DNA of 64,000 bases from Acidobacteriota bacterium. GTDB taxonomy: Bacteria > Acidobacteriota > Terriglobia > Terriglobales > Acidobacteriaceae. The stretch is taken from contig JAJYUB010000007.1 of the NCBI GenBank assembly GCA_021792795.1, forward strand, positions 1-64,000, written 5' to 3'. Both the position numbers and the translations under genes were made by a program. The notes under the pieces are model-generated. The model was given only the letters and a program-made list of their open reading frames with translations. It was not told where the DNA came from and ran no database searches. The stretch's first letter is position 1. Each line of letters begins with the position of its first letter. This document shows, piece by piece, positions 1 to 64,000 of the stretch.

Positions 1-113
1 TCGACCATCACAATGAAAGCCCCAAACCCTTCATCTGGACCGCCAAGGCCGCCGACATCCTGGAGAAGGTCAAGCGCGCTCGGGCGGCCCTGCATAACGG
101 TCAATCTGCATGA
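1..113 (+). CDS. IS630-family transposase, C-terminal fragment (5' end outside the window)
   Basis: The frame beginning at base 3 is open from the window edge to a TGA at 111-113 and encodes 36 residues starting DHHNESPKPFIWTA and ending in an Ala/Arg/Lys-rich helix. A 'DHHN..PKPFIWTA' string followed by a short helix is how I recall the C-terminus of IS630-type DDE transposases, where the Asp and His residues lie close to the last catalytic acidic residue. Only the tail is visible, so whether the element is intact cannot be told. No terminal inverted repeat is obvious between here and the next gene. Family assignment is from memory of the motif. Confidence 0.7.
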   Translation, partial: DHHNESPKPFIWTAKAADILEKVKRARAALHNGQSA

Positions 114-153
114 CGCACTACACTAGATGAACGATTTCCCGCGTTGGTGAATT

Positions 154-1005
154 ATGTGGAGAATACTGACAATCGCCGTATTCCTTGCAGCCACCTGTCA
201 GATAGATGGGCAGGCGCATGGCTCCCAAGCCGGAAGCGGTCAAGACGACACTGCAAGTGCGAAAAACCCAACCCCGCCGTCCAGGACAGCCACATGCGCG
301 GTGGAAGATGATGGCACCACCATAAAATGCAATTGGTCAGAAGCAAAACCGGATAGTTATCTCAAGCGTCTCTTTAGTCCTGAAAATGCCCCAAGCATAG
401 CCCTCTTCTTTGTAGGTCTCGGCGGTATCGTTGTAGCGGTTTGCACCCTTCACAAGATTGAGAGGCAGACGAAGGCCACTGAAGACACCCTCATCCAAAC
501 CCAAAGGCCAAAGGTTGTTGTGAAACGAATATCTCTGATTCCCGGCACGCTGGTAGAAGTGAGAGGCAATTCAACTTTGCAGGATGATCCTCGTTGGCGA
601 ATTGCCTGCGTGATAGCAAATCTCGGAGGCAGCACAGCTCGGATCGTAGGGAGCAATTTGACCCTCAGCCGACTTGGAATTGGGACGCTGAGCGAGTTGC
701 TTCCCGGTTTGCCTGCCTACGGGAGAGATTACTCGTTTGAACAGTTCTCCATCGAACCAGGAGAACGTCAAGAAAAAGTCGTGATTTTATCGCAACAGCC
801 CGACACCGCACACCTGCGAAACCTTCACGAGATGTCGAGAAATGGACAGAACATTAGCACTAGTCCTCTAATTTGCTTCGGCTTCCTCCACTATCGGGAT
901 TTGTCGGGGGTCGGACGGCGGACTGGCTTCGCGGCTCAATGGCACCCTGAAGATATGAGTTTCACGAGGTTAGATGATTATCCCCAATACGAGTATTGCG
1001 ATTAG
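154..1005 (+). CDS. Membrane-anchored protein of unknown function (283 aa)
   Basis: I do not recognise a named family. Residues 1-20 form a hydrophobic signal-like stretch. A second strong hydrophobic segment, about residues 80-100 (APSIALFFVGLGGIVVAV), is followed by a short polar helix with the pattern ATEDTLIQTQRPK. A beta-rich region of about 160 residues follows, containing 'IANLGGSTARIV' and a C-terminal 'FLHYRDLSG' strand. The layout of a membrane helix, a short linker ending in 'QRP' and a beta domain is common in uncharacterised bacterial proteins of this length. Its base composition is lower in G+C than the ribosomal genes that follow. It sits next to an IS630 fragment, so it is probably accessory DNA. 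Confidence 0.75.
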   Translation: MWRILTIAVFLAATCQIDGQAHGSQAGSGQDDTASAKNPTPPSRTATCAVEDDGTTIKCNWSEAKPDSYLKRLFSPENAPSIALFFVGLGGIVVAVCTLHKIERQTKATEDTLIQTQRPKVVVKRISLIPGTLVEVRGNSTLQDDPRWRIACVIANLGGSTARIVGSNLTLSRLGIGTLSELLPGLPAYGRDYSFEQFSIEPGERQEKVVILSQQPDTAHLRNLHEMSRNGQNISTSPLICFGFLHYRDLSGVGRRTGFAAQWHPEDMSFTRLDDYPQYEYCD

Positions 1006-1353
1006 CGTTGCTGGCCCCAAGAGGCAAATTTAGGACGCCACCGGATTGGGATGCCGAATGACAATGCTCACGATCCGATTCAGTAACAGTATGGTGCTCC
1101 GGCTTGTCATCGCGGTTGGCGCAGTTTATTGGGCATGGGCTGGGAAGTCAGTTGCGCTTTCTTGGCTCGTTCTGGCATAATGAATAGACGCGTGCTTATA
1201 GTAATTCGTTGCTACTTGTACGCGCCACATACCACGGCCGGACGGCCGCTCCGAGCAATGCACCAACCATGCAGTTGAATACCAGCAACACGGAGTGGTT
1301 CAGCGGAAACAAGCGCTGCATTTAGGTCCGCGCGGTGGGAGACAAAGGAAATT
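1006..1353. other. Spacer between the accessory gene and rplA
   Basis: This stretch has no convincing long gene. It holds one possible 40-codon ORF (listed separately) and a weak promoter-like pair, TTGCGC at 1152-1157 and CATAAT at 1176-1181 with an 18-bp spacer, which could serve rplA. The last 20 bases hold the AAAGGAA Shine-Dalgarno of rplA. No rplK, nusG or secE is present, although these normally stand directly upstream of rplA. Confidence 0.5.
1058..1180 (+). CDS. Possible 40-residue membrane peptide
   Basis: An ATG at 1058 opens 40 codons ending in TAA at 1178-1180. The middle of the predicted peptide is hydrophobic (MVLRLVIAVGAVYWAWAG), compatible with one membrane-spanning helix. 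There is no clear Shine-Dalgarno and no recognisable family, so it may be a chance frame or a decayed gene fragment within the accessory DNA. I list it because it is the only coding candidate in this spacer. Confidence 0.25.
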   Translation: MTMLTIRFSNSMVLRLVIAVGAVYWAWAGKSVALSWLVLA

Positions 1354-2070
1354 ATGTCGAAAAGAGCAGGAAAGAATATAGAAAAGGCGCGCGCCGCTGT
1401 TGAGGTCCGCCCTTACTCCCTGACCGAAGCGGTCCCGCTTCTCAAAAAGGTCAAATACGCAAAGTTCGATGAGACGGTGGAGATCACGCTGCGTTTGGGC
1501 GTCGATCCCAAGCACGCCGACCAGATGGTCCGCGGCACCGTTGTTCTTCCCCATGGATTAGGCAAGACAAAGCGCGTGGCCGTGATTGCCTCCGGCGAGA
1601 AGGTCCGCGAAGCGGAGGCAGCAGGCGCGGACTTTGTGGGCGGCGACGACCTGGTGGAACGAATCCAAAAAGAGAATTGGACCGATTTTGACGCCCTGAT
1701 CGCCACGCCGGACATGATGAAGGCGCTGGGCCGGCTGGGCAAAATCCTGGGACCGCGCGGACTGATGCCGAACCCGAAGACGGGCACGGTGACGACGGAT
1801 GTGGCGTCTGCGGTGAAAGAGATCAAGGCCGGCAAGGTGGAATTCCGCACGGACAAGACGGCGCTGATCCATGTGCCGGTGGGCAAGCTTTCCTTCTCTC
1901 CGGAAAAGCTGATTGAGAATGCCACCACGGTGATTACCAGCGTGGTGAAGGCCAAGCCTTCCGCAGCCAAGGGCAAGTATGTCAAAGGGATGACGCTGAG
2001 TTCGACCATGGGACCTGGAATCCAGTTGGACCATGCGGTTGTGGACGCGGCGGGCAAGGCGCAACAGTAA
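1354..2070 (+). CDS. rplA: 50S ribosomal protein L1
   Basis: The protein of 238 residues is a full-length bacterial L1. It carries the expected '[21 protein letters not shown]' region (shortened here), the '[14 protein letters not shown]' signature around residues 128-141, and the C-terminal 'STMGPG' tail. L1 forms the L1 stalk of the large subunit, helps release deacylated tRNA, and in many bacteria represses its own operon by binding the mRNA leader. The start is fixed by AAAGGAA eight bases upstream and by the typical basic N-terminus MSKRAGKN. Unusually it is preceded by IS-associated DNA rather than rplK, so it must have its own promoter or be read from upstream. Confidence 0.98.
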
Positions 2071-2127
2071 TTGGGACAGGAAAAGACTCCGATCTGAAGA
2101 AGCGAGACCGCGCGGATTTTGTTTCAT

Positions 2128-2164
2128 CCCACTCAAGCCAAAAGAAGGCTTGAATGGGGCACCC
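2128..2164 (+). repeat. Intergenic hairpin repeat, CCCA...TGGGGCACCC family, copy 1
   Basis: The left arm CCCA-C-TCAAGCC (2128-2139) pairs with GGCTTGA-A-TGGG (2147-2158) around a 7-base A-rich loop, leaving a single C/A mismatch at the fifth position. GCACCC follows at 2159-2164. A nearly identical copy with the same mismatch lies at 61841-61876. It sits in the rplA-rplJ spacer, so it would be transcribed as part of the ribosomal operon. Confidence 0.8.
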
Positions 2165-2190
2165 GGCGCCCAGGTATAGAGGACATTGAG

Positions 2191-2733
2191 ATGGCATTGA
2201 CGAGAGCCAAGAAGGCAGAGCAGGTTGAAAAGCTGGCATCCGAGTTGACGGGCGCGACGACGGCAATTGTCGGGACGTTTCAGAAGCTGACGGTTTCCCA
2301 GGATTTTGCGCTGCGGACCGTGGTGCGGAACGCAGGCGGCAAGTATCGCGTGGTGAAGAATAAGCTGGCCGCGCGGGCCGCGCAGGGTACCGGGGTCGAG
2401 CAGGCGCTACAGGGGCTGAAGGGCGTTTCCTCGCTGGCGTACAGCACTGGCGATCCGGTGGCCCTGGCGAAGGCGCTGACCACCTGGGTGAAGGACAACG
2501 CGGAATTTTCCTTCAAGCTGGCGATTGTCGACGGCAAGATTCTGTCAGTGGCAGAGATCCAGCAGTTGGCCTCGATGCCGGGACGCGAGGAGCTGTACTC
2601 GAAGCTGCTGTTCCTGATTAGCTCTCCGGCACAGCGGTTGGCGACGGTGATCAATGCTACCGGACGCGACCTTGCGGTGGTGATCGGGCAGGCAGTCGAG
2701 CAGAAGAAGTTTTCGGAAGCGGCCGCTTCGTAA
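2191..2733 (+). CDS. rplJ: 50S ribosomal protein L10
   Basis: This 180-residue protein matches L10, the base of the L7/L12 stalk, which holds the L12 dimers on the ribosome. The start at 2191 gives the standard beginning MALTRAKKAEQVEKL and has AGAGGAC a suitable distance upstream. A longer frame opens at 2119 but would run through the intergenic repeat, so I rejected that start. Recognisable parts are 'VRNAGGKYRVVKNKLAARA' and a C-terminal helix (about residues 135-175) that would bind L12. It lies between rplA and rplL as usual. Confidence 0.97.
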   Translation: MALTRAKKAEQVEKLASELTGATTAIVGTFQKLTVSQDFALRTVVRNAGGKYRVVKNKLAARAAQGTGVEQALQGLKGVSSLAYSTGDPVALAKALTTWVKDNAEFSFKLAIVDGKILSVAEIQQLASMPGREELYSKLLFLISSPAQRLATVINATGRDLAVVIGQAVEQKKFSEAAAS

Positions 2734-2785
2734 GGGCTGCGTAGTTTTTTTAGAGTAGTTTCACGATCGCTGGAACGCTATCAAT

Positions 2786-2816
2786 CCCAGGTTAGCTACG
2801 CGAGCCTGGGGCACCC
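2786..2816 (+). repeat. Intergenic hairpin repeat, CCCA...TGGGGCACCC family, copy 2
   Basis: CCCAGG at 2786-2791 pairs with CCTGGG at 2805-2810, and GCACCC follows at 2811-2816. The inner part of the stem is imperfect, so the conserved features here are the outer arms and the GCACCC trailer. It lies in the 240-base spacer between rplJ and rplL. Confidence 0.65.
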
Positions 2817-2973
2817 GGCACTTTTTCGAGAGATCTGCTGCATTGCGTTGGGGTGTCGTCTGGACACAACGGAAACCATCGCGGCGGCAATCGGGACAGG
2901 CATCTGAGGTCCCGCAAGCATTACAAGAATCAGGTTTCACGACTCGGTTTTCGCAAGGATATGGAGAATGGAC

Positions 2974-3354
2974 ATGGCGGATTTACAGCAAATTGAGGAT
3001 CAAATTGTCGGGCTGACCCTGCTGGACGCGGCAGCTCTGGTGAAGAAGCTAGAAGAGCGGCTGGGAGTTTCAGCCGCGGCCGCCGCGCCGGTGATGGTGG
3101 CGGGAGGAGGCGCGGGCGCCGCTGCGGCGCAGGTGGAAGAGCAGACCGAGTTTACCGTCATCCTGAAGGATGCGGGGACCAATAAAATCAACACGATCAA
3201 GGTAGTCCGCGAAGTGACGGCCCTGGGCCTGAAGGAAGCGAAGGACCTGGTGGATGGCGCTCCCAAGACGGTGAAAGAGGGCATCACCAAAGACGAGGCG
3301 GAGGCGATCAAGAAGAAATTTACTGACGCCGGCGCTGCTGTTGATGTAAAGTAA
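2974..3354 (+). CDS. rplL: 50S ribosomal protein L7/L12
   Basis: The 126-residue product is a typical L7/L12. It has an N-terminal dimerisation helix ([20 protein letters not shown]), an Ala/Gly-rich hinge around residues 33-52, and the C-terminal factor-binding domain with 'EFTVIL', '[17 protein letters not shown]' and 'GAAVDVK' at the end. It recruits elongation and initiation factors to the ribosome. Two ATGs lie close together at 2968 and 2974. GGAG at 2963-2966 is only one base from the first but seven from the second, and the family begins MADL, so I chose 2974. Confidence 0.97.
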
Positions 3355-3935
3355 TTGTCCTTGCCAGCGCGGCGAATGTGCGCTACTCTTACGAAGTGAG
3401 CCATTCGCCCCGCAGGCTCGATGGCTCGTGAAGTTCCTGCCGATTGCGACATGGCAGTTCGGCTTCACTTCGATTGTTCTAACAGCGCTTGGGAGCGGTC
3501 CCTAGCGCAGGCGGAAGCAAAAACCCATCTATTCAAATAGTGCACAATCCGGTTGTGGCGCTCGCGGGACTTACTGTCTCTCGCGGGCCGTTTTCTGTTT
3601 TTGAACACTTTTGCATAACGGAAGCGTCCGTAGAAATTAGGGGCCGTGATGGGAATACGCGCCGGACCGACCGCGAGAGTTCAGTCGATCGCAGTCGGCC
3701 CGATAGCGGACAGGGTCAGGGAAAGAGTATCTCCATCTCGCGTTGTTATGGAGCGGGTCGCGAACGGGATGCAATACCCGAAACGGACTTGAATACCAGC
3801 AGCAAACTTGATTTCGTTGTCATTCAACCACGTCGAATCGACGGACATTCCGTGAAGGAACCAGAACGCCGTCGAGTCCATTTTCGGGTTGCCGCCGGGA
3901 ATGGCCGCAAAAGGCAAAACAGCCAGGAGTGAAGC
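3355..3935. other. Long rplL-rpoB spacer (581 bases)
   Basis: This spacer is long for an rplL-rpoB junction. I see no confident gene, no intrinsic terminator with a T-run and no clean sigma-70 promoter. The middle (about 3525-3640) is AT-richer than the flanks. Open frames on both strands cross it but have no recognisable domain; the minus-strand one, ending at 3681, runs into rpoB. The last bases hold the rpoB Shine-Dalgarno AGGAG at about 3926-3930. In other bacteria this spacer carries attenuation or RNA-processing signals, which would be a reasonable guess here. Confidence 0.5.
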
Positions 3936-8411
<4,476 letters not shown>

Positions 8412-8633
8412 GAATGCAAGCCCGGAGCGCCGCGAGCGATTGCGGCGCCTGGGAAGCGAATTTGGAAACAGTTTTTTTGAAGCCAGTTTTTAAGAGACAC
8501 GGTTGTCGTCCACATAAGCCAACGCGCTCCCGGGACGGACGGACGACCGGCATGATGGAAATCCCGGGAACGCGAGAACCGGTCCTGTTGCGCTTGCATC
8601 GCGCGCGGCAGAGATCCGGTCACGGAGGTTGTC

Positions 8634-12824
<4,191 letters not shown>

Positions 12825-12853
12825 CTGTTTGTAACAGTCATTGTTCTAAATGG

Positions 12854-12890
12854 AAGGGCATGCGCACTCCGCATGCCCTTTTTGTTTTTT
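12854..12890 (+). terminator. Intrinsic terminator after rpoC
   Basis: AAGGGCATGCG (12854-12864) pairs perfectly with CGCATGCCCTT (12870-12880) around the 5-base loop CACTC, followed by a T-rich run to 12890. This 11-bp stem plus T-tract is the clearest Rho-independent terminator in the window, 30 bases after the rpoC stop. Confidence 0.93.
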
Positions 12891-13079
12891 CGTGACTCTT
12901 CTGCAACACTACGACGATCAAAATCTGAATGTCGGATCGACATCCTTGAATCATCTTCTGCGGCAGAGGCATCCTACCCTTACATAGGCTCGCGTTTCGC
13001 GAATCGGGGCGAGGCGGAAGGCTCAAATCCACGTCAACACCGCGGAACCGCGCGGCAAAATCATACGGAGGAATCGTTT

Positions 13080-13448
13080 ATGTCTACAGTAGAAGTAGCG
13101 AAGGGACTGGTCGATCTGTGTCGACAGGGCAAGTACATGGGCGCCATCGAAAAGTATTATTCCGACAAGATTGTCAGCGTAGAATCGGCCGAGTTTCCGG
13201 GAATGCCGGCGGAGATGAAAGGCATCGAAGCGATCAAGGGAAAGACCAAACACTTCGAGGAGAATAACGAGATTCATAGCGCCGAAGTGAACGGACCCTT
13301 TGTTGGGGAGAAGCAGTTTGCGGTTCAGTTCAAGCTGGATGTGACGCAGAAGCCGTCTGGCAAACGTATGAAACTGGACGAGGTGGGACTGTACACGGTT
13401 GAAAACGGCAAGATTGTCCGCGAACATTTTTACTACAAGACAAGCTGA
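13080..13448 (+). CDS. SnoaL-like / NTF2-fold protein
   Basis: The 122-residue protein starts at an ATG preceded by GGAGGAAT at about 13066-13073. It has the small cone-shaped NTF2/SnoaL layout: a helix-rich start 'AKGLVDLCRQGKYMGAIEKYYSD', a conserved 'GIEAIKGKTKHFEEN' turn, and four beta strands ending 'EVGLYTVENGKIVREHFYYKTS'. Members of this fold act as small isomerases, ligand-binding proteins or stress proteins, and no catalytic residue here allows a substrate to be named. It follows the rpoC terminator and appears to be monocistronic. Confidence 0.8.
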   Translation: MSTVEVAKGLVDLCRQGKYMGAIEKYYSDKIVSVESAEFPGMPAEMKGIEAIKGKTKHFEENNEIHSAEVNGPFVGEKQFAVQFKLDVTQKPSGKRMKLDEVGLYTVENGKIVREHFYYKTS

Positions 13449-13483
13449 GGAAATTGATCGCCGCTCCGAGCTACAATCCGACA

Positions 13484-14032
13484 ATGCGGGTTTTTAAAAT
13501 TCTTCGGGAGGCTGCGGTTTACGCCGTTGTTGTGATTGCGGCGGCCGGTTCGGCTAGAGCGCTTCCGCGCCTGTCGTTGCATGGGCAGATGCATTTTCAA
13601 ATGGCATCCGCCGAACTGTATTCCGACACGGCAAACGCGCATGAAGACATTCGTCAGGCGATCTTGAAGGCTGCCGCGGAACATAAGAATGTACTGCTGG
13701 AATTCGGCGGCAACTGGTGCGTGGATTGCCATCTTCTCGAACTTTACTTCCACGATCCTGGCAACGCATCCCTGCTGGCGGCGAATTATGTGATGGTGCA
13801 TGTGAATGTCGGGGAATACGACAGGAACCTCGACCTGGCGCGCAAGTACGGCATCCCGCTCAGCAAAGGCGTTCCGGCGCTGGTGGTGTTGGATGGCGCG
13901 GGGCATATTTTGTACGCACAGCGGAATGCGGAGTTTGAAAATATGCGAGTGAAAGACTCGGCTGCCGTAACTAAGTTTCTGCTGAAGTGGAAACCGAGGG
14001 CGACTTACAGGAAACAACGCCCCGGCAAGTAA
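13484..14032 (+). CDS. Secreted thioredoxin-like protein
   Basis: The product has 182 residues. Residues 1-26 form a signal peptide (MRVFKILREAAVYAVVVIAA, then AGSARA). The mature part has a thioredoxin fold with the redox motif W-C-V-D-C inside 'LLEFGGNWCVDCHLLE', followed by 'VPALVVLDGAGHILYAQ', where the Pro corresponds to the cis-proline loop. The 'Ala-Glu-His-Lys-Asn-Val-Leu-Leu-Glu' lead-in resembles the thioredoxin domains of DsbD-type proteins. It probably acts on disulfides outside the cytoplasm. A frame extends to 13454, but a TACAAT box at 13472-13477 lies 6 bases before ATG 13484 and there is no Shine-Dalgarno, hinting at a leaderless transcript. Confidence 0.85.
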   Translation: MRVFKILREAAVYAVVVIAAAGSARALPRLSLHGQMHFQMASAELYSDTANAHEDIRQAILKAAAEHKNVLLEFGGNWCVDCHLLELYFHDPGNASLLAANYVMVHVNVGEYDRNLDLARKYGIPLSKGVPALVVLDGAGHILYAQRNAEFENMRVKDSAAVTKFLLKWKPRATYRKQRPGK

Positions 14033-14082
14033 AAAACGCCGTCGGCATTTTCAATGTTATTGTGATGCGAGCTTTGTTCTAT

Positions 14083-14113
14083 CCCACCCTAGCTTCGCTA
14101 GGATGGGGCACCC
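14083..14113 (+). repeat. Intergenic hairpin repeat, CCCA...TGGGGCACCC family, copy 3
   Basis: CCCA-C-CCTAGC (14083-14093) pairs with GCTAGG-A-TGGG (14097-14107) over the three-base loop TTC. GCACCC follows at 14108-14113. The C/A mismatch at the fifth position is the same as in copies 1 and 8. It lies between the convergent thioredoxin-like and beta-glucosidase genes, where it could help end transcription. Confidence 0.8.
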
Positions 14114-14141
14114 ATGACGTTTCGCTATCTGTGAAAGCCCC

Positions 14142-16544
14142 CTACGGCACCACTTTGAAGTCGGCGCTCTGGGTGGCCTCGGAACTGCCGCCGACAAAGA
14201 CGGTGTAGTCCGCCGGTTCCACGACGCGCTGGCTTTTCACGTTGATGAACGACAGCTCCTTGAAGCCCAGCGGGAAGGTGACCTTTTTCGATTCGCCGGG
14301 CTGCAGGCTTACGCGTTGAAAGCCTTCCAATACGCGCAACGGCTCTTCGACGCTGGCTCCGCGAATCCGAATGTAGAGTTGAACAATTTCGGTCCCGGCC
14401 ACCGCGCCAGAATTGCGCACCGTAGTTGCGGCCTCAATCGCCGGTTGTGAAGCACCCTGATCGGGAGCCGACATCAATTGCGCGATCGGCATCGAACTGG
14501 CGCTGAGCGTCACTGGGGAGTAGTCGAACTGGGTGTAGCTTAGTCCGTAGCCAAAGGGATAGAGCGGAGAATTGGCAACGTCGATGTAGCGCGAAACATA
14601 TTTTTCCGGAGCGTTTTCCGGCGGATGCGACAGGTCCATATTTCCCGCTGGACGACCCGTCGGCATTTGCGCCAGGTAGAGCGGTTCCTGCCCGACGGCG
14701 CGAGGAAAACTGACGGGAAGTTTGCCGCTGGGATTGGTGTTGCCGAATAAAAGATCCGTCAATGCCGGGCCAGCTTCGATCCCAGGAAACCATGCTTCAA
14801 GGATTGCGGGGACATGTTGCGCGGCCCAGTTGAGCACCAGCGGCCTGCCGCTGAAAACAATCAAGGCGACCGGTTTGCCGGTGGCGGCAATCGCGTGCAG
14901 CAATGCTTCCTGGTTGCCGGGCAAGTCCAGATGCGCTCGCGACGCAGCCTCGCCGGTCATTGAAGGGCCGTCTTCACCCAGCGCAAGAATGACCAGGTCC
15001 GCTTGCTCGGCGGCATGTTTCGCGGCATCAAATCCTGCGTCCGATGTCGTCAGTATCTGGGTGCCTTCGGCGTAGAGGACCTTTCCTCCCCGGCTCGTCA
15101 TGCGCTGCTCCAGCGCGGTTCGCAAGGTAATGGCGTCGGTGGGATTTCCCTGTCCTCCCCAGGAGCCGAGCATTTCGCCCTGCGAATCGGCCAGCGGGCC
15201 AATCAATGCGATGGTGTGGACGTGGGCGGAAATCGGCAACAGACTGGGCTGTCCTTCCTCGGCGCGGTTCTGCAACAGGACGATGGATTCCTCGGCTGCC
15301 TTGCGCGCCAGCGCGCGTTTTTCCGGCGTTGCCCGATACGGCGGACGGTCCTCATCCACGTAGGGATGGTCGAAGAGTCCGAGAGCGAACTTCACGCGCA
15401 GCACGCCCCGTACTGCCTCATCGATCGTGGATTCAGGGACGACATTGTTGCGCACCAGGGCGACGAGACGCTCGTGATACGCGCCGCTTTCCATGTCCAT
15501 GTCCAAGCCGGCGGCGATTGCTTTCTGCGCTGCGGTTGCATTGTCGAGCGCGATGCCATGCGGGACCAGCTCGCCGACCGCACCCCAGTCGCTAACGACA
15601 AATCCGCCGAAGTTCCACTCCTTGCGGAGAATCTGGGTGAGGGTATAGGGGTTGGCGGTCTCAGGCACGCTATTCAGAGAATTGAAGGAGCTCATCACGG
15701 TGGCCGAGCCGGCATCGACCGCAGCCTGATAGGGCGGCAGGTAGACCTGGCGCAGCATGATGTCGGACATGTCCACGGCGTTATAGTCGCGCCCGGCGAT
15801 GACCGCGCCGTAGGCGGCAAAATGCTTGACGCAGGCCGCCACGGAGTCCGGATTGCTGAGGCTGGCGCCCTGATAGCCGCGCACATAGGCGCGAGCCAGG
15901 GCGGAGCCGAGATACGGGCTTTCTCCCGAGCCTTCGACGATGCGTCCCCAACGCGCGTCGCGCGCGATATCGACCATGGGAGAAAAGACCCAGCGAATGC
16001 CATCGGCGCTTGCTTCCTGGGCGGCCATTCGCGCCGTCGCTTCCACCAGCGCAGGGTCGAAGCTGGAGGCGAGGCCGAGCGGCACAGGAAAGATGGTCCT
16101 ATAACCATGGATCGAATCGAAGCCGTACATCAGCGGAATATGGAGGCGGCTTTTTTCAACGGCGATATGCTGGAAGGCGTTCGCTTTTTTCGCGTCGGCG
16201 ACGTTCAGCAGCGCTCCCACCTGCCCTGCGGCGATCATGTCGTCATAGCTCTGCCGTCCGGTTCCGGGGCCAGTGGGTGTGCCGGAAGAAAACTGGACCA
16301 ACTGGCCGACCTTTTCTTCCAACGTCATCTTGGCCAACAACGCATCCACTTTTTTATTCAAAGCGGGACCGGTCAATTGAGGATTGGGAACGAAAGCGGC
16401 GGCGGAATTCTTGGAAGTGGCAGCGGAGCCGGAGGAATGACGACGATGGAACTGCGCCTGAGATTGTTGCGTGGAGCAGCAGATCAGGAACAGGGCCGCC
16501 AGAGCTGCAACCATAAATCTTGGGGCGCATCGGATCGAATTCAT
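14142..16544 (-). CDS. bglX: Periplasmic beta-glucosidase, glycoside hydrolase family 3
   Basis: The product has 800 residues from the ATG at 16544, which has AAGGA just upstream; the frame is open to 16601 without improving the signal. Residues 1-30 form a signal peptide. The GH3 N-terminal barrel runs from about 'KMTLEEKVGQLVQFSSG' through 'FSPMVDIARDARWGRIVEG' and 'ACVKHFAAYGA' to the nucleophile in 'VVSDWGAV' (Asp about 319). The GH3 C-terminal alpha/beta domain contains 'GEDGPSMTGEAASRAHLDLPG', and a fibronectin-III-like domain closes the protein. It should hydrolyse beta-glucosides such as cellobiose outside the cytoplasm. It is transcribed alone, convergent with its left neighbour. Confidence 0.93.
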   Translation of the reverse strand: MNSIRCAPRFMVAALAALFLICCSTQQSQAQFHRRHSSGSAATSKNSAAAFVPNPQLTGPALNKKVDALLAKMTLEEKVGQLVQFSSGTPTGPGTGRQSYDDMIAAGQVGALLNVADAKKANAFQHIAVEKSRLHIPLMYGFDSIHGYRTIFPVPLGLASSFDPALVEATARMAAQEASADGIRWVFSPMVDIARDARWGRIVEGSGESPYLGSALARAYVRGYQGASLSNPDSVAACVKHFAAYGAVIAGRDYNAVDMSDIMLRQVYLPPYQAAVDAGSATVMSSFNSLNSVPETANPYTLTQILRKEWNFGGFVVSDWGAVGELVPHGIALDNATAAQKAIAAGLDMDMESGAYHERLVALVRNNVVPESTIDEAVRGVLRVKFALGLFDHPYVDEDRPPYRATPEKRALARKAAEESIVLLQNRAEEGQPSLLPISAHVHTIALIGPLADSQGEMLGSWGGQGNPTDAITLRTALEQRMTSRGGKVLYAEGTQILTTSDAGFDAAKHAAEQADLVILALGEDGPSMTGEAASRAHLDLPGNQEALLHAIAATGKPVALIVFSGRPLVLNWAAQHVPAILEAWFPGIEAGPALTDLLFGNTNPSGKLPVSFPRAVGQEPLYLAQMPTGRPAGNMDLSHPPENAPEKYVSRYIDVANSPLYPFGYGLSYTQFDYSPVTLSASSMPIAQLMSAPDQGASQPAIEAATTVRNSGAVAGTEIVQLYIRIRGASVEEPLRVLEGFQRVSLQPGESKKVTFPLGFKELSFINVKSQRVVEPADYTVFVGGSSEATQSADFKVVP

Positions 16545-16675
16545 AACATCCTTTATGCTAGCAGTGAACGAAATTTCCGGCCGCCATCGCGCAACTCGCA
16601 TCCGGCGGCGGCGCTTCCCCTGGTAGGATGCCGAATGGGACGTGCTTCCCTATTTCGTTATAGTCTTTTCAACGT

Positions 16676-17536
16676 ATGCTGCGCTGGCTGGTACATCTAC
16701 GAAGGACGGTCGTCAACAGCCTCAGCAATGACGTCCTGATGCTGGCGCGGGCGGGCGCGTACTCCGCCATCCTGTGCGTCTTCCCCATTGTTCTGCTGAC
16801 CGCCGCAGTGCTCGCCACTTCCCCCGCCGCGGAAGTGGTGCGCGCGGAACTCCGCGCCATGCTGTATCAGATGTTTCCGCCGGACATTCCGCCGCTCGTA
16901 CTCGCCTACTTTCAAGGGCAGCACCGCTCGTTCCGGCTGGTACTGTCGGCGGCGACCGTGTTTCTGCTGGCATCCAACAGCGTGATGACCACGCTGATGG
17001 AAGCGATGCGGCGCGCTTACAAGATTCCGGCAGGCGCGTGGAGCATGTCGCGTCAAATTCTGATCGCGTTTGTGCTGACGTTTCTGTCGTTTTTCCCGCT
17101 GGCCCTGGCCTCCATGTTCGTCGTGTTCGGACATCAGATTGAGACCTGGATGCTGTATCGATCGCTGTCCGATGTTCGTCCGTATGTGGTGATCCTGGCG
17201 CGCATCGTGCGTTGGGCATTGGCGCTGACCACCAGCATCGCTTTGCTCGCCATTATTTATCACATGGGCACTCCGCGCACGCAGTCCTGGCGCAAGGTGC
17301 TTCCCGGATCCATTTTGGCAACGGCGCTGTGGTTTCCGTCGACGCTGGCTTTCGGCTGGTATGTCACCCGCCATGCGCGCTACCGGCAGGTGTACGGTTC
17401 GCTGGGCGCGGGAGTGGCGCTGCTGGTATGGCTCTACATCATCCTGGTGAGCGTGATGATTGGGGCGGAGTTCAACGCGGAAGTCTTCCCCAAACAGAAA
17501 CGCGAACCTGCGCAGGCGCGCCGCCAGGAGCCGTAG
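16676..17536 (+). CDS. YihY/BrkB-type (UPF0761) inner membrane protein
   Basis: The 286-residue protein has about six hydrophobic segments and the order of motifs typical of the YihY/UPF0761 family: 'AYSAILCVFPIVLLTAAVL' near the start, 'LASNSVMTTLMEAMRRAY' in the middle, and a final 'YGSLGAGVALLVWLYIILVS' followed by 'IGAEFNAEV'. The family was once called ribonuclease BN, but that activity belongs to another gene; its function is unknown and possibly transport-related. A TATAGT at 16659-16664 stands 11 bases before the ATG and no Shine-Dalgarno is visible. The gene diverges from bglX. Confidence 0.9.
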   Translation: MLRWLVHLRRTVVNSLSNDVLMLARAGAYSAILCVFPIVLLTAAVLATSPAAEVVRAELRAMLYQMFPPDIPPLVLAYFQGQHRSFRLVLSAATVFLLASNSVMTTLMEAMRRAYKIPAGAWSMSRQILIAFVLTFLSFFPLALASMFVVFGHQIETWMLYRSLSDVRPYVVILARIVRWALALTTSIALLAIIYHMGTPRTQSWRKVLPGSILATALWFPSTLAFGWYVTRHARYRQVYGSLGAGVALLVWLYIILVSVMIGAEFNAEVFPKQKREPAQARRQEP

Positions 17537-17628
17537 TCCTCGCCCGCTTCGCGCTGCTTCATCTGCCTCCAACATCGCAGCCATTACAATGAAAGGGTCG
17601 AGCCAATCTCCCCTCCTATGGAGCATGA

Positions 17629-19197
17629 ATGCATACTTCGCTCACTTCGGCGAGTTCTTCCCCCGGCGCGCGGCGCGCAAAGATCGTTGCCACCATTGGG
17701 CCCGCCAGCAACACGGAAACTGTCTTCCGCAGCCTGCTGCGCGCGGGCATGGACGTGGCGCGGATAAATTTCTCGCACGGCACGCATCCGGAAAAAGTGA
17801 AGCTGATCCAGTTGATCCGCAGGGTGGCCGCGGATGAAGGCAAGAACATCTGCATTCTGGCCGACCTGCAAGGACCGAAGATCCGCACCGGCAGGCTGAA
17901 AAATCGTCTTCCGATCTCGCTGAAAACCGGCCAGCACCTGACCATTACGCCGCGCGACATTCCGGGGACCTCCGCCGTGATTGGGACGACGTTTCCGACG
18001 CTGGGAGAAAATCTGGAAGAAGGATCGCGCATTTTGCTGTCCGATGGGCTGATCGAGCTGCGAGTTCGACGGATTCGCGGGGCCGATGTGACCTGCGAAG
18101 TGATCAACGGCGGCCTGCTGGGCGAATACAAGGGAATCAATCTGCCGGGAATCTCGGTGCGGGTCCCGTCCCTGACTGCCAAGGATGAAGTCGATCTTGC
18201 CTTCGCCATCCAGCTTGACCTGGACATGGTTGCGGTCTCCTTTGTGCGGACGGCGGAGGATGTGCGACTGGTGCGGCACCGCGTGGCGGCGCTGGGGGCG
18301 GAGACCTGGATCATCGCCAAGCTGGAAAAACCGCAGGCCATCGAGCAACTGGAAAGCATTCTGGAAGTTGCCGACGGGGTGATGGTGGCGCGCGGAGATT
18401 TGGGCGTGGAAATATCGCCGGAGAAGGTGCCCGCGATCCAGAAGCGGGTGATTCGCCGCGCCGCGGAGTTGCGCAAGCCGGTGATTACGGCGACGCAGAT
18501 GCTGGAGTCGATGATTGAAAATCCCCGGCCCACCCGCGCCGAAGCTAGCGACGTTGCCAACGCGATCTACGACGGCACCGACGCTGTGATGCTTTCCGCG
18601 GAAAGCGCCGCCGGAAAATATCCGGTCGAGTCCGTTGCGATGATGGCCAAGATCGTCACCGAAACCGAAATGCAGATCCGCGCCGAAGCCCAGCGCTATC
18701 CGTATCACGTCAACCGGGGACTCTCGATTCCGGAGACCATCTGCGAATCGATGGCGCACGCTGCCGAAGACCTGGACCTGGCGGCCATCGCCGTGTTTAC
18801 TGAAACCGGAAACACCGCGCGCCTGCTCTCAAAGTATCACCCGGGGCCGCCCATTTTTGCGTTGAGCAGCGTGGAGAAAACGATTCGCCGCATGTCGCTG
18901 TTGTGGGGAGTGAATCCGGTGCAGTGCCAGAAGATGCTGCATACCGACCAGATGGTGGACACCGCCGAGCGGCTGTTGTCGGAGTCCGGAGATGTCCAAG
19001 AGGGGCAGATTCTGGGCATGGTCGCGGGTACGCGCACCAAGACTGGATCGACCAACTTCCTGCGACTGCACACGGTGGGAGATAGCGAGCGACTTTCGCG
19101 CAAGCAGGTGGGACCGGCGAAACCGAAAAAGAAAAAGCCGAAGGCTTCCCGGCAGACCGCTGCGACCGGCCCCGCAGCTCAAAATCTGCAAAAATAG
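17629..19197 (+). CDS. pyk: Pyruvate kinase
   Basis: Pyruvate kinase transfers phosphate from phosphoenolpyruvate to ADP in the last step of glycolysis. The 522-residue protein shows 'RRAKIVATIGPAS' at 15-27, 'GMDVARINFSHG' at 40-51, the substrate/metal segment 'MVARGDLGVE' and the family signature 'KPVITATQMLESM'. It is about 45 residues longer than usual because of a lysine- and proline-rich tail (KPKKKKPKAS and onward) that looks disordered. GGAG ahead of ATG 17629 supports the start. The stop is followed at once by a repeat hairpin. Confidence 0.96.
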   Translation: MHTSLTSASSSPGARRAKIVATIGPASNTETVFRSLLRAGMDVARINFSHGTHPEKVKLIQLIRRVAADEGKNICILADLQGPKIRTGRLKNRLPISLKTGQHLTITPRDIPGTSAVIGTTFPTLGENLEEGSRILLSDGLIELRVRRIRGADVTCEVINGGLLGEYKGINLPGISVRVPSLTAKDEVDLAFAIQLDLDMVAVSFVRTAEDVRLVRHRVAALGAETWIIAKLEKPQAIEQLESILEVADGVMVARGDLGVEISPEKVPAIQKRVIRRAAELRKPVITATQMLESMIENPRPTRAEASDVANAIYDGTDAVMLSAESAAGKYPVESVAMMAKIVTETEMQIRAEAQRYPYHVNRGLSIPETICESMAHAAEDLDLAAIAVFTETGNTARLLSKYHPGPPIFALSSVEKTIRRMSLLWGVNPVQCQKMLHTDQMVDTAERLLSESGDVQEGQILGMVAGTRTKTGSTNFLRLHTVGDSERLSRKQVGPAKPKKKKPKASRQTAATGPAAQNLQK

Positions 19198-19205
19198 CGC
19201 ACAAT

Positions 19206-19236
19206 CCCATGTCTCAGAATCGAGACATGGGGCATC
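19206..19236 (+). repeat. Intergenic hairpin repeat, CCCA...TGGGGCATCC family, copy 4
   Basis: CCCATGTCTC (19206-19215) pairs perfectly with GAGACATGGG (19222-19231) over the loop AGAATC, and GCATCC follows. This is a one-base variant of the GCACCC trailer seen in the other copies. It lies 8 bases after the pyk stop. Confidence 0.8.
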
Positions 19237-19343
19237 CAGATCGCAAACGGGACCGCAGGCAGGCCCGTCGTCAACCTTGTTCAGCCTCCTCCGCGCTTCT
19301 TGGGCCAACCCAAATTCTGTAAACATCCTACAATTGGTTCCTT

Positions 19344-21398
19344 ATGGGCTACATCCGTGTTCTTTCCGATCAGGTGGCGAACCAGATCGCCGCCGGCGAG
19401 GTGGTGGAACGGCCGGCGTCGGTGGTGAAAGAACTGCTGGAAAATTCGCTCGACGCCGGGGCCCAGCGCATCCGCATCGATGTGGAAGCGGGTGGCCGCA
19501 AACTGATCCGCATTGCGGACGATGGCTGCGGCATGGTGCGCGACGACGCCCTGCTGGCCTTCGAGCGCCATGCAACTTCGAAGATCCATTCCAGCGACGA
19601 TTTGCTGGAACTGGCCACGCTGGGATTTCGCGGCGAGGCGCTTCCCTCGATCGCGTCGGTGGCGCGGGTACACCTCACCACTCGCTCCGCCGAAGAAGCG
19701 GTGGGAACAGAAATGGAAATTGCCGGCGGGAAAATCCTGCGGGTCGCAGACTGCGGCATTCCGGCGGGTACAACGCTGGAGGTGCGCGACCTTTTCTTCA
19801 ACACGCCCGCGCGCAAGAAATTCCTGAAAGCGGAGCAGACGGAGTTGTCGCACATCGCGGCCCTGGCCACGCATTATGCGTTGGCCAATCCGACCAAGCA
19901 TTTTGAGCTGCATAGCGCCAGCCACGCGCTGTTGCAAGCCCCGCCGGTGCAGCATGTATCGGAACGAATCTTTCAGGTCTTCGGGCGGGATGTGCTGGAC
20001 CAGTTATTGCCGGTGGCGGCGGAAACGAACTTCGAGCGGGCTGGCATTCCAGAACCGCCGCCGTGGAAGCGCGGGGAGGATTGGCAGCCGCAAACGCCCG
20101 GCCTGCTGCGTCTGCATGGGTTCGTTTCGCGGCCGCAGTTGCAGAAGCTGAACCGAAATTCCATGTACGTGTTCGTGAATCGGCGGTTGATTCGCGACCG
20201 AACCATGCTGCATGCGCTGACTGAGGCGTACCGCAACGTGATTCCGCCCACGTCGTTTCCTGTCGTTCTGTTGTTTCTGGAAATGCCGCCGCAGGAGGTG
20301 GATGTGAACGTGCATCCCGCCAAGACGGAGGTGCGCTTTCGTCAGCAGGGATTCGTGCATGATTTCGTTCGCGACGCCGTCCGCAATTCGATTATTAAGA
20401 CACGTCCGGCGGCCAGTTTTCTCACCGCGTTGAGCGATCATGCGGCGATGACGCCGGCGCTGGTTCCGGATTTGTCGCCGCTGCCGGGCGCGCCGGAACC
20501 GGCGGATGGTTCTACTGGCGGGCCTGGCAGCGAGGGGACCCACATCTCAGAAGCGAGACCCTTCGACAAGCTCAGGGCAGGCTCTGGGGCACCCGGCCAA
20601 ACACCAGGCCCGATCGACTCTGGAACAGTTTCTCCTGGGGCCGTAGCGTTCCAGGATTCCGATCCACCACCAGCGGTCGAAGATGCCGAGCGGTTTGAAT
20701 TGCAGCCGCCGCCGATTTCTCCTGCTGCGCAAGGGCTGCCGTTTTTGCCGGGCAGTCCAGCCATTCCGGCGCAGCAAGAAGGTGAGGAGGAGGACATCGC
20801 TCCGCCCACGCTGAACGGCCTGGCCAGCCTGCGACCACTGGGGCAGTTGGAAGAATCCTTCATCCTTGCCGTGAATGAAGAAGGGCTGTGGATCATCGAC
20901 CAGCATGTGGCGCATGAGCGGGTGCTGTTTGAGAAGATCGTTCGCGATCGGGATGTTGAACAGGTGCAGCGCCAGCGGTTGTTGATGCCGGTACTGATCG
21001 ACCTGAAACCGGACCAGATGCCCCTGTTCGCCGCGATTGCGGCGGAACTGGAGCGCAATGGCTTTGAGGCGGAGCCGTTTGGGCCGCGCACCCTGGCCGT
21101 GAAAGCCACGCCGGTTGGGCTGGTCGGCCGCGAGCTGGAACGTACGCTGGTCGAGGTGCTGGAACAGACGGAGCGGGAGCAGCAGGCGCAGAACCTAGAC
21201 ACCCTGCGGCTGCGCATCGCGGCGTCCATCGCCTGCCACGCGGCCATCAAAATCCACACGCCGCTGGAGATGGGAAAAATGGAGTGGTTGCTGGCGGAAC
21301 TGGCGAAAACCGAGCACCCGACCAGTTGCCCGCATGGGCGTCCCATCGTCCTACGGTATTCTTTAAAAGAGATACAGCGCGCATTTCAGCGCATCTAG
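19344..21398 (+). CDS. mutL: DNA mismatch repair protein MutL
   Basis: The 684-residue protein has the full N-terminal GHKL ATPase: 'QIAAGEVVERPASVVKELLE' at 14-33, 'DDGCGM', 'RHATSKI' and 'LGFRGEALPSIASV'. The transducer domain follows to about residue 330 ('VNVHPAKTEVRF'). A Pro/Gly-rich linker of about 150 residues separates it from the C-terminal dimerisation domain (residues about 500-684, 'IIDQHVAHERVLFEK' and 'CPHGRPIVLRYS'). The last motif resembles the C(P/A)HGRP element of endonuclease-competent MutLs, while the 'DQHAA.ER' metal motif reads DQHVAHER. Part of the linker is encoded by intergenic-repeat DNA (20533-20595). A TACAAT box lies 9 bases before the ATG, without a Shine-Dalgarno. 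Confidence 0.96.
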   Translation: MGYIRVLSDQVANQIAAGEVVERPASVVKELLENSLDAGAQRIRIDVEAGGRKLIRIADDGCGMVRDDALLAFERHATSKIHSSDDLLELATLGFRGEALPSIASVARVHLTTRSAEEAVGTEMEIAGGKILRVADCGIPAGTTLEVRDLFFNTPARKKFLKAEQTELSHIAALATHYALANPTKHFELHSASHALLQAPPVQHVSERIFQVFGRDVLDQLLPVAAETNFERAGIPEPPPWKRGEDWQPQTPGLLRLHGFVSRPQLQKLNRNSMYVFVNRRLIRDRTMLHALTEAYRNVIPPTSFPVVLLFLEMPPQEVDVNVHPAKTEVRFRQQGFVHDFVRDAVRNSIIKTRPAASFLTALSDHAAMTPALVPDLSPLPGAPEPADGSTGGPGSEGTHISEARPFDKLRAGSGAPGQTPGPIDSGTVSPGAVAFQDSDPPPAVEDAERFELQPPPISPAAQGLPFLPGSPAIPAQQEGEEEDIAPPTLNGLASLRPLGQLEESFILAVNEEGLWIIDQHVAHERVLFEKIVRDRDVEQVQRQRLLMPVLIDLKPDQMPLFAAIAAELERNGFEAEPFGPRTLAVKATPVGLVGRELERTLVEVLEQTEREQQAQNLDTLRLRIAASIACHAAIKIHTPLEMGKMEWLLAELAKTEHPTSCPHGRPIVLRYSLKEIQRAFQRI
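20533..20595 (+). repeat. Chimaeric repeat element translated in frame within mutL
   Basis: This stretch combines the left part of the CCCA/GCACCC hairpin family (CACATCTCAGAAGCGAGAC) with CCCTTCGACAAGCTCAGGGC. The latter is close to the reverse complement of the core of the TCATTCTGA/GAAGAATCC repeats, for example 35165-35208. It then ends in CTGGGGCACCC. It keeps the reading frame and encodes a peptide with SEARPFDKLRAGSGAPG in the flexible linker of MutL. Counted as copy 5 of the hairpin family. Confidence 0.75.
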
Positions 21399-21446
21399 GT
21401 GTTTGCGCGCGCGATGTCGCATCTGACGATTTGAGGACTGGAGAAT

Positions 21447-21478
21447 CCCAGGTCTCAATATCGAGACCTGGGGCACCC
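21447..21478 (+). repeat. Intergenic hairpin repeat, CCCA...TGGGGCACCC family, copy 6
   Basis: CCCAGGTCTC (21447-21456) pairs perfectly with GAGACCTGGG (21463-21472) over AATATC, followed by GCACCC. The 10-bp stem differs from copy 4 (19206) by one compensated base pair (A-T to G-C), so the structure is kept while the sequence changes. It lies between mutL and the next gene. Confidence 0.85.
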
Positions 21479-21518
21479 ACACCGCCGCAGGCACAAAAAC
21501 CATCGGAAGAAGGACATA

Positions 21519-23900
21519 TTGAACGCGGAACAACTCAACACGGCACGACTGGCCCGTTGGAGCCAGAACGGCGAAGCGCGACTCACGTTGGAACCGGCGT
21601 CGGAGTGGATCGACGACATTGGCTTTTGCCCATACGTGCCCATGGGCCTGACCGGCAGCGCGCCCGCGCCCAGTTTTCTTGAGGCGGTGGTGGGGCGACC
21701 TGCGCAGACGCCCAGCGCGGGGGAGCGCGCGCGCGCGCTGGATCTGCTGGCGCGATTGATCGAAAATTCCGCCGTCGTGCCATTGAAACTTGGCTCGTCG
21801 CTGGGGGAGCAACCGGACTTCGTCTGCAGCCCGGAGGTTTTGCGATTCGTCTACGCGCTGCGCGGAGACCGTAATTTCAAAACTAGGCCGCTGACCGTGG
21901 GCAATGAAAAAGTGACGCCACTGTCGCTGCACTGCTGGCAGGCCATTGAGCAACAGGGGCCGCTGGATGTGGCCGCGCTGCAGCCGATCCTGGGTCGCGA
22001 TATTACCGAGGCGGCGATTGCGCGCGCGCTGCAGGAGCTTTGGTCCGGCATGTATGTTTTCCCGATCCTGCGGGGAGCCGGCAAACCCGCGCAGTGGGAG
22101 CTGATGTTCCGCCGCTATCCCAAACCGGTGGCCGCGGGAGCCAGCACCGGCCATGCGGAAGCGCAGTCGGCGATGATCTCGCTGTATCTGCAGGCCTCGG
22201 TGGCCGCGCGCGAAGAAGAAATCCTGGCGTTTCTTTCGCCGCTGGCCCCGCAATCGAAACTGCGCGAAGTGATTCGCGGATTGGGTTCGATGCGCCAGCT
22301 CGACATCCTCGACATTGGCGGTCGCGCCCACGTGGCGCTGCAGGGCGGCCTGCTGCCGGAAATGGTGGCGCAGCTTGCGGAAGGAACGCTTGCGGCCTCG
22401 TCGATTCCCGCGATGGAGGGTGAGCCCGAGATTGCGATGGAAGCCGAGATGGAAAGTGAAGCGGAGACCGGCATGGATTCGGGGACCGAGATGGAGTCTG
22501 GGATTCAAATTGAGGCGGTGCCGCAACCGTCGCCGCGTTCCTGGCGATCGCAACCGCTGGAGGATTCCGACGCGGCCAAACCTTCGGCCATCAAGAAATT
22601 CACGCCAAAGAAATTTGTGCCACGGCAGGCGGACGCGGGCCGGACGCCATCGACGAGGTTTGCGGCCGGCGGTTCCGGCGAAGAAAGAGATCCAAAGCGT
22701 CCGTTCAGCGGAGGGTCGCGTTCCGGCGCAGGCGGGTTTTCCCGTCCAGCAGGAGCCTATGTCCCTCGCCCAGGCAGCTTTGCCGCCAGCGCCGAAGAAG
22801 GAGCAAGCGCGCGTCGTCCGCGCCCTTCAGGGACAGGCGGTTCCGGACCGGGCCGATCTGGGCCGCCGCGGTTTGGGCGCGATCGCGACTTCGGCCCTTC
22901 TCGCGGGGCTGCACCTCGCGGACCTTTCTCTCGCAACCGTGGAGAGCGCGGCCCGAAGACGCAGGAGAGAAAAGGCTACGCAGCCAAGGGGCATGGGATG
23001 GGAGAACGCGCCAAGCGCTGGGAGAAAACCGGCGAGGTTCCCGAAGCGCCTCGGTCCGGCAGTCGTCCATTCGCGGCTAAAGTGTCAGGATTCAAATCCT
23101 CCGGCTTCAAACCGGGCGGCCCGAAATTCCGCGGGGCCAAGCCGTTCGGCGCGAAAGCGCCCGGCTCGAAGTTTGGCAGCGCGAAGCCGTGGCAGTCCAG
23201 GTCATCCAGTGACGAAGGCCGCGAAGAGCATCCAAAACCGTGGAAGAAATTTGGCGGCGCGGGCGAGCTGGGGCCCGATGCGCGAGGCGCAGAGCGCAAA
23301 CCCTACGCATCGAAATCCTCCAGCTTCAAGCCGCGTGGCGGCAAGCCCTGGGCGGCAAAGTCGAGCGATGGCAAATTTTCCCCTCGCGGACCTCGCACCA
23401 TTGCCGCTCGCGAAGCAGGCGACCGTCCCAAGCCCTGGCAGCGTTCTGGCGCTGGTGCGAGCGACGGGCCCGCAGGGAGAAAACCGTACGGAAAGCCTTC
23501 CGGATTTACTCGCTCCGGGTTCAAATCGGCGGGATCGAAATCGGCAGATGCCCGGTCCTCAGAGGAAAGACCCGCAGGCGCGAAACCGTGGGTGTCCAAG
23601 GGCGCGGGATCAAGGATTGGCTCGGCAAAATCCTATGCCGCCCGGTCTGCTGCGAAGCCTTACGCCAAGGCTGGCGGGGCCAAGCCGTGGGCCAAACGAT
23701 CCGCCCCGTCCGGTGGAGAAGAAGCCGCACCCAAGCGCCGCGAGCGCAAAGACGGGTCAGCCGCGGCGCCACGGGAGAAGAGCGGCAGCAAGCCGTTCTG
23801 GGCGAAGAATCCGCGCGGCGGGAAAGGTTCGACCGCAGCCGGCCGCAGCAATCGTCCACGGGGAAAGAAGACGGCGAGAAAGAGCGGCAAGAAGAAATGA
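21519..23900 (+). CDS. Unknown protein with a long basic, repetitive, disordered C-terminal half (793 aa)
   Basis: I do not recognise the family. The gene starts at a TTG (21519) with AAGAAGGA just upstream. Residues 1-290 look globular and contain stretches that could be winged-helix modules ('LSLHCWQAIEQQGPLDVAAL', 'AAREEEILAFLSPLAPQSKL', 'LRQLDILDIGG'-like). From about residue 345 to the end the sequence is almost entirely Gly, Ser, Lys, Arg, Pro and Ala. Units such as 'GAKPFGAKAPGSKFGSAKPW', 'KPWAAKSS' and 'GRKPYGKPSGF' recur and the tail ends KKTARKSGKKK. Such tails occur in bacterial RNA-binding proteins. It overlaps cmk by four bases (ATGA), so the two are translationally coupled. Confidence 0.75.
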   Translation: MNAEQLNTARLARWSQNGEARLTLEPASEWIDDIGFCPYVPMGLTGSAPAPSFLEAVVGRPAQTPSAGERARALDLLARLIENSAVVPLKLGSSLGEQPDFVCSPEVLRFVYALRGDRNFKTRPLTVGNEKVTPLSLHCWQAIEQQGPLDVAALQPILGRDITEAAIARALQELWSGMYVFPILRGAGKPAQWELMFRRYPKPVAAGASTGHAEAQSAMISLYLQASVAAREEEILAFLSPLAPQSKLREVIRGLGSMRQLDILDIGGRAHVALQGGLLPEMVAQLAEGTLAASSIPAMEGEPEIAMEAEMESEAETGMDSGTEMESGIQIEAVPQPSPRSWRSQPLEDSDAAKPSAIKKFTPKKFVPRQADAGRTPSTRFAAGGSGEERDPKRPFSGGSRSGAGGFSRPAGAYVPRPGSFAASAEEGASARRPRPSGTGGSGPGRSGPPRFGRDRDFGPSRGAAPRGPFSRNRGERGPKTQERKGYAAKGHGMGERAKRWEKTGEVPEAPRSGSRPFAAKVSGFKSSGFKPGGPKFRGAKPFGAKAPGSKFGSAKPWQSRSSSDEGREEHPKPWKKFGGAGELGPDARGAERKPYASKSSSFKPRGGKPWAAKSSDGKFSPRGPRTIAAREAGDRPKPWQRSGAGASDGPAGRKPYGKPSGFTRSGFKSAGSKSADARSSEERPAGAKPWVSKGAGSRIGSAKSYAARSAAKPYAKAGGAKPWAKRSAPSGGEEAAPKRRERKDGSAAAPREKSGSKPFWAKNPRGGKGSTAAGRSNRPRGKKTARKSGKKK

Positions 23901-24595
23901 CCGCAGCCGCCAATGGACGTCTGCGCCCTGTAATTGCGATCGATGGGCCGGCGGGAGCGGGCAAAAGCACGCTGGCCGCGCATCTGGCCCGCCGTTTCGG
24001 GCTACTCAATCTCGAAACTGGGGCCATGTATCGCGCGCTTGCCCTGAAAGCGCTGGAAACCTCCACCGCTTTGGGCGATGAAGCTGCGCTGGCGCGGCTG
24101 ACCGCAAGCACGCAGATTCTTCTGGAACCGCGTCCGAATGACACGAATCGCGTCCTGCTTGACGGCAACGATGTCACGGCGCGCATTCGCGAAAAAGACG
24201 TTTCAGAAGCTGCGTCGCAAGTAAGCGTACACCCGCGCGTGCGTGCCTGGATGGTGGAACGCCAGCGCGCCATGGGGGCGCAAGGCGGCGTGGTCATGGA
24301 AGGCCGCGACATCGGCACCAAGGTCTTTCCCGATGCGGAGCTGAAAATCTTTCTGGACGCGCAGGATGAGGTCCGGGGGCAGCGCCGTTACCTGCAAAGC
24401 GCGGGATCGAACGATGCGCCGACACCTGAGGCAGTCCTTGCGGCGGTCCGCGATCGCGACGCCCGAGACCGAAATCGCGCCGCATCGCCGCTGGAACCCG
24501 CACTGGACGCAGTCCATCTGGACACCACCGGCCTGACGCTGGAACAGGTGTGCGCCCTTGCGGAGGGCCTGGTTGAGACGAGGATGGCCGATTAG
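23897..24595 (+). CDS. cmk: Cytidylate kinase
   Basis: The 232-residue enzyme phosphorylates CMP and dCMP with ATP, feeding nucleotide and lipid precursor pools. The P-loop GPAGAGKST spans residues 17-25. It is followed by 'NLETGAMYRALALKAL' (NMP-binding), 'SEAASQVSVHPRVRAWMVERQR', 'GGVVMEGRDIGTKVFPDAEL' and the lid region 'DRDARDRNRAASPL'. The ATG at 23897 overlaps the TGA of the upstream gene. An open frame further upstream exists, but it only shadows the repetitive tail of that gene. Confidence 0.96.
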   Translation: MTAAANGRLRPVIAIDGPAGAGKSTLAAHLARRFGLLNLETGAMYRALALKALETSTALGDEAALARLTASTQILLEPRPNDTNRVLLDGNDVTARIREKDVSEAASQVSVHPRVRAWMVERQRAMGAQGGVVMEGRDIGTKVFPDAELKIFLDAQDEVRGQRRYLQSAGSNDAPTPEAVLAAVRDRDARDRNRAASPLEPALDAVHLDTTGLTLEQVCALAEGLVETRMAD

Positions 24596-24646
24596 GGCCT
24601 GGATTGGAATCCATCGGCAACGTCCGGCTGCACGGAACTCAATCGT

Positions 24647-24652
24647 TATAAT
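24647..24652 (+). promoter_or_regulatory. Perfect TATAAT -10 box before the small His/Cys protein gene
   Basis: TATAAT at 24647-24652 lies 50 bases before the ATG at 24703. No good TTGACA stands at 17 bp spacing, so the -35 is weak or the promoter is activator-dependent. If transcription starts about seven bases after the box, an upstream TTG at 24655 cannot be the start codon, which supports ATG 24703. Confidence 0.5.
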
Positions 24653-24702
24653 AGTTGCAGGCGTATATCCTTGCGGATTGCCTGCAAACACCCGTCCAAA
24701 CG

Positions 24703-24996
24703 ATGCAAACGAACCGTCTAACCCGTGTGAGCAAGGCCGCCATCGCCACCAGCATCTTCCTGTTGCTGTTGGCCATGATGCTGCCGGTCTGCCACATCCA
24801 CCCGCTACTGGATAAGGCGGCCCCGGACCATTGCGCCATCTGCGTCACGCTTCATGCGGCGCCGCCGTTGGGCGTCCATCTGCCGCCCGTGGTGCGGCTG
24901 TATGCGACCGGTCAAGTCCTCATTCCGAGATTGCTGGCGCAACCCAGCGTTGTGACCCGCTTTGCCGCCAGCCGCGCTCCGCCCCTCCCCGCCTGA
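24703..24996 (+). CDS. Small membrane-anchored protein with a His/Cys motif (DUF2946-like)
   Basis: The 97-residue product starts MQTNRLTRVSK and has one hydrophobic helix (about residues 12-32, IATSIFLLLLAMMLPV). Then comes 'CHIHPLLDKAAPDHCAICVT', which places two Cys and three His residues within 20 positions, and the rest is Pro/Leu/Arg-rich. A signal or anchor helix with a short CxIH...DHCxxC segment resembles small DUF2946-type proteins often found beside outer-membrane metal receptors; this is a guess from layout. It ends 60 bases before a TonB-dependent receptor, so the two are probably co-transcribed. Metal binding is inference. Confidence 0.6.
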   Translation: MQTNRLTRVSKAAIATSIFLLLLAMMLPVCHIHPLLDKAAPDHCAICVTLHAAPPLGVHLPPVVRLYATGQVLIPRLLAQPSVVTRFAASRAPPLPA

Positions 24997-25055
24997 TGAT
25001 CCAGATTTCACGATTGAATCGCGGCGTTTTTCAACTTTGGGGGAGGAATTTGCTT

Positions 25056-27671
25056 ATGAGGCGCGCGGCATCTTTGCTGACACTCGCTTTTGTATTTCAA
25101 TTGTTATGCTTCGGAACATTGCGGACCTGGGCGCAGGGTGGCACGGGCGGAAGCGTGCATGGCACGGTGACGGATTCGACCGGCGCCATTATCTCTGGAG
25201 CCACGGTGGAATTGATCAATCCTGTCAGCGGCCTCCATCGAACGACCACCACAGACGCGTCCGGCAACTTCTCGATCCCGAACATTCCTTTCCAAAACTA
25301 CCATCTGGCCGTCAAGGCCCCGGGATTCGATGCGATCCATCGCGATATCCAATTGTTGACGCCCGTGCCTGTCGATTTGAATCTGGCCATGGGCGTCGCT
25401 ACTTCCAATACGACCGTGACCGTATCGATCGACAGCGGGGACTTATTGAGCGGCAATCCCAGCTATCACACGAACATCGACATGTCGAAGTTCAATACGG
25501 TCCCGAATGACGATGCGCAGAACGGCCTCAGCGGCGCCATCACTCTGGCGAGTCCAGGTATTGCAGCAGACTCCAATGGCATGTTCCACCCACTAGGAGA
25601 ACACGCGGACACAACCGTGAGCATGGACGGAGAGCCGGACTCCGACCAGCAGAGCCGCAATTTTACCAACCAACTTACGTCCCACGCGGTCCAGTCGATG
25701 AAGATCATCAATGGCATCATTCCGCCGGAATATGGGGACAAAGCCAGTCTCATTGTGCAGGCAACCACGAAATCCGGTTTAGGGGACACCCAACCGACCG
25801 GGAACGTTACGAGCAGTTACGGTTCTTTCGGCACCAGCATGCTGGACGCAAATATCGCCAAGGGATCGAACCAATGGGGCAATTTTCTGGACATCAATGG
25901 CCTGAATGGCGGAAGGTTCATGGACACTCCGGAATTTACCGTTGTGCATGACCATGGAAACAACGAGAACTTCTTCGACCGCATCGACTACAACCCTAGA
26001 CCCGCCGACACGTTGCATCTGGATATGAATGCCGCGCGAACCTGGGACCAGAATCCGAACCAGTTCGACCAGGAGGCCGCTGGCCAGGACCAACGCGCCG
26101 AGATCTTTACGTATAACATTGCCAGCTTCTGGACGCATCTTTTGAATGCCCGTTCACTCTTCGCCATGGACGCATATATACGCCAGGACAATTTCCACTA
26201 TTATCCCAGCGCGAACATTTTCGCAGACACTCCGGCCACGCTGCAACAAAGCCGCAGTCTGCAAAATTTCGGCGTTCATGCAAGCTATTCCTACGCGCAT
26301 GGGATTCACAATATCAAGATGGGAGCGGCAATCTACCAGACCCCTTTGAATGAGGGCTTCGCCTTTGGGATCACCAGCGCCACGTACAATGCTGTGTGTC
26401 AGAAGGCCGATGGAACGCCGGTCGTTGCGCCTGGAATCACGAATCCAGATGCTTGCGCCACAGAAGGCTACCAGCCAAATCCCGGCTTTCTACCCGGGGA
26501 ACTCCAATACGATCTGACACGCGGGGGCAAAGAATTCACTTTTAAAGGGCACACCGATATTAAGGAAGAAGCGCTCTATTACCAGGACAATATCGTCTGG
26601 CACAATTGGCAGTTCTTGATTGGAGCGCGGGGGGACAACTACAACGGTATCAGCCGGAAATACATGTTGGAACCGCGCGCCGGCGTGACGTATGCGTTGC
26701 CGACGGGGACGATCATCACGGCAGGGTACGCGCGCCTCATGCCTACTCCCTACAACGAAAATCTAATCTTATCCAGCTATACGGGAAGCGGCGGTCTGGC
26801 CAACAATTTGGGGGCGCACGGGCAACATCCGCTGACGCCGGCTACGCGCAACCAATATAACGTCGGGCTGCAACAGGGATTCGGAAAATATATTGTTATC
26901 AGCGCGCAATACTTCTGGAAATATACAAAGTCGGATTACGACTTCGACGTTATCCTGAACACGCCGCTGACTTTTCCCATCCAGTGGAAAAAGTCCGATA
27001 TTACCGGCGCCGACGCGGAAATTACGCTGGTTCCGATCCATGGAGTTTCCGCCTACACCACGATGGGCCATTCGCATTCGCTGTTTTATCCGCCAGAGAT
27101 TGGCGGTATCATCTTCAACGACAATACCAATGCGGTGGATTCTGAACCTTTCCTGATCGATCACGATCAAGTGTACGAGCAGAATTCCCATGTGCAATAT
27201 CAGCCCAAGGCAAATGGGCCTTGGTATGGATTTACATGGCGCTATGAGAGCGGTCTGGTTGCGGGCAATGTGCCGTTTGGCACGGCCCCCGGCGTGCCGG
27301 TCAGCCTGACCTATCTGACGCCCGACCAGCAGCAGCAAATTCGCTTGAGCTGCAATGGCGTGCAGGCGACGCTGACCGCTCCGCTGGTCAGTTGCCTGCC
27401 GGAGCAGTTGAAATCGCCGCTGGTCACGATTCCGCGGGCGGGGACGGAAACGCCGTACAGCAATCCGCCGCGCGTCGCACCGCGCAGTTTGTTCGATATG
27501 GACGCAGGCTGGGACAATGTCTTCCACCGCAAGCGCTATCAGACCAACCTCAACCTGACGGTCACCAATGTCACCAACAAGGTGGCGCTGTACAATTTTC
27601 TTTCCACCTTCAGCGGGACGCATTTTGTTCCGCCACGAATGATTACCGCGCAGGCGGTTTTCAATTTCTAG
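25056..27671 (+). CDS. TonB-dependent outer-membrane receptor with carboxypeptidase-regulatory-like domain
   Basis: The start at 25056 has GGAGGAA upstream and gives a signal peptide (MRRAASLLTLAFVFQLLCFG, cleaved near TWAQ). Longer frames to 24831 lack this. Of 871 residues, about 30-115 form a carboxypeptidase-regulatory-like beta sandwich ('GSVHGTVTDSTGAIISGATV', 'SGNFSIPNIPF'). A plug domain follows ('IKIINGIIPPEYGDKASLIV'-like), then a large beta-barrel ending in AQAVFNF with the terminal aromatic residue needed for outer-membrane insertion. Such receptors import bulky ligands with TonB energy. The ligand is unknown, but the His/Cys protein upstream hints at a metal. This architecture is abundant in Acidobacteriota. 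Confidence 0.88.
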   Translation: MRRAASLLTLAFVFQLLCFGTLRTWAQGGTGGSVHGTVTDSTGAIISGATVELINPVSGLHRTTTTDASGNFSIPNIPFQNYHLAVKAPGFDAIHRDIQLLTPVPVDLNLAMGVATSNTTVTVSIDSGDLLSGNPSYHTNIDMSKFNTVPNDDAQNGLSGAITLASPGIAADSNGMFHPLGEHADTTVSMDGEPDSDQQSRNFTNQLTSHAVQSMKIINGIIPPEYGDKASLIVQATTKSGLGDTQPTGNVTSSYGSFGTSMLDANIAKGSNQWGNFLDINGLNGGRFMDTPEFTVVHDHGNNENFFDRIDYNPRPADTLHLDMNAARTWDQNPNQFDQEAAGQDQRAEIFTYNIASFWTHLLNARSLFAMDAYIRQDNFHYYPSANIFADTPATLQQSRSLQNFGVHASYSYAHGIHNIKMGAAIYQTPLNEGFAFGITSATYNAVCQKADGTPVVAPGITNPDACATEGYQPNPGFLPGELQYDLTRGGKEFTFKGHTDIKEEALYYQDNIVWHNWQFLIGARGDNYNGISRKYMLEPRAGVTYALPTGTIITAGYARLMPTPYNENLILSSYTGSGGLANNLGAHGQHPLTPATRNQYNVGLQQGFGKYIVISAQYFWKYTKSDYDFDVILNTPLTFPIQWKKSDITGADAEITLVPIHGVSAYTTMGHSHSLFYPPEIGGIIFNDNTNAVDSEPFLIDHDQVYEQNSHVQYQPKANGPWYGFTWRYESGLVAGNVPFGTAPGVPVSLTYLTPDQQQQIRLSCNGVQATLTAPLVSCLPEQLKSPLVTIPRAGTETPYSNPPRVAPRSLFDMDAGWDNVFHRKRYQTNLNLTVTNVTNKVALYNFLSTFSGTHFVPPRMITAQAVFNF

Positions 27672-27721
27672 TATGCTAATCGAAATCTGGTTTTTCTGAG
27701 GGTCCTTCCCCAGAACCGCAA

Positions 27722-27757
27722 AGGGGCAGGTGGTTTGCCACGCTGCCCCTACGTTTT
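27722..27757 (+). terminator. Candidate terminator after the TonB receptor
   Basis: AGGGGCAG (27722-27729) pairs with CTGCCCCT (27743-27750), extended inward by GTGG (27730-27733) and CCAC (27738-27741) over TTTG. Only a short TTTT follows, so it is a strong hairpin with a weak T-tract. The remaining bases up to pyrG show nothing else recognisable. Confidence 0.6.
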
Positions 27758-27916
27758 ACCCTCGACCCAATCGCTGTAAGCCTGCCTTTTTCTTCCACTT
27801 CACACTCGACAAACCCGAAGCGCCCAGAAATTATTCCCGCGGCGATTTGTTTTTTGTGGCTGAAGTGAAATTGATCGGAAATTTCTTTCCTCCTGTCGTT
27901 GCTTCTGCGAAAATAG

Positions 27917-29641
<1,725 letters not shown>

Positions 29642-29729
29642 TTATGCATGGATCGAAAGGGTGACTCTCAATGGGGCGAACCGAGTGAAGGATCCAGATG
29701 GTATTCGCATCGACAGCCCTGCCATCAGG

Positions 29730-29762
29730 CTCTGGATTCTTCGCTACGCTCAGAATGACTCA
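29730..29762 (-). repeat. Palindromic TCATTCTGA...GAAGAATCC repeat, copy 1
   Basis: On the minus strand this reads GAGTCATTCTGAGCGTAGCG then AAGAATCCAGAG, a short imperfect palindrome. Related copies lie at 34685, 35093, 35165, 56217, 56308, 60578 and 60638. It sits between pyrG and uppP. Confidence 0.75.
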
Positions 29763-29836
29763 TCTCTTTTTGGAATACAGTAGCTGTAAGTTCACGCTCA
29801 ACAACTCTCAAGGGAAAGCTGTTTCGTAGGATTCGC

Positions 29837-30724
29837 ATGACAATCTTGCACGTCATCATCCTCGCGATCATTCAAGGGATGGCCGAGCTGCTGCCGGTCT
29901 CCAGTTCCGCGCATGTTGTGGTGGCGGAAAAACTGATGGGGATGGACCCGACCGCCCCCGCGATGACGCTGTTGCTGGTGATGCTGCACACCGGCACCAT
30001 GTTTGCCGTGATTGCCTACTTTTGGAAGCAGTGGCGGGCGACGTATTTCCGCGACGCGCGAACTTTCAAAACCATCGTCACCCAGTTGTTTGTCGCCAGC
30101 TTCGTCACGGCGATCATCGGCTACGGACTGATTGAGGTCATCGAGAAGCTTGTTCTCCATGGCAAGCACGCGCAGGTGGAACAGTTGTTTGGCCGTCTCG
30201 ACCTGATTGCGCCTGCCTTGGCTGCGGTGGGCGTTTTGATCCTGATCGCGGGCCTGCGACAGAGTCGGGAACAGGCGGCCTCTGGCGCAGCCCCGGCAGA
30301 GGGCCGCGCCGGTTTCACTGGGCTCAATATGAATCAGGCCGGCTGGATTGGCGCGATCCAGGGTTTTTGTCTGCCTTTCCGGGGATTTTCCCGGTCCGGC
30401 GCAACCATTTCGGCGGGGATGTTGCTGGGCGTGGCCAAGGCGCGCGCCGAGGAGTTCAGCTTTGCCCTGGCTGTGATTTTGACGCCTCCGGCCATCGCCC
30501 GCGAAGTGTGGCGGCTGATGAAAGCGCAGCACCTTGCTGGAGCGGCCCCTATGGCCTCCGCCATGATGCCGAGCCTACTGGGGATGGTATTCGCGTTTCT
30601 GGCTGGCCTGGTCGCCCTGAAGTGGTTAAGCCGGTGGCTGGAAACTGGTCGCTGGCACTGGTTCGGCATCTATTGCCTGGTGGCCTCCGTCGCCGTGGGG
30701 TACCTACACCATATGGGCTACTGA
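29837..30724 (+). CDS. uppP: Undecaprenyl-diphosphatase (bacitracin-resistance protein)
   Basis: UppP removes a phosphate from undecaprenyl pyrophosphate, recycling the lipid carrier for peptidoglycan and other envelope polymers. The 295-residue membrane protein has the first signature 'GMAELLPVSSSAHVV' at about 16-30 and the second 'LPFRGFSRSGATISAGMLLG' at about 179-198, with eight or so hydrophobic segments. Between them residues 150-165 form a polar loop. AGGA stands before the ATG. It is probably monocistronic. Confidence 0.96.
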   Translation: MTILHVIILAIIQGMAELLPVSSSAHVVVAEKLMGMDPTAPAMTLLLVMLHTGTMFAVIAYFWKQWRATYFRDARTFKTIVTQLFVASFVTAIIGYGLIEVIEKLVLHGKHAQVEQLFGRLDLIAPALAAVGVLILIAGLRQSREQAASGAAPAEGRAGFTGLNMNQAGWIGAIQGFCLPFRGFSRSGATISAGMLLGVAKARAEEFSFALAVILTPPAIAREVWRLMKAQHLAGAAPMASAMMPSLLGMVFAFLAGLVALKWLSRWLETGRWHWFGIYCLVASVAVGYLHHMGY

Positions 30725-30947
30725 GAAGGGCAACAGGGTTGTTACACCAGCAAAGCATCGGCACGATGATTCACCATCGAGAATGAAGCGCACGATACGG
30801 CGGGGGCAAACGATAGCCTTCGTCCGCTAAACGCGCGGATCGAACCTTCCACCTGAACTGGCCGTCAAATTTCAGCGCACCTATCGCTTGCGCTACTCAT
30901 GAATTCGGCAGGAACAAAAGCAGATCCAAACGTAGATTCACAGGCAA

Positions 30948-31928
30948 TTATGGATGTAGCACCAGCGTCTGCGTCAACTGAAACGTCAAAGTAGTCTCGG
31001 CAGGAACCTGCACCTGCTTGCCATGGGTAAAGAGTTGCGTGGCGACGCCGCCACCCGCTCCCGCCAATGCGCCAATTCCTGCTCCTCGCCCGCCGCCAAA
31101 AGCTGCCCCCAAGAGTGCACCAAGCACACCGCCGCCGCCAGCATACTCCGCAGTCGTGCGATTCATGCCAATGTTGGACTTGCTGTTTTCGGTCACGGAG
31201 GAGGTATCGACACGATATTGTCGGCCATTGATATCCACCGAGTACAGATTTAGCGCCAAGTTCTGACCTTTCAGAAACCCGCCGCTGCTTGCGTTCACGA
31301 TCTGGAGATTAACCTTGGTACCGGCTGGGATGGCAACGGCTCCCGTGCCATCGACGACATTCTGCTCTATCTGAGCAGAATAGAGCTTCCCGGCAGCGTC
31401 TTTGGTGCTGTCGATGGGGCTTACAGTACGCACAACAATTGGCGTGCCTGTGGGAATCACGACGGAAGGAACGCCGTTGCCGGCCCCGGCTATTACCGGA
31501 GCCTGCCCCGTATGCACCTGGTAATTCTGGTGAGTTGAAGCAGGCCCCTCCTGCGGCTGATTTCCAGCTTGGACGGACGAAACCCCCGTGAGGATAAGCG
31601 AGGAGACATCGCTGACTGGAAAAACGTAGGAGACGCCGTTTGCTCCCTGAAAGGCCAGTGTCGTGGTACCTGTCAATTGGCCAGAGTACGTCTGGCCGTT
31701 GTGCAGGGTAATATGATCGCCAACGTTGGAGAACACCAGCGACTGCACATCGCTTACGGGAAACGTGTACTGAATTCCAGCATTGTCTTGAAAAGAAAGC
31801 TTGCTATTGGCCGCGCCGGTGTATGTCCCGGAATAGCTTTTGCCATCCCGCAGGACCACAACATCGGCATGTACCATAGTGACGGAGAAAGTCAGCAGGA
31901 GCAGAAAGTGAATGGCTTTTATTTTCAT
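30948..31928 (-). CDS. Secreted protein with two SH3-like repeats and a glycine-zipper C-terminus
   Basis: The product has 326 residues from ATG 31928, which has AAGGTG seven bases upstream; a TTG two codons earlier is less likely. Residues 1-22 form a signal peptide. Two tandem repeats of about 45 residues follow, 'DVVVLRDGKSYSGTYTG' to 'FPVSDVQSLVF' and 'DHITLHNGQTYSGQLTG' to 'FPVSDVSSLIL'. Next is a beta-rich region ('VIPTGTPIVVRTVSPIDSTK', 'AIPAGTKVNLQIV'). A glycine zipper at about 262-302 (GGVLGALLGAAFGGGRGAG) would insert in or associate with a membrane. The C-terminus is 'VPAETTLTFQLTQTLVLHP'. No function is assigned. Zipper proteins of this kind are usually outer-membrane or periplasmic. 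Confidence 0.75.
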   Translation of the reverse strand: MKIKAIHFLLLLTFSVTMVHADVVVLRDGKSYSGTYTGAANSKLSFQDNAGIQYTFPVSDVQSLVFSNVGDHITLHNGQTYSGQLTGTTTLAFQGANGVSYVFPVSDVSSLILTGVSSVQAGNQPQEGPASTHQNYQVHTGQAPVIAGAGNGVPSVVIPTGTPIVVRTVSPIDSTKDAAGKLYSAQIEQNVVDGTGAVAIPAGTKVNLQIVNASSGGFLKGQNLALNLYSVDINGRQYRVDTSSVTENSKSNIGMNRTTAEYAGGGGVLGALLGAAFGGGRGAGIGALAGAGGGVATQLFTHGKQVQVPAETTLTFQLTQTLVLHP

Positions 31929-32404
31929 GTTCAATCACCTTGTCTTGACCGGCATATCGCGATCTGTTTGCAGTAAATCTGGCCTGTGATTTGTCTTGTG
32001 CATCGAACCGAACACCGCCATCATAGCAGCCTGCGCGGCCATCCAGACGCTTGAGTTTTTGCTGACAATGAGTCGCGCGCGGATGTCGCGATATATATGA
32101 GCATAAAGGGACGCGGGTTGCCAGCAATTGGCTTCGGCAATTCTGGCAAAAAGTGAAAGTATGCGGCAAGGAACGCCGGGCGTGGTGGTTGCCACGGCAC
32201 GGGATCGGCGATCCGGCCCTTGTGGATTGTATTGTCGGGATCAGGAATGAAGGATACCTCGCAGCATAACTTTTTCCGCTAAAAATCCAACATATCTGCA
32301 TCCCCATTGCGATAAGTCGCATCAATTAAGTTGACAGCAAGTCACTCAACTGTGATACTGGAGAAGCGGAACCAGGCGAAGAATCTGTCAAAAAGAGGGG
32401 CATC
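31929..32404. other. Divergent intergenic region between the glycine-zipper gene and dnaK
   Basis: This region separates two divergently transcribed genes. It contains an imperfect inverted repeat with arms TTGCCAG (32118-32124) and CTGGCAA (32143-32149) and a core AATTG...AATT, of unknown role. At its right end is a strong dnaK promoter with an operator-like repeat (listed separately). No gene is seen. Confidence 0.6.
32329..32359 (+). promoter_or_regulatory. dnaK promoter with overlapping HAIR-like inverted repeat
   Basis: TTGACA (32331-32336), a 17-bp spacer and GATACT (32354-32359) form a near-consensus sigma-70 promoter 46 bases before the dnaK ATG. AGTTGA (32329-32334) and TCAACT (32346-32351) are exact inverted copies. 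Read as 7-7-7 the site is GTTGACA-N7-ACTCAAC. The HspR operator consensus (HAIR) is CTTGAGT-N7-ACTCAAG: the right half matches 6 of 7 and the left half 4 of 7, with identical spacing. A MerR/HspR-type regulator is encoded at 38859-39269. Control of dnaK by HspR is therefore inferred. Confidence 0.7.
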
Positions 32405-34333
32405 ATGGGCAAAATTATTGGAATTGATCTGGGAACCACCAATTCGGTTGTCGCGGTGATGGAAGGCGGCGAGCCGAAGGTGATTCCGAACGAGGAAGGC
32501 GGCCGGACGACGCCATCCGTGGTGGCCTTTACCAAGAGTGGCGAGCGGCTGGTGGGGCAGGTGGCCAAGCGGCAGGCAATCACCAACCCGGAGAGTACCA
32601 TCTATTCGATCAAGCGCTTTATGGGACGGCGTTTCAACGAAGTGAACGACGAAATGAAGATGGTCCCCTACAAGGTGAAGCAGCAGGGAGACCACATCGT
32701 CGTCGAGGCGCAGGGGAAGGACTACACGCCGCCGGAAATCTCGGCGATGATCCTGCAGAAGCTGCGGAAGGCCGCGGAAGACTATCTTGGCCAGTCGGTG
32801 ACGGAAGCTGTCATCACGGTGCCAGCCTACTTCAACGATGCGCAGCGGCAGGCGACCAAGGACGCGGGCAAGATTGCCGGCCTGGATGTGAAGCGGATCG
32901 TGAACGAGCCGACGGCGGCAGCGCTGGCGTATGGGCTGGACAAGAAAAAAGACGAGACCATCGTGGTCTACGACTTTGGCGGCGGCACCTTCGACGTTTC
33001 CGTGCTGGAAGTGGGCGAAGGCGTCATCGAAGTGAAGTCGACCAACGGCGACACGCACCTTGGCGGCGACAACATCGACCAGCGGATTGTGGAATGGCTG
33101 ATCGATGAGTTCAAGAAGGACGAAAGCCTGGATCTGCGCGCCAAGGGCAATGAAATGGCGCTGCAACGGCTGAAGGATGCCGCGGAAAAGGCCAAGATTG
33201 AGCTGTCGACCACAACCGAGTCGGAGATCAATCTGCCTTTCATCACGGCGGACGCCACCGGACCGAAGCACCTGGTGAAGAAGCTGACGCGCGCCAAGCT
33301 GGAGCAGTTGGTGGACGACCTGCTGCAGCGGTCGGTTGGGCCGTGCAAACAGGCGCTGAAAGATGCCGGCATTGACGCCGGCAAGATCGATGAAGTGGTG
33401 CTGGTGGGCGGACAAACCCGGATGCCCAAGATCCAGCAGATCGTGAAGGACCTGTTCGGCAAGGAGCCGCACAAGGGCGTCAATCCGGACGAAGTGGTCG
33501 CGATTGGGGCCGCGGTGCAGGCGGGCGTGCTGGGCGGCGAGGTGAAGGACCTGCTGCTGCTGGACGTTTCTCCGTTGACCCTGGCCATTGAAACGCTGGG
33601 CGGGGTGGCGACGCCGATGATTCCGCGCAACACGACGATTCCGACCAAAAAGACGGAAACGTTTTCGACGGCGGCGGACAATCAAACGGAAGTGGAAGTC
33701 CACGTACTGCAGGGCGAGCGGCCGCTGGCCAGCCAGAACCGCACGCTGGGCAAGTTCAAGTTGAGCGGGATTCCACCGGCGCAGCGCGGCATTCCGCAGG
33801 TTGAGGTGACGTTCGACATCGATGCCAACGGCATCCTGAACGTGACCGCCAAGGACATGGCGACGGGCAAGGACCAGAAGATCACGATCACGTCTTCTTC
33901 CGGCCTGAGCAAGGAAGAAGTGGAGCGCATGGCAAAAGATGCCGACGCCCACGCCGCGGAAGACAAGGCAAAGCGCGAGGAAATCGAAGCGCGGAACCAG
34001 TTGGACGGCCTGGCCTACAACATTGAAAAGATGTTGAAGGACAGCGGCGACAAAGTCCCGGCTGGGGACAAGGGCGAAGTGGAAAGCGCGTTGGCGGAAG
34101 CCAAGAAGACGCTGGAAGGCTCGCCGAGCCCGGCGGAATTGAATGCCGCGCGGGAGAAGCTGACCGCTGCGTCGCACAAGCTGGCCGAGGCGATGTACAA
34201 GGCCAATGCCGCCGCGCCTGAGACCGCAACCGCAGCCGAAGGCGCTGCGCAAGGCGGGCAGCCGCAAGCCGAGGCGAAGAAGGACGAAGGCGTAATCGAC
34301 GCGGAGTACGTCGACGTCGAAGACAAGAAATAA
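32405..34333 (+). CDS. dnaK: Molecular chaperone DnaK (Hsp70)
   Basis: The 642-residue protein is a standard Hsp70. The ATPase domain opens with '[20 protein letters not shown]' and includes '[17 protein letters not shown]', '[11 protein letters not shown]', '[10 protein letters not shown]' and '[13 protein letters not shown]'. The substrate-binding domain starts near '[17 protein letters not shown]', and the lid ends in the acidic EYVDVEDKK tail. It folds client proteins in cycles driven by DnaJ and GrpE. GAGGGG before the ATG marks the ribosome site. No grpE is in the window. dnaJ lies 2.2 kb downstream, separated by accessory genes. Confidence 0.99.
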
Positions 34334-34392
34334 GGCCGCGCCGGATCGAGTTAGAAAACGGAATCAGGCAGGCTGTAGCGAACGTATGCAGG

Positions 34393-34454
34393 ACATGGGA
34401 CAAATGTGGCCCATGTGAATGGAGGGTGTCCTCGTGAAATTGCGGGCACCCTCC
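34393..34454 (+). repeat. Two adjacent hairpins after dnaK
   Basis: ACATGGG (34393-34399) pairs with CCCATGT about ten bases later, and GGAGGGTG (34421-34428) pairs with CACCCTCC (34447-34454) over an 18-base loop. Neither is followed by a T-run, so they are unlikely to be classical terminators. They may stabilise the dnaK mRNA end or attenuate read-through into the 56-residue gene. Confidence 0.5.
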
Positions 34455-34497
34455 ACTGCTTTATCAAGGGTTTCACAATGTTGGCGAAGGAGTGGCG

Positions 34498-34668
34498 ATG
34501 ACCGATACTGTATGGCAATGCGAGCAGCTCCGCGCGGGCCAGGTGTACAGCAAGGAAGTGTTCCAGACGCGCGAAGAAGCGGAAGAGTTTGTGGCAAAGA
34601 TGGCGCGGGTGGCGCCGGACATTTTCTGTCGCATCGAGCCGATCGATGTGGAGAAGGTGTGGAACTGA
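34498..34668 (+). CDS. Small protein of 56 residues downstream of dnaK
   Basis: An ATG at 34498 opens 56 codons to TGA at 34666-34668, with AAGGAG five bases upstream (34487-34492), one of the better Shine-Dalgarnos here. The product begins MTDTVWQCEQLRAGQVYSKE and continues with 'TREEAEEFVAKMARVAPDIF', then a C-terminal strand 'CRIEPIDVEKVWN'. The strand-turn-helix-strand pattern and even use of charged residues look like a real, compact protein. I recognise no family. Being the first gene after dnaK, it may be read from the heat-shock promoter. Confidence 0.7.
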   Translation: MTDTVWQCEQLRAGQVYSKEVFQTREEAEEFVAKMARVAPDIFCRIEPIDVEKVWN

Positions 34669-34684
34669 CCTTACTTTTCTTGAG

Positions 34685-34728
34685 AGAGTCATTCTGACCC
34701 TGAGCCTGCCGAAGGGGAAGAATCCAGA
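34685..34728 (+). repeat. Palindromic TCATTCTGA...GAAGAATCC repeat, copy 2
   Basis: The element reads AGAGTCATTCTGACCCTGAG, then CCTGCCGAAGGGGAAGAATC, then CAGA. It differs from copy 4 (35165-35208) by one base. It lies immediately left of the GIY-YIG nuclease gene. Confidence 0.85.
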
Positions 34729-34758
34729 CGATATTAGCTCGCGCATGATGCATTCGTT

Positions 34759-35070
34759 ATGAGACCAGGCTGGGTATACATTCTCGTTGGAAGAACAGGC
34801 ACGCTGTACACGGGAGTCACCAGCGACCTGTACCGAAGGGTGCTGGAGCATCGCGAGAAAATCCGGTCTGGTTTCGCAGCGAAGTACGATTGCAATCGGT
34901 TGGTGTTTTATGAGGAATCGGGTGACATTGGACGATCCATCGATCGGGAGAAACAGATCAAGGGATGGACGCGGGCGAAAAAGATAGCGCTGATAGAAAG
35001 TTTGAATCCGGAATGGAAGGATTTGTCTGAAGGCTGGGGAAAACCGATGGAGATTCCTGAGAGCCGATAG
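34759..35070 (+). CDS. GIY-YIG nuclease family protein (URI-type, 103 aa)
   Basis: The product is a single-domain GIY-YIG protein: 'WVYILVGRTGTLYTGVTSDL' at about 5-24 carries the GIY/YIG elements, followed by 'YRRVLEHREK' and 'DREKQIKGWTRAKKIALIES', the latter including the conserved helix with Glu/Lys. It ends 'NPEWKDLSEGW'. This short subfamily resembles the nuclease domain of UvrC and homing enzymes and is often found as stand-alone copies of unknown target. It is bracketed by palindromic repeats (34685, 35093, 35165), which suggests that nuclease and repeat may be linked. A Shine-Dalgarno is not evident. Confidence 0.9.
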   Translation: MRPGWVYILVGRTGTLYTGVTSDLYRRVLEHREKIRSGFAAKYDCNRLVFYEESGDIGRSIDREKQIKGWTRAKKIALIESLNPEWKDLSEGWGKPMEIPESR

Positions 35071-35092
35071 GGCGATTGTGACGCTAGCTTCG

Positions 35093-35134
35093 TCTGGATT
35101 CTTCACTGCGCTACGCTTCGTTCAGAATGACTCC
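35093..35134 (-). repeat. Palindromic TCATTCTGA...GAAGAATCC repeat, copy 3
   Basis: On the minus strand it reads GAGTCATTCTGAACGAAGCG, then TAGCGCAGTGAAGAATCCAG, then A. It lies just right of the GIY-YIG gene, inverted relative to copies 2 and 4. A closely similar copy is at 60638-60680. Confidence 0.8.
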
Positions 35135-35164
35135 CTTTTTTGGGGTAATGTTATCCCAACAGAA

Positions 35165-35208
35165 AGAGTCATTCTGACCCTGAGCCTGTCGAAGGGGAAG
35201 AATCCAGA
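35165..35208 (+). repeat. Palindromic TCATTCTGA...GAAGAATCC repeat, copy 4
   Basis: It is identical to copy 2 except for one base (CCTGTCGAAGGGG in place of CCTGCCGAAGGGG). With copy 3, 30 bases to its left, it forms an inverted pair that could fold into a long hairpin. Confidence 0.85.
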
Positions 35209-35243
35209 AGGTGCTTGAAATATGGAATGTTTATGAGGATTGA

Positions 35244-35846
35244 ATGAACAGTTTGCACTGTTTTCTTCATAATTGGCTGTATCCAAACGGCGAGACGCTT
35301 GCAACATGGGTGTTAGCCGCCTTTGCATTGATCCCTCTCCTTGCATTGCTCCTAAGCATCAATGAGGGCAGGCGGGGGAAGCAGGACAAGAAGCGGGCAG
35401 ATCAGTTCGAACGCTTGAAGTGGATGGACAGCCGGTTCAATTCTCCAGCAATGTTGGTTGCTCGATCTGCCCTCGGAAAAATGATGACCAAAAATCCTGA
35501 CTTGTCGACCATTTTACGGATGCCAAAGGAACCCGCGTGGATGCCGATCTACTTCTTCACTCAAATTGCACAAATGTGGAAGAAAAACCTGCTTGCGCTG
35601 GAAGATATTGCAATTGCATATGGGGACTACATAACTATCATGTGGGTTGAATTCGGCAAGTTTCTTAAGGATGACAATCTCAAAGATAAGTTCAAGTTTT
35701 TAGAGGCACTTGCGGATCGTCTGGCAAAGACAGATATCGAATTTGGCTTGAAACCTTATCCTTCTGGTTTATCGCCGGCAGATCTTGATTTCGTGAAGGC
35801 GGATTTTTGGAAACGCGAAGCGGCTTTGAACAATACAACTACATAA
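35244..35846 (+). CDS. AT-richer membrane-anchored protein of unknown function (200 aa)
   Basis: The start ATG 35244 follows GAGG by a few bases. Residues 19-39 (TLATWVLAAFALIPLLALLL) form one transmembrane helix. The remainder is a soluble, mostly helical domain: 'EGRRGKQDKKRADQFERLKW' is a charged helix and 'MWKKNLLALEDIAIAYGDYI' another. This resembles the DUF4760-type arrangement of a helix anchor plus a helical domain, but I am not certain. Its codon use is visibly richer in A and T than dnaK or dnaJ, so it was probably acquired. No partner is evident. Confidence 0.7.
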   Translation: MNSLHCFLHNWLYPNGETLATWVLAAFALIPLLALLLSINEGRRGKQDKKRADQFERLKWMDSRFNSPAMLVARSALGKMMTKNPDLSTILRMPKEPAWMPIYFFTQIAQMWKKNLLALEDIAIAYGDYITIMWVEFGKFLKDDNLKDKFKFLEALADRLAKTDIEFGLKPYPSGLSPADLDFVKADFWKREAALNNTTT

Positions 35847-35870
35847 CGTTCAGCGTGGTACGCTGAACGT

Positions 35871-36149
35871 GTGATCCAGCATTTCAAGGACGACGAAGCG
35901 CAGAAGATTTACAACACCGGTCGAAGCAAGAAATACGGCAGCCTGGCCCGCGTGATAGCGCGCAGATTGGGCGCAATCGATTTTGCAACGTCGGTCGAGG
36001 ACCTGCGTGATCCTCCTGGCAACCGACTGGAAGCCCTGAAAGGCGACCGTAAGGGGCAATACAGTATTCGAATCAACGACCGGTATCGCGTATGTTTTCG
36101 CTGGCAGGAGAAGGATGCGTGGGACGTGGAAATCGTGGATTATCACTAG
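35871..36149 (+). CDS. higB: HigB-type toxin (RelE/ParE superfamily)
   Basis: The 92-residue protein begins at a GTG (35871) and has the HigB layout: 'MIQHFKDDEAQKIYNTGRSK' at the start, 'ARVIARRLGAIDFATSVEDL', 'PPGNRLEALKGDRKGQYSIR', and the closing 'INDRYRVCFRW...VEIVDYH'. HigB toxins cleave mRNA on the ribosome, and the basic residues around 'GDRKGQYSIRINDRYR' fit that role. It ends 11 bases before higA, in the toxin-first order typical of this family. Confidence 0.93.
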   Translation: MIQHFKDDEAQKIYNTGRSKKYGSLARVIARRLGAIDFATSVEDLRDPPGNRLEALKGDRKGQYSIRINDRYRVCFRWQEKDAWDVEIVDYH

Positions 36150-36160
36150 GAGGTGGCGCT

Positions 36161-36511
36161 ATGCCGCGACGGACGATCAAAGACAGATTGGTAGCTATCC
36201 ATCCAGGCGAGTTTTTGCGGGAAGACTTTATGAAGCCGCTTTCCCTTTCCATGAACGCGCTGGCGCTGGCGCTGCGTGTTCCGGCCACGCGCATCTCTGA
36301 AATTGTGAATGAGCGACGGGGTATCACAACGGACACGGCAATGCGTCTGGGGATTTACTTCGGCACAACGCCAGATTTCTGGATAAACATGCAGACCGCG
36401 TATGACATGGCCGTTGCGCACCGCGATTTGATGCCGAAGATCCATCGGGAAGTCTGTCGTAGGCCCGATATGGCTGACGAAGCCCCTGGCCGCATGAAAC
36501 GAAGCGCATAA
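36161..36511 (+). CDS. higA: HigA-type antitoxin (XRE helix-turn-helix)
   Basis: The ATG at 36161 is preceded by AGGAGGTGG, an almost perfect Shine-Dalgarno starting in the higB stop region; an upstream frame from 36092 overlaps higB and is not needed. The 116-residue protein has 'IHPGEFLREDFMKPLSLSMN', a helix-turn-helix 'NALALALRVPATRISEIVNE', and 'ITTDTAMRLGIYFGTTPDFW', the hallmark of VapI/HigA antitoxins. It should neutralise HigB and repress the pair's promoter. The strong ribosome site compared with higB fits the need for excess antitoxin. Confidence 0.95.
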   Translation: MPRRTIKDRLVAIHPGEFLREDFMKPLSLSMNALALALRVPATRISEIVNERRGITTDTAMRLGIYFGTTPDFWINMQTAYDMAVAHRDLMPKIHREVCRRPDMADEAPGRMKRSA

Positions 36512-36539
36512 AGCTCCAAGCCTGTAAACAAGAACAGCT

Positions 36540-37760
36540 ATGGCGACACAGACAAAAGATTATTACGGCATTCTCGGGGTGAAGAAGACGGCGTCGGCGG
36601 AGGATATTCGCAAGGCGTTTCGCAAGCTTGCGCGCAAATATCATCCCGACGTGAATCCGGGAGACAAGAAGGCCGAGGAGAAGTTCAAGGAGATGTCGGA
36701 GGCCAACGACATCCTGAGCGACCCGAAGAAGCGGAAGATCTACGACCAGCTTGGGTTTTACTCCGACAACATCGATCCGGCGGCAGCGGAAGCGGCGGCG
36801 CAGGGCGGTTACGGGTTCCGTGGCGGGCCCGGAGCAGGGCAGCCGCGCGGAGGCGGCCCGGTAGGATTTGAAGGCTTCGATTTTTCGGATTTTGCCGGCG
36901 GCGCGCAACGCTCGGCTCCAGGGTCGCGCGGCGGCGCTGGAGGGACCACTTCGTGGGGAGGGTTCCGCGACATCTTTTCAGGCATGTTCCACGGAGACCC
37001 GCAGGAAGCTGGCCCGCAGCCCGGCAGCGACCTGGAATATCAGGTGAATGTCGACTTCTGGACGGCGATCCGGGGCGGGTCCTTGAAGTTGCAGATTACG
37101 CGGCAGGCGGTCTGCCCGACCTGTCATGGCGCGGCCTCGAAGGGCGGAGAAACGGTCTGTCCGGAATGCGACGGCACCGGCCAGGTGACGCAGATGGGCG
37201 GGCGGATGAAATTCAACATCCAGTGTCCTCGCTGCGGAGGCACCGGCCAGGTGCAACAAACATGCGCCACCTGTCATGGCCAGGGAACGGTTGCACGGAC
37301 GGAGACGGCGGAATTCCGCATCAAGCCGGGAACGCGCGATGGCCAGCGCATTCGCCTGGCTGGAAAAGGAAATGCCGGAACGCACGGCGGAGCCGCCGGA
37401 GATTTATATCTGATTGTTCGCGCCGGGACCAATCCCGTGTTTACGCGGAACGTGGACGACATATATGTAACTGTACCGGTGACAATTGCGGAAGCCGCCC
37501 TGGGCGCGAAGATTGAGGTGCCGACCATCGATGGGCGCACGCAGTTGAAAATCCCCCCAGGGACGCAGACCGGGCAAAAATTGCGCCTGCGGGAAAAAGG
37601 GGCCCCCTCCGCATCGGTGGAAGGCAAACGCGGCGACCAGATTGTCGAAGTGCAGATTGCGGTGCCGAAGGTGCAGGACGAGCGGTCGAAGGAAATTCTG
37701 CGCGAGCTGGCGCGGCTGAATCCAGAGGACCCACGGTCGGAATTATTCAGCCGGGTCTAA
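36540..37760 (+). CDS. dnaJ: Chaperone protein DnaJ (Hsp40)
   Basis: The 406-residue protein starts [20 protein letters not shown], with the J-domain HPD in 'KYHPDVNPG'. A Gly/Phe-rich region follows (about 85-140). Then come four zinc-finger repeats (about 190-250: [32 protein letters not shown]) and the C-terminal client-binding domains ending '[14 protein letters not shown]'. The first repeat has Ala where Gly is usual. It stimulates DnaK ATPase and passes on unfolded clients. The gene lies 2.2 kb from dnaK and 1.1 kb before hspR. The Shine-Dalgarno is poor. Confidence 0.97.
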
Positions 37761-37769
37761 TTGGCTTTG

Positions 37770-38222
37770 CTACTGGCATTCGCCGGTGCGGTGGGCCGTC
37801 GCGTGGAGATGAATGGAGGTCTGCTTTGGCTGCACCCCCTGATACGCCGTGTTGGTGGTGCTGGTCCCGTCCAGGGTGAAGCTGTTTCCGTGGTCGGAAA
37901 CCGTCTCGACGACATCGGACAAAATTTCAGAATGGAGACGGTCGCCCTTGTATTCGCAACGGACGCGAACTCGTACCAGGCCATTGGATTGGAGATGGCT
38001 TTTGGGAGTTTTGCAGGTCAGGCCGGCCTGGGCGACCTTCCAGAAGTCAATTTGTTCTTTGGCGCAGATTTCAGTCTGGGAGGAAACCGTTCTGCCGTCG
38101 GTCTCGGTGGTCACGGAATCGATTTCCCATGCTCCAGGATGGAAATACGGGACCGGCTGCTGGGCTGGAAGAGTGAGTACGCAGAGAAGCAGCAGGGCGG
38201 ACAGCACGGAAAATCTCCTCAT
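37770..38222 (-). CDS. DUF3617-family secreted protein, copy A
   Basis: The 150-residue product starts at ATG 38222 and has a signal peptide (MRRFSVLSALLLLCVLTLPA). The mature part has the DUF3617 pattern: 'PGAWEIDSVTTETDGRTVSS', a first Cys in 'QTEICAKEQ', 'AGLTCKTPKS', 'RVRCEYKGD', and a terminal 'HATAHRTGEC'. The four conserved cysteines could form two disulfides. Function is unknown. It is convergent with dnaJ (9-base gap) and lies next to a paralogue on the same strand. Confidence 0.85.
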   Translation of the reverse strand: MRRFSVLSALLLLCVLTLPAQQPVPYFHPGAWEIDSVTTETDGRTVSSQTEICAKEQIDFWKVAQAGLTCKTPKSHLQSNGLVRVRVRCEYKGDRLHSEILSDVVETVSDHGNSFTLDGTSTTNTAYQGVQPKQTSIHLHATAHRTGECQ

Positions 38223-38312
38223 CGCTCGCCTCGAACCATAGACTAGCATGGCGCAAGGGTGGCCACTCCGCTGAAGAGGAGGGCTGCGGCAACGCGATCG
38301 CCTGGCGCGGCG

Positions 38313-38789
38313 TTACGGCTTGGCGGCGGCGGAGGAGCATGGGCCGACGCGTGTGCCCTGGCCCTTCATCTGGATGCTCATCACCATCGGCGGCCGACCA
38401 GGCATGGCGGTGCTGGAAGTGCTTGTCCCGCTTTCCGTATACGATGTCCCATCGCTGGAGAAATGGGTCAGCATGTCAACGTGCATCTCCGTCACCACCT
38501 GCCCGCTGCCGCCTTTGCAATGGATTTGCACATGGACGCCGCCGGGAACAGGAGTGAACTGGACCGGATCGCAGTTCTGCCCCGGACGTTTCTGGTTCCA
38601 CGCGTCCTCCGGTTGGGCGGCGCACACCTGCATTTCGGTGGTCATGGGCTTGCCATTGTTCAGCACCATGGTGAGATTGATCTTCCACTCGCCGGGCTGG
38701 AACGGAACATGCGGTTTCTGGGCCAGCGCCGCGCAGGCGCACAGTCCAACGAGAAACGAGACGGCAAAGAGGTTCGTGAAGGCTCGCAT
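38313..38789 (-). CDS. DUF3617-family secreted protein, copy B
   Basis: The 158-residue product starts at ATG 38789, with a signal peptide (MRAFTNLFAVSFLVGLCACA) and the same plan as its neighbour: 'PGEWKINLTMVLNNGKPMTT', 'EMQVCAAQ', 'PGQNCDPVQF', 'VQIHCKGG', 'GQGTRVGPCS'. It is diverged from copy A but clearly homologous over the whole length, so the pair is an old tandem duplication. The two genes stand between dnaJ and hspR on the opposite strand. No function is known. Confidence 0.85.
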   Translation of the reverse strand: MRAFTNLFAVSFLVGLCACAALAQKPHVPFQPGEWKINLTMVLNNGKPMTTEMQVCAAQPEDAWNQKRPGQNCDPVQFTPVPGGVHVQIHCKGGSGQVVTEMHVDMLTHFSSDGTSYTESGTSTSSTAMPGRPPMVMSIQMKGQGTRVGPCSSAAAKP

Positions 38790-38858
38790 GGTGCGGCATT
38801 TTAGCACAAACCATGTACTGAAGTCGCATGGAATTGAGGTAAGCTACAGGAGAAGACC

Positions 38859-39269
38859 ATGGCCACCAAGCGCAAATCAAAAGGCGCGTACATGATTTCG
38901 TCGGTTGCCGAGATGTACGGCATCCATCCGCAAACGCTGCGGCTGTATGAGCGGGAGGGGCTGCTGAAGCCGTCGCGCACCGAAGGCAACACGCGCCTCT
39001 ATACGGAAGAAGACCTGGAGCGGCTGGAGTTCATCCTGAATCTTGCGCGGGACCTGGGCGTGAATATCGCCGGCATCGCCATCGTGTTGCAGATGCGCGA
39101 GCGCATGGAAGAGATGAACCGTCAGATGCAGAGCTTCGTCGACTATGTGCGCACGGAGATGCTGACGCGCGTGCAGCCGGGGAGTTCGTCGTCGCAGCCC
39201 GGCCTGGTGCCGCTGCGCCGCCCGGTGATCGTCACGGTGCCTCCTCGGGAGTCGAAGAAGAGGCCGTAA
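38859..39269 (+). CDS. hspR: MerR-family heat-shock repressor HspR
   Basis: The 136-residue regulator begins at ATG 38859 behind CAGGAGAAG. It has the HspR/MerR N-terminal DNA-binding domain: 'YMISSVAEMYGIHPQTLRLY', then 'EREGLLKPSRTEGNTRLYTE', then 'EDLERLEFILNLARDLGVNI'. A dimerisation helix follows ('IAIVLQMRERMEEMNRQMQS') with a short basic tail. HspR represses dnaK operons by binding HAIR sequences, with DnaK as co-repressor in actinobacteria. A HAIR-like site overlaps the dnaK promoter at 32330-32350. No such site is evident in front of hspR itself. Confidence 0.88.
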   Translation: MATKRKSKGAYMISSVAEMYGIHPQTLRLYEREGLLKPSRTEGNTRLYTEEDLERLEFILNLARDLGVNIAGIAIVLQMRERMEEMNRQMQSFVDYVRTEMLTRVQPGSSSSQPGLVPLRRPVIVTVPPRESKKRP

Positions 39270-39383
39270 CGAGCTGGCGGCCTGTACAGGCGGTACTGGC
39301 CTCCAACGGCACAGCCATCCACAGCAGACGCGCAAATCCTTTCCGATTCTGCGCCCAATCCTCTATCATCTGTTCTGCCATTG

Positions 39384-40565
39384 ATGAAAATTCTGCTTGA
39401 ATTCGTTCTGGGGATCGGCCTGTTCGGCATGGTCACCTCGACCATCTACACGATGCTGGCGATGCTGGCCGTCCGCAGGTTTGTGGGCTGCGGGCACGGC
39501 GGTTCCGGGGCAAGTTTCGAGCCTGCCGTCAGCCTGCTGAAACCATTGCACGGGGCGGAGCCGGACCTGGAGGCGCATCTTGCGACTTTTTTTCAACAGG
39601 AGTATCCCGACTACGAAATCCTGTTTTGCGCGCGGCAACTGGACGATGCCGGACTGGTCGCGGCCAGGCGAGTGGCGGCGCGCTTTCCTAACGTGCCGGT
39701 CCAGTTTCTTTCCAGCGGCGAGCCGACCGTGCCGAATGCCAAGATCCTGTCGCTGGAACGGATGGCGGAAGCCGCACAGCACGATCTGCTGATCATCAGC
39801 GATAGCGATGTCCGCGTGGACCCGAACTACGTGCGCGATGTGGTGGCGCCCTTTGCGGACCCAAAGGTCGGCGCCGTGACTTGCCTGTACCGCGGCGTGG
39901 CCGCGCAAGGCGGGTTGTGGTCGCGCATTGAGGCGGCGGCCATGTCCGTCGAAATGAGCGCCGGCGTGCTGGTCGCCGACATGCTGGAAGGGATGAAGTT
40001 TGCGCTGGGACCAACCATGGCGATTCGACGGTCTTGCCTCGACGAGATTGGCGGATTTCTGCCGATGGGAGACTATTGCGCCGACGATTTTCTGCTGGGC
40101 AATTGGGTGGCGGAACGGGGTCACACGGTGGTCTTGTCGAGGCACGCGATCGACCATGTCGTGTTGCATGCGTCCTTTTGGCCCTCTATGCAGCACCAGG
40201 CGCGTTGGATGAAAAGCACGCGGTTCTCGCGGCCTAAAGGCCACCTGGGCACGGCGCTGACATTCAGTGTTCCCTTCGGACTGCTGACGGCGGTGGCGCT
40301 CTGCGGGTTGCGGCCGTTCCATTGGTTTTTGCTAGCGGCAGGCGCGCTGCTGTGGAGCGTTGGCACGCGAATGCTACTGGCCTTTGCGGTAAGCCGACAG
40401 GTCGTGATGGAGAAATCCGCATGGGCAAGCGTACTTCTGTATCCGGTACGCGACCTGCTGGGCATTCTGTTCTGGGCGGCCAGCTATTGCAGCCGCAAGG
40501 TCCTGTGGCGCAATGAGATGTATTTGCTGGAAAAGGCCGGGCGTATGCGCCGGGTTGCTCGATAA
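39384..40565 (+). CDS. GT21 glycosyltransferase, HpnI/ceramide-glucosyltransferase type
   Basis: The 393-residue membrane enzyme has an N-terminal helix (LGIGLFGMVTSTIYTMLAML). The GT2-like fold shows 'SLLKPLHGAEPDLEAHLATF', the D-x-D region 'LLIISDSDVRVDPNYV', a later 'MGDYCADDFLLGNWVAERGH', and the GT21 (Q/R)xxRW motif in 'QHQARWMKSTRFSRPKGHLG'. Two or three hydrophobic helices close it. The layout fits HpnI, which adds N-acetylglucosamine to bacteriohopanetetrol, or glucosylceramide synthase. No hopanoid or sphingolipid gene is in the window, so the acceptor is open. A TTG codon directly before the ATG is possible but unlikely. Confidence 0.85.
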   Translation: MKILLEFVLGIGLFGMVTSTIYTMLAMLAVRRFVGCGHGGSGASFEPAVSLLKPLHGAEPDLEAHLATFFQQEYPDYEILFCARQLDDAGLVAARRVAARFPNVPVQFLSSGEPTVPNAKILSLERMAEAAQHDLLIISDSDVRVDPNYVRDVVAPFADPKVGAVTCLYRGVAAQGGLWSRIEAAAMSVEMSAGVLVADMLEGMKFALGPTMAIRRSCLDEIGGFLPMGDYCADDFLLGNWVAERGHTVVLSRHAIDHVVLHASFWPSMQHQARWMKSTRFSRPKGHLGTALTFSVPFGLLTAVALCGLRPFHWFLLAAGALLWSVGTRMLLAFAVSRQVVMEKSAWASVLLYPVRDLLGILFWAASYCSRKVLWRNEMYLLEKAGRMRRVAR

Positions 40566-40677
40566 GGGGTACAGTTTTTTGTTCGTCGATGGGCGACCGA
40601 AGAAAGTCTGCCAATTTTTCAGCATCTGGCGACTGGCGACAGCATCTAACTGAGTGCGAACAAGGAGAGCGAAAACC

Positions 40678-41274
40678 ATGCCAACTGCGACACGAAATTC
40701 ATCCTCGACCGACCATATTACCCCGCACGCGAACCAACATGGCGGTGAAATCCAAAAATTTGGAACGGTCATCCAGCACCTGTCGATTGGACTCAACGCG
40801 GAAGTCCGGAAGGAAATTACGGACGAGCTGAACCTGCTGCTGGCCGACACCATTACGCTGCGGGACCTGTACAAGAAGAGCCATTGGCAGGTGAGCGGGC
40901 CCACGTTTTACCAGCTTCACCTCCTCTTCGACAAGCACTATGGCGAGCAGGCCGAGCTGGTCGATACCATCGCCGAACGCATTCAAACCCTGGGCGGCGT
41001 CAGCGTCGCCATGGCCCATGATGTGGCCGAGCTGACCCGTTTGAAGAGGCCGCCGCGTGGACGCCAGGAAGTCCCGATCCAGATTGCCGAGCTGCTGGAA
41101 GCGCATGAACAGATCATCGTGACGGCGCGCTCGCTGGCCCGCGAAGCCGCGGAAAAGGGAGACGACGGCACCAACGACCTGCTGGTCAGCGACGTGGTGC
41201 GGACGAATGAGCTGCAGGTTTGGTTCATCGGCGAACACCTGGTGAACATGCCTCTGGTACACGCCGGGAAGTAG
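40678..41274 (+). CDS. dps: Dps-family ferritin-like DNA-protecting protein
   Basis: The 198-residue protein starts at ATG 40678 behind AAGGAGAG; an ATG at 40654 lacks a ribosome site. The four-helix ferritin-like core carries the ferroxidase motif 'YKKSHWQVSGPTFYQLHLLF' and 'DKHYGEQAELVDTIAERIQT' with its His, Asp and Glu ligands, then 'AHDVAELTRLKR' and 'NELQVWFIGEHLVNM'. Dps dodecamers oxidise and store iron and shield DNA. The N-terminal 35 residues are polar and could be the DNA-binding tail. Confidence 0.93.
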   Translation: MPTATRNSSSTDHITPHANQHGGEIQKFGTVIQHLSIGLNAEVRKEITDELNLLLADTITLRDLYKKSHWQVSGPTFYQLHLLFDKHYGEQAELVDTIAERIQTLGGVSVAMAHDVAELTRLKRPPRGRQEVPIQIAELLEAHEQIIVTARSLAREAAEKGDDGTNDLLVSDVVRTNELQVWFIGEHLVNMPLVHAGK

Positions 41275-41400
41275 ACCGATCCAGCACGCAATGTTTGGGG
41301 CCACGCAGCGCAACTGGCTGCGTGGTTTTCTTTTTCGGCGGCGAGAGATGGCGTTCCTGGTACCTCCTCATGGGACGCTGCGACAGTGTAGAAATGAAAT

Positions 41401-42417
41401 ATGCGGCGAGGGCATCCCGTTCGTCTGGCACAATGTTTTTTCTTGTTTTTCCTGGCCATTGCGCTTGGGCCTGCCCAGGCGCAGCAGGTGCCGACTCTAC
41501 GCGCACGCACGAATCTGGTGCTGGTCCCCACGCTGGTGGAATCCAAAGCCGGAGAGCCCGTATTCAATTTGGCGGCCAAGGATTTTCTGGTCACCGACAA
41601 CGGCGTGGAACAGAAGATTCGCCTCGACACAGAAACGTACAAGCAGCCCATCTCGATTGTGGTGCTGGTGCAGGTGGGACGTTCCGCGGTGCGCGAGTTC
41701 GATAAATATCTGGGCCTGCCGACCATGATCGATGCACTGGCGGGCAACACCGAACATCATGTCGCGGTGGTGGAGTTCGACAGCCGGCCGAGGATGCTGC
41801 AGGATTTTACCAGCAATCCCAACGCTGTCCGGCACGGCATTTACTCCATTCAACCCGGCGATGACGGCGCAGCAATCCTGGATTCGGTCTGGTACGCGGT
41901 GGACATGCTGCAGGATGAGCCTGAGCAGAACCAGCGCGTCATTGTGCTGCTGAGCGAGACCCGCGACCAGGGCAGCCGCACGCCAATGAAGGAAGTGCTG
42001 CGCAAGATCGGGCAGAGCGACGTGGTGGTCTACAGTCTGGCGTTCAGCCCGGGGCGCGGGGACCTCTTCGATTTTTCCGCGCCCAGCGGCAACAGCGCCG
42101 ATCTGCTGGCGCCGGTCAGGATGGCGATTGCCGCGCTGCGAAAGAATGCCGCCGCGGCAATTCCGCGCATGACCGGGGGGCAATATCTTCGATTCAACAG
42201 CGGAAAGCAACTGGACAGCCAGATAGGAATGCTGGCGAACCAGGTGCATAATCGCTACATCCTCAGCTTTCAGCCCTCTGACAACAGACCGGGCATGCAT
42301 TTGTTGAGCGTGAAGTTAAGGCAGCCGCTGGAAGCGCGGGTGCTGGCAAGAACAAGCTATTGGGCGACCTCCCCGGCAGCGATGGAAGAGGTTACGCCCC
42401 CGCCCGGATCGCGCTGA
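41401..42417 (+). CDS. Secreted VWFA-related protein of the acidobacterial type
   Basis: The product has 338 residues with a signal peptide at 1-27 (LAQCFFLFFLAIALGPAQAQ). 'TLRARTNLVLVPTLVESKAG' and 'LAAKDFLVTDNGVEQKIRLD' form the N-terminal beta region characteristic of the VWFA-related acidobacterial family. A VWA-like fold follows ('ISIVVLVQVGRSAVREFDKY', 'NQRVIVLLSETRDQGSRTP'), ending 'VHNRYILSFQPSDNRPGMHL'. The metal-binding DxSxS of a classical VWA domain is missing: the position reads VQVGRS. It may therefore not bind a cation. Function is unknown. Confidence 0.85.
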   Translation: MRRGHPVRLAQCFFLFFLAIALGPAQAQQVPTLRARTNLVLVPTLVESKAGEPVFNLAAKDFLVTDNGVEQKIRLDTETYKQPISIVVLVQVGRSAVREFDKYLGLPTMIDALAGNTEHHVAVVEFDSRPRMLQDFTSNPNAVRHGIYSIQPGDDGAAILDSVWYAVDMLQDEPEQNQRVIVLLSETRDQGSRTPMKEVLRKIGQSDVVVYSLAFSPGRGDLFDFSAPSGNSADLLAPVRMAIAALRKNAAAAIPRMTGGQYLRFNSGKQLDSQIGMLANQVHNRYILSFQPSDNRPGMHLLSVKLRQPLEARVLARTSYWATSPAAMEEVTPPPGSR

Positions 42418-42482
42418 AATTGTCCTGGTGCTTTTTCCAGATTCAAACATCTGACGTACAGGACGTTCAGGCGGTCGATTCC

Positions 42483-43436
42483 ATGCACTTTACAGTCCAT
42501 TTTTTTCTCGAGTACGGCTATTGGATCCTGTTTAGCTGGGTGCTGGCGGAACAACTGGGAGTTCCTCTTCCCAGTACGCCCATCCTGGTCGCTGCGGGAA
42601 CATTCACCTCGACCCATCACATGGAAATCAGCATGATCGTCCTGTCGGCGATGGCGGGCTGTGCGCTGGCGGACTCGATCTGGTTTTGGCTGGGAGGCCG
42701 GTTCGGCAGCCCCGTGGGCCGCTGGATGTGCAAATTTTCTTTGGAAGCTGCCTCCTGCGTGCGCAGGACAGAGGACATACTCACGCGGCACGGCCCGGTC
42801 GCTTTGCTGTTCGCAAAGTTCATTCCCGGCCTGAACACCATGGCCGCTCCGCTGGCTGGCCAAAGCAGGATGAAGTATCGGGTCTTCCTGATGTACGACA
42901 TGGCGGGGTCCTTTTTATGGGTTGCGACCCTGGTCCTGATCGGCAGATTTTTTGGCGATGCAATCCGCCGCAATGCAGCGATATTGCACTGGCTCAACCG
43001 TTCTGCGTTCGCGCTGGTCATTCTGGTGGCGATAGGGACCTTAATTGGCCGCCTGGTGCGGCAGCGGCAGTTTCTGCGCAAGATTCGGACGTTGAGGATT
43101 GAGCCGACAGAACTGAAGGCCATGATAGACCGGGGCGACAATCCCTACATCATCGACCTGCGCCATCCGCTCGACATCCTGCCCGATCCAAGGATTTTGC
43201 CGGGCGCGATCTGCCTGCCGCCGCATGAACTGATCGCCCGGAACGCGGAGATTCCGCGCGATCGGGACATTGTGCTGTACTGCACCTGTCCCAGCGAGGC
43301 GACCAGCGCCAAGGTGGCGTTGGCGATGCGCCGCTTCGGCATTGAGCGCATCCGGCCATTGCGCGGCGGCTTCGACGGATGGAAAGAGCAGGGCTATCCC
43401 CTGGTCGACATTCCCGGTTCGATCGTCGGGCCGTGA
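42483..43436 (+). CDS. DedA-family membrane protein fused to a rhodanese domain
   Basis: The product has 317 residues. Residues 1-190 are a DedA/SNARE-associated protein: 'EYGYWILFSWVLAEQLGVPL', 'PSTPILVAAGTF', 'ADSIWFWLGGRFG', 'LFAKFIPGLNTMAAPLAGQS'. After a helix and a basic linker, residues about 210-312 form a rhodanese domain ('NPYIIDLRHPLDILPDPRIL', 'PGAICLPPHELIARNAEIPR') with the presumed active-site loop C267-T-C269-PSEATS and 'IRPLRGGFDGWKEQGYPL'. DedA proteins act in membrane-lipid recycling or proton homeostasis; rhodaneses carry sulfur. I chose ATG 42483 because the frame upstream is not hydrophobic in the right places. It follows the VWFA gene by 65 bases. Confidence 0.88.
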   Translation: MHFTVHFFLEYGYWILFSWVLAEQLGVPLPSTPILVAAGTFTSTHHMEISMIVLSAMAGCALADSIWFWLGGRFGSPVGRWMCKFSLEAASCVRRTEDILTRHGPVALLFAKFIPGLNTMAAPLAGQSRMKYRVFLMYDMAGSFLWVATLVLIGRFFGDAIRRNAAILHWLNRSAFALVILVAIGTLIGRLVRQRQFLRKIRTLRIEPTELKAMIDRGDNPYIIDLRHPLDILPDPRILPGAICLPPHELIARNAEIPRDRDIVLYCTCPSEATSAKVALAMRRFGIERIRPLRGGFDGWKEQGYPLVDIPGSIVGP

Positions 43437-43542
43437 GGGCGTCCGGCGCGCGCAAGCACCCTTGATAATCGAAGACAAGCAGACTTAGTTCCGATAGCAT
43501 CGATACGTTCCCCAGCGAAGCTTTGAGTGAAAGGGAATTTCG

Positions 43543-45522
43543 ATGCGCCTACGGAATGGCTTTCGCCTGCCGCTGCTGTTCGCTTGTCTTCTATTCCTGC
43601 TTTCGCTTTCGCCTGGCCGGCTGCGGGCGCAGACTTTCAACGCGCAAACTGAGCGCGAAAACATCACCTCGCTCGACGGCCTGTGGCGTTTTCACGCCGG
43701 CGATAACCCAGCCTGGGCCGATCCGAACTTTGACGATTCGCAGTGGCCGCTGCTGCGCTCTGATGAAAATTGGGCCACGCAAGGCTACAAGGGGTACAGC
43801 GGATTTGCGTGGTATCGCTTCCAGGTTGTCGTTCCGCCGGGTGAGCGCGATCTATCTCTGTTACTGCCGCCCATCCTGACCAGCTATCAGGTATTTGCCG
43901 ATGGCAAGCTGGTGAAGACCGTAGGCCGGATGCCTCCCGATGGCACAGGCATTCCCCCGCGCCCGGTACTGCTTCCTCTGCAAAGCGCGGCATCGCAGAG
44001 TCCGCGTTCGATCGAAATTGCGCTGCGTGTGTGGCACTGGCCCGGTTGGTCGAGCTATCACGGCGGCGGTCCACAAGCCGGTGGCGGTCTGGTGGGGCAG
44101 TCCTTTCTGTTACAGAAGCAAACAGAGCTTTCCCACGATTCCCGCCTGCTGTCCAACGGCGGCGATTATACCCTTGCGCTGGTCGAGGGCATCGCAGGGT
44201 TGCTGGGCCTGCTTTTGTTTCTGATCCGGCGGACGGAGTGGGAATATCTTTGGTTTGCCGGCAATGCGCTATCGAATGCCACGACTTTTGCTTTTTTCAT
44301 CTTCTGTCGGCTGGTCCCCGTCGCGCTCATCACACGCGACTGGGTCGACAACTTCCTCAATTTAGCGTCAGCGCTGTTCTTTATTGCCTTCCTGGTCACG
44401 CTTTTGCGGGCCCGCCGCACCGTGATGTTATATCTAGCGACTGCCGCTTCTCTAGGGATTTTTCTTGGTTATTTTCTGCTTCAGTCCGGCCTAATTTATG
44501 TCGGCTTGTTGAATCTGACAGACGCGATTCTTTATGTGGTCATTCTGGCTTGGGCCGCTGACCTGTTGATTCGAAAATCCAGAATGGGCTTTCCGGATGC
44601 CCGACTCTTGCTGGTGCCGGTGCTGCTTGCCCTAACACTCAATCCGATTGAAACTGCGCTATATGCTGGTTATCAGCTCGGATGGCAGAAGTCGATAACA
44701 AGTCCCTATCTCGACCTGTTCACCCGGCCTTTCACTTTCACGGGGGATGATGCCGTCGAAATTCTCTTCCTGCTGGCCATGCTGGCCATCCTAATCAATC
44801 GATTCGCGCGCACCCGGCGCGAGGAGCAGCGCCTCGTCGGCGAGTTAGAGGCGGCGCGGAGCATGCAATCGCTGCTGGTCCCGGCAACGCCGCCCGTTAC
44901 GCCAGGTTTTACAGTCGAGAGCGTTTATCTTCCCGCGAGCGAAGTGGGCGGAGATTTCTTTCAGATTCTGCCGGGCGAGGACGGATCGCTGCTGATTGTC
45001 GTCGGCGATGTGAGCGGCAAAGGACTGAAGGCGGCGATGACGGTGAGCGCCATCATCGGGGCGCTGCGCGATTACCCCACCCGCCGGCCTGCGGATATTC
45101 TCGCGCACTTGAATCGCGTACTTTATGGCCAGATCGGCGGCTTCGTCACGTGTTGCGCCGCGTTGCTTACAACTGAAGGCAAACTCACCATCGCCAACGC
45201 CGGACATCTCGCGCCGTATCGCAACGGCGAAGAGCTGGCCGTCGATTCCGGTCTGCCGCTGGGCATTGTCGCCGAGGGCAGCTACGGAGAAACGGATTAC
45301 CCGCTTGCTGCGGGTGAACTGCTGACCTTCATGTCCGACGGGGTGGTCGAGGCCCGCAACACGAAGGGCGAGTTGTACGGGTTCGAGCGCACGCAGCAGG
45401 TCAGCAGCCGGCCCGCCGCCTCCATCGCGGAAACGGCGAAACAGTTCGGCCAGGAAGATGACATCACCGTGGTCAGTATCCAGTGCGGTCCGCCGCCGGG
45501 ATGTAGCCATGAAAGACGCTGA
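43543..45522 (+). CDS. Membrane-bound PP2C/SpoIIE-type serine phosphatase with jelly-roll sensor domain
   Basis: The 659-residue protein has a signal peptide (1-29). A periplasmic galactose-binding-like jelly roll spans about 40-170 ('LDGLWRFHAGDNPAWADPNF', 'GFAWYRFQVVVPPGERDLSL') and resembles the N-terminal domain of GH2 enzymes. About seven membrane helices (205-410) follow. The cytoplasmic PP2C domain (about 430-650) holds the metal-binding 'ASEVGGDFFQILPGEDGSLL', 'VVGDVSGKGLKAAM', 'ANAGHLAPY' and 'FGQEDDITVVSI'. It should dephosphorylate a serine or threonine on an anti-anti-sigma-type partner in response to an extracellular signal. No partner kinase or STAS protein is encoded nearby. 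Confidence 0.9.
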   Translation: MRLRNGFRLPLLFACLLFLLSLSPGRLRAQTFNAQTERENITSLDGLWRFHAGDNPAWADPNFDDSQWPLLRSDENWATQGYKGYSGFAWYRFQVVVPPGERDLSLLLPPILTSYQVFADGKLVKTVGRMPPDGTGIPPRPVLLPLQSAASQSPRSIEIALRVWHWPGWSSYHGGGPQAGGGLVGQSFLLQKQTELSHDSRLLSNGGDYTLALVEGIAGLLGLLLFLIRRTEWEYLWFAGNALSNATTFAFFIFCRLVPVALITRDWVDNFLNLASALFFIAFLVTLLRARRTVMLYLATAASLGIFLGYFLLQSGLIYVGLLNLTDAILYVVILAWAADLLIRKSRMGFPDARLLLVPVLLALTLNPIETALYAGYQLGWQKSITSPYLDLFTRPFTFTGDDAVEILFLLAMLAILINRFARTRREEQRLVGELEAARSMQSLLVPATPPVTPGFTVESVYLPASEVGGDFFQILPGEDGSLLIVVGDVSGKGLKAAMTVSAIIGALRDYPTRRPADILAHLNRVLYGQIGGFVTCCAALLTTEGKLTIANAGHLAPYRNGEELAVDSGLPLGIVAEGSYGETDYPLAAGELLTFMSDGVVEARNTKGELYGFERTQQVSSRPAASIAETAKQFGQEDDITVVSIQCGPPPGCSHERR

Positions 45523-45559
45523 CGGGTGTTGACATCCTCAACCAAAACAGTGGTGTCTT

Positions 45560-45650
45560 CCTGAGCGGAAGTCGCCGCGGCGACAAGCGAAGGATCTCGC
45601 GGCTTCTGGCCAACCACAAGGTCCTTCGCCTGCGGCCCAGGATGACAGCT
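45560..45650 (+). repeat. Degenerate palindromic repeat before pstB
   Basis: The segment has CCTGAGCGGAAGTCGCCGCG, GCGAAGGATCTCGCGG and then, inverted, GGTCCTTCGCCTGCGGCCCAG with GATGACAG. It looks like a diverged inverted pair of the TCATTCTGA repeat family using GAAGGATC in place of GAAGAATCC. It occupies most of the pstB upstream region, and I see no phosphate-box sequence there. Confidence 0.5.
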
Positions 45651-45809
45651 TGGCAGGTATCGAACAGATATCGACAGAGCCAAAGACGCTCCGTTCATCG
45701 CACGTTTACAAAAAATTGTTAGCCTTAAACGATGACCGCCAGCGTTGCAGATGTGAAATGCATCTTGAGAGAGACGAACAAAATGGTTCCGCGCGCGGGA
45801 GGGTCCTAG

Positions 45810-46568
45810 GTGGGAGCAGGAATTGAAGTGCGGAATTTGAATGCGTGGTACGGCAGCACGCATACGCTGCACGACATCAGTCTGGCGATTCCAGCGAACC
45901 GGGCGACCGCCCTGATTGGACCTTCGGGCTGCGGCAAATCGACCTTTGTGCGTTGCCTGAACCGGATGCACGAGACCAACCCGATTGCGCGGGTCACGGG
46001 ATCAGTGAAGCTTGGCGATCTGGACATTTACAACGATGCGCCGCCGGTTGCGATTCGCCGTCGCGTCGGCATGGTGTTTCAGCGGCCCAATCCGTTTCCG
46101 ACCATGTCGATCTACGACAACGTCGCCACCGGACTGAGGCTGGGCGGCATCCGCAAGCGCAAGCGGCTGGACGAAATTGTGGAGCGCAGCCTGCGCCGCT
46201 CCGCGTTGTGGGAGGAGGTCAAAGACGTCTGGAAGAGCAAGTCCGGCGCCGCCCTGTCTGGCGGGCAGCAGCAACGGCTATGCATCGCGCGCGCCCTGGC
46301 CATCGATCCGGAGGTGCTGTTGATGGACGAGCCGGCGTCGGCGCTGGACCCCATTTCGACCGCGAAAATTGAGGACTTGATCTTCGAACTGAAGGCGGAC
46401 TACACGATCGTGATCGTCACCCACAATATGCAACAGGCGGCACGCGTCGCGGAGATGACAGGGTTCTTCCTGAACGGGTATCTTGTCGAGTTTGATGCAA
46501 CCACAAAAATTTTTACCAATCCGACAGACAAACGGACGGAAGATTACATTACAGGCAGGTTTGGATGA
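45810..46568 (+). CDS. pstB: Phosphate ABC transporter ATP-binding protein
   Basis: The 252-residue ATPase starts at GTG 45810 behind GGAGGG. It has Walker [10 protein letters not shown] at 37-45, a Q-loop region '[20 protein letters not shown]', the signature '[20 protein letters not shown]', Walker B '[13 protein letters not shown]' and the switch His in '[20 protein letters not shown]'. The 'RPNPFP' and 'MTGFFLNG' strings are specific to PstB. It would power phosphate import with PstC, PstA and PstS, none of which is encoded here. Its stop overlaps the phoU start by four bases. Confidence 0.95.
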
Positions 46569-47230
46569 CGCGCACTCGGTTCCACCAAAATCTCGACGAC
46601 TTGAAAGAGAGGCTGCTGGTCATGGCTGGAATGGCCGAGCAGGCGACCCAGCGCGCCATCGAGGCCTATCGCGTGGGCGATGTCTCCATCTGCGATCTGG
46701 TGATGCGTTCGGAACCCGCCATCAACCGCATGGAGCGGGACATCGACCAGATGGCGCTCGACTTGCTGGCGATGGAGCAGCCCATGGCCATCGACCTTCG
46801 ATTCATTCTTTCTGTAATCAAGATCAACGCGGACCTGGAGCGGGTCGGCGACCGAGCGGTGAAGATTGCCGAACGGGTCCGCGACCTGCAGACCGTTCCC
46901 GCAGTCGAGTTGCCGGTCGATATTCCCAAGCTGGCGACGCTGGCGGCCACCATGGTGAGGAATGCGCTGCAGGCATTTATCGACGGCGACGCGGCCATGG
47001 CCGAGAAGGTGTTGCTGATGGACGACGATGTGGATGAGTTGAATCGCGCCATCTTTCGCACGCTGACGACTTACATCCAGGCGCAGCCGGAGCACGCGCA
47101 GCAGGCGTTAAACGTGTTGCTGATTGCGCGGAACCTGGAACGGGTGGGCGACCACGCCACCAACATCGCCGAGGACGTCATTTTCTGGGTGCGTGGCGCG
47201 GACGTTCGCCACCATCTGGCGACCGGATAG
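46565..47230 (+). CDS. phoU: Phosphate transport system regulatory protein PhoU
   Basis: The 221-residue all-helical protein consists of two similar three-helix bundles. The first includes '[20 protein letters not shown]' and the metal-binding '[20 protein letters not shown]', followed by '[20 protein letters not shown]'. The second includes '[16 protein letters not shown]' and '[20 protein letters not shown]'. The paired (E)RxGD motifs bind iron or zinc clusters. PhoU damps phosphate uptake and PhoR signalling. The ATGA overlap shows translational coupling to pstB. Confidence 0.97.
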
Positions 47231-47308
47231 TATCGCCGACGCAGCAAGCGCAAATACAATCGCGCGCGTGAATTCTTATTCCCGATGAATTGGCTTGTGA
47301 AACTGCGA

Positions 47309-48625
47309 CTATGCGGATGCGCCGCAGCAGCGCTTGAACTTCTTTCCACTGCCGCACGCGCAGGGGCCGTTTCTGCCCGGCTTGTCCGACTGCGATGCTT
47401 CGGCGTCGCACATGCGGACCCACTCCATCACGTTGGCCGGAGCGCGCTGCTGGCGCAGTTGCGCGGCCATGAATTGCATGTAGGGACCGATGTGGGTGAA
47501 GAATTTCTTGTATCCGGCGCAGAGATAATTCAGTCCCGCTTCGCCGTCCGGGGTGGTCGCAAAGCGATGCTTCGGACATTCGCCATTGCAGGCAAACCGC
47601 ACTTCACACTGCCGGCAATAGTTTGGCAGCGTATCGTTCTTCGCCTGGCCGAAATGGACCTGCTGCGGCGATTCGACCATCTCTCCCAGCGCCTGCCGCA
47701 TGATGTTGCCGAGCCGGTTTTCAGGATAGACAAAGTGGTCGCAGGAGTAGAGGTCCCCGTTATGCTCAACGGCGAGCGCGGAGCCGCATGTCTTGCGAAA
47801 GATGCATAGGCTGGCTTCCATGCCCAGCCACATTTCCAGCGATACGTCGAAAAGCTGGACGAAGGTATTTCCCACGTCGTTGCGCACCCACTCATCGAAG
47901 ATGGTGGAAAGAAATCTCCCAAACTGGACAGGCTCGACCGACCAGTCCGACACCCGTGCGCGGCCGGAAAAGCTGGGCGAGACCAGCGCCATGCCATCCT
48001 GCGCGGTGTGGGTAGAGATGCGTTCAACAATGGGGATGAACTGCATGTATCCGCTGCCGCTTTCCTTCAGAAAGCGATAGACGTCGAGAGGATTGTAGGA
48101 ATTTTTTCGGTGGACGGTGGTCAGGGTGTTGAAGGCGACGGAATGCTTCTTGAGGAAGCCGATGCCGCGCATGACGCGGTCGAAGGTCGGCTGCCCGCCT
48201 TTATCGACGCGATAGGCATCGTGCAATTCTCTGGGACCATCGATGGAAACTCCGATGAGAAAATGGTTCTCCGCGAAGAAATTTCCCCACTCGTCGTTCA
48301 GCAGAACGCCGTTGGTCTGAAACGCGTTTTCAATTCGCTTGCCGTTTGCATATTTAGCTTCCAGCGCGACAATGTTGCGGAAATAGTCGACCCCCAGCAG
48401 GGTCGGCTCGCCGCCTTGCCATGCAAAATGGATGACATCCGTGTTCTGCTGCTGAATATACTGCTGGATGTACGACTCCAAAACGTCCGCGGGCATGGAC
48501 CACTTCGGCGTGTCGGGATAGAGAACCTCCTTCTCGAGATAGAAGCAGTATTTGCAGTCCAGATTGCAAATGGGCCCGATCGGCTTGGTAAGAACATGAA
48601 AAGGAGATGCGCTGATTGCAGCCAT
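47309..48625 (-). CDS. Radical SAM anaerobic sulfatase-maturase-like protein with C-terminal SEC-C motif
   Basis: The 438-residue enzyme has the radical SAM cluster motif C20-x3-C24-x2-C27 (PICNLDCKYCFYLEKE), 'FAWQGGEPTLLGVDYFRNIV', 'GVSIDGPRELHDAYRVDKGG' and an anSME-type SPASM region with 'LYSCDHFVYPENRLGNIMRQ' and 'YCRQCEVRFACNGECPKHRF'. Family members oxidise a Cys or Ser of a sulfatase to formylglycine, using two auxiliary 4Fe-4S clusters. The last 20 residues form a SEC-C zinc motif (PCACGSGKKFKRCC), not a regular part of maturases. No sulfatase is in the window, so its substrate lies elsewhere. Confidence 0.9.
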   Translation of the reverse strand: MAAISASPFHVLTKPIGPICNLDCKYCFYLEKEVLYPDTPKWSMPADVLESYIQQYIQQQNTDVIHFAWQGGEPTLLGVDYFRNIVALEAKYANGKRIENAFQTNGVLLNDEWGNFFAENHFLIGVSIDGPRELHDAYRVDKGGQPTFDRVMRGIGFLKKHSVAFNTLTTVHRKNSYNPLDVYRFLKESGSGYMQFIPIVERISTHTAQDGMALVSPSFSGRARVSDWSVEPVQFGRFLSTIFDEWVRNDVGNTFVQLFDVSLEMWLGMEASLCIFRKTCGSALAVEHNGDLYSCDHFVYPENRLGNIMRQALGEMVESPQQVHFGQAKNDTLPNYCRQCEVRFACNGECPKHRFATTPDGEAGLNYLCAGYKKFFTHIGPYMQFMAAQLRQQRAPANVMEWVRMCDAEASQSDKPGRNGPCACGSGKKFKRCCGASA

Positions 48626-48882
48626 GGGTCATCCAGGTGGATCGGCGGCCGTCCATGCGACAGCAAAACATCTCGCCTGTTCGCCGGCAACACATCCTAC
48701 GCCTACTGGCATTGTAGACTGGAGCGGAAGCAGTCCGGCGACCGCATCGCATTTACGATGCGGCGTGTTGACTTGAATGCAATTTGCAACTTGATGGCGC
48801 AGCGGCAGCGAGACCGATTTGAATCTCGCTGATAACATGGTGGACGTTTGCTTTATCCGCGATTCTAAGTTTGGAGGACCGT

Positions 48883-50085
48883 ATGCGTATCGATCGTCGT
48901 CATGGTTTTTTTGTTCTGCTGCTTGCCGGGATTTTGCGGCTTCTGCCCTTTTGCCCAACGGCCCACGCGCAATCCGGCGCTTTGGCAGCCACGCCCCCGA
49001 TGGGGTGGAACAGTTGGAACCATTTTGCCGGCAAAGTGACCGACGCCGATGTGCGCGCAGCCGCGGATGCCATGGTGGCGAGCGGAATGCGCGATGCCGG
49101 ATATGTCTACGTCAATATCGACGACACCTGGGAAGGCGCGCGCGACGCCCAGGGAAATATCCAGTCGAACGGCAAATTTCCAGATATGAAGGCGCTGGCG
49201 GACTATGTCCACTCGAAAGGCCTGAAGCTTGGGATTTATTCTTCGCCTGGACCGAAAACCTGCGCCGGATATCCCGGCAGTTATGGCCACGAGCAGCAGG
49301 ATGCGAACACCTATGCAAAATGGGGCGTCGATTATTTGAAATATGACCTGTGCAGCTACGGCGGCATCATGAGAAAAGAAGCTCCCGGCGACCAGCAGAA
49401 GCAATGGGAGATGATGCAGGCGGCCTATGAGAAGATGCACCAGGCATTGCTGAACACGCACCGACCCATCGTCTTCAGCCTTTGCCAGTACGGTTTTGAC
49501 GCGGTGTGGAACTGGGGCCCGAAAGTCGGCGGGAATCTGTGGCGCACGACCGGGGACATCAACGACAGCTACGACCGCATGTCTGTGATTGGATTTGCGC
49601 AGGCTGGGCTGTCAAAATATGCGGCGCCCGGACACTGGAACGATCCCGACATGCTGGAAGTGGGCAACGGCCACATGACGCCGGATGAATACCGCACCCA
49701 TATGAGCCTGTGGGCCATTTTGGCTGCGCCGTTACTGGCCGGAAACGATCTGAGCAAAATGGACGACACCACGATGAGCATCCTGATGAACAAGGACGTA
49801 ATCGCCGTCGATCAAGACCGTCTCGGCATCCAGGGAGGTCGCGTCCGCGCGGTTGGCCCGTTTGAAGTGTGGATGAAGCCGCTTGCGGGCGGCGCCAAAG
49901 CCGTCGCGCTGTTCAACCGCAGCGAAGCGGAATATCCCATTACCGCGCAATTCAAGGAGATGGGATTCAGCGGCGTTGTCCACGCGCGCGACTTGTGGTC
50001 GGGCAAGGACCTGGGTACGCTACACGGCTCCTACACAGCGATGGTCCCGAAGCACGGCGTGGTGCTGCTGCGACTTTCAAAATAG
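48883..50085 (+). CDS. Secreted alpha-galactosidase, glycoside hydrolase family 27
   Basis: The product has 400 residues from ATG 48883 with GGAGGA just upstream; an in-frame TTG at 48871 is covered by that site. Residues 1-30 form a signal peptide. The GH27 barrel has 'TPPMGWNSWNHFAGKVTDAD', 'GYVYVNIDDTWEGARDAQGN', 'LKLGIYSSPGPKTCAGYPGS', the nucleophile Asp in 'GVDYLKYDLCSYGG' and the acid/base in 'WRTTGDINDSYDRM'. A C-terminal beta-sandwich ends 'HGVVLLRLSK'. It should release terminal alpha-galactose from plant oligosaccharides, matching the GH3 enzyme at 14 kb. It converges with the photolyase gene. Confidence 0.95.
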   Translation: MRIDRRHGFFVLLLAGILRLLPFCPTAHAQSGALAATPPMGWNSWNHFAGKVTDADVRAAADAMVASGMRDAGYVYVNIDDTWEGARDAQGNIQSNGKFPDMKALADYVHSKGLKLGIYSSPGPKTCAGYPGSYGHEQQDANTYAKWGVDYLKYDLCSYGGIMRKEAPGDQQKQWEMMQAAYEKMHQALLNTHRPIVFSLCQYGFDAVWNWGPKVGGNLWRTTGDINDSYDRMSVIGFAQAGLSKYAAPGHWNDPDMLEVGNGHMTPDEYRTHMSLWAILAAPLLAGNDLSKMDDTTMSILMNKDVIAVDQDRLGIQGGRVRAVGPFEVWMKPLAGGAKAVALFNRSEAEYPITAQFKEMGFSGVVHARDLWSGKDLGTLHGSYTAMVPKHGVVLLRLSK

Positions 50086-50097
50086 AGGCCGCGGCCA

Positions 50098-51543
<1,446 letters not shown>

Positions 51544-51681
51544 CTGCCTTGGCTTCCATCCATGCGCTTCCTACCGTCCGATTGTAGAGGGGAGAGAAGT
51601 GGGCACCCATTTTGAGAGCGGGGGACAACCGATCGTTTTCAGTGTACGAAAAAAGACCGATAGATTTTGAGGCCATAATTC

Positions 51682-52128
51682 CTAAAAGCGCAGTTCTACC
51701 GGGGAAAAGCCGATGGTCTTGGCTTTTCGCTCGACCCAGAGAAACAACGTCTTGGGATTGTCGTTGACGCGGACTCCAATGACCACTCCGCTTCCGTATT
51801 CCTTGGTGACCACAATTTTTGCCTTCGCGATCGCGCCATAATCCCCGGACGGGCCCCAGTCCGACACGAACTGCTTATAGGAATACAGCGTGTAACGGTC
51901 CAGGTGCTGTTGCCACTCGGGATCGCTGTTCCACAAGGCATAGGCGCGCGAGTAATCCCTGGCTTCAACCGCCTGGAAGAACTGGTTGACGCGGTGCTCC
52001 TCCGGCCAGTTCCACCAATACCAGGTGAAGAAGGCGACAAATGGAATGGCGATCAGAACGCCAATAATAATATTGCGGCGGATACGGGCCTTGCGCGCGT
52101 CGTACCTGGGTGCGTCGAGCAGCGTCAT
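51682..52128 (-). CDS. Small membrane-anchored protein of unknown function (148 aa)
   Basis: The 148-residue product begins MTLLDAPRYDARKARIRRNI. It has one transmembrane helix at about 20-42 (IIIGVLIAIPFVAFFTWYWW) and a C-terminal domain of about 100 residues. That domain includes 'VNQFFQAVEARDYSRAYALW', a helical pair reminiscent of small NTF2-like or DUF4878-type domains, and 'DNPKTLFLWVERKAKTIGFS' near the end. The frame is open much further upstream, but there it overlaps a transposase remnant on the other strand. The Shine-Dalgarno is weak. No function can be given. Confidence 0.7.
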   Translation of the reverse strand: MTLLDAPRYDARKARIRRNIIIGVLIAIPFVAFFTWYWWNWPEEHRVNQFFQAVEARDYSRAYALWNSDPEWQQHLDRYTLYSYKQFVSDWGPSGDYGAIAKAKIVVTKEYGSGVVIGVRVNDNPKTLFLWVERKAKTIGFSPVELRF

Positions 52129-52655
52129 GCCCACATTGTAAGGCGCGGCGGCATGGGATGGAAATTGCAGTGGCCCGAGGGCCCTGCGCCAGCCCCCGCC
52201 AATACCGACACCTTCGTCGCCACGGACGCGACCAACGCGCGGGACCTGGTGGCGGCGGCTGGATCCGGAGAAGGACCGATGCTGCTGCCGACCAACGCGC
52301 TGGAAGGAGCGCGGGGCCCGCAATCGCCATGGTGGACCGCGCAAATCTACCAGACACGCTGGAAAATCGAGGAGACTTTTCGCTTCCGCAAGCAGGGCCA
52401 CCGCCTGGAGGACATCCGGGCGATGAAGTACCAGCGATTGAAGGACCCGCTCGGCTGGCAGGGCGAAAAATTCTGAGGAAACTCCTGCAGGTCTTTGCCC
52501 TTGACAACGCCTTCACTCTTATCGAGGGGCACCCATGACATGACATGATCGATGGAAATGCTTTCGACCCAGGCAGGATTCCGCGCAAAAGATTCCTGAG
52601 CAAGAACGGGCCGGTGGGGTTGCAGGATCGCGTGCCTTCTTTTAGCGTCAAGACT
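52129..52655. other. Intergenic region with a transposase remnant
   Basis: Apart from the remnant listed at 52270-52476, this 527-base stretch contains a GAGGGGCACCCATGAC segment at about 52525-52540. It shares the GGGGCACCC trailer of the hairpin repeat family and extends like copy 3, but it has no clear left arm. No Shine-Dalgarno of quality precedes the next gene. Confidence 0.5.
52270..52476 (+). pseudogene. Remnant of an IS4-like transposase
   Basis: In the + frame the codons from about 52276 encode 'GPMLLPTNALEGARG...PWWTAQIYQTRWKIEETFRF', continuing with 'KQGHRLEDIRAMKYQRLK' before the frame drifts into DPLGWQGEKF and stops at 52474-52476. The 'Y.TRWKIEE.FR..KQ...LEDIR...Y.RL' string is how I recall the Y-(2)R-(3)E-(6)K signature of IS4-type DDE transposases. 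Neither the N-terminal catalytic part nor the C-terminus is present, so this is a decayed piece. No terminal repeats are seen. Confidence 0.65.
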
Positions 52656-53468
52656 ATGACAGAAAAGGGACCTCATTCGGGAGTGGTGCTCTCGCTCCAA
52701 GGAAAAGTTGCGCTGGTCACGGGTGGGTCGCGTGGAATTGGCGCGGCCACGGTTCGATTGTTCGCGCAGGCCGGCGCCAAAGTGGTGTTCAACTATCGCA
52801 GCGCGGCGAAAGAAGCCGAAGCGCTGGCGGCGGAATGCGGCGGTGCGGAGCGCTGCCTGGCAGTTCATCGTGAGTTGACCACTCCGGCGCATGGCCGGGA
52901 GCTGGTGGAAGATGCGGTGCGCGCATTCGGCAGGTTGGATTGCCTGGTCGGCAACCACGGCATCTGGCCGCCCGACGACGCGCCGATTGAATCGATGGCG
53001 GATGCGCAGTGGCACCAGACGATGCACATCAACCTGGACAGCATGTTTGGCGTGGTGCAGGCGGCGGTGGGCCAGTTCAAAAAGCAGGGCAGGCCGGCGA
53101 AAAATGCGGCGGCGGGATGCATTGTGCTGATCAGCTCGACCGCTGCCCAGCGGGGAGAGGCGATGCATTCCGACTATGCGGCATCGAAAGGCGCGCTCAT
53201 CAGCTTTACGAAGAGCCTGTCGAGCGAATTGATCCGCGAAGGCATCCACGTCAATTGCGTGGCGCCGGGCTGGGTAGACACGGACATGTCCGCAGCGACA
53301 TTGCGCGACCCGGAGAAATGCGCGCGGGTGGTTTCGGGGATTCCGCTGGGACGGGCGGCCAGCGTGGAGGAGATTGCCGGACCGGTATTGTTCTTATGCA
53401 CTCCGTTCGCCGGCTTTGTCAGTGGAGAGGTCTTCAATGTCAACGGCGGCTCGGTCCTGGTGGGGTAG
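52656..53468 (+). CDS. Short-chain dehydrogenase/reductase (FabG-like)
   Basis: The 270-residue enzyme has the NAD(P)-binding motif TGGSRGIG in 'KVALVTGGSRGIGAATVRLF', 'NHGIW' for the usual NNAG-like strand, the catalytic S161-x12-Y174-x3-K178, and 'VNCVAPGWVDTDMS'. It ends 'FVSGEVFNVNGGSVLVG', a classical SDR C-terminus. The beta-2 end 'NYRSA' suggests NADPH preference. The substrate is unknown. The start at 52656 is placed by family length. Its end overlaps the next gene by 32 bases in another frame. Confidence 0.88.
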   Translation: MTEKGPHSGVVLSLQGKVALVTGGSRGIGAATVRLFAQAGAKVVFNYRSAAKEAEALAAECGGAERCLAVHRELTTPAHGRELVEDAVRAFGRLDCLVGNHGIWPPDDAPIESMADAQWHQTMHINLDSMFGVVQAAVGQFKKQGRPAKNAAAGCIVLISSTAAQRGEAMHSDYAASKGALISFTKSLSSELIREGIHVNCVAPGWVDTDMSAATLRDPEKCARVVSGIPLGRAASVEEIAGPVLFLCTPFAGFVSGEVFNVNGGSVLVG

Positions 53469-54264
53469 GTCGTCGAGACATCCGCGGCTGGGACTGGCGG
53501 GCGCGGCGATGGTTTGTTTGCTGTGGCCGTCATTGCTGGTGGGGCAGGCAACGGATGCTGCGGCGGCTGCGGGCCAGCAGAAGGCGCGTGCAGCGCTGGC
53601 GGCCACAATCCAGGCGCTGGGCGGGCAGGCATGGCTAAATATTCATACCAGCCGTGATCATGTCCGCATGGCTGCATTTTTTCAGGGCAATCCCACCGGT
53701 GAAGTGGCCGACGCGGTGATTAGCCGCGAGCTTCCCGGCAAAGAGCGCATCGAGTCCGACAAGGCAAAAGTGGTGCAGATTTTTTCCGGGTCTAGTGGGT
53801 GGGAGATAACTTACAAAGGCAAGAAGGGCCTGCCGGCGGAACAAGTAGATGACCATTTGCGCTGGGAAAAGTATTCGCTGCGGATGGTCCTGGGCCAGTG
53901 GGCCGGCGATCCGGCGACGGCGTTGCTGGATGAAGGCACGGTGCAGGTAGAGCGGCACCTGGCGGAGAAGATCACGCTGATGAACGCTGCCAACGACGCG
54001 GTGACGCTGGAAGTGGATGCGGCGAGCCATTTGCCGTTGCGCTTGAGCTTCGCGTGGCGCGATCGGCGCTTTCACGACAAGAATATAGACGCGGTCGAGT
54101 ACGACAGTTATCACCGGATTGGCGGCATTGCGACGCCTTTTACCGTGACGCGGACGCACAACGGCGAAATTGTTCTGCAAGAATTTTTGTTGCGGGCGGA
54201 ATACAACATTGCGCTGCCGAAAAATTTATTCGATCCGGATTATGCCGCGGCGCACCTGAAATGA
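53437..54264 (+). CDS. Secreted LolA/outer-membrane-lipoprotein-sorting-like protein
   Basis: The product has 275 residues from ATG 53437, with GGAGAGG a few bases upstream inside the SDR gene. A signal segment (LGLAGAAMVCLLWPSLLVGQ) follows a 16-residue basic leader. The mature part resembles the LolA/LppX half-barrel: 'ALGGQAWLNIHTSRDHVRMA', 'LPGKERIESDKAKVVQIFSG', 'SSGWEITYKGKKGLPAEQVD', 'EVDAASHLPLRLSFAWRDRR', 'DSYHRIGGIATPFTVTRTHN'. Such proteins usually carry lipid or lipoprotein. The overlap with the SDR gene suggests co-expression. Confidence 0.7.
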   Translation: MSTAARSWWGRSSRHPRLGLAGAAMVCLLWPSLLVGQATDAAAAAGQQKARAALAATIQALGGQAWLNIHTSRDHVRMAAFFQGNPTGEVADAVISRELPGKERIESDKAKVVQIFSGSSGWEITYKGKKGLPAEQVDDHLRWEKYSLRMVLGQWAGDPATALLDEGTVQVERHLAEKITLMNAANDAVTLEVDAASHLPLRLSFAWRDRRFHDKNIDAVEYDSYHRIGGIATPFTVTRTHNGEIVLQEFLLRAEYNIALPKNLFDPDYAAAHLK

Positions 54265-54289
54265 CCGCCGGTGAGTCGATGGAGGAACG

Positions 54290-54793
54290 ATGAAGAACCC
54301 TTTTGCGCAGCGCGTGGAGCCGCCGAAAGAAGGGCCGAACGACTCCATTGCGACGGTCGAGACGATCTATCGGCTGGATTGGGAGCGCGTCTATCGGCGG
54401 AGCCTGGAGCGAGTGTGGAGCGCGATTTCCAATGCGGAAGAGATTACGGCCTGGATGAAGTTTCCGACCCAGATGGAACCGAGGGTGGGCGGGAAAATTC
54501 ACATCGAATTTTCCGCGGAGGGGTCGCTGGAGGGGACCGTCTGCAACTTCGAAGCGCCGCGCCTGCTGATCTACACCTGGGGAGACTCGCTGGTGACCTG
54601 GAAGCTGGAGGGCGATGCGGTGGAAACGAAGCTGCATTTTTCTCACGTGGGAGTTCGTCCGGAATTGCTGGCGGGACTGGGCGCGGGCTGGCACGCTTTT
54701 CTAGATCAACTGGAAGATCATCTTACCGGAAGCGCCAGACCGGGACGCTACAAGGACCTGAAAGCCCGCTACGAAAACCCGGGCAAAGCGTAG
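54290..54793 (+). CDS. SRPBCC (AHSA1/START-like) protein
   Basis: The 167-residue protein starts at ATG 54290 behind GGAGG. It has the helix-grip fold of Activator-of-Hsp90-like proteins: 'RSLERVWSAISNAEEITAWM', 'RVGGKIHIEFSAEGSLEGTV', 'EAPRLLIYTWGDSLVTWKLE', 'TKLHFSHVGV' and the C-terminal helix 'AGWHAFLDQLEDHLTG'. The fold makes a hydrophobic pocket whose ligand is unknown. It follows the LolA-like gene by 25 bases on the same strand, so an SDR/LolA-like/SRPBCC operon is likely. Confidence 0.88.
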   Translation: MKNPFAQRVEPPKEGPNDSIATVETIYRLDWERVYRRSLERVWSAISNAEEITAWMKFPTQMEPRVGGKIHIEFSAEGSLEGTVCNFEAPRLLIYTWGDSLVTWKLEGDAVETKLHFSHVGVRPELLAGLGAGWHAFLDQLEDHLTGSARPGRYKDLKARYENPGKA

Positions 54794-54841
54794 AAGCTCA
54801 ACGCGCCATCGTCGCGGCGTTTTATAATCTGCTGGGTAGCC

Positions 54842-55390
54842 ATGGAAAACAACGAGCACGCAAATCCCGAAGACAACTTGTTGAAGGCCCCGCTCGACGT
54901 TGTCGAGGTCATGAAACTCCTGCCGCATCGTTATCCCTTTTTGCTGGTCGACCGCGTGGTCGAGATGGAACGTAAGAAGCGGATTGTCGCCATCAAGAAC
55001 GTCAGCATCAACGAGCCTTTTTTTCAAGGCCATTTTCCCGGCTTTCCCATCATGCCGGGAGTGTTGCTGCTGGAGGCGCTGGCGCAGGCGGGGTGCATCC
55101 TGGTAATGGTGGAGCTGCCGGACCCAACCGAGAAGCTGATTGTCTTTACCGGGGTGGAGCACGCGCGTTTTCGGCGCCCCGCGCTGCCTGGCGACCAGGT
55201 GCGGCTGGAGATTGAGGTGCTGAACTGGCGCACCCGCATGATGCGGATGCAGGGAAAAGCCTACGTGGACGGCAAGCTGATTTGCGAGGGGACGGTGACG
55301 TCGCAAATGGTGCCGCGGAATCGCCCCATCAAGCCGGAAGCCGCCAGCGAAGCGGCGAGCGCGCCAGAAGAGGCCGCCGTCGAAGCGTGA
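54842..55390 (+). CDS. fabZ: 3-hydroxyacyl-[acyl-carrier-protein] dehydratase FabZ
   Basis: FabZ removes water from 3-hydroxyacyl-ACP in fatty acid elongation. The 182-residue protein has 'LLPHRYPFLLVDRVVEME' and the hot-dog-fold catalytic pair H64 (HFPGFPIMPG) and E78 (LLLEALAQAG), then 'VEHARFRRPALPGDQVRLEI'. A short acidic Ala/Glu tail extends the usual end. TATAAT at 54823-54828 sits 13 bases before the ATG with no clear Shine-Dalgarno, so the leader may be very short. Its stop overlaps the lpxA start, in the classic fabZ-lpxA arrangement that splits 3-hydroxyacyl-ACP between phospholipid and lipid A. Confidence 0.97.
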   Translation: MENNEHANPEDNLLKAPLDVVEVMKLLPHRYPFLLVDRVVEMERKKRIVAIKNVSINEPFFQGHFPGFPIMPGVLLLEALAQAGCILVMVELPDPTEKLIVFTGVEHARFRRPALPGDQVRLEIEVLNWRTRMMRMQGKAYVDGKLICEGTVTSQMVPRNRPIKPEAASEAASAPEEAAVEA

Positions 55391-56181
55391 GCATTCATTC
55401 CACTGCGCGGATTCATCCATCCAGCGTTGTTGCGGATACAGCGATCATCGGCGCGCGCTGCGTCGTCGGACCTTTCTGCACAGTCGGCGCGAACGTCGAG
55501 ATCGCTGAAGATTGCGAGCTGGTGTCGCACGTTGTTGTGGATGGCCACACGCGGCTGGGCAGCGGAAACAAGATTTTTCCTTTCACCGCGGTCGGCATTC
55601 CTCCGCAGGATTTGAAGTATCAGGGGGAGCCCACCCAGCTTGAAATCGGCGACCGCAACGTCGTCCGGGAATACGTCACCATTTCGCGGGGAACCAAGGG
55701 TGGCGGCGGCATTACGCGGCTTGGCAGCGATTGCCTGGTGATGGCCTATGCCCACATCGGCCACGACAGCCAGGTGGGGAGCCATTGCATTCTGGCCAAT
55801 GGCGCAACACTTGCGGGGCACGTCACCATTGAAGATCATGCAACGCTGGGGGCCCTTTCCGCGGCGCATCAATTTTGCCGCATCGGGCGCTACGCATTTG
55901 TCGGCGGCGGCTCGATCATCATTCAGGATGTGCTGCCGTTTTCGCTGACCTCCGCGAAACGCGATGCGCATGCCTTCGGATTGAATCGCGTGGGCTTGCA
56001 GCGCCGAGGATTTTCTTCCGAGCAGATGCGCGACCTGCACCATGCCTACAAAACATTGCACGGAGCGAAGCTGAACACCACGCAGGCGGTGGAGAAATTG
56101 AAAGCGGAAGAATGCGCGTCGGAAGACGTGCGCTACTTGATCGAGTTCATCGAAAGCTCAACGCGCGGCGTCCTGAAATAA
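55387..56181 (+). CDS. lpxA: UDP-N-acetylglucosamine acyltransferase
   Basis: LpxA performs the first step of lipid A synthesis, adding a 3-hydroxyacyl chain to UDP-GlcNAc. The start is the GTG at 55387, overlapping the fabZ TGA (55388-55390). It gives MSIHSTARIHPSSVVADTAI, and the hexapeptide repeats begin at once. The left-handed beta helix continues through 'AYAHIGHDSQVGSHCILANG' (residues 120-139; the second His, 126, matches the catalytic position) to 'FVGGGSIIIQDVLPF', followed by the helical C-terminus. Its 264 residues match the family. Confidence 0.97.
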   Translation: MSIHSTARIHPSSVVADTAIIGARCVVGPFCTVGANVEIAEDCELVSHVVVDGHTRLGSGNKIFPFTAVGIPPQDLKYQGEPTQLEIGDRNVVREYVTISRGTKGGGGITRLGSDCLVMAYAHIGHDSQVGSHCILANGATLAGHVTIEDHATLGALSAAHQFCRIGRYAFVGGGSIIIQDVLPFSLTSAKRDAHAFGLNRVGLQRRGFSSEQMRDLHHAYKTLHGAKLNTTQAVEKLKAEECASEDVRYLIEFIESSTRGVLK

Positions 56182-56216
56182 TCTAGCTAGCATCGCGAAG
56201 AAGCGAAGGTCCATGA

Positions 56217-56279
56217 AAGAGTCGTTCTGAATGGAGATCGCTCGCGGCAGCAAGCGATCGGAGTGAAGAATCCAGAGAG
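56217..56279 (+). repeat. Palindromic GTCGTTCTGA...GAAGAATCC repeat, copy 5
   Basis: The element reads AGAGTCGTTCTGAATGGAGA, then a GATCGCTCGCGGCAGCAAGC-GATC hairpin core, then GAAGAATCCAGAGAG. It is a longer variant whose centre differs from the other copies. It forms an inverted pair with copy 6, 28 bases away, in the lpxA-lpxI spacer. Confidence 0.75.
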
Positions 56280-56307
56280 TGCTTGCTTCGTAAGCACAGC
56301 CGTCACC

Positions 56308-56350
56308 CTCTGGATTCTTCGGCCGCCGCGGCGACCGAAGAATGACGACT
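56308..56350 (-). repeat. Palindromic GTCATTCTTCGG...GAAGAATCC repeat, copy 6
   Basis: On the minus strand it reads GTCGTCATTCTTCGGTCGCC, then GCGGCGGCCGAAGAATCCAG, then AG, with a nearly perfect internal palindrome GAAGAATCC-type arm. It is 20 bases before the lpxI ATG, so it could affect translation of lpxI. Confidence 0.75.
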
Positions 56351-56371
56351 TTCATTTTTTGGAGGTTTTGA

Positions 56372-57283
56372 ATGTCCGCAGATAGCCAACTCGCCGCCGA
56401 TCGTCCCGCAAAGCTGGGGCTGATCGCTGGGAATGGGCGATTTCCGTTTCTGCTGCTGGATGCGGCGCGGGCGCATGGCACGGAAGTGATTGTCGCCGCG
56501 ATCCGCGAGGAGACGGAGCCGGAGATGGACGCGCGCGCCGCCCGCGATGCCGGCGTGCGTGTCCACTGGTTTTCATTGGGCGAACTGGCGCGCCTGATCG
56601 CCATGTTTCGTGCGGAAGGCGTCACAAAAGCGGTGATGGCCGGGCAGGTGAAGCATAAGCAGATCTTCTCCAGCATTCGACCAGACTGGTTGCTGGCAAA
56701 GCTGCTGCTTTCGCTGTCGACGCGGAATACCGATGGCCTGTTGGGAGCCATCGCGAAAGTGCTGCACGACGAAGGGGTCGAGCTGATCTCTTCCACAACA
56801 TTTTTGGAGCCTTTGCTAGCGCGATCGGGCGTTCTGACGGTGCGCAGCCCCAATCCGACCGAGCAGCGCGACATTGCCTACGGGCGCGGTGTGGCGAATG
56901 CGCTGGCTGCCTATGATATAGGCCAAACGGTGGCGATTGCGGCGCAAGCGTGCGTTGCCGTGGAGGCGATGGAGGGCACGGACGCGGTGGTTGCGCGGGC
57001 CGGAGAGATTCTGCGGTCGCTGGCGGAAGCCGGTGACGCGTCCACGCTGGAGCGGTCGCTGACGGTGGTGAAGGTGGCCAAGCCCAAGCAGGACATGCGC
57101 TTCGATGTCCCGGTGATCGGGATCGGGACCATCACGGCGATGCGGCAGGCGGGCGCGACCTGCCTGGCGATTGAGGCGGGACGCACGCTGATTTTCGATC
57201 TGGAAGCGGTGGTCGCAGCCGCCGATCAAGCCGGAATCGCGATTGTGGCGGATTCCGTCGAGAATCCTCAGAAGACGAAATAA
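56372..57283 (+). CDS. lpxI: UDP-2,3-diacylglucosamine pyrophosphatase LpxI
   Basis: LpxI cleaves UDP-2,3-diacylglucosamine to lipid X and UMP, the step done by LpxH in enterobacteria. The 303-residue protein has the family's 'KLGLIAGNGRFPFLLLDAAR' start, 'GVTKAVMAGQVKHKQIFSSI', 'STRNTDGLLGAIAKVLHDEG', 'RDIAYGRGVANALAAYDIGQ', and the C-terminal 'VEAMEGTDAVVARAGEIL' and 'DMRFDVPVIGIGTITAMRQA'. It is slightly longer than usual at the N-terminus. Although separated from lpxA by a repeat pair, it belongs to the same pathway and strand. Confidence 0.94.
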   Translation: MSADSQLAADRPAKLGLIAGNGRFPFLLLDAARAHGTEVIVAAIREETEPEMDARAARDAGVRVHWFSLGELARLIAMFRAEGVTKAVMAGQVKHKQIFSSIRPDWLLAKLLLSLSTRNTDGLLGAIAKVLHDEGVELISSTTFLEPLLARSGVLTVRSPNPTEQRDIAYGRGVANALAAYDIGQTVAIAAQACVAVEAMEGTDAVVARAGEILRSLAEAGDASTLERSLTVVKVAKPKQDMRFDVPVIGIGTITAMRQAGATCLAIEAGRTLIFDLEAVVAAADQAGIAIVADSVENPQKTK

Positions 57284-57356
57284 ATAACAGCCTCGCTTCG
57301 GCTGCCCATCGCCATTCTCATCTGCACATCCGTATAATCGAGGCCGGAGATTTCTT

Positions 57357-57941
57357 ATGAACCTGACCCGTATTTCTCTAGCTGTATTGCTTACCGTTGC
57401 CGTCCTGTATCTGGGAGCGCGCGTGTTCGCCGCTTCCGATGCTGTTCCGCAAGTGGGACAGACGGCGCCGACCTTCACGCTGCCTTCACAGGAAGGCACC
57501 GACGTCAGCCTGGACCAGTATCGCGGCAAGTGGGTGGTGCTGTATTTCTATCCCAAGGACATGACCTCCGGCTGCACCATTGAAGCCAAGAATTTTCAGC
57601 GCGACATGAGCAAGTTCGACGCGGTAAACGCGGTGGTGCTGGGCGTCAGCGTCGACACGGTGAAGAGCCATCGGGAGTTCTGCACGAAAGATGGGCTCCA
57701 CTTTAAGCTGCTGGCCGATCCGGGCAAAAAAGTGGTCGCGCAGTACGGTTCGCTGGGCGATTACATGGGCTTCAAAATTGCCAAGCGCAATACGTTCCTG
57801 ATCAATCCGGAAGGCAAGATCGCGAAGGAATGGATTGGCGTCGATCCCAGCCACCACAGCGAAGAAGTGCTAGCGGCCATCAAGGAAATGCAGAACAAGA
57901 ACTCGGCCCATGCCGAGCTTCGCGACGATACCCGGCCGTAA
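57357..57941 (+). CDS. Secreted peroxiredoxin, BCP/PrxQ type
   Basis: The 194-residue thiol peroxidase has a signal or anchor sequence at 1-26 (ISLAVLLTVAVLYLGARVFA). The catalytic segment 'YFYPKDMTSGCTIEAKNFQR' places the peroxidatic Cys at 73. The usual PrxQ resolving Cys five residues later is replaced by Lys, but Cys109 in 'HREFCTKDG' lies 36 residues on, the spacing of the second PrxQ subtype, where the resolving Cys sits in helix 3. It should reduce hydrogen peroxide or organic peroxides outside the cytoplasm. TATAAT (57333-57338) and CCGGAG precede the ATG. Confidence 0.93.
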   Translation: MNLTRISLAVLLTVAVLYLGARVFAASDAVPQVGQTAPTFTLPSQEGTDVSLDQYRGKWVVLYFYPKDMTSGCTIEAKNFQRDMSKFDAVNAVVLGVSVDTVKSHREFCTKDGLHFKLLADPGKKVVAQYGSLGDYMGFKIAKRNTFLINPEGKIAKEWIGVDPSHHSEEVLAAIKEMQNKNSAHAELRDDTRP

Positions 57942-57958
57942 TGGTTGAGGCTTCCACC

Positions 57959-57999
57959 GTCCACTTCCGGACTTTCATGTCCGGAAGTGGACACGTTTT
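57959..57999 (+). terminator. Perfect 14-bp hairpin between the peroxiredoxin and permease genes
   Basis: GTCCACTTCCGGAC (57959-57972) and GTCCGGAAGTGGAC (57979-57992) are exact inverted copies over TTTCAT, followed by ACGTTTTGG. It may act as a terminator for the peroxiredoxin gene. The right arm itself contains TGTCC...GGACA (57978-57993), a palindrome that could be a repressor site for the permease gene 130 bases on. Confidence 0.65.
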
Positions 58000-58121
58000 G
58001 GCTTTCGAACCGCGACACGGTCGCCGAATCTCACTGATTCCATTCAGCAGCCTCCCTGATTCTGTTTGGCAAGGAACATGCACGTCTTGGCTGCGTACAT
58101 GTTCCTGAGAGGTAAGTTTCC

Positions 58122-60555
58122 ATGCCAACTTTGTTCCGGGACCTGCGTTACGCGTTGCGGCAACTGCGTAAATCGCCGGGCTTTGCCCTTACAGCCGTTC
58201 TGACGCTGGCGCTTGGCATCGGCGCGAATGTCGTCGTCTTCAGTGTGCTGAACGCGCTGATCCTGACGCCGCTGAACGTGCCGCACGCGGGAAATCTGTA
58301 CAACATTGTGCGCAAACCGGTGGGATGGGACACAGAGTCGTATCCGGATTATCTGGATTATCGCGACCGGAATTCGACATTCAGCGGCATTGCCGCCTAT
58401 AACATGGCTGAAGCCGGCATTCGCAAAGGGAACCTCGTTACCAAGAGTTTCGGTTATGAGGTTTCCGGCAACTATTTCGACCTGCTCGGCATTCAACCCA
58501 GACTTGGCCGTTTGTTCCATGCCGCGGACGAACATGGGCCGAATTCTGCGCCCTATCTATATCGTACTGAGCCATAGTTTCTGGCGCGCCCATTTCAACG
58601 GAGATTCGGGGATCGTGGGCCAGACCGTGCGGCTGAACGAACATCCCTTTACGGTGGTGGGGATCGCGCCAAAAACATTCCATGGGACAGAACTTTTCAT
58701 GTGGCCGGATTTCTGGGTTCCAATGGTCAATCAACAGCAGATCGAGGGCGACAGTTACCTGAATAACCGGGGGAACCATACGGCCTGGCTATTGGGACTG
58801 TTAAGGCCGGGTGTCACCGCGCAGCAGGCCACAGGCAACTTGAACAGCATCGCCCGTCAGATGAACAAAGAGCACCCCAATAGCGATGACGGACTGTATG
58901 CACGGCTGGTAAAGCCGGGACTCATGGGAGACGCGCTGGGCGACCCCATCCGCGCATTCCTGGTCGGGATCACCGTACTGGCCTTGCTGGTGTTGCTGGC
59001 TGCGTGCGCCAATCTGGGCAGCATCTTCGCCGCGCGCGCGGCGGACCGCAGTCGCGAATTGGCCATCCGCCTGGCGGTCGGGTCCAGTCGCTGGCAGATG
59101 TTGCGTCAACTGCTCACGGAATCCGTTCTTGTGTCTCTGGGTGGCGGGATCGCCGGAACGTTTTTTTCAACGGCGCTGCTGCGCGCGTTGAGCCGCTGGC
59201 AGCCCTTCGCGGAATTTCCCATTCATGTTCCGGTCAGCCCGGATTTGCGCGTGTATGCCATCGCGTTGCTGCTGTCGCTTGGCAGTGGATTGCTTTTCGG
59301 CCTGTTACCGGCACGGCAGATATGGCGCACCGATGCCGCGCAGGTGATGAAGAGCGGCGCGACTACCATTGCCACATTCCGGCGCTTTACTTTGCGCGAT
59401 CTTCTGCTGGTCGTCCAGATCGCGCTCTGTACCCTGCTGGTGACGGCTTCTCTGGTGGCGGTGCGGGGGATGCAGCGCTCGCTCCACGCGCCGCTGGGAT
59501 TCGATCCTAAAGACGTAATGCTCGCGAGTGGCGACCTGAACATGGCAAGCTATCCCGGTTCCGTCGGCCAATCCACGGTGCGGCAAAAACGGCTGCTCGA
59601 CGAGGCCGCGCGTATACCGGGCGTCACGAGGGCGGCCATCATCAATCACGTTCCGCTCGGTGCAGGAGGAGGAGATTGGGCCGTTTTTCGGCAGGGAACA
59701 ACAGACTTTCGACTTTCACGTGCTGTTCTAGAAGCCGAGTTTTATTCCATTTCTCCGGGGTATCTGCACGCCGCCGGCACACAGTTACTAACTGGCCGGG
59801 AGTTTAATTGGCAGGACGATGCGAAATCGCCCAGGGTAGCCATCGTGAACGAGACCTTTGCCCGCAAGATGTACGGAAACGCTTCGCCCATCGGACAACG
59901 CTTTTTGAGTTTTAACAATCTCTATCAGGTCGTAGGCGTAGTGAAGGACGGCAAGTACAGGTCTCTAACAGAAGACCCACAGCCGGCGATGTTCTTTCCA
60001 CTGGCCCAGAGTCCGACGAGTGAGACCACGTTGGTTGTGCGCTCCCATCTTGCCCCCGCAGAAATAGCTGCTGTCCTAAACGCCAAACTGTCGAAAATCG
60101 AACCTGGCCTGCCATTCACGATCCAGAGTTGGTCGACTGCGCTGGGGCTGGTTCTGTTCCCGGCGCAAGTGGCCGCCGCCGCGCTGGGCATCATGGGTCT
60201 GCTGGCGGCGATGCTGGCGGTGACGGGCATTTTTGGCATGGCGGCGTACAGCGTTTCAAAGCGGATGAAGGAGCTGGGGATTCGCATCGCTCTGGGCGCG
60301 CAACCGGCGCAGTTGATGCGTTCCGCGCTGGGAAGGCCGCTGGTGTTGCTGCTTTCCGGCTCCATCGCAGGGTTGGTGATGGGTGCGCTGGCGAGCCGGT
60401 TGCTGGCGCAGATTGTGTATGAAGCTACTCCACGCGATCCATTGGTAATAGGCGGCGTGGTTGTGACCATGGCGTTGCTGGGACTGCTGGCGACCTGGAT
60501 TCCGGCGCGGCGCGCGCTCCACATCGATCCCAACCAACTGCTGCACGAGGAATAA
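58122..60555 (+). pseudogene. MacB/FtsX-type ABC permease (acidobacterial duplicated permease), broken by a frameshift
   Basis: Two frames together encode one permease of about 810 residues. The first, 58122-58577, starts behind GAGAGGTAAG and gives 'DLRYALRQLRKSPGFALTAV', then 'LTLALGIGANVVVFSVLNAL', and stops after APYLYRTEP. The second resumes in the +1 frame at about 58561 with 'IVLSHSFWRAHFNGDSGIVG' and runs to 60555. The break is a 4-base tandem duplication (CTAT-CTAT, 58553-58560); dropping one copy joins the frames as ...SAPYIVLSHSFW... The remainder has two MacB-type extracytoplasmic domains and two FtsX domains ('AADRSRELAIRLAVGSSRWQ', 'KRMKELGIRIALGAQPAQLM'). The gene is inactive as read, unless the duplication is a sequencing error. 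Confidence 0.9.
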
Positions 60556-60577
60556 GGAATCCGCGCAAATTTAGCTC

Positions 60578-60609
60578 GTCATTCTGAGCAAAGCGAAGAA
60601 TCCAGAGAG
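60578..60609 (+). repeat. Palindromic TCATTCTGA...GAAGAATCC repeat, copy 7
   Basis: It reads GTCATTCTGAGCAAAGCGAA, then GAATCCAGAGAG. It is the shortest copy and lies 23 bases after the permease stop, forming an inverted pair with copy 8 thirty bases away. Confidence 0.85.
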
Positions 60610-60637
60610 TGATGGCAGCGATGATCAAGTGGACATT

Positions 60638-60680
60638 CTCTGGATTCTTCACTGCGCTACGCTTCATTCAGAATGACTCC
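60638..60680 (-). repeat. Palindromic TCATTCTGA...GAAGAATCC repeat, copy 8
   Basis: On the minus strand it reads GGAGTCATTCTGAATGAAGC, then GTAGCGCAGTGAAGAATCCA, then GAG. It is close to copy 3 at 35093. With copy 7 it separates the permease gene from the convergent oxidoreductase gene and would end as a long stem. Confidence 0.85.
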
Positions 60681-60728
60681 TCTTGGCTATCCGCTGACAT
60701 CTCCTATGAAACAGCTTTCGCGTATGCC

Positions 60729-61796
60729 TTACGGCGTCGCATCGAGCGCAGCGCAGGAGATGGCGCAACGCGCTGCACTGCTTTCAAGTGCCAGTTCGAG
60801 CAGGCGGATGGTGCGCCAGCCTTGTTCCGCGGTGACGGCGAGCGGCGCAACTCCCCAGATGGCGTCGCGAACATTCTCGTAATACTTGCGATAGTCGCCG
60901 GGCAAGGTGGGGACGCGACGCTCGACAGGCTGGCCATCGCGCAGGGTGGCGAGCGTACCCCAGTTGGCTTCGGGATCTTCTCCCCAGTGCGGACCGCCTA
61001 AGGTTGCGCCGCCTTGCAGCGCGCGCTCCTGCGGATCGAGGCCGTACTTCACAAAAGAGCCCTGCGTGCCGTGGGCGACGAAGCGCGGCCCGGCAGTGCG
61101 GGCGAGCATGGTGGAGCTGAGCCAAACGCGCAGACGCGGATAGTACAGGCAGAGGGTGAACGCATCGTTGACGACGGCCAGGTCGCGCTCCAGGCGGACA
61201 TCGGCCATGATGGCCTCCGGTGTGCCAAACAGCACCAGCGCCTGATCGACCAGGTGCGCAGCCAGGTCATGCAGGACGCCGTTGCCGGGAAGAGTTTTCT
61301 CCTGCCAGGGCTTGGTGCGCGGACCAGGCCGGTAGCGGTCGTAGCGCGACTCGAACGTGACCAGGCGGCCGAGTTCTTGCGAGGCCAGGATTTGTTGCAG
61401 CGTCTGAAAATCTCCATCCCAGCGGCAATTCTGGTAGACGGAGAGGACGCGATTTCTGGCGCGGGCCAGTTCGATCAAGGCTCGCGCTTCGTCGCTGGTG
61501 GCGACGAACGGCTTGTCCAGGACCACATGCTTGTTGGCTTCGAGGGCTCGCCGGGCCAGCTCAAAATGCGTGGATGGCGGGGTGCTGATGACGATCAGGT
61601 CGAGGTCCGGAAGCGCCAGCAATTCCGTCATGTCGCGCGCGATGGCAACTCCGGGATACGCTTGCGCGGCGGAACCGCCATGACGCTGCAGGATCGCGGC
61701 CAGCTCCAGGCCATCGATAGCGTGCAGAAACGGCGCATGAAAGATTGTGCCGCCGTGTCCAAATCCAACCAGGCCGGCGCGAACGGTGCAATGCAT
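60729..61796 (-). CDS. Gfo/Idh/MocA-family NAD(P)-dependent oxidoreductase
   Basis: The 355-residue enzyme starts at ATG 61796 behind GAGGAATA. It shows the Rossmann motif 'AGLVGFGHGGTIFHAPFLHA', the strand 'LDLIVISTPPSTHFELARRA', the cofactor-contacting 'KHVVLDKPFVATSDEARALI', and the C-terminal 'GNGVLHDLAAHLVDQALVLF' with the His-Asp-Leu-His-like catalytic region. Such enzymes oxidise or reduce sugars, inositols and sugar derivatives; the substrate is not clear. It lies alone, facing the permease gene. The last residues ('SSAARCAISCAALDATP') look like a non-conserved extension. Confidence 0.88.
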   Translation of the reverse strand: MHCTVRAGLVGFGHGGTIFHAPFLHAIDGLELAAILQRHGGSAAQAYPGVAIARDMTELLALPDLDLIVISTPPSTHFELARRALEANKHVVLDKPFVATSDEARALIELARARNRVLSVYQNCRWDGDFQTLQQILASQELGRLVTFESRYDRYRPGPRTKPWQEKTLPGNGVLHDLAAHLVDQALVLFGTPEAIMADVRLERDLAVVNDAFTLCLYYPRLRVWLSSTMLARTAGPRFVAHGTQGSFVKYGLDPQERALQGGATLGGPHWGEDPEANWGTLATLRDGQPVERRVPTLPGDYRKYYENVRDAIWGVAPLAVTAEQGWRTIRLLELALESSAARCAISCAALDATP

Positions 61797-61840
61797 GAAT
61801 ATTCCTCTGGGAGTTAATGCAGGACGACACGCTTTCCCGT

Positions 61841-61876
61841 CCCACTCAAGCCAAAGGAAGGCTTGAATGGGGCACC
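61841..61876 (+). repeat. Intergenic hairpin repeat, CCCA...TGGGGCACC family, copy 8
   Basis: CCCA-C-TCAAGCC (61841-61851) pairs with GGCTTGA-A-TGGG (61860-61871) over AAAGGAA, followed by GCACCG. It is almost identical to copy 1 at 2128, including the C/A mismatch, although the two lie 60 kb apart. It stands between infC and the oxidoreductase gene. Confidence 0.85.
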
Positions 61877-61920
61877 GCGCGATCCGGCGGGGGCGAATTT
61901 CAGAAGGTCCAGCAGCAGGC

Positions 61921-62556
61921 TCAGGCTTGCGCGGCGGGAGCCGGTTCGGGCTCGACTACTTCGACTGGCTTGGCTGGGGCGGCCTTCCTGGCGTCGGGCT
62001 TGGGCGCTTCGGGCTTCTTCGCCGATTCGACCTTCTTGCCGGGGGCGAGGATGGCGTGCAGGATTGTGCCTTCCATGCGCGGATGAAACTCCACGATGCC
62101 GGCGTCGCCAACGTCCTGGATCAGGCGATTGATGATCGAATATCCCAACTCGCGATGGGCCATTTGCCGGCCGCGAAAACGCAGCGAGGCTTTTACCTTA
62201 TCGCCATCGTGCAGAAAGCGGATGGCCTGATTTTTCTTGGTCTGGTAGTCGTGCTCGTCGACCGTGACCGACAGCTTGACTTCCTTGATGGTGATGACCT
62301 TCTGCTTTTTGCGGGCCGCGCGTTCGCTCTTGTCTTTCTCGTAGAGGAACTTGCCGTAATCCTGAATGCGGCAAACCGGCGGCACGGCGTTGGGAGAGAT
62401 CTCCACCAGGTCGAGGCCGCGTTCACGGGCAATTTTGAGAGCTTCAAAGGGTGGGAGAACGCCGAGCTGTTCCCCATTTTCGTCAATCACGCGAATTTCA
62501 CGCGCGCGTATCCGATCGTTGATGCGGATAAACTGTTTCGCCGAACGCTTATCGAT
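61921..62556 (-). CDS. infC: Translation initiation factor IF-3 (ATC start)
   Basis: IF-3 keeps the small subunit free and checks start-codon pairing. The 211-residue protein shows 'INDRIRAREIRVIDENGEQL', 'GLDLVEISPNAVPPVCRIQD', 'YGKFLYEKDKSERAARKKQK', 'LRFRGRQMAHRELGYSIINR' and an Ala/Pro/Glu-rich tail. The strong ribosome site GGAGG (62567-62563 on the minus strand) is 6 bases before an ATC at 62556, followed by GATAAGCGT; no ATG or GTG is placed correctly. The E. coli infC starts at AUU and is self-regulated through it, so an AUC start is credible. Upstream ATGs would give an N-terminus not found in IF-3. Confidence 0.95.
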   Translation of the reverse strand: MDKRSAKQFIRINDRIRAREIRVIDENGEQLGVLPPFEALKIARERGLDLVEISPNAVPPVCRIQDYGKFLYEKDKSERAARKKQKVITIKEVKLSVTVDEHDYQTKKNQAIRFLHDGDKVKASLRFRGRQMAHRELGYSIINRLIQDVGDAGIVEFHPRMEGTILHAILAPGKKVESAKKPEAPKPDARKAAPAKPVEVVEPEPAPAAQA

Positions 62557-62696
62557 GTGCCGCCTCCAAGTGCGCGAGGGGTTGCCTCGCCTCGTGAGTA
62601 TACCATTCCGCGCGAACAGGCCGTCGACTGAAAGGCGGACCGCAACAATTAGCTGCATGAGGAGATGAGCAGCGTATGCTCGCGGTTGCCAAACCG

Positions 62697-64000
62697 TCAC
62701 GCGATGGCGCGAATTTCGCTTGCGATGGATCCCGCCAGGCCGTGAGATGACAGACCGGCGATCTGAACGGAAACCAGCAGATTTGGCTGCAGATTGGCTG
62801 CGATTCCGACAGAAATAAAGTTGTCCGTCATGGCGGGGGTTCGGTGGCCGGGGCCGGACGAGGATTTTTCCTTGGGAGACACGAGCGTCACCACGCTAAG
62901 TTGTTTGCCGATCAATTTTGACCGAAACGCCAGATTCTTCTGCTGGATCAGGTCGCTCAGAGCGGTCATGCGTTCGCGGACGGCGGAAGCCGGGACGGGC
63001 TGGAGCCGATGCAGGTCCCAGCCGGGCGTGCCAGGCCGCGCGGAGAACGGAAAGATGTGCAGATAGGTGAGCGGCTGGGCGGCGATGAAGTCGTAGCTCT
63101 CGCGGAATTCTTCGTCGGTTTCGCCGGGGAAGCCGACCATGACGTCGGCCCCGATGGCGGCGTCCGGGGAGGCGGCGCGAACCTTCGCCAGCCGGTCGGC
63201 ATAGTGCCAGGGTCGATAGCGGCGATGCATCCGGCGCAGCACGCGGTCCGACCCGGATTGCAACGGCATGTGGATGTGGCGGGCCAGTCGCGGATGCAGC
63301 CCTTGGCCCCAGCGGCGGAGCAGAGCGATCAGGCCGTCGGTCCAGTCCATGGGTTCGACGGAGCTGATGCGCAGGCGCGGGAGCGACGTGGTTTCGAAGA
63401 TTTCGGTCAGTAGGTCTTCAAAGCGCAATTGCGGGGCCAGATCGCGGCCCCAGCGGCCCAGGTTGATTCCGGAAAGGACAAGTTCCTGGCCACCGGCGGC
63501 GACGAACCGCGCGACGGAATCGAGCACCTGCGGCTTCGGCAGGGAACGGCTATTGCCGCGAGTGGAGGGAATTACGCAGAAGGTACACCGGTTGCCACAG
63601 CCGTCTTGAATTTTGAGGGTTGGCCGGGTGCGATGGGCCGCTGAATTTTCCGCCAGCCGTTCAATGGTGGAAGCTGGCAGCGAGGGCAATTGAAAGTCGC
63701 TATGGGCGAAGATGTCTCCGGCAAGGACAAACGCGGGGGCGCCGGGTAGCCGCTCCGGGGCGAAATCTGGGGCGGTCGCGAGCGACGATACGGGCACAAA
63801 ATGCGGGGACGACGTTGCCATAGCGGCACGGGAGTTTTCATTCCCCGAGGACCCGCGATTTTCGTCCGGCCAAGATGCCGGTTGCGGCTTGAATGGGCCG
63901 AGGGCGATGGAGGCGACCTGGCCCTTGTGGCTGTTGCCGACGACGGCAAACACTCCGGGCAGAGCGGCAATTTCTTCGGGCGCTCGTTGCGCATAACAGC
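62697..64000 (-). CDS. mtaB: tRNA t6A37 methylthiotransferase (MtaB/MiaB family), 5' end outside the window
   Basis: The frame is open from the window's right edge; the first visible codons (CYAQRAPEEIAALPG) belong to the UPF0004 domain with its third cluster Cys. The radical SAM motif is 'QDGCGNRCTFCVIPSTRGNS' (C-x3-C-x2-C), followed by 'GQELVLSGINLGRWGRDL', 'HIHMPLQSGSDRVLRRMHRR' and 'IGADVMVGFPGETDEEFRES', and the C-terminal region. MtaB adds a methylthio group to t6A at position 37 of tRNAs reading ANN codons. An internal stretch just downstream of the UPF0004 domain (around 'WPDENRGSSGNENSRAAM') is longer than usual. Confidence 0.94.
   Translation of the reverse strand, partial: CYAQRAPEEIAALPGVFAVVGNSHKGQVASIALGPFKPQPASWPDENRGSSGNENSRAAMATSSPHFVPVSSLATAPDFAPERLPGAPAFVLAGDIFAHSDFQLPSLPASTIERLAENSAAHRTRPTLKIQDGCGNRCTFCVIPSTRGNSRSLPKPQVLDSVARFVAAGGQELVLSGINLGRWGRDLAPQLRFEDLLTEIFETTSLPRLRISSVEPMDWTDGLIALLRRWGQGLHPRLARHIHMPLQSGSDRVLRRMHRRYRPWHYADRLAKVRAASPDAAIGADVMVGFPGETDEEFRESYDFIAAQPLTYLHIFPFSARPGTPGWDLHRLQPVPASAVRERMTALSDLIQQKNLAFRSKLIGKQLSVVTLVSPKEKSSSGPGHRTPAMTDNFISVGIAANLQPNLLVSVQIAGLSSHGLAGSIASEIRAIA

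Follow-up and report, generated by a model that had tools for sequence, protein, structure and literature searches.

Hairpins with a constant foot and a GCACC tail in one family of Acidobacteriota are probably REP-type elements associated with RAYT transposases and oriented in step with strand skew

The window analyzed here, 64,000 nucleotides from the start of contig JAJYUB010000007.1 of an Acidobacteriota draft genome (GCA_021792795.1, herein G000), carries the ribosomal genes rplA, rplJ, and rplL, a minus-strand GH3 gene, a pyruvate kinase gene, mutL (19344-21398, with a MutL_C domain), and, farther along, minus-strand genes for a MocA-type oxidoreductase and translation factor IF-3. An initial annotation, made from the letters alone, had described six hairpins in a CCCA/TGGG frame and a chimaeric one within mutL; all were found, and all lie on the plus strand:

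2128-2164, plus strand: candidate REP-type hairpin of the ACTCAAGCC stem class with a C·A mismatch at pair 5, between rplA and rplJ; the same class surrounds a RAYT gene on contig C98 of this genome
2786-2816, plus strand: candidate REP-type hairpin of the GGTTAG stem class, between rplJ and rplL; the same class flanks a RAYT gene on contig C73
14083-14113, plus strand: candidate REP-type hairpin of the CCCTAGCT stem class within a longer repeat, just past the 3' end of the GH3 gene
14044-14140 (approximate, ends placed by eye), plus strand: longer repeat, MITE-like and bounded by inverted ends, in which the 14083 hairpin lies, defined by setting the flanks of 12 CCCTAGCT copies side by side
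19206-19237, plus strand: candidate REP-type hairpin of the xxTCTC class (TG) with trailer GCATCC, after the pyruvate kinase gene
20539-20594, plus strand: chimaeric xxTCTC-class hairpin in mutL with a CCTTCGACAAGCTCAGGGCAGG-type repeat within (covariance-model E 0.13)
21447-21478, plus strand: candidate REP-type hairpin of the xxTCTC class (GG), between mutL and the next gene
61841-61877, plus strand: candidate REP-type hairpin of the ACTCAAGCC class with trailer GCACCG, between the oxidoreductase and IF-3 genes; missed by the xxTCTC covariance model

The annotation had given the trailer as GCACCC, once GCATCC; the exception at 19206 is as described, but 61841 carries GCACCG. The C/A mismatch that it had assigned to three copies is the C·A at pair 5 common to 2128, 14083, and 61841, and the compensated change between 19206 and 21447 amounts to one pair, T-A to G-C at pair 5. 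A copy beside minus-strand genes was also correctly noted: 61841 lies between two of them, and 14083 follows the 3' end of another. Exact matches to the frame number four in the window, against 0.02 expected, and none of 100 shuffles reached four. A covariance model of the xxTCTC class detects the two xxTCTC copies strongly and 2786 at E 0.002, with weak scores for 14083, 2128, and 20539 (E 0.05 to 0.13); a weak match at 52498-52534 (E 0.47) was not counted. No Rfam family matched in the window at gathering thresholds.

We searched genomes with the pattern CCCA-N10-40-TGGGGCACCC, using the reversed pattern as a control. The 4.04-Mb draft gives 102 matches (59 forward and 43 reverse) and the control none; 100 of these places were listed, two of which are one nested copy. 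A chance origin is thus rejected both in the window and in the genome. The genome-wide covariance-model search proposed in the initial annotation likewise returned more copies than chance would give, with at least 59 places at E ≤ 0.01 when 150 of 2130 first-look candidates were scored. Across 297 genomes of the phylum, this genome and all 30 others of its family contain matches (2 to 297 copies), whereas the remaining 266 have 0 to 7, akin to the reversed-pattern control (0 to 9); outside the family, most of the matches listed have no stem joining both arms and a few have one, as judged by eye. By the titles of named relatives, the family comprises Acidobacteriaceae and their kin. Only 9 of 106 copies in the draft lie inside genes predicted by a codon-usage caller, so that the hairpin is a short palindrome in many, mostly extragenic copies, as REPs are. 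Pairs of inverted REPs acting as a unit (REPINs) were considered and rejected, since most copies are singlets: 89 of the 106, with 12 having a direct and 5 an inverted neighbor, and 82 of 118 in stretches of three other genomes (32 direct, 4 inverted).

The anatomy of the element was defined from these 106 copies with their flanks, two further hairpins of the 108 gathered having been dropped because they do not start with CCCA. The constant parts are CCCA...TGGG and GCACC, both required by the search, followed by C in 92%; the two bases 5' of CCCA are AT in 52 copies and CT in 17. In the pooled copies there is little conservation beyond these two bases and the GCACCC tail. The stems fall into the classes xxTCTC (35), ACTCAAGCC (22), GGTTAG (13), CCCTAGCT (12), CCCTTCGC (6), GCCGC-type (5), and others (13). 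Three classes keep a C·A mismatch just above the foot (22/22, 12/12, and 4/6 copies). Pairs 5-22 and 6-21 vary in concert within the xxTCTC class. An alignment restricted to 28 variants of equal length (25 from the xxTCTC class, 3 close to it; longer ones were omitted) gives a covariation score of 0.216 against 0.072 for shuffled alignments, with 0 of 500 as high and slid versions far below; two of the five measures used are not decisive, namely pairs changed on both sides (3, reached by 77/500 shuffles) and further pair types (8, reached by 53/500). The stems therefore covary, where the annotation had named a lack of covariation as evidence against a family. Among 132 hairpins that flank RAYT genes, the foot is CCCA/TGGG in 90, CCCG/CGGG in 39, and CCCC/GGGG in 3; the fourth pair thus covaries as well, and the deeper constant is CCC/GGG plus GCACC.

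A REP-associated transposase, which the annotation had suggested looking for, was found, flanked by matching hairpin copies. The genome has three Y1-type genes above the 80-bit cut-off of the NCBIfam REP_Tyr_transpos model (111.7, 105, and 99.5 bits, the third gene's score being the 105); scored as proteins, those on C98 and C73 reach 111.2 and 98.7 bits. At least one RAYT over the cut-off is present in 50 of 60 family genomes. Among solved structures, 4ER8 (TnpArep) is the closest in sequence to the C73 protein (E 4.5e-11). Among 79 RAYTs with a flanking hairpin, the HUH motif PEH(V/I/F)H is found in 77 and the tyrosine motif Y.(H/R).NP in 76. Judged by sequence, these predicted proteins have the features that define RAYTs, a match to the REP_Tyr_transpos model and the HUH and Y..NP motifs. 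Their named relatives (best 80 of 412) are mostly Acidobacteriaceae and Terriglobia metagenome-assembled genomes, together with Acidicapsa, Terracidiphilus, Granulicella, Edaphobacter, and Occallatibacter.

Eight ACTCAAGCC hairpins lie within 3.4 kb of the C98 RAYT, and GGTTAG hairpins stand on either side of the C73 RAYT. In both cases the copy upstream lies in inverted orientation, the one downstream extends into the 3' end of the gene, and the tags point outward. Two of the eight C98 hairpins, at L032 1663-1693 and 2906-2936, lie inside the RAYT gene itself and the neighboring ubiD, and both frames stay open. The third RAYT of the genome, on C16 (L031), has no hairpin of the frame nearby; a palindrome, GGCCCGACTTCAGTCGGGCC, adjoins it. 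No RAYT in the assembly has the stem of the xxTCTC class, and one is found in a relative (G305).

These arrangements were surveyed in the family and the named relatives, where 110 distinct RAYTs were collected and the 101 with 200 bp on both sides were used. Within 200 bp, 50 RAYTs have hairpins on both sides, 23 on one side, and 28 on neither, so that 73/101 have at least one. The two-sided pairs are inverted with tags outward in 39/50, and the paired stems are alike (≤2 of 16 differences) in 40/50; 1000 re-pairings gave a mean of 3.3 and a maximum of 9. At 77 loci, hairpins occur at 3.64 per kb up to 250 bp from the RAYT and at 0.126 per kb at distances over 600 bp. RAYT genes thus have copies of one and the same repeat on their flanks. 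Distances between RAYTs and between their stems correlate (Mantel r 0.436, against at most 0.104 in 2000 permutations), and the nearest RAYT has the same stem in 54/79, compared with 13.6% of random pairs; this correlation could stem from physical linkage alone. The tag at the hairpin foot is GTGC. The canonical GT[AG]G tag 5' of the RAYT-side hairpin was rejected because it occurs at the level of its control: of the 73 RAYTs with a frame hairpin, 24 have a GT[AG]G-tagged hairpin beside them and 23 one tagged GA[AG]G (control), while GTGC is found at 72 and its control CTGC at 5, the count of 72 arising partly by selection, as the frame hairpins were found by requiring GCACC. The corresponding numbers for the 28 RAYTs without one are 14, 14, 8, and 6.

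To assess orientation, strand skew was computed with the elements masked, and the direction of each element was compared with the sign of the local GC skew. The GCACC-tailed strand lies on the G-rich strand in 93/106 copies of this genome (77/83 where the skew exceeds 0.04), in 63/65 copies in G339 (20 stretches of 20 kb), in 30/33 in G327, and in 16/20 in G139, where two copies oppose a skew of -0.003 and 2/3 copies at L415 oppose the skew. The G339 and G327 stretches were mostly picked for listed copies, not for orientation, and those of G139 were evenly spaced. Skew in the window is positive in 15/16 blocks of 4 kb, and this replication-type polarity is why all of its copies face one way. 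In 18/20 G339 stretches the third-position skew of plus and minus genes points to the same strand; the skew is therefore not an effect of gene direction. Gene directions were taken from a codon-usage caller trained on the window, which replaced a long-ORF estimate that is useless in G+C-rich DNA. On these calls, 31 of the 106 copies in this genome have two neighbors pointing their way and 27 have two pointing the other way, and 22 of the 27 opposed copies still follow the skew; the counts are 6 and 8 in G139, 13 and 7 in G327, and 26 and 8 in G339. There is a lean with gene direction in G339, but orientation is largely independent of gene direction and follows skew much more closely. That REP-type singlets should keep a single direction relative to the skew, and do so across four genomes, was unexpected.

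A word-level comparison, with stretches of skew under 0.03 left out, gives 109 hairpin-borne GGGGCACC words with the skew and 6 against, compared with 137 to 96 for composition-matched words; instances of GGGGCACC outside hairpins share the bias (16 to 5). As the element is C-rich on its GCACC-tailed strand (G minus C below 0 in 101/106), composition would favor the opposite orientation. On the single 4.13-Mb contig of G339 the sign of the GC skew changes many times among the 20 sampled stretches, as if many inversions had followed the formation of the skew, or as an effect of assembly. A search for replichores in G339 as long blocks of one orientation was unsuccessful: a runs test, applied to 44 collapsed copies, gave no significant result (22 runs vs 23.0 expected; 83 of 94 places were used, nested ones and those lacking a clear stem being set aside by eye). 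The G-rich strand is usually the leading strand, which is also the lagging-strand template, and the genes from rplA to rpoBC lie on the G-rich strand, consistent with this; the label "leading" is used here by that convention. Read with its tag leading, the element lies on the opposite strand to the GCACC-tailed one on the G-rich side. IS200/IS605 elements use the lagging-strand template, as described in part of PMC6006769, and in E. coli the RAYT acts on one strand alone, the one on which the tag precedes the hairpin, according to sections of PMC8266576. Because that enzyme processes the tag-in-front strand and here it is the other strand that follows the skew, the polarity is an observation, and the mechanism behind it one that we infer.

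Comparison of orthologous spacers indicates how sites change. Of nine genomes of the genus, two (G000 and G299) have the ACTCAAGCC stem between rplA and rplJ, four an xxTCTC stem (its first arm altered in two of them), one a different stem, and two no hairpin; the site coincides in G000/G299 and G301, and the copy lies elsewhere in the spacer in G297 and G298. Since the flanks in G000/G299, a CTGAGAAGCGAGAC-like sequence and a CCCAGG sequence, match one half each of the G301 xxTCTC element, the ACTCAAGCC hairpin lies within, or has replaced, an older hairpin. The rplJ-rplL spacer of the same nine genomes has the GGTTAG class in three, the CCCTAGCT class in four (three decayed), and none in two, and related species thus show different stems in the same frame in two spacers of the ribosomal operon. 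At 21447 the class is kept with small changes in three relatives, and the site is empty or rebuilt in a fourth. In four relatives the mutL site has an uninterrupted xxTCTC hairpin, whose tail and foot are altered in one of them. The xxTCTC hairpins at mutL (20539-20594) and on C73 (L033 3008-3057) enclose a second repeat, CCTTCGACAAGCTCAGGGCAGGC; G299 and G304 have a like insert in mutL, and in G301, G297, and G302 the hairpin is uninterrupted.

The CCCTAGCT class sits in a repeat of ~97 bp, with inverted ends TGTAATG.../...CATTACA and flanking AAGC-TTTTCAC by eye, that is also seen at L254 1001 and L239 2865. For the L254 copy, two relatives have the unoccupied site and GCTAA bounds the insert on either side (by eye); it is best described as a putative MITE carrying a REP. 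The spacer comparisons support reuse of sites, and fit in-place rewriting and repeated insertion alike. It is possible, if unlikely, that the RAYT system exchanges the stem of a hairpin already at a site, copying another into the constant CCCA/TGGG-GCACC frame by single-strand exchange at the fork, so that sites would persist as their stems change, with orientation locked to the fork.

Our preferred reading, to which we give a probability of about 0.82, is that the hairpins are REP-type elements of one Acidobacteriota family, spread by several RAYT (TnpA-REP) single-strand DNA transposases, each with stem-specific recognition. The RAYT gene would typically stand between two inverted copies of its own hairpin. 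Its product would recognize the constant foot and tag, on the tag-in-front strand 5'-GGTGC followed by CCC[A/G]...[T/C]GGG, together with the stem particular to that RAYT, and would mobilize copies with the tag acting as a guide sequence; movement through DNA left single-stranded at the replication fork would account for the polarity. Copy number, tag, stem covariation, flanking of RAYTs by matched stems, and skew-tied orientation are each observed directly. The matching copies beside RAYTs, the excess of copies, and the covariation favor the element mobilized in trans that was one of the two options of the initial annotation, movement itself being what the data suggest. Against this reading stand the 28 surveyed RAYTs without a frame hairpin, the C16 RAYT among this genome's three, and the xxTCTC class, the largest in the genome yet with no cognate-stem RAYT in the assembly. 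The orthologous sites compared also include no clean insertion of a single, bare hairpin with its empty site; the few gaps seen lie in spacers that have diverged.

The other option, a structured RNA or transcription terminator acting in mRNA, with selection on the RNA keeping the stems paired, would explain the compensatory changes. It also agrees with the lean with gene direction in G339 and G327 and with the lower number of copies in spacers between divergent than between convergent genes (4 to 25, 3 to 7, and 1 to 4 in three other genomes; 10 to 18 in this one), as expected if hairpins follow genes or avoid promoters. Yet in this genome and in G139 the neighbors show no such lean, and most opposed copies of this genome follow the skew; inner-stem G·T pairs are rare (9 vs 442 Watson-Crick), there is no T run after the hairpin (T at most 0.42 at any of 18 positions), and the inverted pairs flanking RAYTs are unaccounted for. 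Given that orientation tracks skew over gene direction and that the window has no Rfam hit, we see no support for the RNA option and regard it as very improbable. Somewhat less improbable, though still doubtful, is that the hairpins are signposts of chromosome polarity, whose orientation is selected because a cell protein (an FtsK-type translocase or a recombination or segregation factor) reads the motif, the link to RAYTs being secondary. Orientation does track local skew with few exceptions, even through the skew flips of G339, and the bare word leans likewise; but copy numbers of 2 to 297 within one family, stems that differ between species, and concentration beside RAYTs are the behavior of a mobile element, and known polar motifs such as KOPS and Chi are short words without hairpins. 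Least probable of all, in our view, are MITEs of an ordinary DD(E/D) transposon with a palindromic core and no relation to RAYTs. The 12 CCCTAGCT copies in their longer repeat, with its inverted ends and one empty site, point that way, but capture of that class by a MITE fits both readings, the pooled copies are little conserved beyond the frame, the flanks of GGTTAG copies show no longer inverted ends, and the hairpins flank Y1 transposases.

The REP-type reading places the family beside several described systems. Like the GTAG-tagged REPs and RAYTs (REPtrons) of E. coli, Pseudomonas, and Stenotrophomonas, it consists of many short palindromes with a constant unpaired tag at the foot, with cognate RAYT genes between matching copies. 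Coevolution of RAYT and stem and several RAYT/REP classes per genome are shared as well, as far as the REPtron passages of PMC2817692 go, and the lower-stem mismatch conserved in three classes recalls the bulge of the E. coli REP in the portion of PMC8266576 that describes it. It differs from GTAG REPs in its tag (GTGC instead of GT[AG]G), its constant CCC[A/G] foot, its singlets in place of inverted pairs, and, as far as the literature searched goes, its skew-tied orientation. Under the guide rule described in PMC8266576, where a GTAC variant of one REP is cleaved at GA and GT, a GTGC tag would direct cuts to GA or GC. The system has the defining features of a RAYT and of RAYT-flanking REPs without the GT[AG]G tag, and is not a REPIN.

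Closer in taxonomy are the TIRYTs, or TIRtrons, of the same phylum, tyrosine transposases flanked by inverted repeats, for which the relevant passages of PMC3733652 list genes of T. saanensis, K. versatilis, A. capsulatum, and G. mallensis and one repeat family of K. versatilis. The RAYTs described here probably belong to the same transposase group as these TIRYTs of 2013. In those passages the flanks are termed terminal inverted repeats unrelated to REPs, some with GGGGWSAS, which GGGGCACC does not fit, and, unlike here, the text there describes neither a family of hairpins whose stems can be exchanged nor any strand polarity. Class 3 TnpA-Y1 proteins, also found in Acidobacteria, are associated with structures that have a CnGA foot, ~600 of them in Solibacter usitatus; their tyrosine motif is Y----Q, whereas the Y.(H/R).NP of 76/79 proteins here resembles class 2, going by the classification given in PMC6006769. 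IS200/IS605 elements (IS608, ISDra2) share the Y1/HUH enzyme, but the copies here are short hairpins without a gene, and the C98 and C73 RAYTs score 22.7 and 24.4 bits against the IS200/IS605 model (cut-off 55). In the literature searched, chiefly outside subscription journals, we found no report of a skew-type polarity for REPs nor, among the top-listed papers, of a GCACC hairpin family in Acidobacteria. RAYTs cut REPs in vitro, as described in part of PMC8266576; the route in the cell is inferred. How REPs move is unsettled, and skew-aligned singlets in four genomes provide comparative evidence for fork-coupled single-strand movement. Many stem classes with one tag, in turn, separate what the enzyme must read (tag and foot) from the part that can change (the stem).
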